Assembly (NCBI GenBank): GCA_021731815.1
Contig: JAKFWO010000029.1
Span: 1-64,000, forward strand
Length of the DNA: 64,000 nucleotides
Reading direction: 5' to 3'
Source: Hyphomonadaceae bacterium
GTDB lineage: Bacteria > Pseudomonadota > Alphaproteobacteria > Caulobacterales > Aquidulcibacteraceae
Part shown: piece after piece, positions 1 through 64,000 of the stretch
Layout of the letters: each line of letters opens with the position of its first letter
How positions within the stretch are numbered: position 1 is the first letter of the stretch
The notes under the pieces: generated by a model
Told to the model about the DNA's origin: nothing
What the model saw: only the letters and a program-made list of their open reading frames with translations
Databases searched by the model: none
Position numbers and translations under genes: made by a program

Positions 1-2
1 CC

Positions 3-62
3 CCTGCCTCTGGTCCCCCTGCCTCTGGGCCTCTTGCCTCCGGACCCGGTGCCTCCGCCCCG
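3..62 (+). repeat. Four tandem 15-bp units in the CheA linker
   Basis: Four consecutive 15-bp units encode PASGP, PASGP, LASGP and GASAP at the junction between the missing N-terminal part of CheA and its dimerisation domain. Units one and two differ at only a few bases; units three and four are more diverged. More units may lie left of the window edge. Confidence 0.85.
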
Positions 63-1322
63 GATGTGACTCAGCGCGCGCGCACGGAACCGGCGGGTGT
101 TGCTCCCACGTCGGCGGCAAAGGCCGCGCGTGCGGGCGGCGCGGTGCGGGTGGATATCGAGCGGCTGGACCGCGTCGGGGCGATCGCCGACGAGGTCTCC
201 ATCGCCTGCGCGGCACTGTCGGCCCGGGTGGGCGATCATCTCCGCCGGCGGGACCCGGAATTACAGCGGGCGCTCGACACTCTGGCGGGCCATGTCCGCG
301 CCTTGCAGGATGCGGCGCTGGCGCTGCGTGCGGCCCCGGTCAAGACGATTTTCCAGCGTCTGCCGCGCGTGGTGCGCGAAGCCGCCGAGACGACGGGCAA
401 ACAGATCCGCCTTGAGATTCTTGGCGAAGATGTGGAGATCGACAAGACCCTCGTCGATGCCGTGGCCGATCCGCTTGTTCATCTGCTGCGCAATTCGGTC
501 GATCACGGGATCGAATCCGTCGAGGCGCGCCGAGCCGCCGGCAAGCCTGAAGAGGGTCGCATCACCCTGTCGGCCGAACAGACCGGCGGGCGGATCATCA
601 TCCGCATCGAGGATGACGGGGCCGGGCTCAATATCACGAAAATTCTGGCGCGCGCGCGCGAACGTGGCCTGATCGCTGCCCAGGACGAATTGAGCGAGGA
701 GGCTGCGGCCGATCTCATTTTCGCCCCGGGATTCTCGACCGCCGAAAAGGTTACGGACCTGTCGGGCCGCGGCGTGGGGCTCGATGTCGTGCGCGACAAT
801 GTCCGCCGCGTGGGCGGGCGCGTTTCGGTACGCAGCCGGGCGGGGCTGGGCGCGAGCTTCACCTTGTCCTTCCCTTTGACGCTGGCCGTTATCGACGCGA
901 TGCTGGTGCGGGTGGCGGGTGAGATCTACGCCATCCCGATCACCGAGATTTCGGAGACCCTGCGCGTCTCAGACATGCCGGGCGTGACCCTGACCGATGG
1001 TGCGCGCGCCGTGCGGCATCGCGAGCGTCTGGCCCCTTTGCTCGATACGGCGGCATTGTTGAACATGCCCGCTGCCGGCCCGGATTCCGAGGCGCTGGCG
1101 GTGATGTGCGGGCTCGAAAACGGCGAACGGGTCGGCCTGCTGATCGAGGATGTGGCCGGCCAGAGCCAGATCGCGGTCAAGGGGCTCGAGGCCCATTTCG
1201 CCCATATTCCCGGCCTTGCCGGCGGGGCCATTCTGGGCGACGGGCGGGTGGCGCTCATTCTCGATGTACGCGGGCTCAAGGAACTGGCCGATCGGCGCAG
1301 TGAATTGCGGCTGGCGGGATAG
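3..1322 (+). CDS. cheA: Chemotaxis histidine kinase CheA, C-terminal part (5' end outside window)
   Basis: The reading frame is open to the left edge, so the gene enters from outside and its Hpt domain with the phospho-accepting His is not visible. About 439 residues are seen. A Pro/Ala/Ser/Gly linker of four five-residue repeats comes first, then a helical dimerisation region (visible residues about 45-115). The GHKL ATPase follows, with an N box (HLLRNSVDHG), a G1 box (DDGAG) and a G2 box (GRGVGLDVV). A CheW-like receptor-coupling domain closes the protein from about residue 290. CheA autophosphorylates in receptor arrays and passes phosphate to CheY/CheB. cheW follows 68 bp downstream, which fits a chemotaxis operon. 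The domain order is unambiguous; only the truncation limits the call. Confidence 0.95.
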   Translation, partial: PASGPPASGPLASGPGASAPDVTQRARTEPAGVAPTSAAKAARAGGAVRVDIERLDRVGAIADEVSIACAALSARVGDHLRRRDPELQRALDTLAGHVRALQDAALALRAAPVKTIFQRLPRVVREAAETTGKQIRLEILGEDVEIDKTLVDAVADPLVHLLRNSVDHGIESVEARRAAGKPEEGRITLSAEQTGGRIIIRIEDDGAGLNITKILARARERGLIAAQDELSEEAAADLIFAPGFSTAEKVTDLSGRGVGLDVVRDNVRRVGGRVSVRSRAGLGASFTLSFPLTLAVIDAMLVRVAGEIYAIPITEISETLRVSDMPGVTLTDGARAVRHRERLAPLLDTAALLNMPAAGPDSEALAVMCGLENGERVGLLIEDVAGQSQIAVKGLEAHFAHIPGLAGGAILGDGRVALILDVRGLKELADRRSELRLAG

Positions 1323-1390
1323 ACGAAACCGGAATTTGGCCCGGTCCCGAAGGGGAGTCGGAAAAATTCGTATCAAGACAGGAGCCTGAC

Positions 1391-1885
1391 ATGAGTGCCG
1401 TTCTTGCCCTCGACCCCGACGCCGATCAGGGTGCCAGCGAAAGCGGCCAATTGCTGGTGGCCTTTGAAGCGGGTGGTGAAACCTTTGGTGCGCCGATCGG
1501 CGCCATCCGCGAGATCCGTGCCTGGTCCGGTGCCACGCCCTTGCCCAATACTGCGCCCTTTGTGCGCGGTGTGATCAATCTGCGCGGCGCGATCATCCCG
1601 ATCGTCGATTTCGGGCGGCGCCTCGGCCGCGGCGATACCGAGGCCAGCCCCCAGCATGTGGTGATGATCCTTGCGGCGGGGGAGAAATTTGTCGGCCTGC
1701 TGGTCGATGCGGTCAGCGATATTCTGACCGCGCCGGAGAATTCCCTGTCGCCGCCGCCCCAAATCGGTGCGGGTTCCGCCGATCCCCTGATCGCTGCGAT
1801 CGCCATGCTCGGCAAGCGATTATTGCCGGTCATTGCGCCGGAGAAATTGCTCGATGGCGCGGTCGCCGACATCGCCGGCGCGTGA
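1391..1885 (+). CDS. cheW: Chemotaxis coupling protein CheW
   Basis: This 164-residue protein is a single CheW domain of the usual length. It bridges chemoreceptors and the CheA kinase in the cytoplasmic array. The typical central stretch is present (FVRGVINLRGAIIPIVDF, residues about 57-74). An AGGAG ribosome site sits about 6 nt before the ATG. The short N-terminal tail (about 18 residues, Asp/Ser rich) is likely disordered. It lies directly downstream of cheA on the same strand. No cheY, cheR or cheB is seen after it, so the rest of the chemotaxis genes are probably upstream or elsewhere. Confidence 0.95.
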   Translation: MSAVLALDPDADQGASESGQLLVAFEAGGETFGAPIGAIREIRAWSGATPLPNTAPFVRGVINLRGAIIPIVDFGRRLGRGDTEASPQHVVMILAAGEKFVGLLVDAVSDILTAPENSLSPPPQIGAGSADPLIAAIAMLGKRLLPVIAPEKLLDGAVADIAGA

Positions 1886-1958
1886 GTTTCGGGCGATGCC
1901 GGACGCCGCGACCGGGAATTTCCTGATCCGGTCCTGATCAGGGTTCAGGGTTCAGGAT

Positions 1959-2420
1959 TCAGGATTCCGGTTGCGCATCCGCGCCGGGCATGTCGATGGC
2001 CTGAAGGGCTGCGACCGCGGCATCAAAGGCCAGCATCGTCGAGACATGGCGCGCCGGGTAATCGCGCACGCCTTCCAGATGCCGCAATTCCCAGAACCGG
2101 CCGACAGGCGGGCGGGCCCCGTCTTTGAGCATGGCGCGCAGACCATTGGCGGCTGCGATAATTTCGTCCGGGCTCGCGCCGATCGCATCGCGTGCAAGGA
2201 TCGCGGCGGCCGCCTGACCAAGGGCGCAGGCCTCCACGCCAAGCGCGATCCCCGTGATCCGGTCATCGGTCATGGAAAGATCCACCCGCACCCGCGAGCC
2301 GCAAATCCGGCTGGTTTTCTCCACACTGGCCTGCGCGTCGGCCAATATCCCGAGATGGGGGATGTCGGCCGCGAGTTCGAGGACCCGGGGGTGATAGAGC
2401 GTGTCGAACATGGTTTCCAT
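1959..2420 (-). CDS. IscU/NifU-like iron-sulfur cluster scaffold protein
   Basis: This 153-residue protein resembles the N-terminal NifU/IscU scaffold domain, on which [2Fe-2S] clusters are assembled in the cytoplasm. The first two cluster-ligand cysteines are seen as C40 (RICGS) and C65 (VEACALG). At the third site the sequence is PARHVS, so H125 is kept and the usual following Cys is Val; the Asp that normally follows the first Cys is Ser. This variant resembles a stand-alone alphaproteobacterial scaffold family, not canonical IscU. No iscS, hscA or suf gene is adjacent. A second in-frame ATG at 2411 is an alternative start. Exact function is uncertain. Confidence 0.75.
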   Translation of the reverse strand: METMFDTLYHPRVLELAADIPHLGILADAQASVEKTSRICGSRVRVDLSMTDDRITGIALGVEACALGQAAAAILARDAIGASPDEIIAAANGLRAMLKDGARPPVGRFWELRHLEGVRDYPARHVSTMLAFDAAVAALQAIDMPGADAQPES

Positions 2421-2633
2421 ATCAGGCTTCGGCGATGTCAGGGATCTTCACCGGGAAGGATCGCCATGGGTAAGATAGGCGCTGGCCTGCCGGATTGCCA
2501 GCCGGTTGGCGGCACGGCCATGCAGGGGGTGCGGGAGATCCGGGGCGCGCTTCCAACTGCAAAAAACCCGCCCTTTTGCGCCAATCCCCGGTAGATTTGC
2601 CCCGCGATGATGGCGAGCGGATGGGAAAGCGAC

Positions 2634-3953
2634 ATGGGGGATTGTGAATTCTCCCCCCTGCGCCGCGTGCTGACGCGGCTCGAGGGTCTGCATCCCCGGA
2701 AAATCGACCTGTCACTCGATCGCATCCGGATTCTGCTCCATGCGCTGGGCGATCCTCATCTGGCTCTGCCGCCAATCGTCCATATTGCGGGCACCAATGG
2801 CAAGGGCTCCACCGCCGCTTTTCTGCGGGCCATGGGCGAACAGGCCGGCTTGCGGGTCCATGCCTATACCTCGCCCCATCTGGTGCGGTTCAATGAACGT
2901 ATCCGGCTTGATGGAACGCTGGTTTCCGACGCGGTGCTGATCGCGGCGCTCGAGCGTTGCGAGACCGCTTCACGCGGCCGGCCAATCACTTTTTTCGAGA
3001 TCACCACGGCCGCGGCCTTTCTGTTGTTTGCCGAAAATCCCGCCGATCTCCTGATCCTCGAAGTGGGGCTTGGCGGACGGTTCGACGCCACCAATGTGAT
3101 CGACCGGCCGGCGCTGAGCATCATCACTGCGATCGCGCTCGATCACCGTGAATTTCTGGGCAACGACCTCACTTCCATTGCCCGCGAGAAGGCGGGGATC
3201 ATGCGCGCCAATGTCCCGGTCATTTTCGGTCCCCAGCAACCCGAGGCCGAACTCGTGCTGCTCGAAGAGGCCACCCGCCTGCGGGCACCCTTCCACGGTC
3301 CGGGCCGCGACTGGACCGTTCGTCCGCAGCTCGATGGATTGCTCTATAGCGACGACACGCGGATGGTTCTGCTCCCCCGGCCGGCCCTGATCGGGCACCA
3401 CCAGGCGGACAATGCCGGGCTGGCGGCTGCCGCCGCGCTGCGGCTTCAGATTCCCGAACTGCCCATCCATGCCATCGCCGCCGGGATTGCCAATGCACAT
3501 TGGCCGGCGCGCATGCAGAAACTGGCCACGGGGCCATTGGGGATGCCGGCGACGGCCCATGGGGCGGAATTATGGCTCGATGGCGCGCATAATCCGCATG
3601 CGGCCGCGGCTTTGGCTGCAACGCTCGGGGACATGCAGGCAGACGATCCGCGCCCGGTAATACTCATCACCGGGCTTCTGAACACCAAGGACGCCCAGGG
3701 CTTTTTCGCCGAACTCGCGGGCGTGGCGCCAAAAATCCTGACCGTGCCGGTCCCCGGTTCTGCGCAGGGCATCCCGGCGGATTTGCTCGCCGCGCAGGCG
3801 GGGCTTGCCGGGCTTGCGGCGCAGGCATTACCGGATTTTGTGACGGCGGTTCGGGCAGCACTCGACGAAGCCTCATCGCCGCCGCGCATCGTCATCTGCG
3901 GTTCGCTCTATCTCGCCGGGGCGGTTCTGGCAAAAGAGGGGCCGCCGGACTGA
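2634..3953 (+). CDS. folC: Bifunctional dihydrofolate synthase / folylpolyglutamate synthase
   Basis: FolC adds glutamate to dihydropteroate and further glutamates to folates, using ATP. The Mur-ligase-type P-loop is clear (HIAGTNGKGST), followed by the TSPHLVRFNERI block of FolC and a C-terminal ligase domain with LDGAHNPHA. The chosen ATG at 2634 is preceded by a GGGAAAG site and gives 439 residues; in-frame ATGs at 2607 and 2610 would add about 9 residues but lack a clear ribosome site. It is divergent from the scaffold gene, with about 190 bp between. The accD partner often found next to folC in Alphaproteobacteria is not here. Confidence 0.93.
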   Translation: MGDCEFSPLRRVLTRLEGLHPRKIDLSLDRIRILLHALGDPHLALPPIVHIAGTNGKGSTAAFLRAMGEQAGLRVHAYTSPHLVRFNERIRLDGTLVSDAVLIAALERCETASRGRPITFFEITTAAAFLLFAENPADLLILEVGLGGRFDATNVIDRPALSIITAIALDHREFLGNDLTSIAREKAGIMRANVPVIFGPQQPEAELVLLEEATRLRAPFHGPGRDWTVRPQLDGLLYSDDTRMVLLPRPALIGHHQADNAGLAAAAALRLQIPELPIHAIAAGIANAHWPARMQKLATGPLGMPATAHGAELWLDGAHNPHAAAALAATLGDMQADDPRPVILITGLLNTKDAQGFFAELAGVAPKILTVPVPGSAQGIPADLLAAQAGLAGLAAQALPDFVTAVRAALDEASSPPRIVICGSLYLAGAVLAKEGPPD

Positions 3954-3996
3954 ATTTCCCTGTTCCAGTTTCCCGACACCATTTCGTGGATTGTCC

Positions 3997-4800
3997 ATGC
4001 CCAATGATCCCACTCGCCATTACCGCTTCGAAAATATTCGCAATTTCCGGGATTTCGGCGGCTATGCCACGAAGGATGGCGGAAAAGTGCGCCGCGCACG
4101 CCTGTTCCGGTCGGCGCATTTCGCTGAAGCGAGCACGCAGGACCTTGCCCGGTTGGCAGAACTCGGTGCGACCGCCATTGCCGATCTGCGCCGGCCGGAC
4201 GAACGCGCACGCGAGCCCAACCGCTTCCCGCAAGCGAGCGATTCGGACGAAAAGATTCAGGTGATCGCGTTCGGCGACGAACCGGGGGCCGAGGCACCCT
4301 GGATGGTGTTTGTCCGCGCGGGTGATTTTTCCGTTCCGGCGATCCGGAATTTCATGATCGGAACCTATCGCGAATTGCCGTTCGAGGAGAGCCATATTGC
4401 GCTCTATCGCGATTGGCTTCTGGCGCTCGCCGAAGCTTCAGGCCCCGCCATCATTCATTGCGCGGCGGGCAAGGACCGCACCGGATTTGGTGTTGCGGTG
4501 ACGCTTGGTCTTCTGGGGGTGAGCCGGGCGGATATCATGGCGGATTATCTGCTGACCAATCACGTGCTGACCATGGATGGCGGGCTCTCGCGAATTCGGA
4601 AAAAACTCGGAAATCCCGGCGGCGACGCGGTCAGCGACGAAGCAATGTTGCTCTTTGCGGGCGTGCATGCCGATTATTTGCAGGCCGCCATGGATGCCGT
4701 TGACGAAAGACATGGCGGTGTCGGTTCCTATGTGAAAAATGTACTGGGGGTTGATTCGGCAACCGAGGCGCGACTTCGCTTGACCTTGTGCGAGGCGTGA
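3997..4800 (+). CDS. Tyrosine-specific protein phosphatase family protein
   Basis: This 267-residue protein carries the protein tyrosine phosphatase signature HCAAGKDRTG (residues about 152-161), with the catalytic Cys and Arg of the C-x5-R loop. The N-terminal NFRDFGGYAT block and the DLRRPDE block belong to the bacterial tyrosine-protein phosphatase family that includes lipid phosphatases such as LipA of Listeria. The substrate (phosphotyrosine, phosphoserine or phosphoinositide) cannot be told from sequence. No signal peptide is seen, so it is likely cytoplasmic. The ATG at 3997 is preferred over a TTG six bases upstream; the ribosome site (GTGGA) is weak. It stands alone after folC. Confidence 0.85.
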   Translation: MPNDPTRHYRFENIRNFRDFGGYATKDGGKVRRARLFRSAHFAEASTQDLARLAELGATAIADLRRPDERAREPNRFPQASDSDEKIQVIAFGDEPGAEAPWMVFVRAGDFSVPAIRNFMIGTYRELPFEESHIALYRDWLLALAEASGPAIIHCAAGKDRTGFGVAVTLGLLGVSRADIMADYLLTNHVLTMDGGLSRIRKKLGNPGGDAVSDEAMLLFAGVHADYLQAAMDAVDERHGGVGSYVKNVLGVDSATEARLRLTLCEA

Positions 4801-4904
4801 ATCCCCGTTGGGCAAGGATTGCTCCCGGTTCGATCCACGGCGATTTTGCAATTCTCACTACCTGAATTCCTCCCTGCTTCTCCCCCATCTTTTACGGAAA
4901 TCCG

Positions 4905-5861
4905 ATGGCCAAAACCCTCCGTGTTGCAATCGCCCAGGCCGCATCGGTCTTTTTTGACAAGCAAAGGGGAACCGAAAAGGCTGTGGAATGGATCGGCAAG
5001 GCCGCCCGCGCCGGCGCGCAATTGGTGGCGTTTGGCGAGACCTGGCTGCCGGGCTATCCGTTTTTCGTTGACGGGCCGGTGAACGAGACCTGGTGGCGGG
5101 CGGCCTCGGTCTATCTGCAAAACGCGATTCTCATTCCAGGGCCGGAGACCGGCCTGTTGTGCGAAGCGGCGCGCGAACATGGGATCGATGTGGTCATCGG
5201 GGTGGCCGAACTTGATCCCAATACCGGTGCCAGCATCTATGCCAGCCTGGTGTTCATTTCGGCCGAAGGCGAGATCCTCGGCCGGCATCGCAAGATCAAG
5301 CCGACCCATCACGAACGCTCCATCTGGGCGGATGGCGATGTCGAGGGGCTTCGTGTCCATGAGCGGCCCTTCGGCCGGCTGGGCGGGCTCAATTGCTGGG
5401 AGCATAATATCCTGCTGCCGGGCTTTGCGCTGATCGCCCAGGGCGTGCAGGTGCATGTGGCGGCCTGGCCGGGACGCGAGCCCGACCACGTCCCCGACAC
5501 GCCGGTCTGGGCGCGTCAGGCCTTGTTGTCGCGCGCTTTTGCCAGCCAGGCGGGGGCCTTCGTTCTCGGTGCCGCCGGGCTGCGGCGCGTCGCCGATGTT
5601 CCGGAGGAATTCCGGTCGCTTGCGGAATTCGAGCACAATGGCCGCAGCCTGATTGTCAATCCGTTTGGCGAGGTGATCGCCGGCCCCGCCGAGGGGGAGG
5701 CATTGCTGGTTGCCGATCTCGACCTCGACCAGGTGTACCGGGCCAAGGCCGCCTGCGATCCGGCGGGCCATTACAGCCGGCCGGATCTGTTTGAGCTGCG
5801 GGTCGGGGGGCGGACCCTGTTCGGCAAGCCTTTGGTGCCCGCTGTTGACGGCGCGGGTTGA
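4905..5861 (+). CDS. Nitrilase (carbon-nitrogen hydrolase family)
   Basis: This 318-residue enzyme has the full Glu-Lys-Cys triad of the nitrilase superfamily: Glu in GETWLPGYP (about residue 45), Lys in HRKIKPTHHER (about 129) and Cys in GLNCWEH (about 163). The CWEH context and the overall length fit true nitrilases (branch 1), which hydrolyse nitriles to carboxylic acids and ammonia. The DNA around the ATG lacks a strong ribosome site. There is no regulator or transporter next to it, so the natural substrate is unknown. An aliphatic or aryl nitrile from cyanide or aldoxime metabolism would be typical. It is likely cytoplasmic and forms spiral oligomers in the family. Confidence 0.88.
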   Translation: MAKTLRVAIAQAASVFFDKQRGTEKAVEWIGKAARAGAQLVAFGETWLPGYPFFVDGPVNETWWRAASVYLQNAILIPGPETGLLCEAAREHGIDVVIGVAELDPNTGASIYASLVFISAEGEILGRHRKIKPTHHERSIWADGDVEGLRVHERPFGRLGGLNCWEHNILLPGFALIAQGVQVHVAAWPGREPDHVPDTPVWARQALLSRAFASQAGAFVLGAAGLRRVADVPEEFRSLAEFEHNGRSLIVNPFGEVIAGPAEGEALLVADLDLDQVYRAKAACDPAGHYSRPDLFELRVGGRTLFGKPLVPAVDGAG

Positions 5862-5898
5862 CCGCTCTTTTCCGGGGCGTTCACGACAGAGCAGAGAT

Positions 5899-5926
5899 TG
5901 ACAGCGCGACGCGTCTGACTATATTC
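5899..5926 (+). promoter_or_regulatory. Sigma-70 promoter for rplU-rpmA
   Basis: A perfect -35 hexamer TTGACA and a near-consensus -10 TATATT are separated by 16 bp. The best downstream gene is rplU, about 200 bp away, which would give a long 5' leader of the kind that can hold ribosomal-protein feedback control. No known leader motif was recognised in it. Confidence 0.6.
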
Positions 5927-6126
5927 CCGCGCTCATTCGTTTGCCTCGATGCCCTGAGCCGCGAAACAGGCGCTTACGATTCCGGTCGCATGGAATCGGC
6001 GGGCCGGTTCCAGACGCGTTTGGCAGACGTCCATATTTCCTGCATCGACGCAGCGCGCGATCGGCGCGGTTGGGATGATCCGGCCGTGGCTTTCGCGTTT
6101 TCCTGCTCCCAAAAAGGTTTGCGCAA

Positions 6127-6951
6127 ATGCACGCGCCGAATGTCGCGCCACTCTTCGCCGTCATCAGGACCGGCGGCAAGCAATATCGGGTCTCGGCCAA
6201 TGATCTCATTGTCGTGGAGCGCCTCGCCGATCCGCAGGGCGAACCGCTGGGATCGGGCGATCAGGTGGCCTTTGGCGATGTGCTGATGCTCACGGATGGT
6301 GACAATATCAATATCGGCGCGCCAATTGTGACGGGGGCCGCGGTGCTGGGTGAAATCGTCCAGCAAAAGCGTTCGGCCAAGATCCGCGTGTTCAAGAAGC
6401 GCCGGAGATCGACCTATCGCCGCCGCGCCGGCCATCGCCAGCATCAGAGCGTGGTGCGGATCCTTGAAATCGCGGCGAATGGCCTGACCGCACCGCTGAG
6501 GCGCGGAGAGCCGGTTACTCCGGAGACATCGCCGGTCAAATCTGCCCGTGCAGACAAGGCCGCAGGTGCAGCCGCGGATGATCTCACGCTGATCAGCGGC
6601 GTCGGGGCAGCAATTGCCAAAAAGCTCAGTGCGATGGGCGTGACGAATTTCCAGCAGATCATTGATCTGGACGATGCGGCCCTTGCTGCGCTCGATGAAA
6701 AAATCGGCTTCAAGGGTCGCGCGATCCGCGAGGACTGGCGTGCCCAGGCGACCGAACTGAAAGCGGGCGGCACGCCGCGCGCCAAGATTGATCAGGAAGC
6801 GGCGGCCGAAAAGGCTGAAGCTCCGGCGGGCGCAAAAAAAGCAAAGGCCGCAAAGGCACCTGCTTCCGATATGCCGGCTCCGGACGGGGACGGGGACCCG
6901 GAAGTGGCCCCCAAAAAGCCGCGCGCGACCAAAAAGAAGACCGAGGAATAA
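6127..6951 (+). CDS. rplU: 50S ribosomal protein L21 with C-terminal helix-hairpin-helix extension
   Basis: Residues about 9-108 are the normal L21 fold (FAVIRTGGKQYRV near the start, then the basic FKKRRRSTYRRR block), which binds 23S rRNA in the large subunit. The protein continues to 274 residues, whereas ordinary L21 is about 100. The extra part holds a helix-hairpin-helix-like module (LISGVGAAIAKKL, about residues 155-167) and a highly charged Lys/Ala/Glu tail ending in KKTEE. Extended L21 proteins occur in Alphaproteobacteria; the role of the tail is not established. The ATG follows an AAAGG site. rpmA comes 93 bp later, the standard partner. obg, often third in this operon, is absent. 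Confidence 0.95.
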   Translation: MHAPNVAPLFAVIRTGGKQYRVSANDLIVVERLADPQGEPLGSGDQVAFGDVLMLTDGDNINIGAPIVTGAAVLGEIVQQKRSAKIRVFKKRRRSTYRRRAGHRQHQSVVRILEIAANGLTAPLRRGEPVTPETSPVKSARADKAAGAAADDLTLISGVGAAIAKKLSAMGVTNFQQIIDLDDAALAALDEKIGFKGRAIREDWRAQATELKAGGTPRAKIDQEAAAEKAEAPAGAKKAKAAKAPASDMPAPDGDGDPEVAPKKPRATKKKTEE

Positions 6952-7044
6952 TTTCCGCCGGCTGCCCGGAAGGTAGCAGGTCCATTCGTTTATTGACGCA
7001 ATGCGCCCGGGATTGCGCATTGCCACCGGAAGTGGAGAACGATC

Positions 7045-7314
7045 ATGGCGCACAAAAAAGCAGGCGGCTCGTCGCGCAACGGTCGCGATTCGCCGGGCCA
7101 GCGCCTCGGCGTCAAGCGCTTTGGCGGCCAGAAAGTGGCGGCGGGCAATATCCTCGTGCGCCAGCGGGGGACGAAATTCCATCCCGGTACGCTGGTTGGT
7201 ATTGGCCGCGACCATACATTATTCGCTCTGGCCGATGGGCGCGTCGCGTTCGAGACCAAGACCGACGATCGGACCTATGTCTCGATCCTGCCGGAAAAGC
7301 TGGCCGCCGAATAA
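7045..7314 (+). CDS. rpmA: 50S ribosomal protein L27
   Basis: This 89-residue protein begins [21 protein letters not shown], the highly conserved L27 N-terminus whose tail reaches the peptidyl-transferase centre. It then shows the GTKFHPG core. The length is typical. It follows rplU in the usual two-gene unit, most likely from the promoter upstream of rplU. The N-terminus starts directly with MAHKK, so there is no sign of the cleavable leader found in Firmicutes. Confidence 0.98.
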
Positions 7315-7552
7315 ACGCGGCCAATCGCAGACGGAATCCTGGGCTCAAACCACCCAGCGCTTCAGCATCTGACGCGCCTGGGTCGTGGACATAAATCATC
7401 CACCCCTGTCAACCTCAACCGGTTTGACCGAATAGCCGCCCAGACGAGCGGATGAAAACCGGCTGTTGGCGCTGGACAGGCACATTTGTGAGTGCGTGTT
7501 CGGGCCTTGACCCCAAGGGAAGGCCCCGCAGGTTCGGCACCCCTTTGCTTTC

Positions 7553-7586
7553 CTGGCAGAAGGATGGCCCTGGCAGAAGTATGGCC
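7553..7586. repeat. 17-bp tandem duplication
   Basis: Two adjacent 17-bp copies (CTGGCAGAAGGATGGCC and a version with one change) lie in non-coding DNA. This is one of several short tandem duplications in the window. Confidence 0.8.
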
Positions 7587-7650
7587 AGCGCCCCGCGCGG
7601 TCAATTTTCGTCCCACGGACGAAGCGATCCATCGTTCTCATGGAATCATT

Positions 7651-7667
7651 CGGGGGAAAAGCCCCCG
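7651..7667 (-). terminator. GC-rich hairpin downstream of tRNA-Leu
   Basis: A perfect 6-bp GC stem (CGGGGG / CCCCCG) encloses a 5-nt loop about 100 bp beyond the 3' end of the minus-strand tRNA. There is no clear U-run after it, so it is only a possible terminator. Confidence 0.3.
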
Positions 7668-7768
7668 GTTCAAATAATTCCGGTTCATGCATTGGAAGCA
7701 TCCGGCTCTGGGGTCGATCCTGTCTGTGCGGATGATGGCCCGGCAATCCCGGTTGAGCTCTGGACAAA

Positions 7769-7855
7769 TGGTGCGGGCGGTCGGACTCGAACCGACATAT
7801 CCGTAAGGACGGCGGATTTTGAGTCCGCTGCGTCTACCAGTTCCGCCACGCCCGC
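7769..7855 (-). tRNA. tRNA-Leu (anticodon CAA)
   Basis: Read on the minus strand, the 87-nt sequence folds into a cloverleaf with a 7-bp GC-rich acceptor stem (GCGGGCG / CGCCCGC) and discriminator A. The CCA end is encoded. The anticodon arm is GCGGA, loop CTCAAAA, TCCGC, giving anticodon CAA. A long variable arm follows, as in leucine tRNAs, and then the T arm GTCGG-TTCGAGT-CCGAC. It reads UUG codons. Confidence 0.96.
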
Positions 7856-8020
7856 ACATTCTTCCCGTCGCGACCGGATTGCGATCGGCCAAAACACCGG
7901 ATCACGCCGACGGGGCGCGTGCTATCGCGCGCTTTCGCCGCGCCGTCAAGCCGGTGTTGGCCCCGGTGATTCAGCGATTTCGTGGCTTTTCACAGGCGCT
8001 GTCGCGGGGCATAATGGGCC

Positions 8021-10390
8021 ATGGCCCATCCCCCTTCCTCCCGCAATGCGACGTCCGACCCCATGGCAGTGTTTGCGCGCGATGTGCGCCCCGCCGGCCA
8101 GGCGGCAAGTGTGTTCGCCGAAGCCGCTGCCGCCTGGACCCCGCACCGCCCCGTTCGCGCGGGAAGCAAATCCGAAGGCGGGAGGGTCTTCCGCTGCGAG
8201 AGCCCCTTTTCACCCGGCGGCGACCAGCCGGCGGCGATCGCCAAACTGGTCGAAGGGATTGCAGCGGGCGAGCGTGACCAGGTGCTGCTGGGCGTCACTG
8301 GCTCGGGCAAAACCTTCACCATGGCCAAGATCATAGAAGCCACACAGCGGCCGGCGCTGATTCTCGCCCCCAACAAGACATTGGCCGCGCAATTATACGG
8401 GGAATTCCGGAATTTCTTCCCGGAAAACGCGGTCGAATATTTCGTGTCCTATTACGATTATTATCAGCCGGAAGCCTATGTCCCCCGGACCGACACCTAT
8501 ATCGAAAAAGAAAGCGATATCAACGAACAGATCGACCGGATGCGCCATTCCGCCACCCGGGCGCTGCTCGAGCGCGACGATGTGATCATCGTGGCGTCCG
8601 TGTCCTGCATTTACGGCATCGGCTCGGTCGAGACCTATTCCTCAATGACCTTTCAGGTGGAGACCGGCGCGCGGCTCGACCCCGAAAGCCTCGGCCGCGA
8701 CCTGATCGCCCTGCAATACAAGCGCAATGACACCGCATTTCTGCGCGGCACCTTTCGTCGCCGCGGGGATGTGGTGGAGATTTTCCCGACCCATTACGAA
8801 GACCGCGCCTGGCGGGTCAGCTTTTTCGGCGACGAGGTGGAAAAGATCGTCGAATTCGACCCGCTCACCGGCAAAAAGGCCGCCGAACTCGGCTTCATCA
8901 AGGTCTATGCCAATTCCCATTATGTCACGCCGCGGCCGACGCTTCAGCAGGCGGTCGATCAGATCAAGGTGGAATTGCGCGATCGCCTTGCCGGTCTGGA
9001 AAGCGAAGGCAAATTGCTGGAGGCCCAAAGGCTGGCCCAGCGCGCCGAATTCGACATGGAAATGATGTTGGCGACCGGTGCCTGTGCGGGGATCGAGAAT
9101 TATTCCCGCTATCTCACCGGCCGCAATCCGGGCGAACCGCCGCCGACCTTGTTCGAATATCTGCCGGAAAACGCGCTGGTCTTTACCGATGAAAGCCATG
9201 TCACCATCCCGCAATTGGGCGGCATGTCGCGCGGGGACTATAATCGCAAGAAGACGTTGTCGGATTACGGTTTCCGGCTGCCTTCCTGCATGGACAACCG
9301 GCCGCTCAAATTCGAGGAATGGGACGCCATGCGCCCCCAATCCGTGCATGTTTCCGCGACGCCCGGCAAATGGGAAATGGAGCGCACCGGTGGCGTCTTT
9401 GTCGAACAGGTCATCCGCCCGACCGGCCTTATCGACCCGCCGGTGGAAGTGCGCCCGGTCGCCAAAGATGGCGCAAGCCAGGTTGATGACGTGATCGCCG
9501 AGGTCAAGGCGATCGCCGCGCGCGGTTTTCGCGCGCTGGTCACCACATTGACCAAGCGCATGGCCGAGGACCTGACGGAATATATGCATGAGCAGAATGT
9601 GCGCGTGCGCTACATGCATTCGGATATCGACACGGTCGAGCGCATCGAGATCATCCGCGATTTGCGGCTGGGCGCGTTTGACGTGCTGATCGGGATCAAT
9701 CTGTTGCGCGAGGGGCTCGACATCCCCGAATGCGCGCTGGTGGCCATTCTCGATGCCGACAAGGAAGGGTTCCTGCGTTCGGAAACCTCGCTGGTGCAGA
9801 CGATCGGGCGCGCCGCCCGCAATGCCGACAGCAAGGTCATTCTCTATGGCGACTCGATCACGGGGTCCATGGAACGCGCCATGGCCGAAACCGCGCGGCG
9901 GCGCGAAAAGCAGGCGGCGTTCAATCGCGAACACGGGATCACGCCGCAATCGATCCTGCGCGGGATCTCCGACATCCTCGATTCGCCCTATGGCGCGGAT
10001 TCGGTGACCATCGACCCCGACGATCCCCATAAACTCCGCCGGCTGGGCAAGGAGAATGGCCGGGATGGTGGCAGAGGCAAAAGCGGGCACAAGGCATATG
10101 GTCCGAAATCCTTCGGAGGCAGCAATCTGCGCGCCGTGATCGCCGGCCTTGAAAAGGACATGCGCGCGGCGGCGGCCGATCTCGAATTCGAACGGGCCGC
10201 CATGTTGCGCGACGAATTGAAGCGGATGCAGGCGCTCGAACTGGCCTATGGCGGCGATGCAACGGCCGATGACAGCGGCGATTGGGGGAATGTGGAGAAC
10301 GCGGCTGTGCCCGCAATCGGCGAATCGCCCGCCCCGCGTTCGACCATGGGCCGTGCCGGAGGGCCCCGCCCGCGAAAGAAGCGGGGCTGA
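8021..10390 (+). CDS. uvrB: Excinuclease ABC subunit B
   Basis: UvrB is the damage-verifying helicase of nucleotide excision repair; UvrA loads it and it recruits UvrC. The Walker A motif GVTGSGKT is at residues 91-98. The beta-hairpin region [12 protein letters not shown] follows, then helicase motifs including QTIGRAARN, and a C-terminal UVR domain ([14 protein letters not shown]). The 789-residue length exceeds the usual 670-700 because of an N-terminal extension of about 50 residues and a basic tail ending RPRKKRG. The start at 8021 has a weak ribosome site; an in-frame ATG at 8063 is an alternative. I found no GTTC-N7-GTTC LexA box directly upstream. Confidence 0.97.
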
Positions 10391-10512
10391 GCGGCGCGGA
10401 TTGATGCTCATTCCGGTTCTGCCGACCCGGCTTGCGGGCATCATCAATTTCTCAGGCAATTTTAGTCGCAAGGGCCTGAATTCGCTGGTCGGGAAGGCGC
10501 ATGGGTCTGTAA

Positions 10513-11600
<1,088 letters not shown>

Positions 11601-11619
11601 ACAACACAAGGGTTGGCGC

Positions 11620-12732
11620 ATGAAGGTCCGGGCTGCGATCGCGCTGGCCGCCAATGAGCGGCTGATCATTGATGAAGTGGATCTCGAGGGCCCGCGCGCC
11701 GGCGAGGTGCTTGTCGAGATCATGGCGACCGGTATCTGCCACACGGACGCCTATACGCTCTCAGGCAAGGATTCCGAAGGGATTTTCCCCTGTATCCTCG
11801 GCCATGAGGGGGCGGGAATCGTCCGGGAGGTCGGGGCGGGCGTCAGGGGTCTCGTGCCCGGCGACCATGTCATTCCGCTCTACACGCCCGAATGCCGGGA
11901 GTGCAAAACCTGCCTGTCGCAGCGCTCCAATCTCTGCACCTCCATCCGCGCCACCCAGGGCAAGGGCCTGATGCCGGACGGCACCAGCCGCTTCTCGTGG
12001 CGCGGCCAGCCGCTCGCCCATTATATGGGCTGTTCCACCTTCGCCAATTTCACGGTGCTCCCCGAAATCGCGCTGGCCAAAATCCGGCCCGACGCCCCCT
12101 TCGACGCGGTCTGCTATATCGGCTGCGGGGTGACGACCGGGATCGGCGCGGTGATTTTCACCGCAAAAGTCTGGCCCGGAGCCAATGTCGCGGTATTCGG
12201 TCTGGGCGGGATCGGGCTCAATGTCGTGCAGGCCGCGCGCATGGTGGGGGCCGACCGCATCATTGGCGTGGACATCAACCCCGCGCGCCAGGCGATGGCC
12301 ACCAAATTCGGGATGACCCATTTCATCAATCCCGATGATATCGGGACAGAAAAAGTGGTGGCTGCGATCACCGATCTCACCGGCGGGGGGGTGGATTTCA
12401 GCTTCGACGCCACCGGCAACACCAGTGTCATGCGCCAGGCGCTGGAATGCTGCCATCGTGGCTGGGGCGAGAGCATCATTATCGGGGTGGCAGAAGCCGG
12501 CCAGGAGATCGCTACGCGGCCCTTTCAGCTCGTCACCGGGCGGGTGTGGCGGGGCACCGCCTTTGGTGGCGCACGCGGACGCAGTGATGTTCCGAAGATC
12601 GTCGACTGGTATATGGAAAACCGGATCAATATTGACGACCTCATCACCCACCGGATGGGCCTCGACCAGATCAACGAAGCCTTCGACCTGATGCAGCGCG
12701 GGGAAAGCATCCGCTCGGTGGTGGTGTATTAG
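11620..12732 (+). CDS. S-(hydroxymethyl)glutathione dehydrogenase / class III alcohol dehydrogenase
   Basis: This 370-residue zinc enzyme oxidises the glutathione adduct of formaldehyde. The catalytic zinc region GICHTDAYTLSG and GHEGAG are present. So are the four structural-zinc cysteines in CRECKTCLSQRSNLC and the NAD-binding GLGGIG. Length and motifs fit class III ADH (frmA/adhI family). It follows mdh after 48 bp on the same strand. No S-formylglutathione hydrolase gene is adjacent. Formaldehyde detoxification is the likely role; oxidation of long-chain alcohols or S-nitrosoglutathione is also known in the family. Confidence 0.9.
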   Translation: MKVRAAIALAANERLIIDEVDLEGPRAGEVLVEIMATGICHTDAYTLSGKDSEGIFPCILGHEGAGIVREVGAGVRGLVPGDHVIPLYTPECRECKTCLSQRSNLCTSIRATQGKGLMPDGTSRFSWRGQPLAHYMGCSTFANFTVLPEIALAKIRPDAPFDAVCYIGCGVTTGIGAVIFTAKVWPGANVAVFGLGGIGLNVVQAARMVGADRIIGVDINPARQAMATKFGMTHFINPDDIGTEKVVAAITDLTGGGVDFSFDATGNTSVMRQALECCHRGWGESIIIGVAEAGQEIATRPFQLVTGRVWRGTAFGGARGRSDVPKIVDWYMENRINIDDLITHRMGLDQINEAFDLMQRGESIRSVVVY

Positions 12733-12752
12733 CGCTTCGAATCCGCCCCGCT

Positions 12753-13529
12753 TCAGGATTCCGGCGAGCCCTGGTCGGGCTGCGGTTCCGCCCTTTTCGT
12801 CCCGCCATAGAGCACCGCATTCCAGCGCGAGGGAAGGCGGAAGGCGTAGAGCGTGTGGGCAAGCGCCCAGCTCCCGATGATCGCGGCCGGATGACGCCCG
12901 GCAAAGCGCCGCGCCGACACGCCAAGGCGCGGGGCCTGTAGATAGGCCACACGCCCGAAGGCGCGCATGCGCAAGGTGAGGTCGAAATCCTCCATGAGCG
13001 CCAATGGGGCAATGCCGCCAATGGCTGCAAGCGCTGTGCGGCGGATGAAAATGCCGCTGTCGCCGTAATGGAGCCCGATCATCCGGCGAAGCCAGTGATA
13101 GGTCAGGTTGAGCCAGGCGGAGAAAAAATCACCGCCATCGAAGCGCACGCGGAAATTACCGCCGATCATGGCCGGATCAGCGAGGGCGTCGGCAATCGCC
13201 GCCGCTCCGCCCGGCGGCCAATGGCAATCGGCATGGAGGAAAAGCACTTGATCCCTGCCAGCCATTTCTCCGCCCAGCCGCAATTGCGCGCCACGGCCGG
13301 CCCCCGTCGTCACGACCCGCACGCCGGATGCGGTGGCGAGGGCAGCGGTGCCATCCTCGCTCCCGCCATCCACCACGATGATTTCGGCGCGGGGGGCATC
13401 GTCCTGCAAGGCCGCGAGCAGGGTGCCGATGCGCGCGGCCTCGTTCAGCGTCGCGATGACGATGCTGAGGCCCGCCCCGTTCATGGCCTCAAGGCGCGGC
13501 TCGGTCTCGGACATTGGGCCTTTCTGCAT
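12753..13529 (-). CDS. Family 2 glycosyltransferase (TIGR04283-like)
   Basis: This 258-residue protein has a GT-A fold start (LSIVIATLNEAARI, then IIVVDGGSEDGT) and the acceptor block LFLHADCHWPPGG. It matches the small glycosyltransferase 2 group often annotated as TIGR04283, linked to radical-SAM/selenodomain neighbourhoods. No such partner is present here. Sugar donor and acceptor are unknown. In-frame ATGs at 13529, 13514 and 13484 are possible starts; the second has an AAAGG site close by. The gene ends 20 bp from the end of the adh gene, so the two are convergent. Confidence 0.8.
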   Translation of the reverse strand: MQKGPMSETEPRLEAMNGAGLSIVIATLNEAARIGTLLAALQDDAPRAEIIVVDGGSEDGTAALATASGVRVVTTGAGRGAQLRLGGEMAGRDQVLFLHADCHWPPGGAAAIADALADPAMIGGNFRVRFDGGDFFSAWLNLTYHWLRRMIGLHYGDSGIFIRRTALAAIGGIAPLALMEDFDLTLRMRAFGRVAYLQAPRLGVSARRFAGRHPAAIIGSWALAHTLYAFRLPSRWNAVLYGGTKRAEPQPDQGSPES

Positions 13530-13572
13530 CGGGTTTTGCGGTGAGGGAAGAATGGCCCGGTTCCGGTGCCAC

Positions 13573-14232
13573 TCAATCGGCAGGCGCGCTCACCTGAAAA
13601 GGTGGAAAACACAGCAGCCGCAGAATGTCCCGCGGGCGCAAATGCCAGCTCGCCCAGGAGAGCGGGGAATCGCCATTGATGTCGCGCGCATCGCGCTTCG
13701 CATTGGCGGCGATCAGGGCCCTGATCACGCCGGCAGAGCCAAAGGCCGCCGCCCGGTGCAACGGGGTTTCCCCGCGGGTGCGGATGTCGCGCATGAAACT
13801 GCCGGTCGCGATTCCGGGGATCGTCGCGCAATTGGGATCGGCACCGGCCGCGATGAGGCGCGTGACGATCCGGTCGAAGCGCGGGTCATCGCTCTTGCAC
13901 AAGGCGGCGTGGAGCGGCGTCTCGCCCGTATCGGGCAAAGGCCGGTTCACATCCGCCCCTAAAAAGATGAGGCATTCCACGAGGCGGACATGGCCGTGAA
14001 ACACCGCCCCGTTCAGGTCGAGATTATCCCCCAATTGCGCAAGAGGTGCCCCCGCACCGAGCAGCGCCAGCACCGCGGTCGCATCACCATGAAAAGCGCA
14101 ATATTGCAGCAGCGAGAGACCTTCATCATCGACAAAAGCCGGATCCCCGCCTGCGCGGAGCCATGGGATGATCTGCTCGGTCTTTCCGTCACGGATCGCG
14201 GTCAGATGATCGATGTGTGAATCCATTGGCAC
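13573..14232 (-). CDS. Ankyrin-repeat protein
   Basis: This is a protein of about 219 residues made almost entirely of ankyrin repeats. Recognisable units include GLSLLQYCAFHGDATAVLAL, TGETPLHAALC and RGETPLHRAAAFGS, and each unit ends in a helix followed by a GADPN-type turn. Such proteins bind other proteins; no catalytic domain, signal peptide or membrane segment is visible. A GTG start at 14232 is preferred because GGAGG lies 7 nt upstream; an ATG two codons later is the alternative. It sits downstream of no obvious partner on the same strand, so its function is unknown. Confidence 0.75.
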   Translation of the reverse strand: MPMDSHIDHLTAIRDGKTEQIIPWLRAGGDPAFVDDEGLSLLQYCAFHGDATAVLALLGAGAPLAQLGDNLDLNGAVFHGHVRLVECLIFLGADVNRPLPDTGETPLHAALCKSDDPRFDRIVTRLIAAGADPNCATIPGIATGSFMRDIRTRGETPLHRAAAFGSAGVIRALIAANAKRDARDINGDSPLSWASWHLRPRDILRLLCFPPFQVSAPAD

Positions 14233-14333
14233 CGGAATTCCTCCACAGGGCCCGGGTTGCGGTTTCAGGCTGATATTTACGATCACCAGAGTGGCCAGAA
14301 TGTAAGGATCATCGCATGCTCTGCCTTTCGACG

Positions 14334-14381
14334 GCAAGATGGAGGAATGCAATGCGGACGCATTGTCCTCCTCCATCTTGC
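14334..14381. repeat. 48-bp near-perfect hairpin in a divergent promoter region
   Basis: A long inverted repeat (GCAAGATGGAGGA on the left, TCCTCCTCCATCTTGC on the right) extends through CAATGCG / CGCATTG almost to the centre, leaving a 2-nt gap. Mismatches are confined to a few bases. It lies between the ankyrin gene (minus) and deoC (plus), so it cannot be a simple terminator for either. Confidence 0.7.
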
Positions 14382-14460
14382 TCCCCGACCGTGGTTCGGG
14401 CTATTCTGGCCGCCGGTCCGGGTCGCGATCACGCGCCCATTGCCCTTCAGGACAGATTCC

Positions 14461-15471
14461 ATGAGCCGCGCCAAAATCTCGGTCGTGCCCAGCGCAACGG
14501 GTGCGCCCGCTTGTCCCTCCGGCGAATTGCGCGCACCCATAAGGCCGCTCGACCTTGATTGGGTCGAAGCCGTGCGGGTCAATCTGTCGGCCGTGGAACG
14601 GCGGATCGACAGCCTGCCCGGCCGCCGCACGGTGAAGAAGGAATGGCAGGCCGCTTGGCTCCTGAAGGCCATCACGCTCATGGATCTGACGACTTTGGCC
14701 GGCGACGACACCGATGGCCGGGTCGAACGCCTGTGCGCCAAGGCCAGAAATCCGGTACGCCGCGATCTGCTGGCCGCGCTTGGTGCGCTGGATTTGCCGA
14801 TCCGGGTCGGGGCGGTCTGCGTCTATCACGATTTCGTCGCCATTGCCGCGCAGGCGCTGGCGGGTACGGGGATCGAAATCGCCGCGGTCTCCACCGGCTT
14901 CCCCGCCGGCCATGCGCCGATGGAAACCAAATTGCGCGAGATTGCGGCCTCGGTCGAGGCTGGCGCCACCGAAATCGACATCGTGATCAGCCGGAAATAT
15001 GTGCTGACCAGCCAATGGCGGGCGCTTTATGACGAGGTGAAGGCCTATCGCGAGGCCTGTGGCCCGGCCCATATGAAAGCCATTCTGGCGACCGGCGAAC
15101 TTGGCTCGATCCGCAAGATCGGTCAGGCTTCAATGGTCGCCATGCAAGCGGGGGCGGATTTCATCAAGACCTCGACAGGAATGGAACCGGTCAATGCGAC
15201 CTTGCCGGTGTCGCTGGTCATGATGCGGATGATCCGGGATTATCATGAGCGCACGGGAACCCTGATCGGGTTCAAACCGGCCGGCGGGATTACCAATGCG
15301 AAAACGGCCCTGGGCTATCTCGCGCTGGTGAAAGAGGAATTGGGCGATGAATGGCTGTCGCCGGGCCTGTTTCGCTTTGGCGCATCACGGCTTCTGGGTG
15401 ATATCGAGCGCCAGCTCGAACACCATGTCACGGGGGCCTATTCCGCCGCCAACCGCCACCCTATGGCGTGA
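14461..15471 (+). CDS. deoC: Deoxyribose-phosphate aldolase, long form
   Basis: DeoC cleaves 2-deoxyribose 5-phosphate to acetaldehyde and glyceraldehyde 3-phosphate. The Schiff-base Lys is in FIKTSTG, and the second active-site Lys is in GFKPAGGI. At 336 residues it belongs to the long group resembling the eukaryotic enzyme; the short form of Escherichia coli is about 260. The extra residues lie at the N-terminus and around RRTVKKEWQAAWLLK. The ATG follows an AGGAC site. No deoA, deoB or deoD is adjacent, so the deo operon is not conserved here. Confidence 0.93.
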   Translation: MSRAKISVVPSATGAPACPSGELRAPIRPLDLDWVEAVRVNLSAVERRIDSLPGRRTVKKEWQAAWLLKAITLMDLTTLAGDDTDGRVERLCAKARNPVRRDLLAALGALDLPIRVGAVCVYHDFVAIAAQALAGTGIEIAAVSTGFPAGHAPMETKLREIAASVEAGATEIDIVISRKYVLTSQWRALYDEVKAYREACGPAHMKAILATGELGSIRKIGQASMVAMQAGADFIKTSTGMEPVNATLPVSLVMMRMIRDYHERTGTLIGFKPAGGITNAKTALGYLALVKEELGDEWLSPGLFRFGASRLLGDIERQLEHHVTGAYSAANRHPMA

Positions 15472-15554
15472 GGGGATTGCGCTAACGCCTGACTTTAAAC
15501 AGAGTGTTTGTAAACAAACAATGCGCTGAATTCGCTACATAAATCTTTGCAGCG

Positions 15555-15582
15555 GCCGCAAGCGGGCGCTCCTGCCTGCGGC
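15555..15582. terminator. Hairpin between convergent deoC and cytochrome c genes
   Basis: GCCGCAAGC pairs with GCCTGCGGC with one mismatch. It lies in the 160-bp convergent gap, which also holds an AT-rich inverted repeat (TGTTTG TAAA CAAACA) near 15505. A bidirectional terminator is plausible; no strong U-run is seen. Confidence 0.35.
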
Positions 15583-15633
15583 TCCGGTCACAACAAGGCT
15601 TTGTTTGCATGGTGGAAAGACAACGCCGGGCAC

Positions 15634-16341
15634 TCACTGGCCGGGCGGCGTGCCAGCCCCCGGTGTCGCGGGTGCGGCCGGGACTTCTTCCCCGCCTGTC
15701 GCGGGCACAGCGACCCCCTCATCTGCTCCGGGCGCGGTTTCCTCAGCCGGGGCGGCAGCGTCAGGGGCGACCTCACCCTCGGCCGCTGCAGGGGGGAGAG
15801 CAGGTGCCGGGAATGCCACCGGCGCGGCGGTAACACTGTTGAGATAGGCCATCAAATCGGCGCGGTCGGTCGGCTTTTTCAGTCCGGCAAAGCTCATCGC
15901 CGTGCCGGGAGCCGTTTTGGAGGGTGCCGCAAGGAATGTGTTCAATTCCTCATAGCTCCAGACCCGGTCGGCCGCATATTCCCTGAAAGCGGGCGAATAG
16001 GCGAAGCCCGCCCGCCGGGCGATCGCGCTGCCCGGAATTCCCCAAAGATTGGGGCCGATGGCATTGGCACCACCATTGTCGAAATTGTGGCAGGCTGCAC
16101 ATTGCTTCGCGAGCTTTTCGCCTTTTGTGACATCCGCCGCAGCCAGCAGGGTACCCAGATCGAGCTCGGCCGGCGCTTCCGCCTCGGGTGGCGCAGTATC
16201 CTCGGGAAGCTCGATCGCAAGGCCCAGTTTCGCAGGCGTTTCTGTGTGGAACAGGATCTCTGCCCCCCAGCGCAGGCCGAGCACCGCAAGCACCGCGGCG
16301 ATCACCCATCCGAAAATCGTGTAGCTTTTATAGCCGAACAT
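15634..16341 (-). CDS. Membrane-anchored cytochrome c (CycM/c552-like)
   Basis: This 235-residue protein has an uncleaved N-terminal membrane helix (about residues 8-24), a flexible acidic/Pro linker and one class I cytochrome c domain. Heme attachment is CAACH at 81-85 and the likely axial Met is M149 in GTAMSFAG. A Pro/Ala/Glu/Gly-rich tail of about 60 residues ends the protein. Such proteins face the periplasm and carry electrons from the bc1 complex to terminal oxidases. It is divergent from kdsB-pheA, an arrangement seen in many Alphaproteobacteria. Confidence 0.92.
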   Translation of the reverse strand: MFGYKSYTIFGWVIAAVLAVLGLRWGAEILFHTETPAKLGLAIELPEDTAPPEAEAPAELDLGTLLAAADVTKGEKLAKQCAACHNFDNGGANAIGPNLWGIPGSAIARRAGFAYSPAFREYAADRVWSYEELNTFLAAPSKTAPGTAMSFAGLKKPTDRADLMAYLNSVTAAPVAFPAPALPPAAAEGEVAPDAAAPAEETAPGADEGVAVPATGGEEVPAAPATPGAGTPPGQ

Positions 16342-16535
16342 GGGTCTGTGCTCTTGAACAGGTGCGAGTGACGATCGCGCGATCGGACTGAGTCATGCCC
16401 TTTGCGGATCGGTCGTCATGTGACATGCGTTTTTGGCTTGCGCAACGGATTTCCATCACTCTTTTGCATGAAGTCCGGTGAATTCAGGCTGCCCCGACTG
16501 CCGAAAAATGGCGCCTGGTGCAGAAGGGGAGCGTC

Positions 16536-17306
16536 GTGAAGCCAATCATCATCATCCCGGCGCGCATGGGCGCACTTCGTCTGCCCGGCAAGCCGCTTGC
16601 CGATCTTGGCGGGATTCCCATGGTGATCCGCTGTGCGCAGATCGCGGAGGCTGCCGCAATTGGTCCTGTTCTCATTGCCGCTGCGGAAGTCGAAATCGTC
16701 GAGGCCGCCGCCCGGTTCGGGATCCGGGCGCAATTGACCGATCCGGCCCTGAATTCCGGCACCGACCGGGTGGCCGCGGCCGTGAATCTCGTCGATCCGG
16801 CCGGTGACCATGATGTAATAGTGAATTACCAGGGCGATATGCCGAGCCTCGAGCCCGCGGCGATCGGCCGCTGCACCGGTTTGTTCGACCGGATGCCTGA
16901 AGCCGATATCGCGACCCTTGCCGCCATCACCGGGGATCCTGCCGAGCGCATGGATGAAGGCGTGGTCAAGGCGATCGTCGCCCGGGCCGATTCTGGAGCA
17001 CCCGAAGTCAAAATGCCGGGGGGCTATGGCCCGGCGCTCTATTTCACCCGCGCCCCGGCCCCTTTTGGCCCCGGCGAAATCCTCCACCATCTCGGCATCT
17101 ACGCTTTCCGGCGGGAGAGCCTGATGCGCTTCGTGGCGGCCCCGCCCTCGCCGCTCGAGCGGCGCGAGCGGCTCGAGCAATTGCGGGCCATGGAAATGGG
17201 CATGCGCATCGTGGTGGGCTTCGAACGCGACGTGGCGCGCGGGGTGGATACGCCCGAGGACCTCGTCCGCATGCGGGCATTATTGGGGGCGGCACCCCAT
17301 GGATGA
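16536..17306 (+). CDS. kdsB: 3-deoxy-manno-octulosonate cytidylyltransferase (CMP-Kdo synthetase)
   Basis: KdsB activates Kdo with CTP for lipopolysaccharide inner-core synthesis. The nucleotide-binding start IIIIPARMGALRLPGKPL, the VNYQGDMP block and IYAFRRESLMRF are typical. At 256 residues the length is normal. The GTG start at 16536 is chosen because AAGGGGA lies about 6 nt upstream; an upstream in-frame GTG at 16518 lacks one. pheA begins 27 bp after the stop, so the two are likely co-transcribed. Confidence 0.95.
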   Translation: MKPIIIIPARMGALRLPGKPLADLGGIPMVIRCAQIAEAAAIGPVLIAAAEVEIVEAAARFGIRAQLTDPALNSGTDRVAAAVNLVDPAGDHDVIVNYQGDMPSLEPAAIGRCTGLFDRMPEADIATLAAITGDPAERMDEGVVKAIVARADSGAPEVKMPGGYGPALYFTRAPAPFGPGEILHHLGIYAFRRESLMRFVAAPPSPLERRERLEQLRAMEMGMRIVVGFERDVARGVDTPEDLVRMRALLGAAPHG

Positions 17307-17333
17307 GAATTGCCCCGGATCAGGAGCCGATCG

Positions 17334-18221
17334 GTGATCGAGGATGATTTCATCCCGCCGGCCCCCGAACAGATCGCCTTTCAGGGCGAAATGGGAGCCT
17401 ATGGCCATCTGGCCTGCCGCATGGCGTGGCCCGATCTCGCGCCGCTGCCCTGCGCCAGTTTCGAGGATGCCTTCGCCGCCGTGACCAGCGGACAGGCACT
17501 CTATGCCATGATCCCGATCGAGAACACTCTGGCCGGCCGCGTGCCCGACATCCATCATCTGCTGCCCGATTCGGGTCTGTTCATCGTTGCCGAGCATTTC
17601 CTGCGTGTGCGACACCAATTGCTTGGCCTGCCGGGCGCGCGGATCGAGGATATCGGCTTTGCCCATTCCCACCCCATGGCCATCGGCCAGTGCCGGGATT
17701 TCCTGCGCCAGCGCCGGATCAGCGCCGTGAAGGAGGGGGACACGGCGGGTGCTGCGCGGCTCGTGAAACTGCTGGGCGATCACCGTCATGCCGCCATCGC
17801 CTCCTCGCTCGCAGCCGAGGTCAATGGGCTGGTCGCGCTTGCGGAAAATATCGAGGATGCCCCCCACAACACCACCCGCTTCATCGTAATGTCGCGCGAC
17901 AAAGCGAGGCTTTTGGATGGAGCGCGCAAATGCGTGACGGCGCTGGTCTTTGAAGTGCGCAACGTCCCCGCCGCCTTGTTCAAGGGGCTGGGCGGCTTTG
18001 CGACCAATGGCGTCAATATGACCAAGCTCGAGAGCTATATGGTCGGCGGCTCTTTCACCGCCACGCAATTCTATGCCGAGATCGAGGGCCGGCCCGAAGA
18101 TCGTGTGGTGACGCTTGCGCTGGAAGAACTGGCGTTTTTCTCGACACGGGTGCGGATTCTGGGCGTGTTTGAAGGCGACCCGTTTCGCTATGCCCGAACG
18201 CGCGCCACTTCGGGCCAGTAA
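17334..18221 (+). CDS. pheA: Prephenate dehydratase
   Basis: This monofunctional enzyme converts prephenate to phenylpyruvate in phenylalanine synthesis. The catalytic domain shows AFQGEMGAYGH at its start, the IPIENTLAGRV segment and the NTTRF motif. A C-terminal ACT domain follows (TKLESYMVGGSF region), where phenylalanine would bind and inhibit. No chorismate mutase domain is fused. A GTG start at 17334 with AGGAG 7 nt upstream gives 295 residues. It ends 50 bp from the 3' end of ccr, with which it is convergent. Confidence 0.95.
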   Translation: MIEDDFIPPAPEQIAFQGEMGAYGHLACRMAWPDLAPLPCASFEDAFAAVTSGQALYAMIPIENTLAGRVPDIHHLLPDSGLFIVAEHFLRVRHQLLGLPGARIEDIGFAHSHPMAIGQCRDFLRQRRISAVKEGDTAGAARLVKLLGDHRHAAIASSLAAEVNGLVALAENIEDAPHNTTRFIVMSRDKARLLDGARKCVTALVFEVRNVPAALFKGLGGFATNGVNMTKLESYMVGGSFTATQFYAEIEGRPEDRVVTLALEELAFFSTRVRILGVFEGDPFRYARTRATSGQ

Positions 18222-18271
18222 GGCACGCTGACATTCCGGCCATATCGCCACAAATGCCCGCCGGCGGAAGC

Positions 18272-19552
18272 TCAGGCCCCGCGCGCGGCTCCGGCCTCCA
18301 GCACATCCTCGAAACTGCGCAGGCCGGGCATGGGGCTCGAGACCAGAACGCCCATATTGCCGGGCAAATGCTGATTGTTCAGCATTTTCTCATGGGCGAG
18401 CGGAATATCCTCCCACGCAAAGACCTCGGACAGGCAGGGGTCGATCCGCCGTTCGATCACCAATTGATTGGCCTGGCTCGCCTGCATGAGATTGGCGAAA
18501 TGCGAGCCTTGGACACGTTTCTGCCGCATCCAGAGAAAACGCGCATCCATGGTCAGGTTGAAACCGGTCGTGCCCGCGCAGATCACCACCATGCCGCCGC
18601 GTTTCACCACAAAGACCGAGACCGGCATGGTCGCTTCGCCGGGATGCTCGAACACGAAATCGACGTCGCGACCCCCTGTATGCGCCCAGATCGCCTTGCC
18701 GAAGCGCCGTGCTTCTTTCATATAGGCAGCGTATTCCGGGCTGTTGACGGCCGGCATCTGCCCCCAGCACGCAAATTCCTTGCGGTTGATGACCCCCTTG
18801 GCCCCCATCGCGCGGACATAATCGAACTTGCTTTCGTCGGACACGACGCCGATCGCATTGGCCCCCGCCACCGCGCAGAGCTGGACCGCGAACACGCCAA
18901 GCCCCCCCGACGCGCCCCAGACCAGCACATTCTGGCCGGGCTTGAGAATATGGGGCCGATGGCCGAACAACATGCGCCAGGCGGTGGCAAGGGTCAGCGT
19001 ATAGCAGCCGCATTCCTCCCAGGTCAGGTGTTGGGGCCGCGCCAGAAGCTGGCGCGATTGGACGCGGGTGAACTGGGCGAAGGAGCCGTCCGGCGTTTCA
19101 TAGCCCCAGATACGCTGGCTGGGTGAAAACATCGGGTCGCCGCCATTGCATTCCTCATCATCGCCATCGTCCTGATTGCAATGGATGACGACCTCGTCGC
19201 CCGGTTTCCAGCGTTTGACCTTGGCCCCCACCGCCCAGACAATGCCAGAAGCGTCCGACCCGGCGACGTGAAATTCCTGCCTGTGGCTGTCAAACGGGCT
19301 GATCGGTTCACCAAGGCTGGCCCAGATCCCGTTATAATTGACCCCCGCCGCCATGACGAGAACCAGCACCTCGTCGTCGCCAATGGCGGGCGTTGGCACG
19401 ATCTCCAGCTGCATGGCGCTGGCGGGCCGGCCATGGCGATCGCGACGGATCGCCCAGGCCCACATGGTTTTGGGAACGTGGAAGGGCGGCGGAATTTCCC
19501 CGACCGCATAAAGGTCCCGAATCGGTGCCTTGAGACCACTTGCCAACGCCAT
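18272..19552 (-). CDS. ccr: Crotonyl-CoA carboxylase/reductase
   Basis: Ccr reduces crotonyl-CoA with NADPH and fixes CO2 to give ethylmalonyl-CoA, the defining step of the ethylmalonyl-CoA pathway. The protein is 426 residues, a typical length. It is a medium-chain reductase without zinc cysteines. The NADPH-binding stretch is VWGASGGLGVFAVQL, and the diagnostic ICAGTTGFNLTMDARFLWMRQKR region and CNQDDGDDEECNGGDPMFS segment are present (given here only in part). The ATG has GAGGAG 7 nt upstream. It diverges from the Rieske gene that precedes mcd and ecm, so the pathway genes share one intergenic region. Confidence 0.96.
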   Translation of the reverse strand: MALASGLKAPIRDLYAVGEIPPPFHVPKTMWAWAIRRDRHGRPASAMQLEIVPTPAIGDDEVLVLVMAAGVNYNGIWASLGEPISPFDSHRQEFHVAGSDASGIVWAVGAKVKRWKPGDEVVIHCNQDDGDDEECNGGDPMFSPSQRIWGYETPDGSFAQFTRVQSRQLLARPQHLTWEECGCYTLTLATAWRMLFGHRPHILKPGQNVLVWGASGGLGVFAVQLCAVAGANAIGVVSDESKFDYVRAMGAKGVINRKEFACWGQMPAVNSPEYAAYMKEARRFGKAIWAHTGGRDVDFVFEHPGEATMPVSVFVVKRGGMVVICAGTTGFNLTMDARFLWMRQKRVQGSHFANLMQASQANQLVIERRIDPCLSEVFAWEDIPLAHEKMLNNQHLPGNMGVLVSSPMPGLRSFEDVLEAGAARGA

Positions 19553-19666
19553 ATGCGTGCTCCTCGTTCCGACCAAAACAGAAAATTATTGCCAAAAGCG
19601 CCGGGACTACGGAAATAACGTCCTGCTTACGCCGAAAATTCCCGACGGCGCAGCATATTTTACGGG

Positions 19667-19695
19667 ATAGTGACTACAAATGTCCGGCGGTTCAA
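19667..19695 (-). promoter_or_regulatory. Candidate ccr promoter
   Basis: On the minus strand TTGAAC and CACTAT are spaced by 17 bp, about 115 bp upstream of the ccr start. The surrounding 200 bp is markedly more AT-rich than the flanking genes. It also contains a small palindrome (TTGC T GCAA, near 19730) that could be an operator. The -10 match is only moderate. Confidence 0.35.
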
Positions 19696-19821
19696 GATTT
19701 TTGTGCGGCGCGGCGTAATTTTTTGCTGCAAGAGCGAATTGCGACCTCTCTGTGGCTGGACAAATGCGCGCCCCCGCGCAAACATGTCCGCGCCGCAATG
19801 CAGCACGGTCTGCAATGCGAA

Positions 19822-21003
19822 ATGATTCATTCGACTGCCGGGGGAAATTCGGCTTTGGCGCAGACCCATGACAGCGACGAAACTTCGACCCGATCGGGTG
19901 GGCCGGAGGAGGATCTCCGCTTCGGGCGGGGATTTGCCACCGATGTCTGGCATGCGCTGGCATTGTCGGCGGCGATCGGGCGCTCGGCGATCATGCGTGT
20001 GGCGACGGCCTGGGGTCCGATCGCGCTGGCACGCGGGGCGGACGGGAAAATCTTCGCATTGTCCGACATCTGCCCCCATCGCGGGGCGCAATTTTCAAAG
20101 GGCCGGGTCCGTGTCGAAAGCGATGGGGCGGCGAGCGTCGAATGCCCCTATCATGGCTGGCGGTTCGACGTGCATGGAAGATGCCGGGACGTGCCCGCCG
20201 CCAATCCGGCCGAGATTTCTCCGGGTTCAGGCCCGGCTGCGGGAATTTCCGTGCGCCGTTTCGCGGCGATCGAGCGCCATGGCCTCGTTTTCGTGTGGTT
20301 TCCGCAAAGCATGCCGCGTCCGGGGGCTCCCGCCAGTCCGGCACCGCCGGAGCTTGCGGCCGATCTCCTCCCCGCTTTGTGCGCCGGCCCCCCGAAACTC
20401 GCCTTTGACCTGACTTTTCCGGGGCATTTCGACCATGTCTGCGCAGGGCTGCTCGATCCCGCCCATACGCCGTTTGTGCATCAGCAATGGTTCTGGCGTC
20501 GTCCCGGCGACCGGCGGCTGAAGACCAAGGCCTATCAGCCGAGCCCGTTCGGCTTCACCATGAAAGCCCATGCCGCCAGTGCCAATTCCGCCATCTACAG
20601 GATCGTCGGGAAACCGGAGACCGAAATCGCCTTTCGCTTTCCCGGCCTGCGTTATGAGCATGTCAAGGCAAAGAGCGTCGAATTCGTGACCGCCAGTTTC
20701 CTGCTGCCGGTCGGGCCCAATGCCACCCGCTTTCTTCAGCTTTTGTGGTGGAAGGGGCTGCTGCCTGATCTGCTCACGCCGTTTTTCCGCTATGCCGGGG
20801 CGCGGTTTCTCGCCCAGGATCGCGCGATCATTGCCCAACAGGCCGCCAATTTCGTCCATGAGACGCCCTTTCTCTCGGTCGGTGATGCCGATGCGCCGGT
20901 GCGCTGGTATGCCGCGCTCAAAAAGGAATGGGGGCAGGCCCAGGCCGGGCAGCGGGAATTCGTCAATCCGGTCACGGAACAAACCCTGTCCTGGACGACG
21001 TGA
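19822..21003 (+). CDS. Rieske-type ring-hydroxylating oxygenase alpha subunit
   Basis: This protein of about 393 residues has a Rieske [2Fe-2S] domain with CPHRG (C84, H86) and CPYHGW (C108, H111). A catalytic domain follows with the mononuclear-iron motif DPAHTPFVH (D-x2-H-x4-H), so both metal sites look intact. It resembles the single-component alpha oxygenases (vanillate demethylase / pheophorbide oxygenase style). Substrate and reductase partner are unknown. Start choice is uncertain: 19822 and 19798 are both in-frame ATGs without a clear ribosome site, and the frame stays open upstream. It lies just before mcd, separated by three 12-bp repeats, and may be co-transcribed with the pathway genes. 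Confidence 0.85.
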   Translation: MIHSTAGGNSALAQTHDSDETSTRSGGPEEDLRFGRGFATDVWHALALSAAIGRSAIMRVATAWGPIALARGADGKIFALSDICPHRGAQFSKGRVRVESDGAASVECPYHGWRFDVHGRCRDVPAANPAEISPGSGPAAGISVRRFAAIERHGLVFVWFPQSMPRPGAPASPAPPELAADLLPALCAGPPKLAFDLTFPGHFDHVCAGLLDPAHTPFVHQQWFWRRPGDRRLKTKAYQPSPFGFTMKAHAASANSAIYRIVGKPETEIAFRFPGLRYEHVKAKSVEFVTASFLLPVGPNATRFLQLLWWKGLLPDLLTPFFRYAGARFLAQDRAIIAQQAANFVHETPFLSVGDADAPVRWYAALKKEWGQAQAGQREFVNPVTEQTLSWTT

Positions 21004-21021
21004 GACACTCCCGAAATTTCG

Positions 21022-21057
21022 CCCCGGTTCCATCCCCGGTTCCATCCCCGGTTCCAT
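21022..21057. repeat. Three exact 12-bp tandem units between the Rieske gene and mcd
   Basis: CCCCGGTTCCAT occurs three times without a mismatch in the 100-bp intergenic gap. The perfect identity suggests a recent expansion. Confidence 0.92.
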
Positions 21058-21104
21058 CAATCGGGCCGATCCTTCCGACCTGACAAATGTGAGAAGATTC
21101 CCCC

Positions 21105-22766
21105 ATGTCGATTTGCTCTTCCGGAACCATCTCCGGATATCTTGATCGGGCGCAGAATGCGGCGTTCCAATATCTCGATATGGTGCGTGCGGCGGCCGCT
21201 GCGCGCATTGTCGTGGACGGAAAGCCCGATCGCGGGCGGCTCGATCGCCACCAGCATGAAGCCCATGTGCTGGCCTTTGTCGCAGCCTGTGCCGAGACCT
21301 TGCGTCAGGTGTCGCTATGGTCGGCGCGGATCGAGGCCGGGCCCGGCCTGTCGCGTGCCGACCGGACGCTGGCGCTGGTTCTGGTCGCCGAATATGGCCG
21401 CCAGCTTTGGGGGGGTATCCCCATGAACCAGAGCGAGTTTGCGAGGCCCGAGGATGTGGGCCTTGCCCCCGAAGCCGTGCGCGAAGTGCTGCTTGCGGGA
21501 TTTGCGCCGATCTTTGCGCTCGATCGCGAGGCGCTGTTTGCCGGGGCGGGGGCAGCTCTACTGGAACAGATGGGCCAGGCCAGCGCCGAAAATCCCGGGC
21601 TCGACCCGACCGAAACCCTGATCCGCGACCAGTTCCGCAAATATGCCGACGCCAAAATCATCCCCTTCGCCCATCAATGGCATCTCGCAGATACGCTCAT
21701 TCCCGACGAAACGCTTGTGGAACTGGCGCAGATGGGGGTGTTCGGGCTGACCATTCCCGAGGAATATGGCGGCTCAGGCCTGTCCAAAATCGCCATGTGT
21801 GTGGTGTCGGAGGAATTGTCGCGCGGCTTTATCGGTGCAGGTTCCCTTGGCACACGCTCCGAAATCGCAGCCGAACTCATCCTCAATGGCGGAACGGAAG
21901 CCCAGAAGCGCCATTTCCTCCCGCGGATCGCCTCGGGCGAGACCCTGCCGACCGCGGTCTTCACCGAGCCCGATATCGGTTCCGATCTCGGTTCCCTGCG
22001 CACACGGGCCATGCGGACCGGTGGGATCTGGCAAGTGACCGGGGCGAAGACCTGGATCACCCATGCCGCGCGCGCCGATCTCATGACCCTGCTGGCGCGC
22101 ACCGATCCAGCGAGCACCGATCATCGCGGACTTTCAATGCTGCTCGCGGAAAAGCCGAGGGGCAGCGTGGCAGATCCTTTCCCGGTTTCGGGCATGCGCG
22201 GTGGTGAGATCGGCGTGCTCGGCTATCGCGGCATGAAGGAATATGAGATCGCCTTTGACGGCTTTGAAGTGCCCGCGGAAAATCTGCTCGGCGGGGTGGA
22301 GGGTCACGGCTTCCGCCATCTGATGACCACATTTGAAAGTGCCCGCATCCAGACCGCGGCGCGCGCCATCGGCGTCGGGCAGGCGGCGCTGGAGCTGGGC
22401 CTGTCCTATGCACTGGCGCGGCGGCAATTTGGCCGCCCGATCATGGAATTCCCGCGGGTGCGCGACAAGCTGGTGCTCGTGGCGGCCGAGCTTCTGGGCG
22501 CCCGTCAGATCTGCTATTTCTCCGCCCGGCGCAAGGATAGCGGGGAGCGCTGCGATCTCGAGGCCGGCATGGCCAAATTGCTGGCCGCGCGCATCGCCTG
22601 GGCGGCGGCCGATGCCGGCGTGCAGATCCACGGGGGCAACGGCTTTGCGCTGGAATATCCGATTTCGCGCGTGCTGTGCGATGCGCGCATCCTCAGTATT
22701 TTCGAAGGTGCGGCCGAGATTCAGGCCCAGATCATCGCCCGGCGATTGCTGGAGAATGCCGCGTGA
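21105..22766 (+). CDS. mcd: (2S)-Methylsuccinyl-CoA dehydrogenase
   Basis: Mcd oxidises methylsuccinyl-CoA to mesaconyl-CoA with FAD. The last 390 residues are an acyl-CoA dehydrogenase (TIPEEYGGSGLS, TEPDIGSDLGSL, QIHGGNGFALEYP). About 150 residues precede it, including an N-terminal helical domain, giving 553 residues; this extension separates Mcd from ordinary acyl-CoA dehydrogenases (about 380). The position directly before ecm, and near ccr, supports the assignment. The stop overlaps the GTG of ecm (GTGA), implying translational coupling. The ATG has little ribosome-site sequence upstream. Confidence 0.94.
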   Translation: MSICSSGTISGYLDRAQNAAFQYLDMVRAAAAARIVVDGKPDRGRLDRHQHEAHVLAFVAACAETLRQVSLWSARIEAGPGLSRADRTLALVLVAEYGRQLWGGIPMNQSEFARPEDVGLAPEAVREVLLAGFAPIFALDREALFAGAGAALLEQMGQASAENPGLDPTETLIRDQFRKYADAKIIPFAHQWHLADTLIPDETLVELAQMGVFGLTIPEEYGGSGLSKIAMCVVSEELSRGFIGAGSLGTRSEIAAELILNGGTEAQKRHFLPRIASGETLPTAVFTEPDIGSDLGSLRTRAMRTGGIWQVTGAKTWITHAARADLMTLLARTDPASTDHRGLSMLLAEKPRGSVADPFPVSGMRGGEIGVLGYRGMKEYEIAFDGFEVPAENLLGGVEGHGFRHLMTTFESARIQTAARAIGVGQAALELGLSYALARRQFGRPIMEFPRVRDKLVLVAAELLGARQICYFSARRKDSGERCDLEAGMAKLLAARIAWAAADAGVQIHGGNGFALEYPISRVLCDARILSIFEGAAEIQAQIIARRLLENAA

Positions 22767-24766
22767 CCCAAACGCCTTTTCGCCATGCGCCCGACGCGCC
22801 ATGGATTTTCCGGACCTATGCCGGCCATTCCAGCCCGCAGAAAACCAATGAATTGTTTCGTCGCAATCTGGCCAAGGGCCAGACCGGCCTGTCGATCGCC
22901 TTTGATCTGCCGACCCAGACGGCCTTCGACCCCGACCATCCGCTGGCGGCGGGCGAGGTCGGCAAGGTCGGTGTGCCGGTTGCGCATCTGGGCGACATGC
23001 GGGAAGTGTTCGCAGGGCTCGACCCCGGTGTCATGAACACCTCCATGACCATCAATGCGCCGGCGGCCTGGCTGCTCGCACTCTATGTCGCTTTGGCCGA
23101 TGAACAGGGCGTTCCGCGCCTTTCCCTGCAGGGCACGGTGCAGAACGACATCATCAAGGAATATCTGGCGCGCGGTACCTATGTCTTTCCGCCCGGTCCG
23201 TCGCTGGCGCTGACCGCCGATGTCATCGCCTGGTGCGGGCGCGAAACACCGCGCTGGAATCCGGTCAATATCTGCTCCTATCATTTGCAGGAGGCCGGTG
23301 CCCGGCCGGAGCAGGAACTGGCTTTCGCGCTCGCGGCTTCGGTTCTGGTGCTCGACAAATTGCGCGCACGCCACCCGGCCGGGGATGAGGAATTTTCGCG
23401 CCTGTTCGGGCGGATTTCCTTCTTCGTCAATTCGGGTCTGCATTTCGTCACCGAGACCTGCAAGATGCGGGCATTCGTGGCGCTGTGGCGCGAATTGGGC
23501 GAGCAAAATTACGGGGTGCGCGAGGAAAAACATCTGCTGTTCCGCTATGGGGTGCAGGTCAATTCGCTGGGGCTCACCGAAAGCCAGCCGGAAAACAATG
23601 TCTTCCGGATATTGATTGCCGCGCTCGGCGTCACCCTGTCCAAAAAGGCGCGCTGCCGGGCGCTGCAATTGCCGGCCTGGAACGAGGCGCTCGGCCTGCC
23701 CCGGCCCTTCGACCAGCAATGGTCGCTGCGCTTGCAGCAGATACTCGCCTTTGAGACCGATCTGCTGGAATATGAGGATCTGTTCGACGGCTCGCCGGTC
23801 ATCGCCGCGCGAACCGCCGAACTCATTGCGGCCGCCCGGGCGGAACTGACGCAAATCCTCGCTTCCGGCACGACGGAGGCCGCCATCACGCGGATGAAGG
23901 CAGGCCTGGTCATGGCCCATGAATCCCGTTTGCGGGCCATTGAAAGCGGCGCGCAGAAGGTGGTGGGTGTCAACAGCTTTACCGACAGCGAGGCGAGCCC
24001 GCTCTCCGGCGATCAGGGCATGATCGAACGCATCGATCCGCGCATCGAGGCCGAAATGGTCGGCAAGGTCAAAGCCTGGCGGGCAGGCCGGGATGGGGCG
24101 GCGGTTGCGGCCGCGCTCGCGGCCCTCGGTGCCGCGGCGCGGGAAGATCGCAATGTGATGGAGGCCTCGATCGCCTGCGCCAAAGCCGGCGTGACCACCG
24201 GCGAATGGGGCGATTGCCTGCGCGCCGTCTATGGCGCATTTCGCGGGCCCACCGGGCTCTCGCTCGCGCTGGCTCCCGAAGGCGAGGAAGAAGGGGAGAT
24301 CGCCGCGGGATTTGCGGCCCTGGCCGACCTGTTCGGGCGGCGCTTCACCATCCTGATCGGCAAGCCCGGACTGGACGGGCATTCCAACGGGGCCGAACAG
24401 ATTGCCCAGCGCGCCGGGGCGCTGGGAGCTTCGGTGATCTATGACGGGATCCGCGCCACGCCGGCTGAAATCGCAGTCCGCGCGGCGGAGACCAATCCCC
24501 ATATCATTGGCCTGTCGATCCTGTCGGGCAGCCATCTCGACCTCACGGCCGAGGTGATGCGCGCCCTGCGGGCAAGCGGGCTCGCGCATATTCCGGTGGT
24601 GATCGGGGGGATCATCCCGCCCGAGGACGAGCCGATCCTCAGGCAATATGGCGCGACGGCGATCTATACGCCGAAGGATTACCGGTTGAACATGATCCTG
24701 CGCGACATGGGGCGGCTGGCGGGCGCGGCACATCAGGACCAGGCCCGGGACCGGGCCGGGGAGTGA
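22763..24766 (+). CDS. ecm: Ethylmalonyl-CoA mutase (protein MeaA)
   Basis: Ecm is a coenzyme-B12 mutase that rearranges ethylmalonyl-CoA to methylsuccinyl-CoA. The catalytic TIM-barrel half begins TYAGHSSPQKTNELFRRNL and contains the substrate-binding FDLPTQTAFDPDHPLA block. The C-terminal cobalamin domain carries the B12-ligand motif LDGHSNGAEQ near residue 556. At 667 residues it is close to known MeaA/Ecm and shorter than methylmalonyl-CoA mutase. The GTG start overlaps the mcd stop by 4 bp, with GGAG about 9 nt upstream. No separate chaperone MeaB is seen. Confidence 0.95.
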   Translation: MTQTPFRHAPDAPWIFRTYAGHSSPQKTNELFRRNLAKGQTGLSIAFDLPTQTAFDPDHPLAAGEVGKVGVPVAHLGDMREVFAGLDPGVMNTSMTINAPAAWLLALYVALADEQGVPRLSLQGTVQNDIIKEYLARGTYVFPPGPSLALTADVIAWCGRETPRWNPVNICSYHLQEAGARPEQELAFALAASVLVLDKLRARHPAGDEEFSRLFGRISFFVNSGLHFVTETCKMRAFVALWRELGEQNYGVREEKHLLFRYGVQVNSLGLTESQPENNVFRILIAALGVTLSKKARCRALQLPAWNEALGLPRPFDQQWSLRLQQILAFETDLLEYEDLFDGSPVIAARTAELIAAARAELTQILASGTTEAAITRMKAGLVMAHESRLRAIESGAQKVVGVNSFTDSEASPLSGDQGMIERIDPRIEAEMVGKVKAWRAGRDGAAVAAALAALGAAAREDRNVMEASIACAKAGVTTGEWGDCLRAVYGAFRGPTGLSLALAPEGEEEGEIAAGFAALADLFGRRFTILIGKPGLDGHSNGAEQIAQRAGALGASVIYDGIRATPAEIAVRAAETNPHIIGLSILSGSHLDLTAEVMRALRASGLAHIPVVIGGIIPPEDEPILRQYGATAIYTPKDYRLNMILRDMGRLAGAAHQDQARDRAGE

Positions 24767-24794
24767 CGCAAGGCGAGGGACGAAGCCGCCAGTC

Positions 24795-25124
24795 TCACAC
24801 CGTTTGCGTCGGTCCGGTATATAATGGCTCCTCCTCGATCTTTTCATCGAGCCGCAGTTCTGCCGGAAGCAGGCGATTGGCACCCCAATAGAGCAGCGCC
24901 ACTCCGGCCAGAATCGCCGCCCAGATCAGGGCATAGCGGAGCATCGCTCCTCCGCGCCCGTGAAATCGCCAGGAATGGAGTGGACCCAGCATGAGTACGA
25001 GGCATCCCGCCGAAAGCGCAATTGCGCTGGATTCTCCCGCGCTCAGTCCCAGCTGGTGGGCGAGCAGCCCGACCAGAAGCAGCCCCAGCGTCACGATCGC
25101 GACAATCAGCGCGCTGCGCCACAT
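24795..25124 (-). CDS. Small membrane protein of unknown function
   Basis: This 109-residue protein has three likely membrane helices: residues about 5-23 (LIVAIVTLGLLLVGLLA), 30-46 and 59-80. A charged, Glu-rich C-terminal tail follows. No catalytic motif or known family was recognised. The ATG sits 8 nt after AAGGAGG, which begins right at the stop codon of the carboxylesterase gene, so the two are almost certainly co-transcribed and coupled. A role with the exported esterase is possible but unproven. Confidence 0.7.
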   Translation of the reverse strand: MWRSALIVAIVTLGLLLVGLLAHQLGLSAGESSAIALSAGCLVLMLGPLHSWRFHGRGGAMLRYALIWAAILAGVALLYWGANRLLPAELRLDEKIEEEPLYTGPTQTV

Positions 25125-25138
25125 CTCTCGCTCCTCCT

Positions 25139-26911
25139 TCAGCCCTTGCTGCATTCCGGAAGTGTCCGTGCGGCCACCCGGGCAGAAATTTCTGGCGTGG
25201 TCTCGGCAATGGCACCGAGCACGAGGCAGGTTTGCTTCGGTTTGTCGAGCCGTGCATCCTTCTTCACGGCCTCGATAACGCCCTCCACGGTGTCACGGCT
25301 GGCGACCACGCGCACGCCGCCATCGGCTTCGGAATCGAGCAGGAGCGCCTGTGGGGCCCCGGGCGATGCCGTGAAAGCCCGCCATTCCGGCAGATCCGGC
25401 TTGCCGCCCGTTCCGGGATTGCCGGTTCGCGCAAATTCGGCCCAATAGGCCATCATGGCCCGCGAAAGTTTAAGGCGGCCGGCTTCGTTTTCAGCGGTGA
25501 ACACTGCCTTGTCGGCGGGGCCGAAAAATTCCCAGCGGCCAAAGACGAAGGGGATTTCCACCGCATGTCCGGCCCCGAGCAGGACCTTTAAATCCGACAA
25601 GCCAAGCTTGCCCTGATCGTCCCAATCGAAGCGATAGGCCCATACATCGCTGCGCCCGCCAGCGGTCAGGGTGGAAGCCACATCATCCACCGCCAGCGCC
25701 CGCCACATCCGGCTCTGGGCATCCGCAAGGCCGTCATAGAATTCCGGATCGCGCGGGGTCGGGAACAGGCCGAAGGATTTTTTTACCATGCGCGAATCCA
25801 GCATCTGGAACAGCTTCATCTCATCACGATTGGTGCCCAGAATCAGCGGAACCGCATGATGGGAAGCAGGATCGGCGAGAGCGCCGACAATCCCCTTTTC
25901 GGGGATGACGATCCCGTCGGCGATCACCCGCGGCAATTCGGTATAGCCGGTTTCAGGGTCGCGCACGGCGTAAAGCAGGGTTCTGAGATCGACCTTACGC
26001 AGGCCGGACACGATTTCGTCCTGTTTCAGGCCGAGCTTTTCCACGATCCGGCGGGTGGAATTCACCGCCTCGCCTTCCCCGCCCTCGGCTTCCGCGAGCG
26101 GAACGCTCGACACCAGTCCGCTCTGGACGATCGCCTTGTGAAACAGGCCGCCGGCGCGCGGTGACACCAGCAGGCTCATGACATTCTGCCCGCCGGCGCT
26201 TTCGCCGAACAGGGTGACATTGGCTGGATCGCCCCCGAAAGCGGCAATATTGTCGCGCACCCATTCGAGACCGGCAATGAGGTCGAGCGTGCCGAAATTC
26301 GCACTGCGGTCGCGCTCGTCTTCGGCATTATCGCGCAGGGCCTCATGCGCCAGCCAGCCCAGCACGCCGACCCGGTATTGCAGGGTCACGACGATGACAT
26401 TTTCCGATTTTGCCAGCAATGAGCCGTCATAATCCTCGGCCGAGCCCCAGACATTGGAACCGCCATGCACCCAGACCATGACCGGCAGGCGCGCATCTTC
26501 GGCCGGCACCGCGGAAGGCGCAAAAGCCGGGGAATAGATCGAGAGCTTCAGGCAATCCTCGGCCCCGACCACGAGACCCGGCTTGATGCCCTTGCCGTCA
26601 TCGAGCCGGTTGGAAAGCTGGGCGCAGCGCGGGGCGGGGCTGAGGGCCTCACGCACACCGCTCCATGCCGGTGCCGGGCGCGGCGCGCGAAAGCGCAAAT
26701 CACCTTCCGGCGCGGCCGCAAATGGCACTGCGAGCCAGGCATGGGTTCCATTGGCCGCAACAAAACCCTGCACAGCCCCCTGGGCGACGGCGCGCTGCGT
26801 TTCGGGCGCGGCACGGGGCAGAACCGGCGCGCGGGTTTCCTTCGCCGCAGCGCAGGCCGATAGCGTCAACAGGGCGCAAAATCCCGCGACCATTGCCCGA
26901 AAAATTTTCAT
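25139..26911 (-). CDS. Type B carboxylesterase lipoprotein
   Basis: This 590-residue alpha/beta hydrolase of the carboxylesterase B family has the nucleophile elbow GESAGG (S238), an acidic residue in GTNRDEMKLF and the catalytic His in GHAVEIPFVFG. The oxyanion block VMVWVHGGSNVWG is also present. The N-terminus (MKIFRAMVAGFCALLTLSAC) ends in a lipobox with C20, so it should be a lipoprotein anchored on the periplasmic side. It would hydrolyse carboxylic esters; the substrate is unknown. The ATG follows GGGGAAG. It is divergent from purA and leads an operon with the small membrane protein. Confidence 0.9.
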   Translation of the reverse strand: MKIFRAMVAGFCALLTLSACAAAKETRAPVLPRAAPETQRAVAQGAVQGFVAANGTHAWLAVPFAAAPEGDLRFRAPRPAPAWSGVREALSPAPRCAQLSNRLDDGKGIKPGLVVGAEDCLKLSIYSPAFAPSAVPAEDARLPVMVWVHGGSNVWGSAEDYDGSLLAKSENVIVVTLQYRVGVLGWLAHEALRDNAEDERDRSANFGTLDLIAGLEWVRDNIAAFGGDPANVTLFGESAGGQNVMSLLVSPRAGGLFHKAIVQSGLVSSVPLAEAEGGEGEAVNSTRRIVEKLGLKQDEIVSGLRKVDLRTLLYAVRDPETGYTELPRVIADGIVIPEKGIVGALADPASHHAVPLILGTNRDEMKLFQMLDSRMVKKSFGLFPTPRDPEFYDGLADAQSRMWRALAVDDVASTLTAGGRSDVWAYRFDWDDQGKLGLSDLKVLLGAGHAVEIPFVFGRWEFFGPADKAVFTAENEAGRLKLSRAMMAYWAEFARTGNPGTGGKPDLPEWRAFTASPGAPQALLLDSEADGGVRVVASRDTVEGVIEAVKKDARLDKPKQTCLVLGAIAETTPEISARVAARTLPECSKG

Positions 26912-27082
26912 GTCTTCCCCGATCGAGTAAGTCTTTGGCTGTGGACGCAGATGCGTGTCCGCCCGGCTGTTATGGACCGGCGGTGAGAGCAGGGCTTTGC
27001 GCGCCCGACGGCAAAGCCTATGCACGCAGGAATTATCCGGAGTGCATCCGGTTGGACAAGACAGCGGACAGGCAAGAAATTC

Positions 27083-28372
27083 ATGCGTAATATCGTGGTG
27101 ATCGGTGCCCAATGGGGCGACGAGGGCAAGGGAAAGATCGTCGATTGGCTGTCCGCGCGCGCCGATGTCGTGGTTCGCTTTCAGGGTGGCCACAATGCCG
27201 GCCACACTTTGGTCGTGGATGGAACGGTCTATAAACTGTCCCTGCTGCCTTCGGGACTGGTGCGCGGTAAATTCTCGGTGATCGGCAATGGCGTCGTCGT
27301 GGATCCATGGGCGCTGCTCGATGAAATCGCGCGGCTTACCGTTCAGGGGCTCAATGTTACGCCCGACCAATTGCTTCTGTCCGACCGGGCCTGCCTCATC
27401 CTGCCGTTTCACCGCGACCTCGATTCCGGGCGCGAGGCCGCGGCCGGAGCGGGAAAAATCGGCACGACGCGGCGCGGCATCGGCCCCGCTTATGAGGACA
27501 AGGTGGGCCGCCGGGCGATCCGCATCATCGACCTTGCGGACCCGGCAATTCTCGAATTGAAGATTGGCCGCCTGCTCGCCCATCACAATGCGTTGCGGCG
27601 CGGGCTCGATCTGGCCGAAATCGATGCGACAGGCCTGTTGAGGGATCTGCTCGCCATCGCGCCGCAGATCCTTGCCTTTGCGGGGGCCGCGGGACAGATA
27701 TTGGAAGCCCGCATGCAAGCGGGTGCCCGCATCCTGTTCGAAGGGGCACAGGGCACGGGGCTCGATGTCGATCACGGGTCCTATCCCTTTGTCACCTCCT
27801 CCAACACTCTTGCGGGCCAGGCGGCGGCAGGCTCCGGGCTGGGGCCGGATTCGTTGCATTATGTGCTCGGCGTGGCCAAGGCCTATGCGACACGGGTGGG
27901 CGAAGGCCCGTTCCCGACCGAATTGTCCGATGCCACCGGGGCGCTGATCGGCGAACGCGGTCATGAATTCGGTACGGTCACCGGACGCGCCCGGCGCTGT
28001 GGCTGGATCGACCTCGTGGCGCTGCGCGATGCCTGCCGGCTCAATGGGGTGAGCGGGCTGGCCATCACCAAGCTCGACGTACTGGACGGATTACCCGAAA
28101 TCCGGCTGTGCACGGCCTATCGGGTGGATGGCGAAATGCTGGACCATGTTCCGGCCGGGATGCGGGCGCTCGCTGCCTGCGAGCCCGTCTATGAGACGCT
28201 GCCGGGGTGGCCCGCGCCGACCCGGGGGCTGCGCCGGCTGGAGGACCTTCCAGAGGCCGCGCGCGCCCTGCTGGACCGGATCGCGACCTTGGCGGGGCGA
28301 CCGATCGCGCTGGTCTCCACCAGCCCGGAACGGCTTGATGTCATTGAAACCGCACAATTTGCGGCCAGATGA
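27083..28372 (+). CDS. purA: Adenylosuccinate synthetase
   Basis: PurA joins IMP and aspartate with GTP on the way to AMP. The N-terminal [16 protein letters not shown] (GTP P-loop), the [10 protein letters not shown] stretch and the [15 protein letters not shown] segment are all present. The protein is 429 residues, the normal length. The ATG at 27083 matches the family start ([18 protein letters not shown]); its ribosome site is weak. A hairpin lies just after the stop. Confidence 0.97.
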
Positions 28373-28380
28373 TCCTCAAT

Positions 28381-28409
28381 GCGGGCGGGTCGTGTGTTTT
28401 CGCGCCCGC
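28381..28409 (+). terminator. Hairpin after purA
   Basis: GCGGGCG and CGCCCGC form a 7-bp stem around a 15-nt loop, starting 9 nt after the purA stop. There is no U-run, so factor-independent termination is uncertain. The following 250 bp up to the sigma gene show no gene. Confidence 0.35.
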
Positions 28410-28665
28410 GATCAATGCAGAACAGGCGCCGGGGGGCAATCCCCTGGTCCGGTGAACCGGGATGTCACACATCCATGGTGGCGTCTCTCGCCGGCGGCTC
28501 TTGTGCGCGCTGCCCCGCCATGCGACCATACCGCCTGCGAGCCCAGCCGGGCCGACGGGAAATTGCGCGTTCCAATTTTGTTGTGGGAATTTTCCCGGAA
28601 ATGGCCGCTGACGCAGTAACCATTTCCGACCAATGCCGTCCAATGATCCGTGGAAGGAAACGACG

Positions 28666-29424
28666 ATGGCGGCACCCGACATTGATCCTCTGTGGCTTGA
28701 GGACGTGGAACTGCTGTCGCGGGCTGCCGCGCGCGACAATATTGCCGCCCGCGCTCTGACCCTGCGCTATAACCAGCGCCTGTTCCGGGCGGCCTTTGGC
28801 GTTCTCAGGGACCGGGCGGATGCGGAAGACGTCGTTCAGGATGCGTGGCTCAAGGCGATTCGCGGATCCCACGGATTCGGAGGCAAATCATCGCTGGGGA
28901 CCTGGCTGACACGCATCGTGATCAATGAGGCGATCGAGCGCAAGCGTGCGCGGGCCCGGCGCAAGCGCGCTTTGGACGACAAGGATATCGTGGTGCTGAA
29001 CGAATATCGCGACCGTTTCATGAGCGCCCGGCAAGCCGAAACCTCCCCGGAAGCCGGGGTGGCGCGCGGCCAGATCGCGAGATTGCTCGAAACCGAGATC
29101 GCCAGACTGCCGGCGCAATATAGTTTGATCATCCTGCTGCGTGATGTCGAGGAAATGTCCATTGAGGAAGCTTCGGAAGCGTTGGGCATTTCGCGACAAT
29201 TGGTCAAAACCCGTTTGTTTCGCGCACGCCGACGGCTCCGCGAAGCACTCGGCCCCGAATTGCGCGAAGCCCTTAGGGACAGTTTCATCTTTGCCGGCGC
29301 GGATTGCGCCAGGCTCACCACGCGCGTCCTCGATGCGCTCGACGTGACTGGGGACCAGTCATCGCCGGGCAATCAGGTTTTTGCGCCTAACCAGAGGGAA
29401 ATGATCCATGACCAACCAAAATGA
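28666..29424 (+). CDS. ECF-type RNA polymerase sigma factor
   Basis: This 252-residue sigma-70 family protein has region 2 (DAEDVVQDAWLKAI and LGTWLTRIVINEAIERKR) and region 4 (LPAQYSLIILLRDVEEMSIEEASEALGISRQLVKTRLFRARR, cited in part). Region 3 is missing, as in group 4 (ECF) factors. A C-terminal extension of about 45 residues contains a Cys. The start at 28666 is preferred because GGAAGGA lies 8 nt upstream; an ATG 33 bp earlier is possible. The 3' end overlaps the ferritin-like gene by 17 bp. No anti-sigma factor gene is adjacent, so how it is held inactive is not visible. Confidence 0.92.
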   Translation: MAAPDIDPLWLEDVELLSRAAARDNIAARALTLRYNQRLFRAAFGVLRDRADAEDVVQDAWLKAIRGSHGFGGKSSLGTWLTRIVINEAIERKRARARRKRALDDKDIVVLNEYRDRFMSARQAETSPEAGVARGQIARLLETEIARLPAQYSLIILLRDVEEMSIEEASEALGISRQLVKTRLFRARRRLREALGPELREALRDSFIFAGADCARLTTRVLDALDVTGDQSSPGNQVFAPNQREMIHDQPK

Positions 29425-30016
29425 CTCTCCCGGGGCATCCCGCCGCGGGCTGCTGCTCGGCGCCGGACAGACCCTGTCCATCGCCGGGATCGCTGCCTTT
29501 GTCGGTGCAAGCCCCAGCGCTTTTGCCAAGGAATACAAGGGCAAGAACAAGGCAAAAAAAGGCGCGACAAGTGGTGATGTCGCGATCCTGAATGCGGCGC
29601 TCGCGCTCGAGCATGAAGGCATTGCCGCCTACACGCTCGCCGCCGGCAGCGGTCTGCTGACCCCGGATGTTCTGAAGCTCGGCGTCATTTTCCGCGGCCA
29701 CCATCAGGGCCACCGGGATCTCATGGCCGACGCCGTGCGCAAATTGGGCGGCACACCAGCCGAAGCGAAGCCCGATTCGGAATATGCCGTGTCGCTCAAT
29801 GCGGGCGCGCTGATGAATCAGACCGACGTGCTGAAACTGGCACTCAAGCTCGAGCGTGGCGCGACCAATGCCTATCTCAGCCTGATCCCGCAATTGGGCG
29901 TCGATTTCCACCAGGTGGCCGCACGGATGGCGGGCGATGAAGCCTTCCACGTCGCAATCCTCGCCAGCGCATTGGGCGAACCGGTTCCGGAAGCCGCATT
30001 GATGTTCGGAGCCTGA
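29408..30016 (+). CDS. Tat-exported ferritin-like domain protein
   Basis: This 202-residue protein has a twin-arginine-type leader (SRRGLLLGAG at 11-20, then a hydrophobic stretch to about residue 40, with ASPSAFA before the likely cleavage). The mature part is a four-helix ferritin-like domain (PF13668 type). Candidate metal ligands repeat as expected: E68 and E70, H98-H102, E149, then E178 and H181. Tat export suggests folding with metal before transport to the periplasm. It starts inside the sigma gene and ends 3 bp before the cytochrome gene. Iron binding or oxidation is a reasonable guess; a manganese catalase-like role is not excluded. Confidence 0.85.
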   Translation: MTNQNDSPGASRRGLLLGAGQTLSIAGIAAFVGASPSAFAKEYKGKNKAKKGATSGDVAILNAALALEHEGIAAYTLAAGSGLLTPDVLKLGVIFRGHHQGHRDLMADAVRKLGGTPAEAKPDSEYAVSLNAGALMNQTDVLKLALKLERGATNAYLSLIPQLGVDFHQVAARMAGDEAFHVAILASALGEPVPEAALMFGA

Positions 30017-30019
30017 GCC

Positions 30020-30520
30020 ATGACCGCCGCAAAGTGTATTTCGACAGCGTCTGCCGTCCTGACCCGTCGGTTCCCGCCGGGTTTGTCCAGGATGGGCTTT
30101 GCGGCGGTTTTCTTTCTCGCGGGCGGGCTTGGGACCCCGGCTTTCGCCCAATCCCCGCCAGCCATAGCGGGCGACGCCGTTCGCGGGGCCAAATTATACG
30201 AAGCCCGCTGCGAGGCCTGCCATTCGATCGACCATTCGCGTATCGGCCCATCGCATCGGGGCGTGGTGGGGCGCGCCTCCGCCGCGGTCAAGGATTTCAC
30301 CTATACGCCGGCGCTCAAAAAGCTGAAGGTCACCTGGACCCCGGCCAATCTTGACCGCTGGCTGGCCTCGCCACCGAAAATGGCCAAGGGGACTTCGATG
30401 GGCATCAATGTGCCCGTGGCCAAGGACCGGACCGACATCATCGCTTATCTGGCGACCCAAACGGATCCCACCGCCGCCGCAGCCAAACCCGCAGCGCCGG
30501 CCACGCCGACAAAGAAATAG
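30020..30520 (+). CDS. Small periplasmic cytochrome c
   Basis: This 166-residue protein has a long leader ending AFAQ (about residue 44). One class I cytochrome c domain follows, with CEACH at 64-68 and the likely axial Met at 127 (KGTSMGIN). A Pro/Ala/Lys tail ends the protein. It resembles c2/c550 carriers. The start codon lies 3 bp after the ferritin-like stop, so sigma factor, ferritin-like protein and cytochrome form one tight operon. It would sit in the periplasm with the ferritin-like protein, and electron transfer between them is conceivable. Confidence 0.9.
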   Translation: MTAAKCISTASAVLTRRFPPGLSRMGFAAVFFLAGGLGTPAFAQSPPAIAGDAVRGAKLYEARCEACHSIDHSRIGPSHRGVVGRASAAVKDFTYTPALKKLKVTWTPANLDRWLASPPKMAKGTSMGINVPVAKDRTDIIAYLATQTDPTAAAAKPAAPATPTKK

Positions 30521-30549
30521 CCGGGGAAATAGCCGGGGAAATAGCCGGG
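30514..30549. repeat. Three exact 12-bp units spanning the cytochrome c stop codon
   Basis: GAAATAGCCGGG occurs three times without a mismatch. Because 12 is a multiple of 3, every copy carries an in-frame TAG, giving three stop codons in series. Confidence 0.93.
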
Positions 30550-30589
30550 TCCGCCCAGCGTCACAGGGTATTCAGGCTCGGGTATGGGT

Positions 30590-33145
30590 CTATTCCGGCC
30601 GGGGCCTGGCACGACGGGTCGGGATTGCTGTCAGCGGATCGTCCGGCCAGAGATGTTTGGGATAGCGACCTTTCATCTCGGCCTTCACCGCCGCATAGGA
30701 TCCGCGCCAGAAGCCCGGCAAATCGCGGGTAATCTGGATCGGCCGCCCGGCCGGCGACAGCAATTCAATGACCAAAGGAATCTCGCGCAGACCAAGCACC
30801 GGGTGCCGGGCAATGCCCAGCATTTCCTGAAGCCGCACCGAGATGCGCGGTCCCCCTTCGGCCCCATAATCGATGGCGAGCCGCGTGCCGGTCGGTGCTT
30901 CGATAGATGTCGGGGCGAGCCGGTCCAGCAATCGGCGCTGGTCGCGGGACAATAGCCCATGAAGCGCCGCCAGCAATCGCCCGTCGGACAGCGCGTCAAA
31001 GCCGGTCTCGCCGACCAGAAATGGCGCGAGCCAGGTTTCCGCAGTGCCCGGAAGGGCTTCATCGCCCAGATCCGGCCACGAATCGGGACCATCACTGGCG
31101 CGCAGGAATTCCACACGCGCGCGCAGCGCCTGTTCGTGGGAACCCCAGGGCAGAATGGCACTTCCATGGGCGCGCAGGCAGGCCAGCAGGGCCGGCACCC
31201 GTTCCTCGACCGGCACCGGGATTTGCGCTTCTGAAAAAGGCAATTTGAGCAATCGTCTGACCCGCATTGCCCGCAGATTGCGGCGGGCGGGGTCGAATTC
31301 GACGATCGTCTCGTCACTCAGGCCCGGCCCGGCGGCGCGCAAGGCTTCGGCTTCGGTCAAAGCAGCCCCGAGCATCATGCGCAAGCGCGGGCCTGCGCCT
31401 TGTGCCTCGGCCACCGCGATAAAGCCGGCGCGCGCCAGCGGATCATGAGGGTCGACATGGACCTCCTTGCCATTGGCCATCAGAAAGGCGCCGGCGCGAC
31501 CCGGCCGGGCTTTCGCGATGCGGTCGGGCATGCCCAAAGCCAGAATGAGCCCCGCCGAAGCATCGGTGCCGCCCTTTGCGGCGGAATTGGACGGTCCTGC
31601 CGCGCGCGCCGCCCATTGCAATGCGAGCGCCCGGCCATCCCGCGCCCGCGCATTCCGGTCGCGCCGGAACGCTGCCCATCGGACGTCGAGATCGGTTCCG
31701 CCTCCGCCCAAAGCGGGCTCCGACAATAACAGCGCGAGCTCTGCGCCTGCGGAGCCGAAACCCGCCGCACTCGCCCGCAGCACCAGCGCACTCAGTCGCG
31801 GGCTCAGTCCCATTCCGGACATGGAACGACCGAGCTCTGTCAACGCGCCGCCCGCATCGAGCGCGCCAAGCGCCACCAATTCCGCGCGCGCGGCGGCAAA
31901 TTTGTCGGGCGGCGGCGGATCGGCGAATTTGAGCCCCAGACAATCGCGCGCGCCCCATTGGGCGAGGTCGAGGGCAAGGCCCGTCAAATCGGTCTCGAGG
32001 ATTTCGGGACGGCTGAAGGCGGGAAGCGCCTGGGTCTGGGCTTCGTCCCACAGGCGAATGCACAGACCCGGCGCGGTCCGTCCGGCGCGACCCCGCCGCT
32101 GATCGGCACTGGCACGCGAGACGCGTTGGGTGACCAGGCGGCTCAAGCCGCTGGCCGGGTCATAGACCGGGGCGCGCGCCAGCCCCGAATCCACCACGAT
32201 GCGCACGCCCTCGATGGTCAGCGAGGTCTCGGCGATCGCGGTCGCCAGCACGATCTTGCGCCGCCCCCCGGGTGCCGGGGCGATGGCGAGGCGCTGGGCG
32301 GAAAAATCCATTCCCCCGAACAAAGGCGCGATGGTAAATTCGGGCGCGGTCAAGCGCTCGCGCAGGATGCGCCCGGTACGGTGGATTTCCGCCTGGCCCG
32401 GCAGAAAGGCCAGCACCGAGCCGGGCGACGAGTGCAGAGCGCGCAGGATGGCGGCGGCCATGGCGGGCTCCGGCGGGGAATGGGCATCGCGCGGCGCATA
32501 GCGGGTTTCGACCGGAAACATCCGCCCGGCGGAATGGATGACCGGAGCCGGCCGCCCATCCGCATCCGCCATCAGGGCACTGATCCGCGCACCATCCAGC
32601 GTCGCCGACATGGCCAGAAGCCGCAGATCGGGCCGCAGGGCCGCCTGGCTCTCCAGCGCAAGGGCAAGGCCGAGATCGCCGGCAAGGCTGCGCTCGTGAA
32701 TTTCGTCGAAGATCACCGCGCCAATCCCGTCAAGCCCCGGATCGTCGAGGATCATCCGGGTGAATACGCCCTCCGTCACCACAAGGATGCGGGTGCGGGC
32801 CGAGATCCGCGATTCGAGCCGGATGCGGTAGCCGACGGTTTCGCCCAATGTTTCGCCGAGATTCTCGGCGAGCCGCTCGGCCGCCGCGCGGGCGGCAAGG
32901 CGCCGGGGCTCAAGCAGCAGGATCGTGCGGTCGCCCCGCCACGACGCATTGAGCAAAGCGAGCGGCACGAGGCTGGTTTTGCCCGCGCCGGGCGGGGCGC
33001 TGAGCACGGCATTGGTCCCGCACGCGAGCGCTTCGAGAAGATCCGGAACCACCATCGCCACCGGCAGATCGGCGAGCCCCGCCGGATTCACGCCGGGCGG
33101 CAAAAGGGTCGAAAGCGCATCCGCCGAAAGGAGAGGGCGATCCAT
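30590..33145 (-). CDS. hrpB: ATP-dependent RNA helicase HrpB
   Basis: This 851-residue DEAH-box helicase of the HrpB family has Walker A in APPGAGKTS (about residue 48), a DEIH motif, SAT, and motif VI in QRRGRAGR. The helicase-associated and C-terminal HrpB domains follow, including the conserved ending with LPGFWRGSYAAVKAEMKGRYPKHLWP (part quoted). Its in vivo role in RNA metabolism is poorly defined. The ATG at 33145 has only a weak ribosome site. It begins 7 bp after the proB stop, so it is read from the proB transcript. Confidence 0.93.
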   Translation of the reverse strand: MDRPLLSADALSTLLPPGVNPAGLADLPVAMVVPDLLEALACGTNAVLSAPPGAGKTSLVPLALLNASWRGDRTILLLEPRRLAARAAAERLAENLGETLGETVGYRIRLESRISARTRILVVTEGVFTRMILDDPGLDGIGAVIFDEIHERSLAGDLGLALALESQAALRPDLRLLAMSATLDGARISALMADADGRPAPVIHSAGRMFPVETRYAPRDAHSPPEPAMAAAILRALHSSPGSVLAFLPGQAEIHRTGRILRERLTAPEFTIAPLFGGMDFSAQRLAIAPAPGGRRKIVLATAIAETSLTIEGVRIVVDSGLARAPVYDPASGLSRLVTQRVSRASADQRRGRAGRTAPGLCIRLWDEAQTQALPAFSRPEILETDLTGLALDLAQWGARDCLGLKFADPPPPDKFAAARAELVALGALDAGGALTELGRSMSGMGLSPRLSALVLRASAAGFGSAGAELALLLSEPALGGGGTDLDVRWAAFRRDRNARARDGRALALQWAARAAGPSNSAAKGGTDASAGLILALGMPDRIAKARPGRAGAFLMANGKEVHVDPHDPLARAGFIAVAEAQGAGPRLRMMLGAALTEAEALRAAGPGLSDETIVEFDPARRNLRAMRVRRLLKLPFSEAQIPVPVEERVPALLACLRAHGSAILPWGSHEQALRARVEFLRASDGPDSWPDLGDEALPGTAETWLAPFLVGETGFDALSDGRLLAALHGLLSRDQRRLLDRLAPTSIEAPTGTRLAIDYGAEGGPRISVRLQEMLGIARHPVLGLREIPLVIELLSPAGRPIQITRDLPGFWRGSYAAVKAEMKGRYPKHLWPDDPLTAIPTRRARPRPE

Positions 33146-33152
33146 TGCGGGC

Positions 33153-34289
33153 TCAATCGGCGAGGGCCAGATCATCGCGATGGATGATGGCCGGACGCCC
33201 CCGATAGCCCAGCACGCGCTCAACCTCGTCGGATTTTCGCCCCATGATGGCGCGGCAATGGTCGGCCGACCACGCCGAAATCCCCTTGCCAACCAGCGTG
33301 CCCGCACTGTCGCGCACGGCCACAGCGTCGCCACGCCCGAAACTGCCCTCGACCCCGATGATGCCGACCGCGAGCAGGCTCGCCCCGCCCCGCAAGGCGC
33401 GCGCGGCCCCCTCATCGACGACAAGGACACCGAGCGGATTGAGCCCGCCCTTCAACCATTGCCGCCGCGCGCCATGCGGCGTTTCCGGCGGCAGAAAAAA
33501 ACTGGCCGGAGCACCGGATTCGAGCCCCTTCAGGGGATTGAAAGCCTCGCCCCGGAAAATCGCGGTCGCGCAGCCCGCCCCCCAGGCGATGCGCGCTGCC
33601 TCGATTTTGGTGCGCATCCCGCCCGAGCCCATTCCTTTCGCATCGGGTGCGCCGGCCATGGCCTCGATTTCCGGGGTCAGCGCTCTGATCTCCGGAACAT
33701 GGCAGGCATCAGGGAATTTGCGCGGATCGGCGGTGTAGAGCCCGTCCACATCCGACAAGAGCAATAGCAGATCCGCCGCGACCATTTGGGAGACGCGCGC
33801 GGCAAGGCGGTCATTGTCGCCATAGCGGATTTCGGCGGTGGCGACCGTGTCATTCTCGTTGATCACCGGCACGGCACTGAAAGAGAGCAAGGTCTCGAGT
33901 GTCGCGCGCGCATTGAGCCAGCGGCGGCGCGTCTCGGTGTCGTCGAGCGTCAGCAGAGCCTGGGCGGCAAGGATCCCGAACGGCGCAAAAGCATGGCCCC
34001 AGGCCCCCATCAACAATGTCTGGCCGATGGCCGCGGCGGCCTGCTTTTCCTCCAGCGCCGGGGATTTCGAGAGGCCGAGCGCACGCCGCCCCAGAGCCAC
34101 CGCCCCCGAGGACACCACGAGAACCTGCCTGCCTGCGTCGCGCCAGCGGGAAATGTCGGTGGCAAGGCTCGCCAGCCATTCCGCGCGCGGGGCACCGCTG
34201 TCGGGATCCACGATCAGCGACGAGCCGATCTTGACCACCACGCGCCGGGCCGAAGCCAGCATTGCGTGCGGGGTGGACGTGGCTGACAT
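33153..34289 (-). CDS. proB: Glutamate 5-kinase
   Basis: ProB phosphorylates glutamate in the first step of proline synthesis. The amino acid kinase domain shows [26 protein letters not shown] and the [18 protein letters not shown] block. A C-terminal PUA domain follows (from about residue 285: [20 protein letters not shown]). At 378 residues it has the standard length. The ATG has AAGGAG 4 nt upstream. proA is not adjacent, nor is obg, which often precedes proB; hrpB follows instead. Confidence 0.95.
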
Positions 34290-34469
34290 GGGGCTCCTTT
34301 CCCGAAAAGCTTTATCACTCATCCCGCATTTTCAATTCCCTGGAACGCATAAGCCCTGACACAGGGCCCGATCAAGCACTCACCATTCTCATGGTCCGCG
34401 CAATCCGGTTTACCTCGGCCCGTCACGGCCGCGAAAGCCACACCCCGGGCCCAAAATCAGAAAACGGTC

Positions 34470-36230
34470 TCACATCCGTTCGGGTGCCTCAATTCCCAGC
34501 AGGTCGAGCGTAAGCAGCAATTGCCGAAGCGTAACTTCAGCAAGGCGCGCCCGCGACGCCCGCAGATCCGCCGGGGCCTCAAGGATCGGGCAATTGGCGT
34601 AAAATGCTGAAAAGGCTTGCGCCAGAGTGAAAGCGTGTTCGCACAAGAAATGCGGCATGCGCTTGTCATAGGCGCTGCGCAAGGCGGCATCGAACGCGTC
34701 AAGCCTGAGCACCAGCGCGCGTTCCCTTGGGTCGGAGAGGATTATGGGTCCAGATTCATTCCCGGACTCGCGCAATTTACGCAGCATCGAGCGAATGCGC
34801 ACTGCTGCATAGAGGAGATAGGGTCCGGTCCGCCCCTCGAAACTCATGAACTGGTCAAGATCGAACACGTAATTCGTGGTTCTCACGGCCTGAAGATCGG
34901 CAAATTTGATCGCCGCGATCGCCACCTTGTGCGCAATGTCCGCGCGTTCTGCGGGTGAAAAATCCTCGCCAATCCCCGCTTCGTCGAGCCGCGCCTGCGC
35001 CTTGTCCACGGCCTGGGAAATCAGATCGTGGAGTTTCATTACGCCGCCCGCGCGGGTCTTGAACGGTTTGCCATCCGGTCCGTTCATGGTGCCGAAGCCG
35101 ATATGTTCGAGCTGGTCGCGCTGCAAATAACCGGCAAGATCGCTTGCACGAAAGACCTGCTCGAAATGGTCTGACTGGCGCGCATCGACAAAATAGAGGA
35201 CAAGATCCGGATCAATGGTCCGCGATCGTTGCACAATGGTGGCGAGGTCGGTCGTTCCATACATGGCGGAGCCCTCCGAGGACACGACCAGAAGCGGCGG
35301 CAATTCACGCTTGTCTTCGGCACGCACCACGCGAATGATGCGTGCGCCCTGATCCTCGACCAACAGGCCTTTATGGGCGAGATCCTCAATCATTTCAGGA
35401 ATATAAGGATCCGCATCCGATTCTCCGTACCAGAAATCGAATTCCACCCCCAATGCGCCGAATTCGCGCTTCTGGGCCGTGCGGCTGACCGCCGCCATCT
35501 GCGCCCACAGCGCCCGATAGCCGGGATGGCCGTTCTGCAATTCGGCGGTGGCGCGGCGGGCCTTGTCGCGGCTCGCCGAATCCTCCTTGGCGCGGGCGGC
35601 GGCAAGCGGATAGAGGCGCTCGAGATCCTCAAGCGTGATCGGGCTCTCGACCGGATATTCATCCCTCAAAGCGGGGTCAAAGAAAGGCAAATCCGGACGT
35701 TCCTCGGCCAGTGCCGCAATCAGCAGGCCCATCTGGAACCCCCAATCGCCAAAATGGGCGTCACCCCACACTTCGTCGCCGCGAAACCGGAACAGGCGCT
35801 TGGCAGCGTCACCGATAATGGTTGCGCGCAAATGCCCGACATGCATGGGCTTGGCGACATTGGGACCGCCATAATCAATGATGATCCGCCGCGGAACCGC
35901 CACGTAACTGGCCCCGGCCCGCGAATCTGCCGCGATTTGCTCTGCCCGTCGGGTCAGTGCGGCATCGGACAGGCGCAGATTGATGAAGCCTGGACCAGCG
36001 CAATTCGCCTCGGCGAGATCGGGATCTTCCGCCAGATCCGCCACAATCCTTTCGGCCACAGCGCGCGGCACCTCGCCCACCGATTTCGCTGCCGGCATGG
36101 CCCCGTTGCACTGGAAATCCGCGAGGTCGGGCCGATCTGCGGGCTGTGCGCGCGCCCATTTCGGATCGAATCCCAGCCGCTCAAATGCCCCGACCAGTCT
36201 GGCCGACAGGATTGCAATAAAGTCTTGCAT
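34470..36230 (-). CDS. argS: Arginyl-tRNA synthetase
   Basis: This 586-residue class I synthetase charges tRNA-Arg. The N-terminal add-1 domain, the HIGH-type motif HVGHLRAT within [21 protein letters not shown] (part), and a C-terminal DALR anticodon-binding domain ending in EAPERM are seen. A KMSKS-like motif is replaced by [10 protein letters not shown], normal for ArgRS. The ATG lies 4 nt after GAGAGGAG. It precedes proB on the minus strand with about 180 bp between. Confidence 0.96.
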
Positions 36231-36505
36231 CAATCTCCTCTCGAACGCACGATTGGGACCAGCCGGTGCCTGATCAGGGAAACGCGTGATCCAACAATCG
36301 CCACCGGCATCAGTACAATCTCCCTTCGCCATTTCGTTCCCCGGTCTTCCTCTCGGACGATCGCCGTCGAAAAACAATAGTCACCGATGACTTTCCCCTG
36401 AAATCGTCAGGCCACAGATTCGCGCCAAACCTTGACCATTGTTTTCCAGGAATTTCTGCGATTTCGTCTGCCATTCCCTGGTTGATCCGCTTGCAGGCAT
36501 CACTG

Positions 36506-36520
36506 GAACATAGTAGGAAC
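36506..36520. promoter_or_regulatory. Candidate LexA (SOS) box upstream of dnaE
   Basis: The sequence GAACATAGTAGGAAC is GAAC-N7-GAAC, the complement of the alphaproteobacterial LexA consensus GTTC-N7-GTTC. It lies about 100 bp before the dnaE start. An eight-base match of this kind is expected about once per 65 kb per orientation by chance, so position is the main support. Confidence 0.4.
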
Positions 36521-36535
36521 ATTCTCGCAAGCCGG

Positions 36536-36563
36536 ATGCACAGATGACCATGCACAGATGACC
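36536..36563. repeat. 14-bp tandem duplication upstream of dnaE
   Basis: ATGCACAGATGACC occurs twice in direct succession without a mismatch, followed by a partial third copy (ATGC). Confidence 0.9.
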
Positions 36564-36618
36564 ATGCGCCTGGCCGGGCTTCAATGCGCGCAGGTTGGGT
36601 CACGGGGAAAGAAACAGG

Positions 36619-39600
36619 ATGGAACAGCATGCGCGAAGCGGGTTCGTTCATCTGCGCGCCCGATCGCCTTATTCATTACTGGAAGGCGCTATCAAGATAC
36701 CGGATCTGGTGAAACTTGCCCAAAAACACCGGATGCCGGCTGTGGGGCTTGCCGATTCCGACAATCTGTTCGGCGCGCTGGAATTTGCCGAGGCAATGCG
36801 CGCGGCCGCATTGCAACCGATCATGGGCATGACCCTTTCGCTGCTGATTCCGCGCGATGGTGCCGGTGCCCGCCCGATGCGCGCGCCGATCGTGCTTTTG
36901 GCGCAGAACGAGGCGGGCTGGCTTCGGCTGATGGATTTGGCCTCGCGTCTCTATCTCGATGAGGTCGCAGCGGAATCGAGGGCGCTTGGCCTGTCGCATC
37001 TTGAAGGTGATAATGATGGCCTGATCGCCTTGTCCGGTGGCTATGACGGCCCGCTCGACCAGATCTTTCGCGCCGGGAAGCCGGCACCGGCACAGCGTCT
37101 CGCCCGGACACTCGGCGAGCGATTCCCGGGCCGGTTCTATATCGAAATTCAGCGGCATGGCCGGCCCGAACAGGTTGCGACCGAACCATCGCTGCTCGAT
37201 TTGGCCGATGAATTCGATTTGCCGATCGTTGCGACCCACGAACCATTCTTTGCCGATCGCAGCCAATACGCAGCCCATGACGCATTGATGTGTATTTCCA
37301 CCGGCACATATCTTTCGCAGCCGGACCGAAGGCGGGTCACGCCCGAGCATTATTTCAAGTCGGGCGAAGAGATGGAACGCCTGTTCGCCGATTTGCCCGA
37401 GGCCCTGGACGCAAGTTTGGAGATCGCCCGAAGATGTGCGTGTGCGCCGCGCGCGCGAGCGCCAATTCTTCCGCATTTTCCACATGAATCCGGAACCGAC
37501 GAAGCCGAAACCTTGCGGCGGTTCGCGCGAGACGGGCTGAAAAAACGACTGGCGAGCGTGACGCTTGCCGCACCGGAATCCGACTATTGGAAACGGTTGG
37601 ATCACGAGATCGAAGTGATCATCGGGATGAAATTCCCCGGTTATTTCCTGATCGTCGCCGATTTTATTCAATGGGCGAAAGCCCAGGGCATTCCGGTGGG
37701 GCCGGGCCGCGGCTCGGGTGCGGGATCGCTGGCGGCATGGGCTTTGTCGATCACCGATCTCGACCCCCTGCGCTTTGGGCTGTTTTTCGAACGGTTTCTC
37801 AATCCCGAACGCATTTCGATGCCCGATTTCGACGTCGATTTCTGTCAGGATCGCCGGAGTGAAGTCATCGCCTATGTTCAGGAAAAATACGGGCGCGACC
37901 GGGTGGCGCAGATTATCACCTTTGGCTCGCTGCAGGCACGCGCGGTCGTGCGTGATGTCGGACGGGTGATGGAAATTCCCTTTCCGGTCGTGGATTCATT
38001 GGCAAAACTTGTTCCCCAAAATCCGACGAAGCCCATCAGCCTGCAAGCAGCGCTGGAAATGGAGCCGAGGTTACGGGAGATCAGGGCGGGGAATCCCGAG
38101 CTGGCGGCCTTGTTGGGGATCGCGCTGCAATTGGAGGGGCTGTACCGCAACGCCTCGACCCATGCCGCAGGCCTCGTCATTGCCGACCGGGCCCTCGACC
38201 AGATCACGCCGCTCTACCGTGATCCGCGCGCCCAATTGCCGGCAACACAATATAACATGAAATGGGTGGAGCCGGCAGGTCTCGTCAAATTCGACTTCCT
38301 TGGATTGAAGACCCTGACGGTCATCGATCGGGCGTGCAAATTCCTGGCACAACGCGGCGTACAGGTGGATTTCAGCGCCGGCGATTACAGCGATACCAAA
38401 GCCTATGCATTGATGGCGTCGGGAAACACGCTCGGCGTGTTTCAGTTGGAAAGCCAGGGCATGCGCGACACCTTGCGCAAGGTCAGGCCCGATTGCTTCG
38501 AAGATATTATCGCACTGATCTCACTCTATCGTCCCGGGCCGATGGAAAATATCGACCAATATGTCGAGGCCAAGTTCGGGAGACAGCAGGCCAATTATTT
38601 GCATCCATTGCTCGAGCCGGTTCTCAAGGAAACCCATGGCGTGGTCGTTTACCAGGAACAGGTGATGCAGATCGCCCAGATCCTGTCGGGCTACAGCCTC
38701 GGAGAAGCCGATTTGCTGCGCCGGGCGATGGGCAAGAAGAAGCAGGAAGAAATGGACCGCCTGAAACCGCGATTCGTGGCTGGCGCGATCGAGCGTGGTG
38801 TAGATTCCGGCCAGGCCGGGGAAATATATGATCTGGTTGCGAAATTCGCCGGCTACGGCTTCAACAAATCCCACGCCGCCGCTTATGCAGCGATCGCCTA
38901 TCAGACGGCATTTTTAAAGGCCAATTTCCCTGTGGAATTCATTGCCGCTTCAATGAGTCTCGAACTTGATGACACCGACAAGCTTGCAGCCTTTCATCAG
39001 GAAGCCATGCGGCTCGGGATCAAGGTCTCTGCACCCGATATCAACCGCTCCGAGGCCGATTTTTCGGTGACCGATGGCAGGATTGTCTATGCCCTGGGGG
39101 CGGTGAGGAATGTCGGCCTCGCGGCGATGGAGTCCCTCATTGTCGAGCGCCGGCAGAATGGACATTTCACCGGAACCGACGATTTTGCCGGGCGGGTTGA
39201 TCCAAAATCCCTCAACAGGCGCGCTTTTGAAAATCTGGCGCGGGCAGGTGCATTTGATGAATTGGCCGGGTCGCGGCGGGCGGCATTTGAAGCCGCCGAT
39301 CAGGTGATCGCGCTCGCCCAGCGCGCCGCGCAAGACCGCGAAACAGCCCAGATCGGGCTTTTTCCGCCCGAAAAGTCCAAAGCGGGCAAAAGGAAGATCG
39401 TTCCGGAATGGTCGATGCAGGAGCGACTCGACCATGAATTCGCCAGTATCGGGTTCTATCTGTCAGGGCATCCGCTGACTGATTTCCTCAGCGGCCGCAA
39501 GCGCAATTTGTTTACGTCTTCCCGCTCCATGCGCGAAGGACATCGCGGGGAGGGACATTACCGCATGGCCGGGGTTGTCCTCCGCAAGAGTGAAAAAATG

Positions 39601-40074
39601 TCGCAGAAGGGCGGGCGATTTGCCTTTGTCACATTCTCCGATCCCGAAGGAGAATTCGAGGCAACCCTGATGCCGGAAGCCCTCGCCCAATTCCGGGCTC
39701 TTGTGGAGCCGGGACGAATGCTGGCGCTCAAGGTTCGCGTCCGAAGAAACGGAGACGAAACCCGGCTATCGGTCGATGAGGTTGAGGAGATTCAGGAATT
39801 TCTGAAATCCCATGAACGCTCGGATGGGATGCGCGTGGTCATGAAGGAAGGCGCAAATCCGACGGAATTGCGATCGGTGCTGGTGCCGGTAGACGAGGTC
39901 GCGACAAAATCACGGGGAGAAAAAGCAGGACGATCCGGTTTTCTTGAACTCGTGCTCAATCTCGTCGATGGGCGACAGGTTACCTTCCGGGGGCGCGCAG
40001 CCCTGGGGTCCGTCACGGCGGCCCAGGAATTATTACGGCGCATGCCCGGAATTGTCCAGGTGGAGGAATTGTGA
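36619..40074 (+). CDS. dnaE: DNA polymerase III subunit alpha
   Basis: This 1151-residue replicative polymerase has an N-terminal PHP domain (FVHLRARSPYSLLEGA), catalytic aspartates in PDFDVDF (about residue 405), GPGRGSGAGSL and the fingers region. A helix-hairpin-helix part and an OB-fold near the C-terminus (RMAGVVLRKSEKMSQKGGRFAFVTFSD, part) follow. N-terminus and length fit DnaE1, not the SOS-induced DnaE2. The ATG at 36619 has GGGGAAAG upstream. rpsB and tsf follow on the same strand. Downstream neighbours and context fit an essential housekeeping gene. Confidence 0.95.
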   Translation: MEQHARSGFVHLRARSPYSLLEGAIKIPDLVKLAQKHRMPAVGLADSDNLFGALEFAEAMRAAALQPIMGMTLSLLIPRDGAGARPMRAPIVLLAQNEAGWLRLMDLASRLYLDEVAAESRALGLSHLEGDNDGLIALSGGYDGPLDQIFRAGKPAPAQRLARTLGERFPGRFYIEIQRHGRPEQVATEPSLLDLADEFDLPIVATHEPFFADRSQYAAHDALMCISTGTYLSQPDRRRVTPEHYFKSGEEMERLFADLPEALDASLEIARRCACAPRARAPILPHFPHESGTDEAETLRRFARDGLKKRLASVTLAAPESDYWKRLDHEIEVIIGMKFPGYFLIVADFIQWAKAQGIPVGPGRGSGAGSLAAWALSITDLDPLRFGLFFERFLNPERISMPDFDVDFCQDRRSEVIAYVQEKYGRDRVAQIITFGSLQARAVVRDVGRVMEIPFPVVDSLAKLVPQNPTKPISLQAALEMEPRLREIRAGNPELAALLGIALQLEGLYRNASTHAAGLVIADRALDQITPLYRDPRAQLPATQYNMKWVEPAGLVKFDFLGLKTLTVIDRACKFLAQRGVQVDFSAGDYSDTKAYALMASGNTLGVFQLESQGMRDTLRKVRPDCFEDIIALISLYRPGPMENIDQYVEAKFGRQQANYLHPLLEPVLKETHGVVVYQEQVMQIAQILSGYSLGEADLLRRAMGKKKQEEMDRLKPRFVAGAIERGVDSGQAGEIYDLVAKFAGYGFNKSHAAAYAAIAYQTAFLKANFPVEFIAASMSLELDDTDKLAAFHQEAMRLGIKVSAPDINRSEADFSVTDGRIVYALGAVRNVGLAAMESLIVERRQNGHFTGTDDFAGRVDPKSLNRRAFENLARAGAFDELAGSRRAAFEAADQVIALAQRAAQDRETAQIGLFPPEKSKAGKRKIVPEWSMQERLDHEFASIGFYLSGHPLTDFLSGRKRNLFTSSRSMREGHRGEGHYRMAGVVLRKSEKMSQKGGRFAFVTFSDPEGEFEATLMPEALAQFRALVEPGRMLALKVRVRRNGDETRLSVDEVEEIQEFLKSHERSDGMRVVMKEGANPTELRSVLVPVDEVATKSRGEKAGRSGFLELVLNLVDGRQVTFRGRAALGSVTAAQELLRRMPGIVQVEEL

Positions 40075-40157
40075 TGCAACGGCACCCGACCGCCAGAATT
40101 GCGCCCCGGTCCGGCGCGCGAACGGCCGCGGACGCAATCTCAAAGGGTGATTGGTGC

Positions 40158-40186
40158 TTGCTTTTGGCCGGGCCAGCTGGTATCGC
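40158..40186 (+). promoter_or_regulatory. Candidate rpsB promoter
   Basis: TTGCTT and TATCGC are spaced by 17 bp, about 110 bp before rpsB. The CTTG-type -35 is common in Alphaproteobacteria but the -10 is weak. Confidence 0.3.
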
Positions 40187-40297
40187 GCCCAAATCTCGCA
40201 CGCAGGCAGTCCGGACGGGACGCGACATCGCGTTTCCGGCCGACCGGCGTTTCCGTTTTCACTGAAACTCGCCTGCGGAGGCCAGCCGGAGAACACA

Positions 40298-41134
40298 ATG
40301 GCTTTACCCGAATTTTCCATGCGCCAATTACTGGAAGCGGGCGCGCATTTTGGACACCAGACCCATCGCTGGAATCCAAAAATGGACCGCTTCATTTTTG
40401 GTGTTCGTTCGAATATTCATATTCTGGACCTGTCCCAGACCGTGCCGTTGCTGCATCAGGCATTGGTGAAAATTCGCCAGACCGCAGCCAATGGCGGTCG
40501 GGTATTGTTTGTCGGCACCAAGCGCCAGGCGAGCGATGCCATTGCAGCGGCCGCCAAACGCTGCGCGCAATATTACGTGAATCACCGTTGGCTGGGCGGC
40601 ACGCTGACCAATTGGCAAACCATTTCCAATTCCATTCAGCGATTGCGGGATCTCGACGATATTCTGGCCGGTGGCGAGGGTACTGCGCGCCGTACCAAGA
40701 AGGAATTGCTCAACCTCACCCGCGAGCGAGACAAGCTCGAGCGTTCGCTGGGCGGGATCAGCCGCATGGGCGGTACACCGGATCTGATCTTCGTGATCGA
40801 TACGAACAAGGAATCGATTGCGATCAAGGAAGCGCGCAAATTGGGGATTCCAATCGTCGCGATCATTGACAGCAATTGCGATCCGGATGAGGTGGATTTC
40901 CCTATCCCCGCCAATGACGATGCTGCCCGCGCCATCGCGTTATATTGCGATTTGATCGCGGACGCGGTGCTGGATGGCATGGCCGATGGTCAAGGCGCGT
41001 TGGGTATTGATCTGGGTGCATCGGAAGCGCCCGTCGAACCGGCGCTGATGCGCGCGGACGCGGATGAAATCCTGCCCGCAGCCCTCTCTCCCGCGGACGA
41101 GACATTGGCCGGTCAAATGGGGTCCACCACCTGA
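40298..41134 (+). CDS. rpsB: 30S ribosomal protein S2
   Basis: This 278-residue S2 protein begins [20 protein letters not shown], then RWNPKM and the [11 protein letters not shown] block that contacts 16S rRNA. It is about 30 residues longer than the Escherichia coli protein through an acidic, Ala/Pro-rich tail. The ATG follows GGAG 7 nt upstream. tsf follows, in the usual rpsB-tsf pair, although with a wide 315-bp gap. Confidence 0.97.
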
Positions 41135-41449
41135 TTGTGGAAGCGGGGCCCGCTGGGTCCCGGTCTGCGAACGCTGGCAAAAGACGCCCGCGCATCGGTA
41201 TCGTCTCGCACCGGCTTCGCCGCAATGACTGGCGATATCGGGGGGTGGATCCTGAGAATTCTGGCATCCGACTGCTCCGGATCGGGGCAAGCCGGGGGTG
41301 TGGGGCCAGGGCTGTCCGATCCGTCGGCGGTCGCTCGCCTGATAGCCGGTCCGAAGTAGCTGGTCCTGAGTGGCTGGTCCTGAGTGGATGGTCGAGATCG
41401 TTGGAAAAGTTGAATTCAGGGCTTCGGCTCAAACACTGTGGAGTATGAA
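41135..41449 (+). other. rpsB-tsf intergenic region
   Basis: No gene is visible. The 315-bp gap contains a 14-bp tandem duplication near its end and no recognised regulatory fold. It is longer than the usual rpsB-tsf spacer. Confidence 0.5.
41357..41396. repeat. 14-bp tandem duplication upstream of tsf
   Basis: Units TAGCTGGTCCTGAG and TGGCTGGTCCTGAG are adjacent and followed by a degenerate third copy. Confidence 0.85.
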
Positions 41450-42397
41450 ATGGTCGAGATTTCCGCCGCTTTGGTGAAGGAATTGCGCGAGCGCACCGGC
41501 GCGGGGATGATGGATTGCAAAAAAGCGCTGTCCGAAAATGGCGGCGACATCCAGGAAGCCATGGACTGGCTGCGCAAAAAGGGATTGTCGAAGGCCGAGA
41601 AGAAGGCCGGCCGCGCCGCCAGCGAAGGCCTGGTCGCCTTTTCAACTGCGGTCTCGGGCGAGGGCATGACCGGGGCGCTTATCGAACTCAATTCCGAGAC
41701 CGATTTCGTTGCCCGAAACGACCAGTTTCAGTCATTGGCGCGCGAGGCGTCCGGGCTCGCTCTGGCGGCACGCGGGGATGTCGAGGCCGCCCTTTCAGCC
41801 CGTGCAGGCGACGGGGTGTTGCGCGATGCAATCACCCATCTGGTTGCCACGATCGGGGAAAATATGGCACTGCGCCGCGCGGCTTTTCTCGAGGCCAAAC
41901 CGGGCGTTGTGGCCGCCTATATGCACAGTGCGATCGGCGATGGGCTGGGTCGGCTCGGCGTGATGGTTGCGCTGGAATCGACCGGCGACAAGGCCAGCCT
42001 TCTGGAAATTGGTCGCCAGATCGCGATGCAGGTTGCCGCCGGTTCGCCCGCAATTCCCCAATCGGTACGGGTCGAGGAGCTTGACCCCGCTTTGGTGGCG
42101 CGTGAACGCGAAATCCTGTCCGAACAGGCATCGGGTTCCGGCAAGCCCGCGGCGGTCATTGAAAAAATGGTCGAAGGCCGCTTGCGCAAATATTATGAGG
42201 AAGTGGTCCTGCTGAAACAACCCTTCATCCGTGATCCTGACAAAACGGTTGAGGCCGCGCTCAAGGATTACGAAACCCGGGCTGGCGCACCGATCAAGGT
42301 GCTTGGCTTCGTTCGCTTTGCTCTGGGTGAAGGGGTTGAAAAGAAGGTGGATGATTTCGCCGCAGAAGTTGCCGCGTTGACGGGTCAGGGACAATAA
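41450..42397 (+). CDS. tsf: Elongation factor Ts
   Basis: EF-Ts exchanges GDP for GTP on EF-Tu. The N-terminal UBA-like domain ([21 protein letters not shown]) and the [13 protein letters not shown] core are diagnostic. Length is 315 residues. The ATG at 41450 has GGAG 6 nt upstream; an ATG-free in-frame codon four residues earlier is unlikely to be used. pyrH and frr, the common downstream genes, are missing here. Confidence 0.96.
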
Positions 42398-42439
42398 AGC
42401 TGGTTTGGTAACAGAGCTCCGCGTGTCCCCGGGCGAGGC

Positions 42440-42457
42440 CCCGGATCAATATCCGGG
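42440..42457 (+). terminator. Hairpin after tsf
   Basis: CCCGGAT and ATCCGGG form a perfect 7-bp stem with a CAAT loop, followed by the T-rich ATTGATTGCTTGT. It is the best terminator candidate in the window and lies about 40 nt past the tsf stop. Confidence 0.5.
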
Positions 42458-42617
42458 ATTGATTGCTTGTCGGGGCCGCTGATGATTCCACCTGACGCCA
42501 GACCGCATCGGAAAGGCCGGGTTCTTATGTCAGGGCCGAATCCAGATCAAACGGATCCCGGTTGATCGGGAAACGTTGCAAATGTCGTCATCGGCGTATC
42601 CAGGAATCGTGACGATC

Positions 42618-43346
42618 ATGGAAGCGAAATATGATCGGATCGGCGTCAATTACTCAGCCCTTCGGCTGCCCGACAAGCGCATTGCGTCGGTCCTGGAAAG
42701 CGTCCTTGGCGCGGCACAAACCGTACTGAATGTCGGCGCAGGGACCGGTTCCTATGAGCCTGTAAACCGATCTGTGACGGCGGTCGAGCCGTCGGCAGAA
42801 ATGATACATCGACGCCCCCCGGGGGCCGCCCCCGTCATTCGGGCTCGGGCAGAAAGTCTTCCGTTCGAGGATGGCATCTTCGACGCATCCATGGCGATCC
42901 TGACGGTTCACCACTGGACCGACAAGGAAGCAGGTCTCAGAGAAATGCGCCGTGTGACTCGTGGCCCGGTGATATTGCTGACCTTTGATCCGGCGTCCCG
43001 ACCGTGGCTGACGGATTATCTTCCAGAACTGGCGACACTCGATGATGCGATCATGCCCGCGATGGCTGATTATGAACGCTGGATGGGGCCTGTGCAGGTG
43101 ATGCCGGTTCCAATCCCGCATGATTGCAGCGATGGCTTTCTTTACGCTTATTGGCGGCGACCTGCGGCATATCTCGATCCCTTTATCCGATCCGGTATCT
43201 CGTCGTTTTGGGCAATCCGCGATATAGAAGCCGGATTGCAACGGCTGAGAGGCGATCTCGAAACGGGGGCGTGGGAGCGATTCTATCCCGAACTGCGCGC
43301 ATTGACCGAATATGATGCCGGGTATCGCATGGTTGTGGCCAGTTGA
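42618..43346 (+). CDS. Class I SAM-dependent methyltransferase
   Basis: This protein of about 242 residues has SAM-binding motif I (VLNVGAGTGSYEP), an acidic end of strand 2 (VTAVEPSAEMI), and the FDASMAILTVHHWTDKEAGL region typical of Methyltransf_11 enzymes. The substrate is unknown. In-frame starts at 42609 (GTG, after AGGA) and 42618 (ATG) are both possible. It follows tsf where pyrH is usual, and is followed by a dispersed repeat and mucR. The gene looks somewhat less GC-rich at third positions than its neighbours by eye, so acquisition by transfer is possible. Confidence 0.82.
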   Translation: MEAKYDRIGVNYSALRLPDKRIASVLESVLGAAQTVLNVGAGTGSYEPVNRSVTAVEPSAEMIHRRPPGAAPVIRARAESLPFEDGIFDASMAILTVHHWTDKEAGLREMRRVTRGPVILLTFDPASRPWLTDYLPELATLDDAIMPAMADYERWMGPVQVMPVPIPHDCSDGFLYAYWRRPAAYLDPFIRSGISSFWAIRDIEAGLQRLRGDLETGAWERFYPELRALTEYDAGYRMVVAS

Positions 43347-43433
43347 TGGCGGCCACCAAAGCTGAGAACCGCTTTCTGGTTGCGCCCGAAACCAGAAGTC
43401 TGAAAACTGGTGCAGCTCCGTCGCCCGAGAGCC

Positions 43434-43541
43434 TTTTCAAAGAAATTCGAGCCGAATTTCATAATAGAGAATATTCAAACTCAATAATTTAGAGCGCGTT
43501 CGGACGAAAACCGCAGTCCACTTTTTCTGAACGCGCTCTGA
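43434..43541. repeat. Dispersed 108-bp palindromic repeat, copy A
   Basis: This copy aligns over its full length with the copy at 52805. The last 50 bp form a palindrome with arms AGAGCGCGTTC and GAACGCGCTCT around a conserved centre (TCCACTTTTTC). The first 57 bp are AT-rich and less conserved. It lies in the non-coding gap between the methyltransferase and mucR genes, which are convergent. Confidence 0.88.
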
Positions 43542-43668
43542 TGGCTCCTGACCGGCCACATTCATGTCAGGCTTCAGTCCGCACTGCCGGGTCGGCGGTC
43601 AGGTTATTCGAGATCCCATTATTCCTGAATCTCCAGCTTCTGAATCCCCGTCTTGACACCACCCGCGT

Positions 43669-44181
43669 CTATTTCTTGCCCGGCTTGTTCTGGCCCGGCT
43701 TGTTTGGGCCGGGCTTGTTCTGGCCCGGCTTGTTTGGTTTGTCGCGCCGTGATGGCTCCGCTTCCGCGGCTTCCGTCGCAGCCGGGATCGTTCTGTTACC
43801 GCGCCCCAGACCAATGGACTTTGCAAGTTCCGATCGCCGGCGGGCGTAATTGGGCGCGACCATCGGATAATTGGGAGGAAGCTTCCATTTCTTCCGGTAA
43901 TCATCCGGGGTCATATTATATTGCGACATCAAATGCCGCTTCAATGACTGAAAGCGAAGTCCGTCCTCAAGGCAGATGAGATAATCATCGGTTACGGATT
44001 TCCGGACCGGTGTGGCGGGATGCGGGTCGGGGGTCGCGACACTCCCTTTCGAAATATCCTCCAGCGTTCCGAAGACGCGCTCGATCAGGGCCGGAAGCTC
44101 CGAGGCCGCGATTCCATTTTTCTCGACAAAATAAGCAGTGACCTCGGCGGTCATCTCCAGAAGTTCCAAGCGTGAAGACAT
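43669..44181 (-). CDS. mucR: MucR/Ros family transcriptional regulator
   Basis: This 170-residue regulator has the conserved MucR core (DDYLICLEDG, then LKRHLMSQYNMTPDDYRKKW). The classical C2H2 zinc ligands are incomplete: C70 is kept, but the second Cys is D73, and after H83 the second His position is Tyr/Asn. Variants lacking full zinc ligands are known in some Alphaproteobacteria. The C-terminus ends in four NKPG(Q/P/K) units from 15-bp tandem repeats. MucR proteins are H-NS-like global repressors of AT-rich promoters, and they control polysaccharide, motility and cell-cycle genes. The ATG at 44181 has no clear ribosome site. Confidence 0.9.
   Translation of the reverse strand: MSSRLELLEMTAEVTAYFVEKNGIAASELPALIERVFGTLEDISKGSVATPDPHPATPVRKSVTDDYLICLEDGLRFQSLKRHLMSQYNMTPDDYRKKWKLPPNYPMVAPNYARRRSELAKSIGLGRGNRTIPAATEAAEAEPSRRDKPNKPGQNKPGPNKPGQNKPGKK
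43679..43738 (-). repeat. Four tandem 15-bp units in the mucR 3' end
   Basis: Four 15-bp units encode NKPGQ, NKPGP, NKPGQ and NKPGK (read from the C-terminal coding strand). They form a basic, flexible tail. Confidence 0.92.
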
Positions 44182-44449
44182 ATGAAAAACCAAAAATCTG
44201 ATGCGTGTGCATGGAGATGGATATAGCTTCCGCAGGTGAAATCAAGCCCGCAATAGCATTGACACGCGCGGAGACCTGATCGTGGCAGGTTGATCTGCGG
44301 CTTCACGTCTCAAGGGCCAAGAATTGGAATGAAATGCGCTCCGAACGCTCCAAAATCAGTGGGCTTTCAGGAAATCACAGTCCTTTCCAAATGATCAGAT
44401 CGCGGAAAGCGCGTGCCTTGGCCTGACTTCAGGTCGATTTCGGGAATCG
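44182..44449. other. Gap between mucR start and the PLP-enzyme 3' end
   Basis: This 268-bp stretch shows no gene. It should hold the mucR promoter. It is AT-rich close to the mucR start, as expected of a MucR-autoregulated site, but no promoter with good spacing was found. Confidence 0.4.
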
Positions 44450-45637
44450 TCACGCTGCTTCAAATGTCGCGAATGCCTGCTCAAGGTCGGAGATCAGGTC
44501 AGCCACATCCTCAATGCCCACCGAAAGCCGCAAGAGATCGGGCGGGGCGATCGGATTGGCGGTCTCGACGCTGGCACGGTGCTCGATCAGCGTTTCCACG
44601 CCACCGATCGATGTGGCGCGCTGAATGAGGCGAACTCCACCCGCGAGCCGCAGGGCGCGCTGTCGCCCGTCCTCAGTGTCACCTTGCCGGAGCCGGAAGC
44701 TCAACACAGAACCAAAGCCGCCACGCATCTGGCGCGCCGCAATGTCGTGGCCGGGATGGTCGGGCAGGCCGGGCCAGAGAACCCGGGCGACTTCCGCGCG
44801 CGTGATCAGAAATTCCGCGACGCGCGCGGCATTCACGCACGCACGCTCCACCCGCAAGGCCAAAGTGCGCATGCCGCGAACCAACAACCACGCCTCGAAC
44901 GCGCCCAATTGAGCCCCGCCAATCACGCGCGCATGGGTGACTTCTTCCCACAGGCGCGCATTGGGGGCTGGAACCAGGGCTCCGGCCAGGACATCCGAAT
45001 GACCGTTCAGGCCCTTGGTGGCCGAGTGAAAGACGTAATCCGCCCCCAGTTCCAGCGGGCGGGTGAGAATGGGCGTCGCCATTGAGGAATCAACCACCAG
45101 TTCGGCACCATGCCGGTGTGCGATCGCGGCGGCTTCAGCAATGTCCAGGATCTGCAACAGTGGATTGGCCGGTGTTTCGATAAAGATGAGATTCGGCCGA
45201 AAGGCTTCTGCCTGGGCCGCGAGGTCCCCCGGCCTGTCAGGGTCGAAGAAATGGGCGCTGAGACTGCCGCGCCCATGTTCATGCCGCAGGAACACCAGGG
45301 TCTGATAATAGCCGGCATTTTGTGCAAGGATGCGCGCCCCGGGCCCGCCGGCACGAAACAGCGCCGTGATCGCCGCCATGCCCGACGCAAAGACCCGGGC
45401 CTCCGATGCCCCCTCAAGCGCCGCGATCACGGCTTCGGCCTCGGCAAGATTGGGAGAATGATCGCGCGCATAGACCCGGCCGTCAAACAATTCCTGATCC
45501 GGATGGCGCAGAAAGGTGGTCGAGGGCTGGATCGCCGGCATGACCCCTCCGGTCCGCCGGTCATGGGTGCCCGCCGCCTGGGCGGCAATCGTGGCTGGGT
45601 GAAAAGCGGGGGGTGCAAAGCGGGGATTGTCGGGCAT
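44450..45637 (-). CDS. Cys/Met-metabolism PLP-dependent enzyme (cystathionine lyase/synthase family)
   Basis: This 395-residue fold-type I PLP enzyme has the Schiff-base Lys in SATKGLNGHSDV, the VDSSMATPILTRPLELGADYV stretch (part), and SVGIEDVADLISDLEQAF at the C-terminus. The N-terminal TIAAQAAGTHDRRTGGVMPAIQPSTTF is typical of cystathionine gamma-synthase, beta-lyase and methionine gamma-lyase, which cannot be told apart here. It would act in sulfur amino acid metabolism. The ATG at 45637 has a poor ribosome site. It is divergent from an unknown gene. Confidence 0.85.
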   Translation of the reverse strand: MPDNPRFAPPAFHPATIAAQAAGTHDRRTGGVMPAIQPSTTFLRHPDQELFDGRVYARDHSPNLAEAEAVIAALEGASEARVFASGMAAITALFRAGGPGARILAQNAGYYQTLVFLRHEHGRGSLSAHFFDPDRPGDLAAQAEAFRPNLIFIETPANPLLQILDIAEAAAIAHRHGAELVVDSSMATPILTRPLELGADYVFHSATKGLNGHSDVLAGALVPAPNARLWEEVTHARVIGGAQLGAFEAWLLVRGMRTLALRVERACVNAARVAEFLITRAEVARVLWPGLPDHPGHDIAARQMRGGFGSVLSFRLRQGDTEDGRQRALRLAGGVRLIQRATSIGGVETLIEHRASVETANPIAPPDLLRLSVGIEDVADLISDLEQAFATFEAA

Positions 45638-45827
45638 GGCCAAGCAAAACCGGTTTCCCCGACAAAGACAAGCCGCCCCAGCGCCTCCAGATAAAAGGGT
45701 CAATCTGAAAGATAATTCATCCGCGCGTCACGTACCGGTCATTCGAAGCGCGACGTAGTTGCCGCGCGCCTGGTGAAGTGAGGCAGAACCAGTCGCGCAA
45801 TTTCTTATCAGACACGGGAGAAAATAT

Positions 45828-46376
45828 ATGTTGTTTCAGGCCTTGATCATGGCTGCGGCCCTTTCGGAACCCGCGCCGCCGCCTTCCGCTCCGCCGTTTC
45901 CGCCATCCCCCGGTTTCGTCCTGAACGGCGTTCAGGAAATGACCTTGAGCTTTGATGAAAAAGGCAAGAAGCGCGAAATCGTCATCAGGATGCATGGTGG
46001 CGATGCGCCGGCGGATGTCCTGGTCGATGGCAAGGCGGTCAAGGATGTCGAGCTCCGCTTCAGCGCCGACCGGGTGAGCCTGTTGCCCCGCGGACCGTCC
46101 TTCACCTGGGCCCATGATGGGTCGGGTAATGGCGCAATCCGGCTCCATGTCGAGCGCGCGCTGGAACTGGCGGAAAAAGACAGGGACTCCGCCGGGAAAC
46201 CAAGGGTCGAGGTTTTCCGTTTCGACAGCAGAGAGGGACAAAGCGAGGGCCCGGAACGGTCCTGCGTGGACAGCGGCAACGAAATCGTCTGCACCATCAA
46301 GAAGCCCGGTCTGCCCGGCCTGACCGCCGCTCCGCAAGCGCCCGCGGCACCAAAGCCGCCCGAAGCGCCGAAATAA
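45828..46376 (+). CDS. Unknown protein, possibly exported
   Basis: This is a 182-residue protein with a clear GGGAG ribosome site. It has a short hydrophobic N-terminus (MLFQALIMAAAL) followed by a Pro-rich stretch, then a beta-rich part (MTLSFDEKGKKREIVIRMHG, part) and a single pair of Cys (SCVDSGNEIVC) that could form a disulfide. The C-terminus is Pro/Ala/Lys rich. Nothing in it matches a family I know. It stands between a divergent PLP enzyme and a methyltransferase. Export is a guess from the N-terminus and the Cys pair. Confidence 0.65.
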   Translation: MLFQALIMAAALSEPAPPPSAPPFPPSPGFVLNGVQEMTLSFDEKGKKREIVIRMHGGDAPADVLVDGKAVKDVELRFSADRVSLLPRGPSFTWAHDGSGNGAIRLHVERALELAEKDRDSAGKPRVEVFRFDSREGQSEGPERSCVDSGNEIVCTIKKPGLPGLTAAPQAPAAPKPPEAPK

Positions 46377-46453
46377 CCTGGAAATCTCTCCCCGTGATTG
46401 GCACCCCCGCCGGTTCCGCCATAAGCTGGACCGGAACCGGCGGGGGACAAGCG

Positions 46454-47254
46454 ATGCAGGCAGCACTCTGGGATCCGGCACTCTATCAGCGCTTCGACAG
46501 GGAGCGTGAGCGGCCGGGGCTCGACCTGTTGGCCATGCTGCGCGATGCGGCGCAGGGTCGCAGCGAGATCGGCACGGTCATTGATCTCGGCTGCGGGACG
46601 GGTGCGCTGACCTGTCGTCTGGCGGAAATCTTTCCAGCAGCGCGGATCATTGGCCTCGATTCATCGCCCGAAATGCTCGAATATGCCCGCAAACTGGCGG
46701 ATGTTTCGCGCATTCACTGGCAGGAGGGCCGGATCGAGGCCTTTGCCGCCGATGCGGCCTCCGAAATGCCGGATGTGATTTTCACCAATGCGGCGCTGCA
46801 TTGGGTGGCGGATCAGCCTTTTATCTGGCCGGCGCTGATGCGCCTGCTCCGCCCCGGCGGCCTGCTGGCGGCCCAGATCCCGCGCCCGACCGCCCCGTGG
46901 CGCGCGGCGATCGGGGCAACGCGCGCGCTCCCACGCTGGGCGGCACGGCTCGAAGGCGCGGGCGCTGCCGCGGCGATTCCCGACCCCGAACAGCTCCATG
47001 CCCTTCTCGCCCCCTTCTGCGTGATGCCCGAGATCCGGGAGACCATTTATTGGCATGTCCTGCCTTCACTTGATGATGCATTGGACTGGCTGAAGGGTGC
47101 CGCCTTACGCCCGGTTCTGACGGCGCTGGGGGCCGAAGGGGGGGCTTTCCTCGCCGATCTGCGCGCGGCGCTCGATCCGCTGCTGGCGCGTGGCCCAAAA
47201 GGCGAGGTGCTGTTTCCCTTTCCGCGCCTGTTCGTCCTGGCCGAGCGGGCATGA
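46454..47254 (+). CDS. tam: Trans-aconitate 2-methyltransferase-like protein
   Basis: This 266-residue SAM methyltransferase begins with the Tam hallmark WDPALYQRFDRERERPGLDLL (part) and has motif I IDLGCGTGALTCRL and the acidic LDSSPEM. The later DVIFTNAALHWVADQP matches Tam, which esterifies trans-aconitate, a by-product inhibitor of aconitase. The ATG at 46454 has GGGGG about 7 nt upstream. It follows the unknown gene by 77 bp and precedes glnB by about 200 bp. Confidence 0.85.
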   Translation: MQAALWDPALYQRFDRERERPGLDLLAMLRDAAQGRSEIGTVIDLGCGTGALTCRLAEIFPAARIIGLDSSPEMLEYARKLADVSRIHWQEGRIEAFAADAASEMPDVIFTNAALHWVADQPFIWPALMRLLRPGGLLAAQIPRPTAPWRAAIGATRALPRWAARLEGAGAAAAIPDPEQLHALLAPFCVMPEIRETIYWHVLPSLDDALDWLKGAALRPVLTALGAEGGAFLADLRAALDPLLARGPKGEVLFPFPRLFVLAERA

Positions 47255-47409
47255 GCGCGCAGGAACGGAAAAGCAGCAGTGCCCAAAAATCAGGCACCCA
47301 TGCCCTGAAATTGTGCGCATATGCAGCGCGGATCGGGCATGGATCAATAATTTCCGCGCCGATGATGGGCATCGCCGAGGCGACACGGTAAGGCCTCCCC
47401 GGAATTTGA

Positions 47410-47805
<396 letters not shown>

Positions 47806-47879
47806 CGCGCGCTGGTCCCTTCCCGATCATTCTATCAATATTTGCCTGAAACCAGCAGCCTGCACCCAAGGAGCCCGAA

Positions 47880-49286
47880 ATGACCCCTGACGATATTCTG
47901 AAACTGATCAAGGAAAAAGAAGTTCAATATGTCGATCTGCGCTTCACCGATCCGCGCGGCAAGATGCAGCATGTCACATTTGATCTTTCCATGGTCGACG
48001 AGGAATTCCTGACCGAGGGGACCATGTTTGACGGTTCCTCGATCGCCGGCTGGAAGGCCATCAATGAAAGCGACATGGTGATGGTCCCCGATCTCGCGAC
48101 TGCGGCCATTGACCCCTTTTTCCAGCAGACCACGCTCGCTTTGTTCTGCGATGTGCTCGAGCCCGCCACCCGCCAGCCTTACAGACGCGATCCCCGCCGC
48201 AGCGCGAAGGCCGCCGAGATCTGGCTGCGCGCCACGGGGATCGGCGATACCGCGTATTTTGGCCCCGAGGCCGAGTTTTTCGTCTTTGACGATGTCCGCT
48301 GGTCGACCGATCCGTGGAATACGGCCTATTCTTTTGATTCGACGGAGCTTCCTTCCAATACCGGCAAGGTCTATGAAGGCGGCAATATGGGCCATCGTCC
48401 GGGCCCCAAAGGCGGCTATTTCCCGATGCCGCCCGTGGATTCGGGTCAGGATCTGCGCGGCGAAATGCTGGCCATCATGGGCGAGCTCGGGCTAAAGCCG
48501 GAAAAGCACCACCATGAAGTCGCGCCCGCGCAACACGAATTGGGGCTGAAATTCTCAACCCTGACCACAATGGCCGACCGGATGCAGCTCTACAAATATG
48601 TCATCCACAATGTCGCCGCCGCCTATGGCAAAAGCGCGACCTTCATGGCCAAGCCGTTTTTCCGCGACAATGGTTCGGGCATGCATGTCCACCAGTCGAT
48701 CTGGCGCGACGGTCAGCCGCTGTTTGCCGGCGACCGTTATGCCGACCTGTCGGAAATCTGCCTGTATTATATTGGCGGGATTATCAAACATGCCCGCGCG
48801 ATCAATGCCTTCGCCAATTCCACGACCAATTCCTACAAGCGTCTCGTGCCGGGCTATGAGGCCCCGGTGCTGCTGGCCTATTCGGCGCGCAACCGCTCGG
48901 CCTCCATCCGCATTCCCTTCGCTTCCTCGCCCAAGGGCAAAAGAATCGAAGTGCGCTTCCCCGACCCCGCCGGCAATCCCTATCTGACTTATGCGGCCTT
49001 GTTCATGGCCGGTCTCGATGGAATCGAGAACCGGATCCATCCCGGCGACAGCTTTGACAAGGATCTCTACAATCTCCCGCCCGAGGAGCTGAAAAATGTG
49101 CCGACCGTGTGCCGGTCGCTGCGCGAGGCAATCGAGGCACTTGATGCCGACCGCGCCTTCCTCAAAAAGGGGAATGTGATGACCGACGACCAGATCGATT
49201 CCTATATCGCGCTCAAGGAAGAGGAACTGGACCGGCTCGAAACCCACCCCCATCCGGTGGAATTCGACATGTATTACAAATCCTGA
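47880..49286 (+). CDS. glnA: Glutamine synthetase, type I
   Basis: This 468-residue enzyme makes glutamine from glutamate and ammonia. The [10 protein letters not shown] start, the [10 protein letters not shown] metal site, the [10 protein letters not shown] active site and the C-terminal [10 protein letters not shown] motif with the adenylylation Tyr are all seen. It should therefore be controlled by GlnE adenylylation through GlnB. A GGAG site lies upstream of the ATG. Confidence 0.98.
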
Positions 49287-49361
49287 GCGGTCGGGGGCTT
49301 GCAGGAATCCCTGATTCGGGCGTGAAATGGCGTTTTCCGCGATCAGGGGCCCTTTCCGGCA

Positions 49362-51278
49362 ATGGCCATCACCCGCCTGCCCATCGAGATCGTCAATCGC
49401 ATCGCGGCGGGCGAGGTGATCGAGCGCCCGGCCGCGGCGGTGAAGGAACTCGTGGAAAACGCCCTCGATGCCGGTGCCCGCAATATCAGGGTGCGGGTCG
49501 AGGGCGGCGGGCTTGGCCTCATTGTCGTCGAGGATGATGGGAGCGGCATGCGGGCCGACGAGCTCGCTTTGGCAGTGGAGCGCCATGCCACCTCGAAGCT
49601 CACCGTCGCGGAAGATGGCACGGCCGATCTCCTCCATATCGTGACCATGGGGTTTCGCGGCGAAGCGCTGCCCTCGATCGGGGCGGTGTCGCGGCTCGAA
49701 CTGCTGTCGCGCGCGGACAATGCAGAGGCCGCGGCGATCCGGGTGTCGGGCGGAATGGTCGAGGCACCGCGCCCGGCCGCCTGGACCGGGATCGCGGCCC
49801 ATGGAACCAAAGTCACGGTCGCCGATCTGTTTTACGCTACACCGGCGCGGCTGAAATTCATGAAGACCGCGCGCGCCGAGACCATGGCGATCAATGATAC
49901 GCTGAAACGACTGGCGCTGGCGCGGCCCGAAACCGGCTTTGCCCTCGAATCCGACGGGCGTCGGCTGTGGCGGGTGTCTGGTGAGGCGGCGGGCGAGACC
50001 GCCCGCCAGAACCGGCTCGCGGCCCTGCTTGGCCGGGAATTGGGCGATAATTGCGCCACGATCGATGTCGCGCGCGAGGGAATGCGGATCGAGGGTCTGG
50101 CCGGACTGCCCACTTTGGCGCGCGCCGGGGCGGGGTTGCAATTCCTGTTCGTCAATGGCCGGCCGGTGCGCGACCGCATGCTGACCGGCGTGCTGCGCGC
50201 GGCCTATGAGGATCTGCTGGCGCGCGACCGCCACCCGGTCGCCGCCCTGTTTGTCAGCCTGGCTTACGAACAGGTGGATGTGAACGTGCATCCTGCCAAG
50301 ACTGAAGTGCGTTTCCGCGACCCCGCCGCCATGCGCGGGCTGATCATCGGTGCCATACGCCACGCGCTGGCCGGGGCAGGTTTCCGGGCCGCGACCACGA
50401 TTTCGGCCGCCGCCCAGGCCGCCTTTCGTCCCGGAAATGCGCCGTCGCGCCCGAACTGGTCCGATGGGGGCCATGTATCCGGATCCTGGATGCCCGGACC
50501 CAATATGCCCGGACCCAATGCGCCCGGACCTTATGTTTCCGGACCCGAGGGCCGCGAACATGTGGGCGCGCGTCTGGCGCTGGCCGAAGCCGGCCTGCCG
50601 GGGCTTGTCGGCGCATTTTCGCACCGGACCCATGTGGCCGGGCACGAAGCGGCATTGACAGAGGCTGAGGCGGCCCGCGCCCGTTCTGACGGGCTGCCTT
50701 TCCCGCTCGGCCTCGCCAAGGCACAATTGCACGAGACCTATATCCTCGCCCAGACCGCGGACGGCTTCGTGCTGGTCGATCAGCATGCCGCCCATGAGCG
50801 CCTGACCATGGAGCGGATGAAGGCGGCCCAATTGGCGGGGGGATTGGCGCGCCAGCTTTTGCTCACCCCCGAAATCGTGGAAATGCCGGAAGATGCCTGC
50901 GCGCTGCTGGCGGATGCTGCAGCGGCGCTCGAGGCATGGGGTCTCGTGATCGAGCCCTTTGGCCATGGGGCCATTCTGCTGCGCGAGGTCCCGGCTTTGC
51001 TCGGTCAGGCCGATTGGCGGGGGCTGCTGGACGATCTTGCCGCCGAACTCGCCGAGCACGACCAGGCATTTGAACTCAAAAGCCGGATCGACGATTATTT
51101 TGCCGGGCGCGCCTGCCGGCATTCGGTGCGGGCGGGGCGGCGGCTCGACCTCGCCGAGATGAATGCCCTGTTGCGCGACATGGAAGCCACGCCTTTCTCG
51201 GGCCAGTGCAATCATGGCCGCCCGACTTATGTGGAGCTGAAACGCGCCGATATCGAGCGCCTGTTCGGACGGCGATGA
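49362..51278 (+). CDS. mutL: DNA mismatch repair protein MutL (endonuclease type)
   Basis: This 638-residue MutL has an N-terminal GHKL ATPase (ELVENALDAGA, GFRGEALPSIGAV) and a transducer domain. A flexible linker of 15-bp repeats follows (residues about 377-396), then a C-terminal dimerisation domain. The C-terminal domain carries the metal-binding endonuclease motif DQHAAHERLTME (D473 onward) and a CNHGRP motif (C616). Those mark the nicking MutL found in bacteria that lack MutH. It follows glnA by 75 bp and precedes ctpA. mutS is not nearby. Confidence 0.97.
   Translation: MAITRLPIEIVNRIAAGEVIERPAAAVKELVENALDAGARNIRVRVEGGGLGLIVVEDDGSGMRADELALAVERHATSKLTVAEDGTADLLHIVTMGFRGEALPSIGAVSRLELLSRADNAEAAAIRVSGGMVEAPRPAAWTGIAAHGTKVTVADLFYATPARLKFMKTARAETMAINDTLKRLALARPETGFALESDGRRLWRVSGEAAGETARQNRLAALLGRELGDNCATIDVAREGMRIEGLAGLPTLARAGAGLQFLFVNGRPVRDRMLTGVLRAAYEDLLARDRHPVAALFVSLAYEQVDVNVHPAKTEVRFRDPAAMRGLIIGAIRHALAGAGFRAATTISAAAQAAFRPGNAPSRPNWSDGGHVSGSWMPGPNMPGPNAPGPYVSGPEGREHVGARLALAEAGLPGLVGAFSHRTHVAGHEAALTEAEAARARSDGLPFPLGLAKAQLHETYILAQTADGFVLVDQHAAHERLTMERMKAAQLAGGLARQLLLTPEIVEMPEDACALLADAAAALEAWGLVIEPFGHGAILLREVPALLGQADWRGLLDDLAAELAEHDQAFELKSRIDDYFAGRACRHSVRAGRRLDLAEMNALLRDMEATPFSGQCNHGRPTYVELKRADIERLFGRR
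50490..50549 (+). repeat. Four tandem 15-bp units in the MutL linker
   Basis: The units encode MPGPN, MPGPN, APGPY and VSGPE. The first two copies are identical in DNA; the last two have diverged. Confidence 0.9.
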
Positions 51279-51474
51279 GCGTGCGATCGGGGAAAAATCC
51301 GTCAGCGCACGGAAGTTCAGGAGCCGTGCTGGCGCGTCCCCTGATTTCCCGAAACGGAAACCGCACACGGCCCTTGCGCGGGGCGGCCGCTTCCAGCAAG
51401 ATCGGTGTTTGTCGTCGGGATTGAAGACTGGCCCGATCCGATTGCGCCGATCCGCGCACCACAAGGATGAACCG

Positions 51475-52800
51475 ATGCGCCTCCGCATTCTTGCCCCGGT
51501 CGCGGCCGCTTTTGCCGGAATGTGCGCAATCGCCTGGGCTGCGACGACGCCCGCAACCTCGCCGCAGGCCGAAACCTATCGCCAGCTTGACCTGTTCGCC
51601 GATGTGCTGGCGCGTGTGAAGGCCAATTACGTCACCGAAACCGACGAGCCCGACCTGATGCGCGGGGCGATCGATGGGCTGCTGGCATCGCTCGATCCGC
51701 ATTCATCCTATATGGATCCCAAGGAATTCGAGGATTTCCAGACCAGTGTGCGCGGCGAATATGAGGGTCTCGGGGTCGAGGTCTCGATGCAGGACCGCTT
51801 CGTGACCATTGTCACACCGTTTGACGGCTCGCCGGCTGCGCGTGCAGGGCTGAAATCAGGCGATCGCATCACCGCGGTGAACGGACAGAAATTGCTGGGC
51901 CTGACGCTCAACCAGGCATTGGAAAAGATGCGGGGCGAGGTCAATTCGGTCGTCACCATCACGATCTTCCGGGACGAGGTCGAACCTTTCGATGTCACCC
52001 TGAAGCGGGAAATCGTTTCGCCACCCAGCGTCACCTGGCGGCGGGAGGGCGATGTCGGCTATCTTCGCTTGAGCGGCTTCAATGAAAAGACTGCGGGGTC
52101 TTTTTCATCGGCGATCGAATCCATGCGCAAGGCCATCGGGCCGCGGCTCAAGGGCGTGGTGCTCGACCTGCGCAATAATCCCGGCGGCTTGCTCGATCAG
52201 GCCGTGGCGGTGGCGGATGTGTTTCTCGATGGCGGCGAGGTGGTCTCCAGCCGCGGCCGCGATCCGCGCGACACCCAGCGCCTGAACGCCCAGCGCGGGG
52301 AGATGCTGCGCAATGTGCCAGTCGCGGTGATCATCAATGAAGGCTCGGCCTCGGCCGCCGAAATCGTTGCGGGGGCGTTGCAGGATCGCCAGCGCGCCAA
52401 AATCGTCGGCGTGACCAGCTTCGGGAAGGGCTCGGTGCAAACCGTCATCCCGCTCAAGGGCGGCTTTCAGGGCGCGCTGCGGCTGACCACGGCGCGCTAT
52501 TACACCCCGTCCGGCCGTTCCATCCAGGCCACGGGGATCGAGCCCGATGTCGAGGTCGCGCAGATTCGCGGGGCCCCCGAGAAGCGGGCGATCCAGAGCG
52601 AAGCCGATCTTCCCGAAGCGCTCGACAATGATGGCGGAATCAAACGCAAGGCCCCGCATGAGATTGCCGATCAGCCTCCCGAAGGATTCAAGGGCGATTA
52701 CCAGCTCAAGCGGGCGCTGGAAGTGGTGCAGGGCCTGCCCGGACCGAAGTTGCCGGTGATTGTGGCAAAGGGTGCCGAAACACCCGCATCCTCGCGCTAG
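51475..52800 (+). CDS. ctpA: Carboxyl-terminal processing protease (S41 family)
   Basis: This 441-residue periplasmic protease has an N-terminal export signal (about residues 1-24), a PDZ domain (GLGVEVSMQDRFVTIVTPFDG, part) and the S41 catalytic region. The catalytic Ser is S293 in EGSASAAEI and the Lys is K318, 25 residues later, in SFGKGSV. A Pro-rich tail ends the protein. Ctp proteases trim C-termini of periplasmic and outer-membrane proteins. The ATG has AAGGA about 9 nt upstream. The Pth/L25 genes are convergent to it. Confidence 0.94.
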   Translation: MRLRILAPVAAAFAGMCAIAWAATTPATSPQAETYRQLDLFADVLARVKANYVTETDEPDLMRGAIDGLLASLDPHSSYMDPKEFEDFQTSVRGEYEGLGVEVSMQDRFVTIVTPFDGSPAARAGLKSGDRITAVNGQKLLGLTLNQALEKMRGEVNSVVTITIFRDEVEPFDVTLKREIVSPPSVTWRREGDVGYLRLSGFNEKTAGSFSSAIESMRKAIGPRLKGVVLDLRNNPGGLLDQAVAVADVFLDGGEVVSSRGRDPRDTQRLNAQRGEMLRNVPVAVIINEGSASAAEIVAGALQDRQRAKIVGVTSFGKGSVQTVIPLKGGFQGALRLTTARYYTPSGRSIQATGIEPDVEVAQIRGAPEKRAIQSEADLPEALDNDGGIKRKAPHEIADQPPEGFKGDYQLKRALEVVQGLPGPKLPVIVAKGAETPASSR

Positions 52801-52804
52801 CGCA

Positions 52805-52913
52805 TTTTCAAGGAAGTCCGAGCCCAATGTCTGAATTGAACATGCCCGGATTCAATGATTTGGAGCGCGTTCAGGCAAAAAACCGGACTCCACTTTTTCT
52901 GAACGCGCTCTGA
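52805..52913. repeat. Dispersed 108-bp palindromic repeat, copy B
   Basis: This copy aligns with the one at 43434 from TTTTCAA to the terminal GAACGCGCTCTGA. The 50-bp palindrome is nearly identical; the AT-rich left half is about two-thirds identical. It fills the convergent gap between ctpA and pth, where it could also act as a bidirectional terminator. Confidence 0.88.
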
Positions 52914-52977
52914 TCGTCAGGGCGGAGACTGCGCAGGAGGGAATTGTTTCCGCGCCGGGAAACCGGATGCGGCCCGA

Positions 52978-53613
52978 TTACGCTTCCCCCCCATCCATAT
53001 CGGATGGTCGCGAGGCCTGCTGTCGGGGATTGAATTTGGGAGCGGGTGCGATACGGGCGATCTCCGCCTGGAATTTGTCGTCCTCACCCGCTGCCAGCAA
53101 GGGCGCAGCCTCCGCGATCGCCGCGCACAGCCGCGCGATCGAATCCTGCTCGGATTTGGCGAAATCGCCCAGCACGTGACCGAGCACCTTGTCCCGGTCG
53201 CCGGGATGGCCGATGCCCAGACGCGCACGGCGAAATTCCGGCCCGAGATGCGCGATGATCGAGCGAATGCCATTATGCCCCGCCGCGCCTCCGCCGGTTT
53301 TCATCCGGAATCGACCTGGCGCGAGATCGAGCTCGTCATAGAACACCACGATGTCGGCGATGGCGATCTTGTAGAATTTTGCGGCTTCCGCCACTGCGCG
53401 GCCGCTTTCATTCATGAAAGTCATGGGCCGGAGGAGAAGCGCCGGGCTTCCAGCCGGGCCGATCCGTGCCTCCTGGACGAGACCGTGAAATTTTTCGCGC
53501 GCAGAGCCGATGCCCCAACGCGCCGCCAGCGCCTGCGCCGCCATGAAGCCGATATTGTGCCGATGGGCCTGATATTTCGGTCCGGGATTTCCGAGGCCCG
53601 CGAGCAGGAGCAC
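52978..53613 (-). CDS. pth: Peptidyl-tRNA hydrolase
   Basis: This 211-residue hydrolase recycles peptidyl-tRNA. The start LLLAGLGNPGPKYQAHRHNIGF contains the catalytic His (H19), and FYDELDL and GGGAAGHNGIRS follow. A Pro/Arg/Gln-rich tail of about 20 residues is extra. It is 19 bp downstream of rplY on the same strand, the common rplY-pth pair. Confidence 0.96.
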   Translation of the reverse strand: MLLLAGLGNPGPKYQAHRHNIGFMAAQALAARWGIGSAREKFHGLVQEARIGPAGSPALLLRPMTFMNESGRAVAEAAKFYKIAIADIVVFYDELDLAPGRFRMKTGGGAAGHNGIRSIIAHLGPEFRRARLGIGHPGDRDKVLGHVLGDFAKSEQDSIARLCAAIAEAAPLLAAGEDDKFQAEIARIAPAPKFNPRQQASRPSDMDGGEA

Positions 53614-53632
53614 GAGCGGTTCCCCCGGGCGA

Positions 53633-54232
53633 TCAGCTCGCGGCGGGAGCCGTTTCCGCCTCGCCCGACGGGCCGCCGCGGCCGATGATCGTGGCCAAAG
53701 TGAAATTGCGTTGCAGCGTCTTTTCCACGCCCCTGGGCAATTTCACATCATCGATATGGATCACATCGCCAATGTCGCGCCCGGCGAGGTCGATGACGAT
53801 CTCTTCGGGAATGGCACCGGCCGGGGCCCACAGCTCAACCTCGTGGCGCACCACATTGAGCGCGCCGCCGCGCTTCAGGCCGGGGCTTTCCAGTTCATGG
53901 ATGAAGCGCACCGGCACTTCCACCTTGATGAGCTGGCTTTCCTCGACCCGGTAGAGGTCGATATGCAGCGGCTTGTCGGTGACGGGATGAAATTGCACAT
54001 CCTTGGCGATCACCGGCTGGCGCTCGCCCTTGTAATCGATCTCGACCAGATGGGAGAGGAATTTGCCGGAGCCGAGCGCCCTTGTGATCTCGCGTTCGCG
54101 CAAGGCGATCGCCACCGCGCCGCGCGGGCCGCCATACAGGATGCCCGGAATTTCGCCCTTGCGCCGGGTGGCGCGGGCCCCGCCCGTGCCGGTTTCTTCG
54201 CGCAGTTCAACGGACAAAATGACGTCGGCCAT
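53633..54232 (-). CDS. rplY: 50S ribosomal protein L25 / general stress protein Ctc
   Basis: This 199-residue protein is the long (Ctc/TL5-like) L25, with an N-terminal 5S-rRNA-binding domain (ELREETGTGGARATRRKGEIPGILYGG, part) and a beta-rich C-terminal domain. A Glu/Pro/Ala tail ends it. It binds 5S rRNA in the large subunit. pth follows at once. The ribosome site before the ATG is weak. Confidence 0.95.
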   Translation of the reverse strand: MADVILSVELREETGTGGARATRRKGEIPGILYGGPRGAVAIALREREITRALGSGKFLSHLVEIDYKGERQPVIAKDVQFHPVTDKPLHIDLYRVEESQLIKVEVPVRFIHELESPGLKRGGALNVVRHEVELWAPAGAIPEEIVIDLAGRDIGDVIHIDDVKLPRGVEKTLQRNFTLATIIGRGGPSGEAETAPAAS

Positions 54233-54376
54233 GGTGAAAACCCTGTTGCGGCACTGCGCGCAGGGCGCTTTGGTGGCTCGCCTTCGAATGAGAAGGGGGT
54301 GCTATAATCGAAGGCGCACGCGCGTGCAAGCGCCCGATACCGGTCGGGGGAATTTCCTCGCCGGAATCCCGTGAAT

Positions 54377-55003
54377 TCACTCCCGGTTTTCCGGCTGCGG
54401 CCCATAGGCCGCCATGAATACCCGCACGCATTCGGCCGCGCGGGCCGGAACGTCGTCGGGCGCGAGCCGGGAAGGCAAGGCAAGCAAAACGCGCAATTGC
54501 TCGCCCCCCACCACCAATGCATGAAACAGCTCGGCCGCCAGGCCGGAATCGCGTGCAAACAGGCGGCCGCCCTCGTCCTCCTCGCGGATGAAACGCGCCA
54601 ATTCTCCGCGCACGGCATTGACACCGCGCTCATGCAGCAGCGTCGCGAGTTCGGGATAATCGGCGGCACCCGCCGTCATGATCCGGAACAATCCCGAGGT
54701 TTCGGGATCGATCGTCAGGCCGAGAAAGATCGCCGCGAGCGCCCGCAAGGTGGCGGCGGGATCATCATGGGCGCGCGCCGAACGCAGCGGCGCGGCGATC
54801 CGGTCGACCCGGTCGCGCACCATTTCCTCGATCAGCTCGGTCTTCGAGCCGAAATGATTGTAGATCGTCTGCTTTGACACCCCGGCCGCGAGGGCGATCG
54901 TTTCCATCGGGGCACCCAGTCCGCGCTCGCGGAACATTTGTCCGGCCGCCGCAAGAATGGCGTCGCGCTTGCGCGGGTCGAGGCGGCCGGCGATCCGTGG
55001 CAT
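54377..55003 (-). CDS. TetR/AcrR family transcriptional regulator
   Basis: This 208-residue repressor has the TetR helix-turn-helix at residues about 25-60 (MFRERGLGAPMETIALAAGVSKQTIYNHFGSKTEL, part), preceded by RKRDAILAAA. The C-terminal ligand domain resembles the AefR/TetR_C_7 type. It may regulate a neighbouring gene; pdxY ends 130 bp upstream on the same strand, and rplY follows. The ATG has CAGGA about 7 nt upstream. The inducer and target are unknown. Confidence 0.85.
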   Translation of the reverse strand: MPRIAGRLDPRKRDAILAAAGQMFRERGLGAPMETIALAAGVSKQTIYNHFGSKTELIEEMVRDRVDRIAAPLRSARAHDDPAATLRALAAIFLGLTIDPETSGLFRIMTAGAADYPELATLLHERGVNAVRGELARFIREEDEGGRLFARDSGLAAELFHALVVGGEQLRVLLALPSRLAPDDVPARAAECVRVFMAAYGPQPENRE

Positions 55004-55133
55004 GAACGATCCTGACAGGCGAAAGACGGCCGGGCTCAAGGGAAGTCCGGCGGTGGTTTTCCAAAAAACCGGGCCGAATGTCATCCATATACGCGCTTTT
55101 GAAAAGTCTCCTGCTGGAATAACGTCCGGGCGC

Positions 55134-55979
55134 TCAGGAAATCCTGTCAAATTCCGCGCGCGGGGGGCGGGCAAGAAGATCGCGACACGCGGCCAGCGGC
55201 GCTTCCGGTGCATTCCAGGCGAATGCGCGGGCGCTGATTTCGGCGAGAACGCCCAATGTCTCGCCAAAGGCCGTTTCGGGGTCGCTGTCGAGCGCCATGG
55301 ATGCAGCAAAGAGCCCGGTCGTCAGATCCCCAAATCCATTGGGCGCGCGCGGGTAAAAAGCGTGGCCGCCATGGAACAGCTCCCGCCCGTCGGACCACGC
55401 AAGCCCCACGCCGGATTCATGGGGCAATGACGAGCACAGGACTGGAATATTCCATTGGCGCGCGGCCGCCCGTATGTCTTCCGGGCCGTTGATCTTCTGG
55501 CGGCGCAGAAAGCCCAGCTCCCACGCATTCGGACAGAGCAGATCGGCGCGGGGGACGAGCAGGGCTTCGATCGCCGCCGCAATGGCGGGCGCGACATAGA
55601 GCCCCTTGCCGTCATCTCCCATGATGGGATCGATGATGACCAGCGGCCGCGGGGCGAAGGCTTGTCCACGCGGGGCTTCGCGAATCCGGTCTATGGTTTG
55701 CGCGGCGATTTCCACTTGTTCGGGACTGGCGAAATAGCCGGCGATGACCAGATCGGCGAGGCCGAACAGGCCATTGGCCGCAGTCCCGTCAATGACATCG
55801 GAGAAATGGGCAGGCACCAGTGCCTGCCCCCCCGGCTTGCCCCAGCCCGGATGGCGTCCGATCACGGTAGTGGGGGCGAGCACCACATCAATGCCGCGCG
55901 CGAACAGGGCCATGCGGACGGATTCGCCGCCCACATATCCCGCCGCCACGAAGGACGACATGACCATGGCAAGCGGCAT
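55134..55979 (-). CDS. pdxY: Pyridoxal kinase
   Basis: This 281-residue ribokinase-like enzyme phosphorylates pyridoxal to PLP. The start has the VMSSFVAAGYVGG stretch, the DPIMGDDGKGLYV block binds ATP and substrate, and the catalytic GFGDLTTGL (GxGD motif) is near the C-terminus. It could also act on pyridoxine or pyridoxamine. It begins 9 bp after the flhG stop and so may be read with the flagellar operon, although a function in motility is not expected. Confidence 0.92.
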   Translation of the reverse strand: MPLAMVMSSFVAAGYVGGESVRMALFARGIDVVLAPTTVIGRHPGWGKPGGQALVPAHFSDVIDGTAANGLFGLADLVIAGYFASPEQVEIAAQTIDRIREAPRGQAFAPRPLVIIDPIMGDDGKGLYVAPAIAAAIEALLVPRADLLCPNAWELGFLRRQKINGPEDIRAAARQWNIPVLCSSLPHESGVGLAWSDGRELFHGGHAFYPRAPNGFGDLTTGLFAASMALDSDPETAFGETLGVLAEISARAFAWNAPEAPLAACRDLLARPPRAEFDRIS

Positions 55980-55988
55980 GGCCGGCCC

Positions 55989-56831
55989 CTATTCGCGGGC
56001 CGCGATGGATTGCGCGAGACTGGCCGCGATTTCAAGGACATCCTTGGCGGCGGGCGAGTTCTTGTCCAGCATGGGCAGCGGGGTCTGGGTGCGGATCGCG
56101 TCGCGCACCTTCTGGTCGCGCGACACCACGCCACCAAAAGGCGGGCGGAATTTCAGAAAGGTCTCGCAGGCCCGCGCCACGGTCTCATAGGTCCGGCGCC
56201 CCGCCTGACGCCCGTCAGCCATATTGACCACCACAAAGGGCTCGAGATTGGGATTGGCCGCATTGAGCAATTTGATGAAGGCATAGGCATCGGTCATCGA
56301 GGGCGGCTCGTCATTGAGCACGATGATCTGCATATCGGCCGAGCGCGCCAGCCGCATCACGCCCTCATCGGCGCCCGCGGCGAGGTCGAGGATCAGCTTG
56401 TCATAATGCAGGCTGAGCACGGCAAGGCCGGCGGCAAAGCGCGCCACTTCGTCGGGCGGGAGATTGGCCAATTGGCCGGTGCCCGAGCGGCCCGGCAACA
56501 CATCGATCCCGCCGCGCCCCGCCCCGCCATTCACGGCGCAGACAGCGTCCTCAAGCTCGACCCAGCCTTCGATCACCGCACCGAGATCCGATTCCGGGGT
56601 GATTCCCAATTGCACATCGACATTGGCAAGGCCGAGATCACCGTCGACCAGCAGCACGCGCTCGCCACGCGCGGCAAAGGCCATGGACAGGGTGATCGAA
56701 AACCAGGTCTTGCCCACGCCGCCCTTGCCGGAAGCCACCGCGATGATCGTGGCGGGCGGCGCTTTTTTCGGTCGCGCAATGGGCGCACGCGCGGCATTGC
56801 GTATCGGGCCGGTCTGGGAAGATCTGGTCAT
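55989..56831 (-). CDS. flhG: Flagellar number/placement ATPase FlhG (MinD-like)
   Basis: This 280-residue MinD/ParA ATPase has a deviant Walker A motif (ASGKGGVGKTWFS, about residues 31-43). A Walker B-like LLVDGDLGLANVDV and a D-x2-A-x2 region follow. The position right after flhF identifies it as FlhG, which limits flagellar number by controlling FlhF. The N-terminal extension (about 30 residues) lacks the DQAxxLR activator motif known from some FlhG proteins. The ATG overlaps the flhF stop by 4 bp (ATGA). Confidence 0.9.
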   Translation of the reverse strand: MTRSSQTGPIRNAARAPIARPKKAPPATIIAVASGKGGVGKTWFSITLSMAFAARGERVLLVDGDLGLANVDVQLGITPESDLGAVIEGWVELEDAVCAVNGGAGRGGIDVLPGRSGTGQLANLPPDEVARFAAGLAVLSLHYDKLILDLAAGADEGVMRLARSADMQIIVLNDEPPSMTDAYAFIKLLNAANPNLEPFVVVNMADGRQAGRRTYETVARACETFLKFRPPFGGVVSRDQKVRDAIRTQTPLPMLDKNSPAAKDVLEIAASLAQSIAARE

Positions 56832-57868
56832 GATAACGCTCCGCGTGCGCTGCTTGGCTCGCTGGTTTCGCCAGCCAGGATCCGCACCAGACGATGCGCC
56901 GAGGCCGGCAAAAGGCCGCCAGGGACCATTAAGCCCATTCCTAGTTGCGCCAGGCTTAACCGACTGCGGGAAATTGCACCCAAAGCGGCAGCTTTTTTGC
57001 GGGAAAGGTCGAGACGCGTCAAAATGATCCGCCGGATCCCCGCCTCCTTGAACCGATCGACGAGATCGGACATTTCGCCCGGATGCCCCTGGGCCGACAA
57101 TACGCCGACCATCTCGGCATCCGCGGCGTCTGCCCATTCACGCGCCGGGGCGAAGGGATCGCCCGCACGTAGATCAAGGGGCGGTGCATCGAGGATGAAC
57201 CGGGTGTCTTCGAGGCGCAAAGCTGCGATTTCCGTCAGCATTCCCGCGGGATTCGCCGGACTGAAGATCGCTTCCAAAGGCCGCCGCGCGGCGCAGGCCA
57301 CGCGCTCGCGGCCACCCATCCGCTCGGCCTCGAAACTCATCAGTTCGACCCCGAATCCCCCGATCTCGGCAGTGAGCGCGAGCTTGCCCGCCGTCAGGCT
57401 GCGTCCACTGCCCGCTTCCCCCACCAGCACGATGGAGCGATCGGGCCCGGCCGGGATCGGGGCGAAATTCATCATTGCCTGCAAGGCACCAGCCAGCGCC
57501 GTGGACGGATTGGCCCCGCCGAGATTGGCCCCCGCCGCCGCCACGCTCTGGGCAAAGAGCTCGTCGGCCCCCTCTTGCACCAGAAGATGGCGCAAGGCGG
57601 CGCGGATATTGATCCCGGGCATGCCATTGGCATGAACCGGCGGCGCAGAACGCGCGCCCGTCCGCGCCTCTTCGGCCGTTTCCCCGTCGCCGGCGCGGCG
57701 ATTGGGGAAAAACCGCGGGCGCGCGCGCTCGGGATCGACAGCGGCGCGCAATTCCACGCCCTCGCTGGTGCGCACCGAGCTCAGGATCACCGCTTCCGAC
57801 CCCATATCGGCGCGCGCGGCCGAAATGGCGTCGGCAAGGCTCGCGGCCCGGAACACTTTCATACGCAT
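56828..57868 (-). CDS. flhF: FlhF-like flagellar protein with degenerate GTPase motifs
   Basis: This 346-residue protein is an SRP-type NG-domain protein by layout and by position between flhA and flhG. It would direct pole-specific flagellar assembly. The nucleotide site is degenerate. G1 is GEAGSGRS at 150-157 with Arg in place of the essential Lys, the DTxR-type second motif is not recognisable, G3 is DAPP (227-230) in place of DTxG, and G4 is TRLD (284-287). Between the N-terminal 50 residues and the NG domain lies a variable linker. The ATG has GGAGGAGG about 7 nt upstream. GTP binding may be lost or altered. Confidence 0.82.
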   Translation of the reverse strand: MRMKVFRAASLADAISAARADMGSEAVILSSVRTSEGVELRAAVDPERARPRFFPNRRAGDGETAEEARTGARSAPPVHANGMPGINIRAALRHLLVQEGADELFAQSVAAAGANLGGANPSTALAGALQAMMNFAPIPAGPDRSIVLVGEAGSGRSLTAGKLALTAEIGGFGVELMSFEAERMGGRERVACAARRPLEAIFSPANPAGMLTEIAALRLEDTRFILDAPPLDLRAGDPFAPAREWADAADAEMVGVLSAQGHPGEMSDLVDRFKEAGIRRIILTRLDLSRKKAAALGAISRSRLSLAQLGMGLMVPGGLLPASAHRLVRILAGETSEPSSARGALS

Positions 57869-57898
57869 TTACGCCTCCTCCCGCATGTCCGCCCCGCT

Positions 57899-60004
57899 TT
57901 ATACCTGACCGGAAGCGCGCAATTTCACCTTGGGATGAATTTCTGCCTGGCTGAGCACAATGGTCTGGGATCTGAACCGCTCGATCAGCGAGCGGATATA
58001 AGGCCGGATAACCGGGCTCGTAAGCAGGACCGGGCTGTCGCCCGCGGCCGCCGCCCGGTCGAATCCCGTACGGATTTCCGCGACGAACTGGTGGAGCCGC
58101 GAGGGCGCAAGCGCCAATTGCCGGTTCGCGCCCTCGCCGACCAAAGCGTCGGCAAAGGTCTGTTCCCATTGTGGCGAAAGCGTGAGCACGGGCAAGGCAC
58201 CGTCCGCGGCTGCGCAAGACAGGCAGATCTGGCGCGCGAGCTTGGCACGCACATGTTCGGTAATGGCAATGAGGTCGCTGCTGACCGGCGCGATTTCGGC
58301 AATCCCGTCGAGAATGGCGGCGAGGTCACGGATGGAGACCCGTTCGCGCAGCAGATTCTGAAGCACACGCTGCACGCCGGAGAAGGAGATCTGGGAGGGC
58401 GAGATCTCGTCGGCCAGTGCCTGGATTTCTTTCGATTGCTCCTTGAGCAATTTCTTGAGCTCGCCATAGGTCAGGAGCTCCGGCATGGAATCCTTGACCA
58501 CTTCGGTGAAATGGGTGGTGAGCACGGTGGCCGGGTCGACAACGGTGAAGCCGCGGAGATTGGCTTCTTCCCGCAAATTCTCGTCGATCCACACTGCGGG
58601 CAGGCCAAAAGCCGGCTCCTTGACGCGCTCGCCCGCGAGGCCCGGTCCGCCGCCACCGCCATCCATGGCGAGATAATGGTGCATTCTCAGCCGGCCGCGC
58701 CCGGCCTCCATCTCCTTGACCTTGATGCAATAGACATCGGTGGCCAGTTCGAGATTGTCCACGATCCGCACCGAGGGCGCGACGAAGCCGAGATCCTGGG
58801 CCAATTGCTTGCGCAGGGCCTTGATCTGGTCGGTCAATTTGCGACCCGAAACGTCATTGGTCAGGCCGAGCAGGCCGAAACCCAGTTCGATCTTGAGCTC
58901 ATCCACCGCGAGCGATGCGCCGATCGGCTCCTCGACAATCGGGGCGGGCGGGACGATTGCGGCCAAAGCTGCCGTTTCCATTTTTGTTTTCCGTCCTTTT
59001 TCGGCCTTGATCGCCATATAGCCGGCTCCGATTGCCAGAATTGCGAAGGGAATGGTCGGCATTCCGGGCAGAACCGCCGCAAGGCCGGCAATGCCGGCCG
59101 CCATGCCGAGCCCCTCGGGCCGCGTCGCCAATTGCGCGACCAGTGCCTTGTCGGCGGCCCCCTCCACACTCGCTTTGGCCACCAGAATGCCAGCCGCCAC
59201 CGAAATGATCAGCGCGGGGATCTGGCTCACCAGCCCGTCGCCAATGGTCAGGATGGTGTAATTGGCGGCCGCCTCGGCCAAGGGCAGGCCATGCTGCGCG
59301 GTGCCGATGGCGAGACCGGCCACGATATTGATCACGGTAATGATCAGGCTCGCAATCGCATCGCCGCGCACGAATTTCGAGGCACCGTCCATCGAGCCGA
59401 AAAAGGTCGATTCAAATTCCAGTTCCTTGCGCCGGGCCCGGGCCTGGTCTTCGGTGATCAGGCCGGAGCCGAGATCCGAATCCACCGCCAATTGCTTGCC
59501 CGGCAGGGCATCGAGCGAGAAGCGGGCCGACACTTCGGCGATCCGCGTGGCGCCCTTGGTGATGACGAGGAAATTGACCAGCACAAGGATGATGAAGACG
59601 ATCGCCCCGATGACGAAATTGCCCTGCATCACGAATTTGCCGAAGCTTTCGATGACCGCCCCGGCGGCCTCGGGACCTTCATGGCCATGCGAAAGGATCA
59701 GCCGGGTCGAAGCGATATTGAGCCCCAGCCGCAGCAGGGTGGTCAGCAACAGCACGGTCGGGAAAGAGCTGAATTCGAGCGGTTTCTGCATCATCAGCGC
59801 GGTGGTCAGGATGAGCACCGAACTCGTCACCGAAAATGCGAGCAGGATGTCGAGCAGAAAAGAGGGCAAGGGCAGGATCAGCAGGCTGACCAGCCCGATC
59901 ACCCCGATGCCCAGCATCACTTCCCCGCGCAGCAGCGCAGCGCCAAATCCCCTCGCACCTTCCCGCAGTGTTTCGCCCTGCCGCCCGGCCAGAATATCGC
60001 TCAT
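57899..60004 (-). CDS. flhA: Flagellar export gate protein FlhA
   Basis: This 701-residue inner-membrane protein belongs to the FHIPEP family. The N-terminal half has about eight membrane helices (for example LGIGVIGLVSLLILPLPSF, 19 residues) and the FHIPEP signature LLLTTLLRLGLNIASTR. A cytoplasmic domain of about 330 residues follows, which binds export chaperones. It forms a nonameric ring at the base of the export apparatus. flhF follows about 30 bp later on the same strand and flbD precedes it. Confidence 0.97.
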   Translation of the reverse strand: MSDILAGRQGETLREGARGFGAALLRGEVMLGIGVIGLVSLLILPLPSFLLDILLAFSVTSSVLILTTALMMQKPLEFSSFPTVLLLTTLLRLGLNIASTRLILSHGHEGPEAAGAVIESFGKFVMQGNFVIGAIVFIILVLVNFLVITKGATRIAEVSARFSLDALPGKQLAVDSDLGSGLITEDQARARRKELEFESTFFGSMDGASKFVRGDAIASLIITVINIVAGLAIGTAQHGLPLAEAAANYTILTIGDGLVSQIPALIISVAAGILVAKASVEGAADKALVAQLATRPEGLGMAAGIAGLAAVLPGMPTIPFAILAIGAGYMAIKAEKGRKTKMETAALAAIVPPAPIVEEPIGASLAVDELKIELGFGLLGLTNDVSGRKLTDQIKALRKQLAQDLGFVAPSVRIVDNLELATDVYCIKVKEMEAGRGRLRMHHYLAMDGGGGGPGLAGERVKEPAFGLPAVWIDENLREEANLRGFTVVDPATVLTTHFTEVVKDSMPELLTYGELKKLLKEQSKEIQALADEISPSQISFSGVQRVLQNLLRERVSIRDLAAILDGIAEIAPVSSDLIAITEHVRAKLARQICLSCAAADGALPVLTLSPQWEQTFADALVGEGANRQLALAPSRLHQFVAEIRTGFDRAAAAGDSPVLLTSPVIRPYIRSLIERFRSQTIVLSQAEIHPKVKLRASGQV

Positions 60005-60065
60005 GCCGGCCCGCTTTCAATTCTGTCGCACATGACCGGAACCCCAAATCGCCCTGACATCACTC

Positions 60066-61430
60066 TCACGCCGCCTGACCGGTGGCGGGAGGCGGAACCA
60101 TCACGCCGGAATCGGAATAGAGCTTGAGCTTGTTGCGCAGGGTCCGGATCGAGATCCCGAGGATCTGCGCGGCATGGGTGCGGTTGCCGAGGCAATGGTC
60201 GAGCGTGGTGAGGATGAGATCCTGCTCGACCTCCGCAACCGTCCGGCCAACCAGACCGCGGGTCACGGCCTCGGCTGCATCGGCAGCCCGACGCACCGCA
60301 TCGTCGGCACCCGGGCGCAGGCCAAAGCCCATGCTGTCGGGCGAACGGATATCCTCTGGCTCGAGCGCTTCCCCGGACGCCAGCAAAACCGCGCGGTGCA
60401 TGGTGTTTTCCAGCTCGCGCACATTGCCCGGCCAGCCCATTTCCACGATGGCGCGGCGGGCGGCGGCCGAGAGGGGTTTCGGCTTCACGCCATTGGCATC
60501 GGAATATTTGGCGACGAAATGCTCGGCCAGCTTGATCGCATCGGCCGGGCGATCGCGCAGAGGCGGCAAACGCAGATTGACGACATTGAGGCGGTAGAAC
60601 AGATCCTCGCGGAACTCGCCCTCGCGCACCGATTGCTGGAGATCGCGATTGGACGTGGCGATGATACGGATATCGACCGGCACCGGCCGCGCACCGCCCA
60701 CCCGGTCGATCACCCTTTCCTGCAAGGCGCGCAGCAATTTCGCCTGCAACCGGGTGTCCATTTCCGAGATTTCGTCGAGCAGCAGGGTTCCGCCATCGGC
60801 TTCCTCGAATTTCCCGATGCGCCGCGCGATCGCGCCGGTAAAGGCCCCCTTTTCGTGGCCGAACAATTCGCTTTCGAGCAGGTTTTCCGGGATCGCCGCG
60901 CAATTGACCGAGATGAACGGCTTTTCCGAGCGCTTCGAGCGTGCATGGACATGCCGCGCCATGACTTCCTTGCCCACGCCCGATTCCCCGGTGATCAGCA
61001 CGCTGGCATCCGAGCCTGCGACCTTCTCGGCGAGCGCGATGACCTCGAGCATCCGCACGTCCTGGGCAACGATCGGGCGCCGGTCATCGGAAACCGCCGC
61101 CAGAACCGCCGCGATCAGCTCGGGATCGGGCGGCAGCGGCAGAAATTCCTTCGCACCAGCCCGGATTGCACCGGCGGCACGCGCCGGGTCGGTCGCGACG
61201 CCACAGGCCACCACCGGAACATGGATGCGCTCGGCATCATTGGCCGCAATCAGCCGCGCGATATCGAGCCCGACATCGACAAACAGCAGATCCGCACCCT
61301 TGCCATTACGCAGGGCATAGGTGGCCTGCTCGATGGTTTCGACATGGGTGACCTTCGCCCCGCGCTCCATGGCGATGCGGGTCGCAGCTCCCAATTGGCC
61401 GCCGAGCGAACCGATAATCATAAGACGCAT
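60066..61430 (-). CDS. flbD: Sigma-54-dependent flagellar regulator FlbD
   Basis: This 454-residue enhancer-binding protein has a diverged receiver-like N-terminal domain (MRLMIIGSLGGQLGAATRIAM, part; ADLLFVDVGLDIA). The AAA+ domain carries GESGVGKE (Walker A), GAFTGA and LDEISEM, and a Fis-type helix-turn-helix ends the protein (ILGISIRTLRNKL). The GAFTGA loop marks it as a sigma-54 activator. The N-terminus closely resembles Caulobacter FlbD, which activates late flagellar genes and represses fliF. It follows fliN by 119 bp, where the third dispersed repeat lies. Confidence 0.96.
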   Translation of the reverse strand: MRLMIIGSLGGQLGAATRIAMERGAKVTHVETIEQATYALRNGKGADLLFVDVGLDIARLIAANDAERIHVPVVACGVATDPARAAGAIRAGAKEFLPLPPDPELIAAVLAAVSDDRRPIVAQDVRMLEVIALAEKVAGSDASVLITGESGVGKEVMARHVHARSKRSEKPFISVNCAAIPENLLESELFGHEKGAFTGAIARRIGKFEEADGGTLLLDEISEMDTRLQAKLLRALQERVIDRVGGARPVPVDIRIIATSNRDLQQSVREGEFREDLFYRLNVVNLRLPPLRDRPADAIKLAEHFVAKYSDANGVKPKPLSAAARRAIVEMGWPGNVRELENTMHRAVLLASGEALEPEDIRSPDSMGFGLRPGADDAVRRAADAAEAVTRGLVGRTVAEVEQDLILTTLDHCLGNRTHAAQILGISIRTLRNKLKLYSDSGVMVPPPATGQAA

Positions 61431-61460
61431 GGCTAATCCCCTGAAAATGAACGCGTCCCG

Positions 61461-61510
61461 GAGCGCGTACCGAAAAAATGGAATCCGGTTATTCGTCCGG
61501 ACGCGCTCCG
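61461..61510. repeat. Dispersed palindromic repeat, copy C (core, inverted)
   Basis: This is the 50-bp palindromic core in opposite orientation to copies A and B, with arms GAGCGCGT and ACGCGCTC and the conserved centre GAATCCGG. The AT-rich left half is not evident. It sits between fliN and flbD inside the flagellar operon. Confidence 0.75.
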
Positions 61511-61549
61511 GGTCAGTGACAAATTTCCGGCCCTGAATTCCGGCCTTGC

Positions 61550-61882
61550 TCAGGCCGCGTCGCCGTCCTTGATGATTTCCGTCATGGTGACGCCGAGCCG
61601 GTCATCGACCACGACGATCTCGCCCCGCGCCACGAGACGGTTATTGACATAGATATCGATCGCCTCGCCCACGCGCCGGTCGAGTTCCAGCACCGAGCCG
61701 CGCCCGAGCCGCAGGAGGTCGGCGACCTCGATCTGGGTGCGGCCCAGAACGGCCTGGATATTGACGGGAACATCAAAAACGGGCGCGAGGTCGACCGCGG
61801 TCTTGTCGCCTCCGCCGGCCCCCGCGCCTTCGATGTGGGGCGCATCGAAATCCTGCATCTGGTTTTCGAATTCATGACTCAT
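61550..61882 (-). CDS. fliN: Flagellar motor switch protein FliN
   Basis: This 110-residue protein is the SpoA/C-ring domain: LAPVFDVPVNIQAVLGRTQIEVADLLRLGRGSVLEL (part) and VNNRLVARGEIVVVDDRLGV. It builds the cytoplasmic C-ring with FliM and FliG. It overlaps the fliH stop by 4 bp (ATGA). An N-terminal acidic stretch of about 30 residues is normal. fliM is not in this operon. Confidence 0.95.
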   Translation of the reverse strand: MSHEFENQMQDFDAPHIEGAGAGGGDKTAVDLAPVFDVPVNIQAVLGRTQIEVADLLRLGRGSVLELDRRVGEAIDIYVNNRLVARGEIVVVDDRLGVTMTEIIKDGDAA

Positions 61883-62556
61883 TGGGCACCTCCCGGGTGC
61901 GACGATGTGGGCGACCCGGATTCGGGCACCAGTTCCGCTGGCACCACGAGATGTGCAGCCAAAGCAGCTTCAATGCGCGCCAGCGCTTCGATTTGCGAAA
62001 AGCCCATGGAGCCAGAACCCCATTCGACCAGCCAGTCGCCTGGCGCCGCCTGGGGATCCGGACGCACCAGAATGCGCTCGGCCCACCCCATGTCATTGGC
62101 GAGCGGGACGAGATATTGTTCGGCCGCCCCGGCAAAAGCCGGGCTCACGCGCAGGACGACACGCGGCTCGCCCCGCAAATGCGAGAGGCATTCTTCCACC
62201 GCGGCCAAAATCTGTGTCTCTCCAAATTGGGCGATCGCCAGTCCGCCGAGTGCCTTGCCGATGGCGAGCGCCAGTTCTGATGCCTCGCGGCGCAGATGTT
62301 CGGCCTCCGCATTCAGGAGCCTTGGCGCGGGCGACAATTTCCGGAGAATTTCCTCGCAGGCGGCGCGGGCGGATTGGGCGGCGCGCGCTTCCTCCGAGCG
62401 GCGTCCGGCGTCTTCGCCCTCGCGGCGCGCAGCATCCAGTTCCTCGCGCGAAAAGCGGGTGCGCATGGTTTCTGCCCGGCGCACGACATGCCCGTCCTCG
62501 GCAAATTCGAGGTCGAAGGCAAATTTCCGCGGGGTTGAGGGGGTGGATGCGTTCAT
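61879..62556 (-). CDS. fliH: Flagellar assembly protein FliH
   Basis: This 225-residue protein fits the FliH/FlbE role by position and features. A charged N-terminal region rich in Arg and Glu (about residues 30-75) is followed by a helical part and a C-terminal domain. It is the regulator of the export ATPase FliI and would be cytoplasmic. Sequence similarity alone is modest, so the name rests largely on gene order between fliG and fliN. Confidence 0.82.
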   Translation of the reverse strand: MNASTPSTPRKFAFDLEFAEDGHVVRRAETMRTRFSREELDAARREGEDAGRRSEEARAAQSARAACEEILRKLSPAPRLLNAEAEHLRREASELALAIGKALGGLAIAQFGETQILAAVEECLSHLRGEPRVVLRVSPAFAGAAEQYLVPLANDMGWAERILVRPDPQAAPGDWLVEWGSGSMGFSQIEALARIEAALAAHLVVPAELVPESGSPTSSHPGGAQ

Positions 62557-62557
62557 G

Positions 62558-63577
62558 TCAATAGATCAGCTCATCGTCTTTGTTGGATTCGGCGAGCACG
62601 ATCTCGCCCTTGTTGGCGAGGTCCTTGGCGACCAGCACCATGCGCGCCTGCGCACCATCGACGTCCTTCAACCGGACCGGGCCCATGGAGGCCATGTCCT
62701 CGCGCATGATCTTGGCGGCGCGTTCGGACATGTTGGAGAAAAAGAGGTCGCGCAGGGAATCGGACGCCCCCTTGAGCGACAGGGTCAGCACGTCTTTTTC
62801 GACATTGCGCAACAGGGTCTGCACGCCGCCCGGATCGAGCTTGGCGAGGTCCTCGAACACAAACATCAGGGCCCGGATGCGGTCGGCGGCCTCGCGGTTC
62901 TTTTCCTCGAGCGAGCCGAGGAAACGCCCCTCGGTCAGGCGGTCGAAATTGTTGAAGATCTCGGCCATCTGTTCGTGGCTGTCGCGCTTCGATGTACGCT
63001 GGAGATTGGAGATGAACTCGGCGCGCAAGGTGGTCTCGATCTTGTCGAGGATTTCGCGCTGCACGGGCTCCATGCGCAGCATCCGCATCACGCATTCATC
63101 GGCAAAATCCTCGGGCAATGCCGAGAGCACGCGCGCGGCATGGTCGGGCTTCACCTTGGACAGCACGACTGCCACGGTCTGGGGATATTCATTCTTGAGA
63201 TAATTGGCGAGCACGACCTCGTTCACATTGCCGAGCTTGTCCCACATGGTGCGCCCGGCGGGGCCGCGAATCTCTTCCATCAGGGCATCGACCTTTTCGG
63301 TCGACAGGAAGGAACTGAGCACCCTCTGGGTCTGCTCAAAGGTCCCGATCAGCGAGCCCGAAGTCGTCATCTTCGAAACGAATTCGCCGATCAGCCCTTC
63401 GACCGCCGAGGCCGGCACGATGCCGAGATTCGACATGGCCTGCGAAATCTCGCGAACCTCCTCGTCATCGAGCTGCGTCCACAGGGGAGCGGCACCCTCG
63501 CCCAGCGACAGGAGAATGATCGCCGCCTTTTCGGCACCGTTGAGTGAACCGGGATCGAGCGCCCTGGCCTGTTCCAT
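62558..63577 (-). CDS. fliG: Flagellar motor switch protein FliG
   Basis: This 339-residue FliG has an N-terminal FliF-binding part ([20 protein letters not shown]), a middle armadillo-like domain with the EHPQ-type loop written here [12 protein letters not shown], and a C-terminal domain with charged torque helix ([12 protein letters not shown]). It couples the MS ring to the stator. It starts 2 bp after fliF ends and ends 1 bp before fliH begins. Confidence 0.96.
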
Positions 63578-63579
63578 GC

Positions 63580-64000
63580 TCAGACCCCCTCATGCAGCCA
63601 TTGGCGAATGATCGCCACGGATTGCTCGGGATGACTCTCGACGACCTCCGAAATGCGCTTGACCGAGGATGCGCGGACCTGGCCCTGAATTCGCGCGACA
63701 TCGATTTTTTCATCCAGCGTCTCGCCCGCCGGCGGCGGGGTGATCGCGCCGGGCAGTGCCGAAGGTGGCGGCGGTTCATAGGCAGCCACACCCGCCGGCA
63801 ATCCACCGAGCGCAAGTGCCGAAGGCCCGGCAAGCGCCGCCAGCCGCGGCCCGGCCGGGCTCAACACACTTTTGACCAGCGGCCGCAGCACAAACAGGAT
63901 GAGCGCCAGCGCGGTGACCACGAACACACCCAATTCGATGGCGCGGAACAGATCGCTGCGATCAAAGGTAAAGGCGGGACCCGCGGCTTCTTCCGGCCCG
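63580..64000 (-). CDS. fliF: Flagellar MS-ring protein FliF, C-terminal end (5' end outside window)
   Basis: About 139 C-terminal residues are visible and the frame is open through the right edge. They include the second membrane helix ([19 protein letters not shown]), a Pro-rich cytoplasmic part, and the FliG-binding end with [10 protein letters not shown]. The frame continues without a stop into [16 protein letters not shown] upstream, the FliF pattern. It is the first visible gene of the minus-strand operon that continues through flhG. Confidence 0.9.

Follow-up and report, generated by a model that had tools for sequence, protein, structure and literature searches.

Three closely packed genes, encoding an ECF sigma factor, a ferritin-like protein and a cytochrome c, raise the question of what the two exported products do together, and of what controls a sigma factor that has no evident anti-sigma partner. 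The genes lie in a stretch of 64,000 nucleotides of bacterial DNA (the window), and an earlier inspection of the letters (the sequence-only reading) had described them as a compact operon that could be a periplasmic iron-oxidation or redox-stress unit.

Layout and conservation of the three genes

All three genes are on the forward strand between positions 28666 and 30520, and the spacing, strand and coordinates given in the sequence-only reading proved exact: the sigma gene overlaps the ferritin-like gene by 17 bp (29408-29424) and the cytochrome c gene starts 3 bp past the end of the latter. The features are as follows.

28615..28644, + strand: predicted promoter for the operon's own sigma factor, AGTAACCATT - N12 - CGTCCAAT (-35 at 28615-28624, -10 at 28637-28644)
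28652..28660, + strand: likely ribosome-binding site of the sigma gene, GGAAGGAAA, read in the sequence
28666..29424, + strand: ECF29-type sigma factor (PRK11922 family), 252 aa, assigned by NCBIfam NF008888 and likeness to RpoE8
29408..30016, + strand: ferritin-like protein (Ferritin_2) with a Tat-type export signal, 202 aa, PF13668
30020..30520, + strand: exported monoheme class I cytochrome c, 166 aa, PF00034

As the ribosome-binding site precedes the ATG at 28666, and the upstream in-frame ATG at 28633 falls within the promoter motif, we take 28666, on these sequence grounds, to be the right start of the sigma gene. The operon is flanked by purA upstream, on the same strand, and by the gene for the helicase HrpB downstream, on the opposite strand, so that no anti-sigma gene adjoins it, as had been claimed. 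About three tandem copies of AATAGCCGGGGA stand right at the end of the cytochrome gene, at 30516-30549 of the window.

GTDB species genomes were scanned with a four-member ferritin alignment, which gave 164 relatives, and the best 80 of these 164, together with two near genomes and after removal of duplicates, make up a set of 82 loci. The triad of sigma, ferritin and cytochrome genes is present in the same order and on the same strand in 36 of these 82 loci (35 found automatically, plus one, L021, with sigma and ferritin in a single open frame), in hosts from the Alpha-, Beta- and Gammaproteobacteria and in one case on a Variovorax plasmid. The distance from sigma stop to ferritin start was between -23 and +40 bp in 31 of the 34 triads measured. 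The order thus extends far outside the window's lineage, the point on which the sequence-only reading had staked its proposal. Recurrence in 36 such diverse loci, together with a dedicated promoter (described below), places the arrangement far beyond chance. That the genes are unrelated and stand together through close kinship alone might be suggested by their scarcity near home, the ferritin-like gene being found in only two of the 61 closest sampled relatives of the window, its own genome included; this explanation is however refuted by ferritin identities of 43-73% over three classes with the same gene order and by the conserved motif, and we give it next to no credence.

The cytochrome gene follows the ferritin gene in 80/82 loci, even where the sigma gene is missing, which argues for a joint function of the two products. 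The window's genome itself carries on another contig a paralogous ferritin-cytochrome pair without a sigma gene (L002, contig C30), laid out as cupin-AraC regulator, SnoaL, ferritin-like protein, cytochrome c and uracil-DNA glycosylase, a layout that recurs in sphingomonads. The second positive genome among the 61 relatives, from another genus, has the same triad and an extra sigma-less pair. Six ferritin-cytochrome loci (L061-L066) are near-identical under the labels Novosphingobium, Erythrobacter, Hyphomicrobium (a sheep duodenum MAG) and Sphingopyxis, which may reflect recent transfer or misbinned MAGs.

The sigma factor, its promoter and its ECF29 relatives

The window's sigma factor matches Pfam sigma regions 2 and 4 and NCBIfam NF008888/PRK11922.1 at 213.9 bits (cut-off 204), the family to which RpoE8 (SMb20592) of Sinorhizobium meliloti belongs with 323 bits. 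The two proteins share 37% identity over 215 aa, the C-terminal F-A-G-x-x-C segment included, and in the sigma tree they fall in a joint clade of 42 sigmas apart from other ECFs. Within it, the window's protein belongs to a separate supported clade of 26, all from ferritin triads bar one divergent arrangement. On the strength of family, clade and promoter, the sequence identifies it as an ECF29-type sigma factor.

The C-terminal extension seen by the sequence-only reading is real, although it is mostly a family-wide feature, no more than the last ~25 residues being peculiar to the window. An F-x-G-x-x-C segment is present in the extension of 35/35 triad sigmas, and F209, G211 and C214 are among just 16 residues invariant across 34 aligned sigmas. 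In the AlphaFold2 model the extension forms an ordered short helix (residues 212-224), the tail from about residue 230 being disordered. A published table (PMC8999054, table 2) counts ECF29 with the ECF groups whose regulatory extension works by some other or an unknown mechanism. Detailed study of any ECF29 member was still lacking in 2018, when the regulation of RpoE8 was called a mystery; its 126-fold overexpression activated no target (PMC6180224). This fits a control that acts on the sigma protein, and the failure of RpoE8 at a perfect motif also leaves room for the motif being insufficient.

A de novo search recovered the motif GGGAACCTTT-N12/13-CRTCYAAT ahead of the sigma gene in 34/34 testable triads, with a mean of 22.7 bits as against 8.4-10.1 in refits to shuffled sequences, and this supplies the sigma target motif that the sequence-only reading had proposed to look for through a comparison of upstream regions. 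The window's site (28615-28644), whose -35 is the variant AGTAAC, ends 21 bp 5' of the ATG and scores 20.3 bits, and no other site in the 64 kb exceeds 13 bits; with the window left out of the matrix it scores 17.8 bits and the next best site in the window 11.8. It is also the best pattern match across the 2.53 Mb genome. No sigma-70-type promoter was found near the operon. The motif is absent 5' of sigma-less ferritin genes, the window genome's paralogue included, with the exceptions of L015 and L049, where it lies upstream of the ferritin gene and a PRK11922-family sigma gene adjoins divergently. L038 is a widely spaced triad in which the ferritin gene and a divergent folE each have their own motif. 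Presence at sigma-linked loci and absence from pairs is the pattern expected if the sigma factor drives the ferritin genes.

Whole-genome pattern searches returned no more than three sites in any genome (0-3), almost always at the locus, which indicates a dedicated sigma factor with a tiny regulon. A class-wide exact-motif search over an even draw by family found the motif in 0/385 genomes; this draw includes many small genomes, so that the result shows a sporadic system and not a wrong motif. Downstream of sigma-motif sites at L010, L114 and L090 (two sphingomonads are reported with extra motifs) lies a gene for a DUF2231 membrane protein, with a small membrane protein between site and DUF2231 at L010 and L114, and both proteins are, from their position, candidate further members of the regulon. 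In the sister genome, the end of a second contig (C242; L118) carries the same sigma promoter as contig C101, which may be a duplication or an assembly overlap.

Taken together, these data make it very probable that the operon is autoregulated through a switch consisting of the sigma factor alone. The three genes would form one autoregulated operon that is probably the main or only target of its sigma factor, the latter probably being controlled via its own C-terminal extension, whose one invariant cysteine stands out as the candidate sensor. The activated sigma factor would start transcription at the GGGAAC/CRTCYAAT promoter upstream of the sigma gene, so that the levels of sigma factor, ferritin-like protein and cytochrome would rise together.

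The closest known system is the RpoE8 operon (SMb20593, amcY), which has the same sigma family, no anti-sigma factor and the same promoter architecture, and likewise encodes a ferritin-like protein and a one-electron carrier. The RpoE8 promoter, with a -35 of GGGAAC and a -10 of GCATCCAA (PMC6180224), was located on pSymB, and the triad matrix gives the RpoE8 sites 26.3 and 24.0 bits. The gene after rpoE8, SMb20593, which was called a putative outer membrane protein in 2018 (PMC6180224), encodes a DUF4142 protein (2e-37) and is followed by a cupredoxin gene; DUF4142 has been described as ferritin-like and putatively periplasmic (PMC11317620). Rhizobium etli plasmids carry DUF4142, cupredoxin and sigma genes in this order, with a 28.6-bit motif ahead of DUF4142, and neither these rhizobial DUF4142-cupredoxin sequences nor RpoE8 entered the motif training. 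The effector pair is thus different, DUF4142 and cupredoxin there and Ferritin_2 and cytochrome c here, and it is the latter combination with an ECF29-type sigma factor that appears to be new. Since triads and rhizobial operons share sigma family and motif, the common ECF29-type theme, as far as sequence comparison goes, is a sigma factor with an exported ferritin-like fold and a soluble one-electron carrier, be it cytochrome c or cupredoxin. The ECF29 group thereby gains a shared output across the Proteobacteria, a sharp promoter motif and a specific residue to mutate, with Sneathiella, Hyphomonas, Phenylobacterium and S. meliloti as tractable hosts.

A more distant likeness is to the ECF26 system RpoE4-SorT-SorU-Azu2, where an ECF sigma factor drives a periplasmic redox enzyme, a cytochrome and a cupredoxin (PMC3511301, PMC6527743). 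That system has a membrane anti-sigma factor, a -35 of GGAAT and a -10 of CGTC, and there is no molybdoenzyme here; an ECF26/sulfite reading was rejected because ECF26 has anti-sigma partners, none of which adjoin here, and another -10. EcfG general-stress control of the sigma-less pairs was also set aside, the Sphingomonas melonis paper mentioning only DNA-binding ferritin-like proteins.

GTP cyclohydrolase and other recurrent neighbours

A GTP cyclohydrolase I gene adjoins 20/82 loci and is the most frequent further partner of sigma-linked loci. FolE (PF01227) adjoins one sigma-divergent locus besides 12 triads. An unrelated enzyme, FolE2 (PF02649; GTP cyclohydrolase IB), is next to two triads and five pairs (L054, L056-L058, L060, L041 and L046), its gene lying between sigma and ferritin genes at L041 and L046. 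On the ferritin tree the link requires at least nine label changes and so has been gained (or lost) repeatedly. In Sneathiella litorea the sole other perfect motif precedes a second, distant folE, and the window's genome has a site of 15.8 bits at a distance of 425 bp ahead of folE, compared with no more than 7.7 bits for control folE genes and 8.4 bits for folE in other triad genomes; with the site so far from the start, this only suggests folE as a target there. As a universal target in trans folE was rejected, with the motif at 1/23 copies in the 20 triad genomes lacking folE in cis. Housekeeping folE genes being mostly without the motif, folE is a frequent accessory target and not a fixed one.

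The sigma-less pairs adjoin a cupin-AraC regulator (22/47), SnoaL (11) and uracil-DNA glycosylase (11). The regulator was named by reading the sequences, and so was the glycosylase, for which PLSDB annotation was used as well. GTP cyclohydrolase and uracil-DNA glycosylase beside the loci suggest a damage-type stress. No recurrence of iron-uptake, Fur or siderophore genes was seen beside the loci.

The exported pair and its proposed reaction

The ferritin-like protein matches PF13668 (Ferritin_2) with an E-value of 1.2e-19 and 71.2 bits against a gathering cut-off of 24.7. The sequence contains a twin-arginine signal, SRRGLL, and such a motif is present in 79/82 relatives. Its AlphaFold2 model is a four-helix bundle (pLDDT 90.7), for which the nearest PDB structures are Rv2844, the tardigrade RvFeMP-1 and bacterioferritins (by Foldseek, and for RvFeMP-1 by sequence too). 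The candidate dimetal ligands E68, H99xxH102, E149 and E178xxH181 are invariant in 68/68 homologues. They match the classical E / ExxH / E / ExxH pattern at every position but one, the Glu that opens the helix 2 motif of canonical diiron proteins, which is His99 in all 68. With His99 in place of the bridging Glu, the chemistry of known diiron peroxidases should not be transferred to this site without reserve. The aligned counterpart of the catalytic Asp135 of RvFeMP-1 is Ala152, again in 68/68. Among the Ferritin_2 relatives found, those with characterized biochemistry are metabolite phosphatases only (PMC11616004), and RvFeMP-1 is the member of the family that has been studied most.

The partner protein matches PF00034 (Cytochrom_C) above cut-off and has a single heme motif, C64-x-x-C67-H68, with C64, C67, H68 and M127 invariant in four homologues. 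A PDB search returned class I cytochromes c (1.7e-21), and since the relatives are cytochrome cy (the nearest), cH, c552 and mitochondrial c, the sequence marks it as a normal electron shuttle and not an enzyme. Two exported products, one a predicted Tat substrate with an invariant candidate ligand set and the other a cytochrome with one heme, thus bear out what had been read from the letters.

We think it likely that these two proteins exchange electrons, judging from their near-universal pairing and from the interchange of cytochrome c and cupredoxin; the swap of cytochrome c for cupredoxin in rhizobia is what an electron-transfer partner would show. Such interchange is known for cytochrome c peroxidases. 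The ferritin-like protein would fold with its metals in the cytoplasm, pass through the Tat pathway to the periplasm and act there as a dimetal redox enzyme with the co-produced cytochrome c as electron partner. The likeliest flow would be from the respiratory chain to cytochrome c, to the dimetal site and to an oxidant such as hydrogen peroxide, making the protein a diiron analogue of the periplasmic cytochrome c peroxidase. The direction of flow is our judgement, as the anatomy fits either one. To the reading as a whole, an autoregulated envelope redox-stress operon with a peroxidase-like enzyme, we assign a probability of about 0.5. The proposed logic resembles that of the periplasmic cytochrome c peroxidase in carrier-fed reduction of peroxide and that of rubrerythrin in peroxide reduction at a four-helix dimetal site; in contrast with both, there is no sequence membership, and one heme and a separate dimetal protein are used here. 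Of the two roles offered by the sequence-only reading, redox stress is preferred, its enzymatic half as a proposal, and iron oxidation ranks below it; an oxidant-reducing and a metal-oxidizing protein would look alike. That reading had not noted the ECF29-type family, the rhizobial DUF4142-cupredoxin operons, the recurrent GTP cyclohydrolase neighbours, the exchange of Glu for His in the metal site or the sigma-less pair elsewhere in the genome.

A periplasmic metal oxidase, the iron-oxidation unit of the sequence-only reading, would oxidize Fe(II) (or Mn/Cu) at the dimetal site and send the electrons through cytochrome c to a terminal oxidase, for detoxification and not energy gain. The ferritin fold and metal ligands would suit such an enzyme, as would a dedicated class I cytochrome, nearest in the PDB to cytochrome cy, that can pass electrons to oxidases, and parallel ECF26 operons pair a periplasmic oxidase with cytochrome and azurin (sulfite; PMC3511301). 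However, helix 2 has His where a ferroxidase site has Glu, in 68/68 homologues, iron storage requires a cage of which there is no sign, genes for iron uptake, Fur or siderophores do not recur beside the loci, and the partners that do recur, GTP cyclohydrolase and glycosylase, are not metal genes, so that we regard a metal oxidase as unlikely. It is distinctly less probable that the protein is a metabolite phosphatase that cleans damaged periplasmic nucleotides while the cytochrome works elsewhere. This would follow the lead of RvFeMP-1 (PDB 8kce, 8w9k) and Deinococcus DRB0118, which, with the desiccation protein PCC13-62, share with the window's protein PF13668, a secreted four-helix bundle, a dimetal site and a link to stress, and for which phosphatase activity, oxidized nucleotides included, has been shown (PMC11616004). 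RvFeMP-1 ranks with the best PDB matches in sequence as well as in fold, and the GTP cyclohydrolase and glycosylase neighbours would fit nucleotide damage. Differences from these proteins are the Tat signal, the cytochrome partner, the sigma control and, with respect to RvFeMP-1, the ExxH in helix 4, His99 for the bridging Glu90 and Ala152 for D135 of its E-x-x-D motif, loss of which abolishes activity. The last two changes make phosphatase activity less likely, although DRB0118 also lacks that Asp and is yet active, and the cytochrome linkage in 80/82 loci would be left unexplained.

Similarly doubtful is a role of the ferritin-like protein as the sensor, in which, still unexported and with or without its metal, it would bind the sigma factor as an unrecognized anti-sigma factor and failed loading or export would set the sigma factor free. 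Tat substrates fold in the cytoplasm, the locus has no anti-sigma gene, the genes overlap or lie 1-40 bp apart in most triads, and in Hankyongella the sigma and ferritin sequences share one open reading frame. Against this, the occurrence of pairs without a sigma gene shows that ferritin and cytochrome can function independently of it, the sigma and ferritin genes are divergent in L015 and L049, and co-production explains the coupling equally well.

No account of a sigma-Ferritin_2-cytochrome c operon or of its link to GTP cyclohydrolase was found in the literature searched, which took in few subscription papers, so that this absence is weak evidence; that the unit is not well described, as the sequence-only reading put it, agrees with the little that we found. 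Should the peroxidase-like enzyme be real, oxidant defence by ferritin-like proteins would extend to a cytochrome-coupled branch in the periplasm, and the association with GTP cyclohydrolase would point to an unexpected role for pterin supply in the oxidant response. More broadly, we put forward only tentatively that ECF29-type sigmas form a widespread one-component stress system, in which the C-terminal cysteine or the unexported ferritin-like protein senses and the output is a new class of His-rich dimetal ferritin-like oxidoreductase in the periplasm, with cytochrome c or cupredoxin as electron partner and a functional tie to GTP cyclohydrolase and pterin supply.

Two loci depart from the common layout. 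In L021 (Hankyongella ginsenosidimutans, NZ_CP039704.1, 4224-5573) the sigma factor and the Tat-ferritin are encoded in one frame with no intervening stop, which may be a natural fusion, a loss of the stop codon or an internal start; a fused sigma-Tat-ferritin protein, if true, would be remarkable. In L093 (Acidithiobacillus sp. AMEEHan plasmid p2, 3478-5411) the ferritin-like gene stands behind a different ECF sigma gene with an annotated anti-sigma factor and has no cytochrome, the same effector being controlled there in another way.
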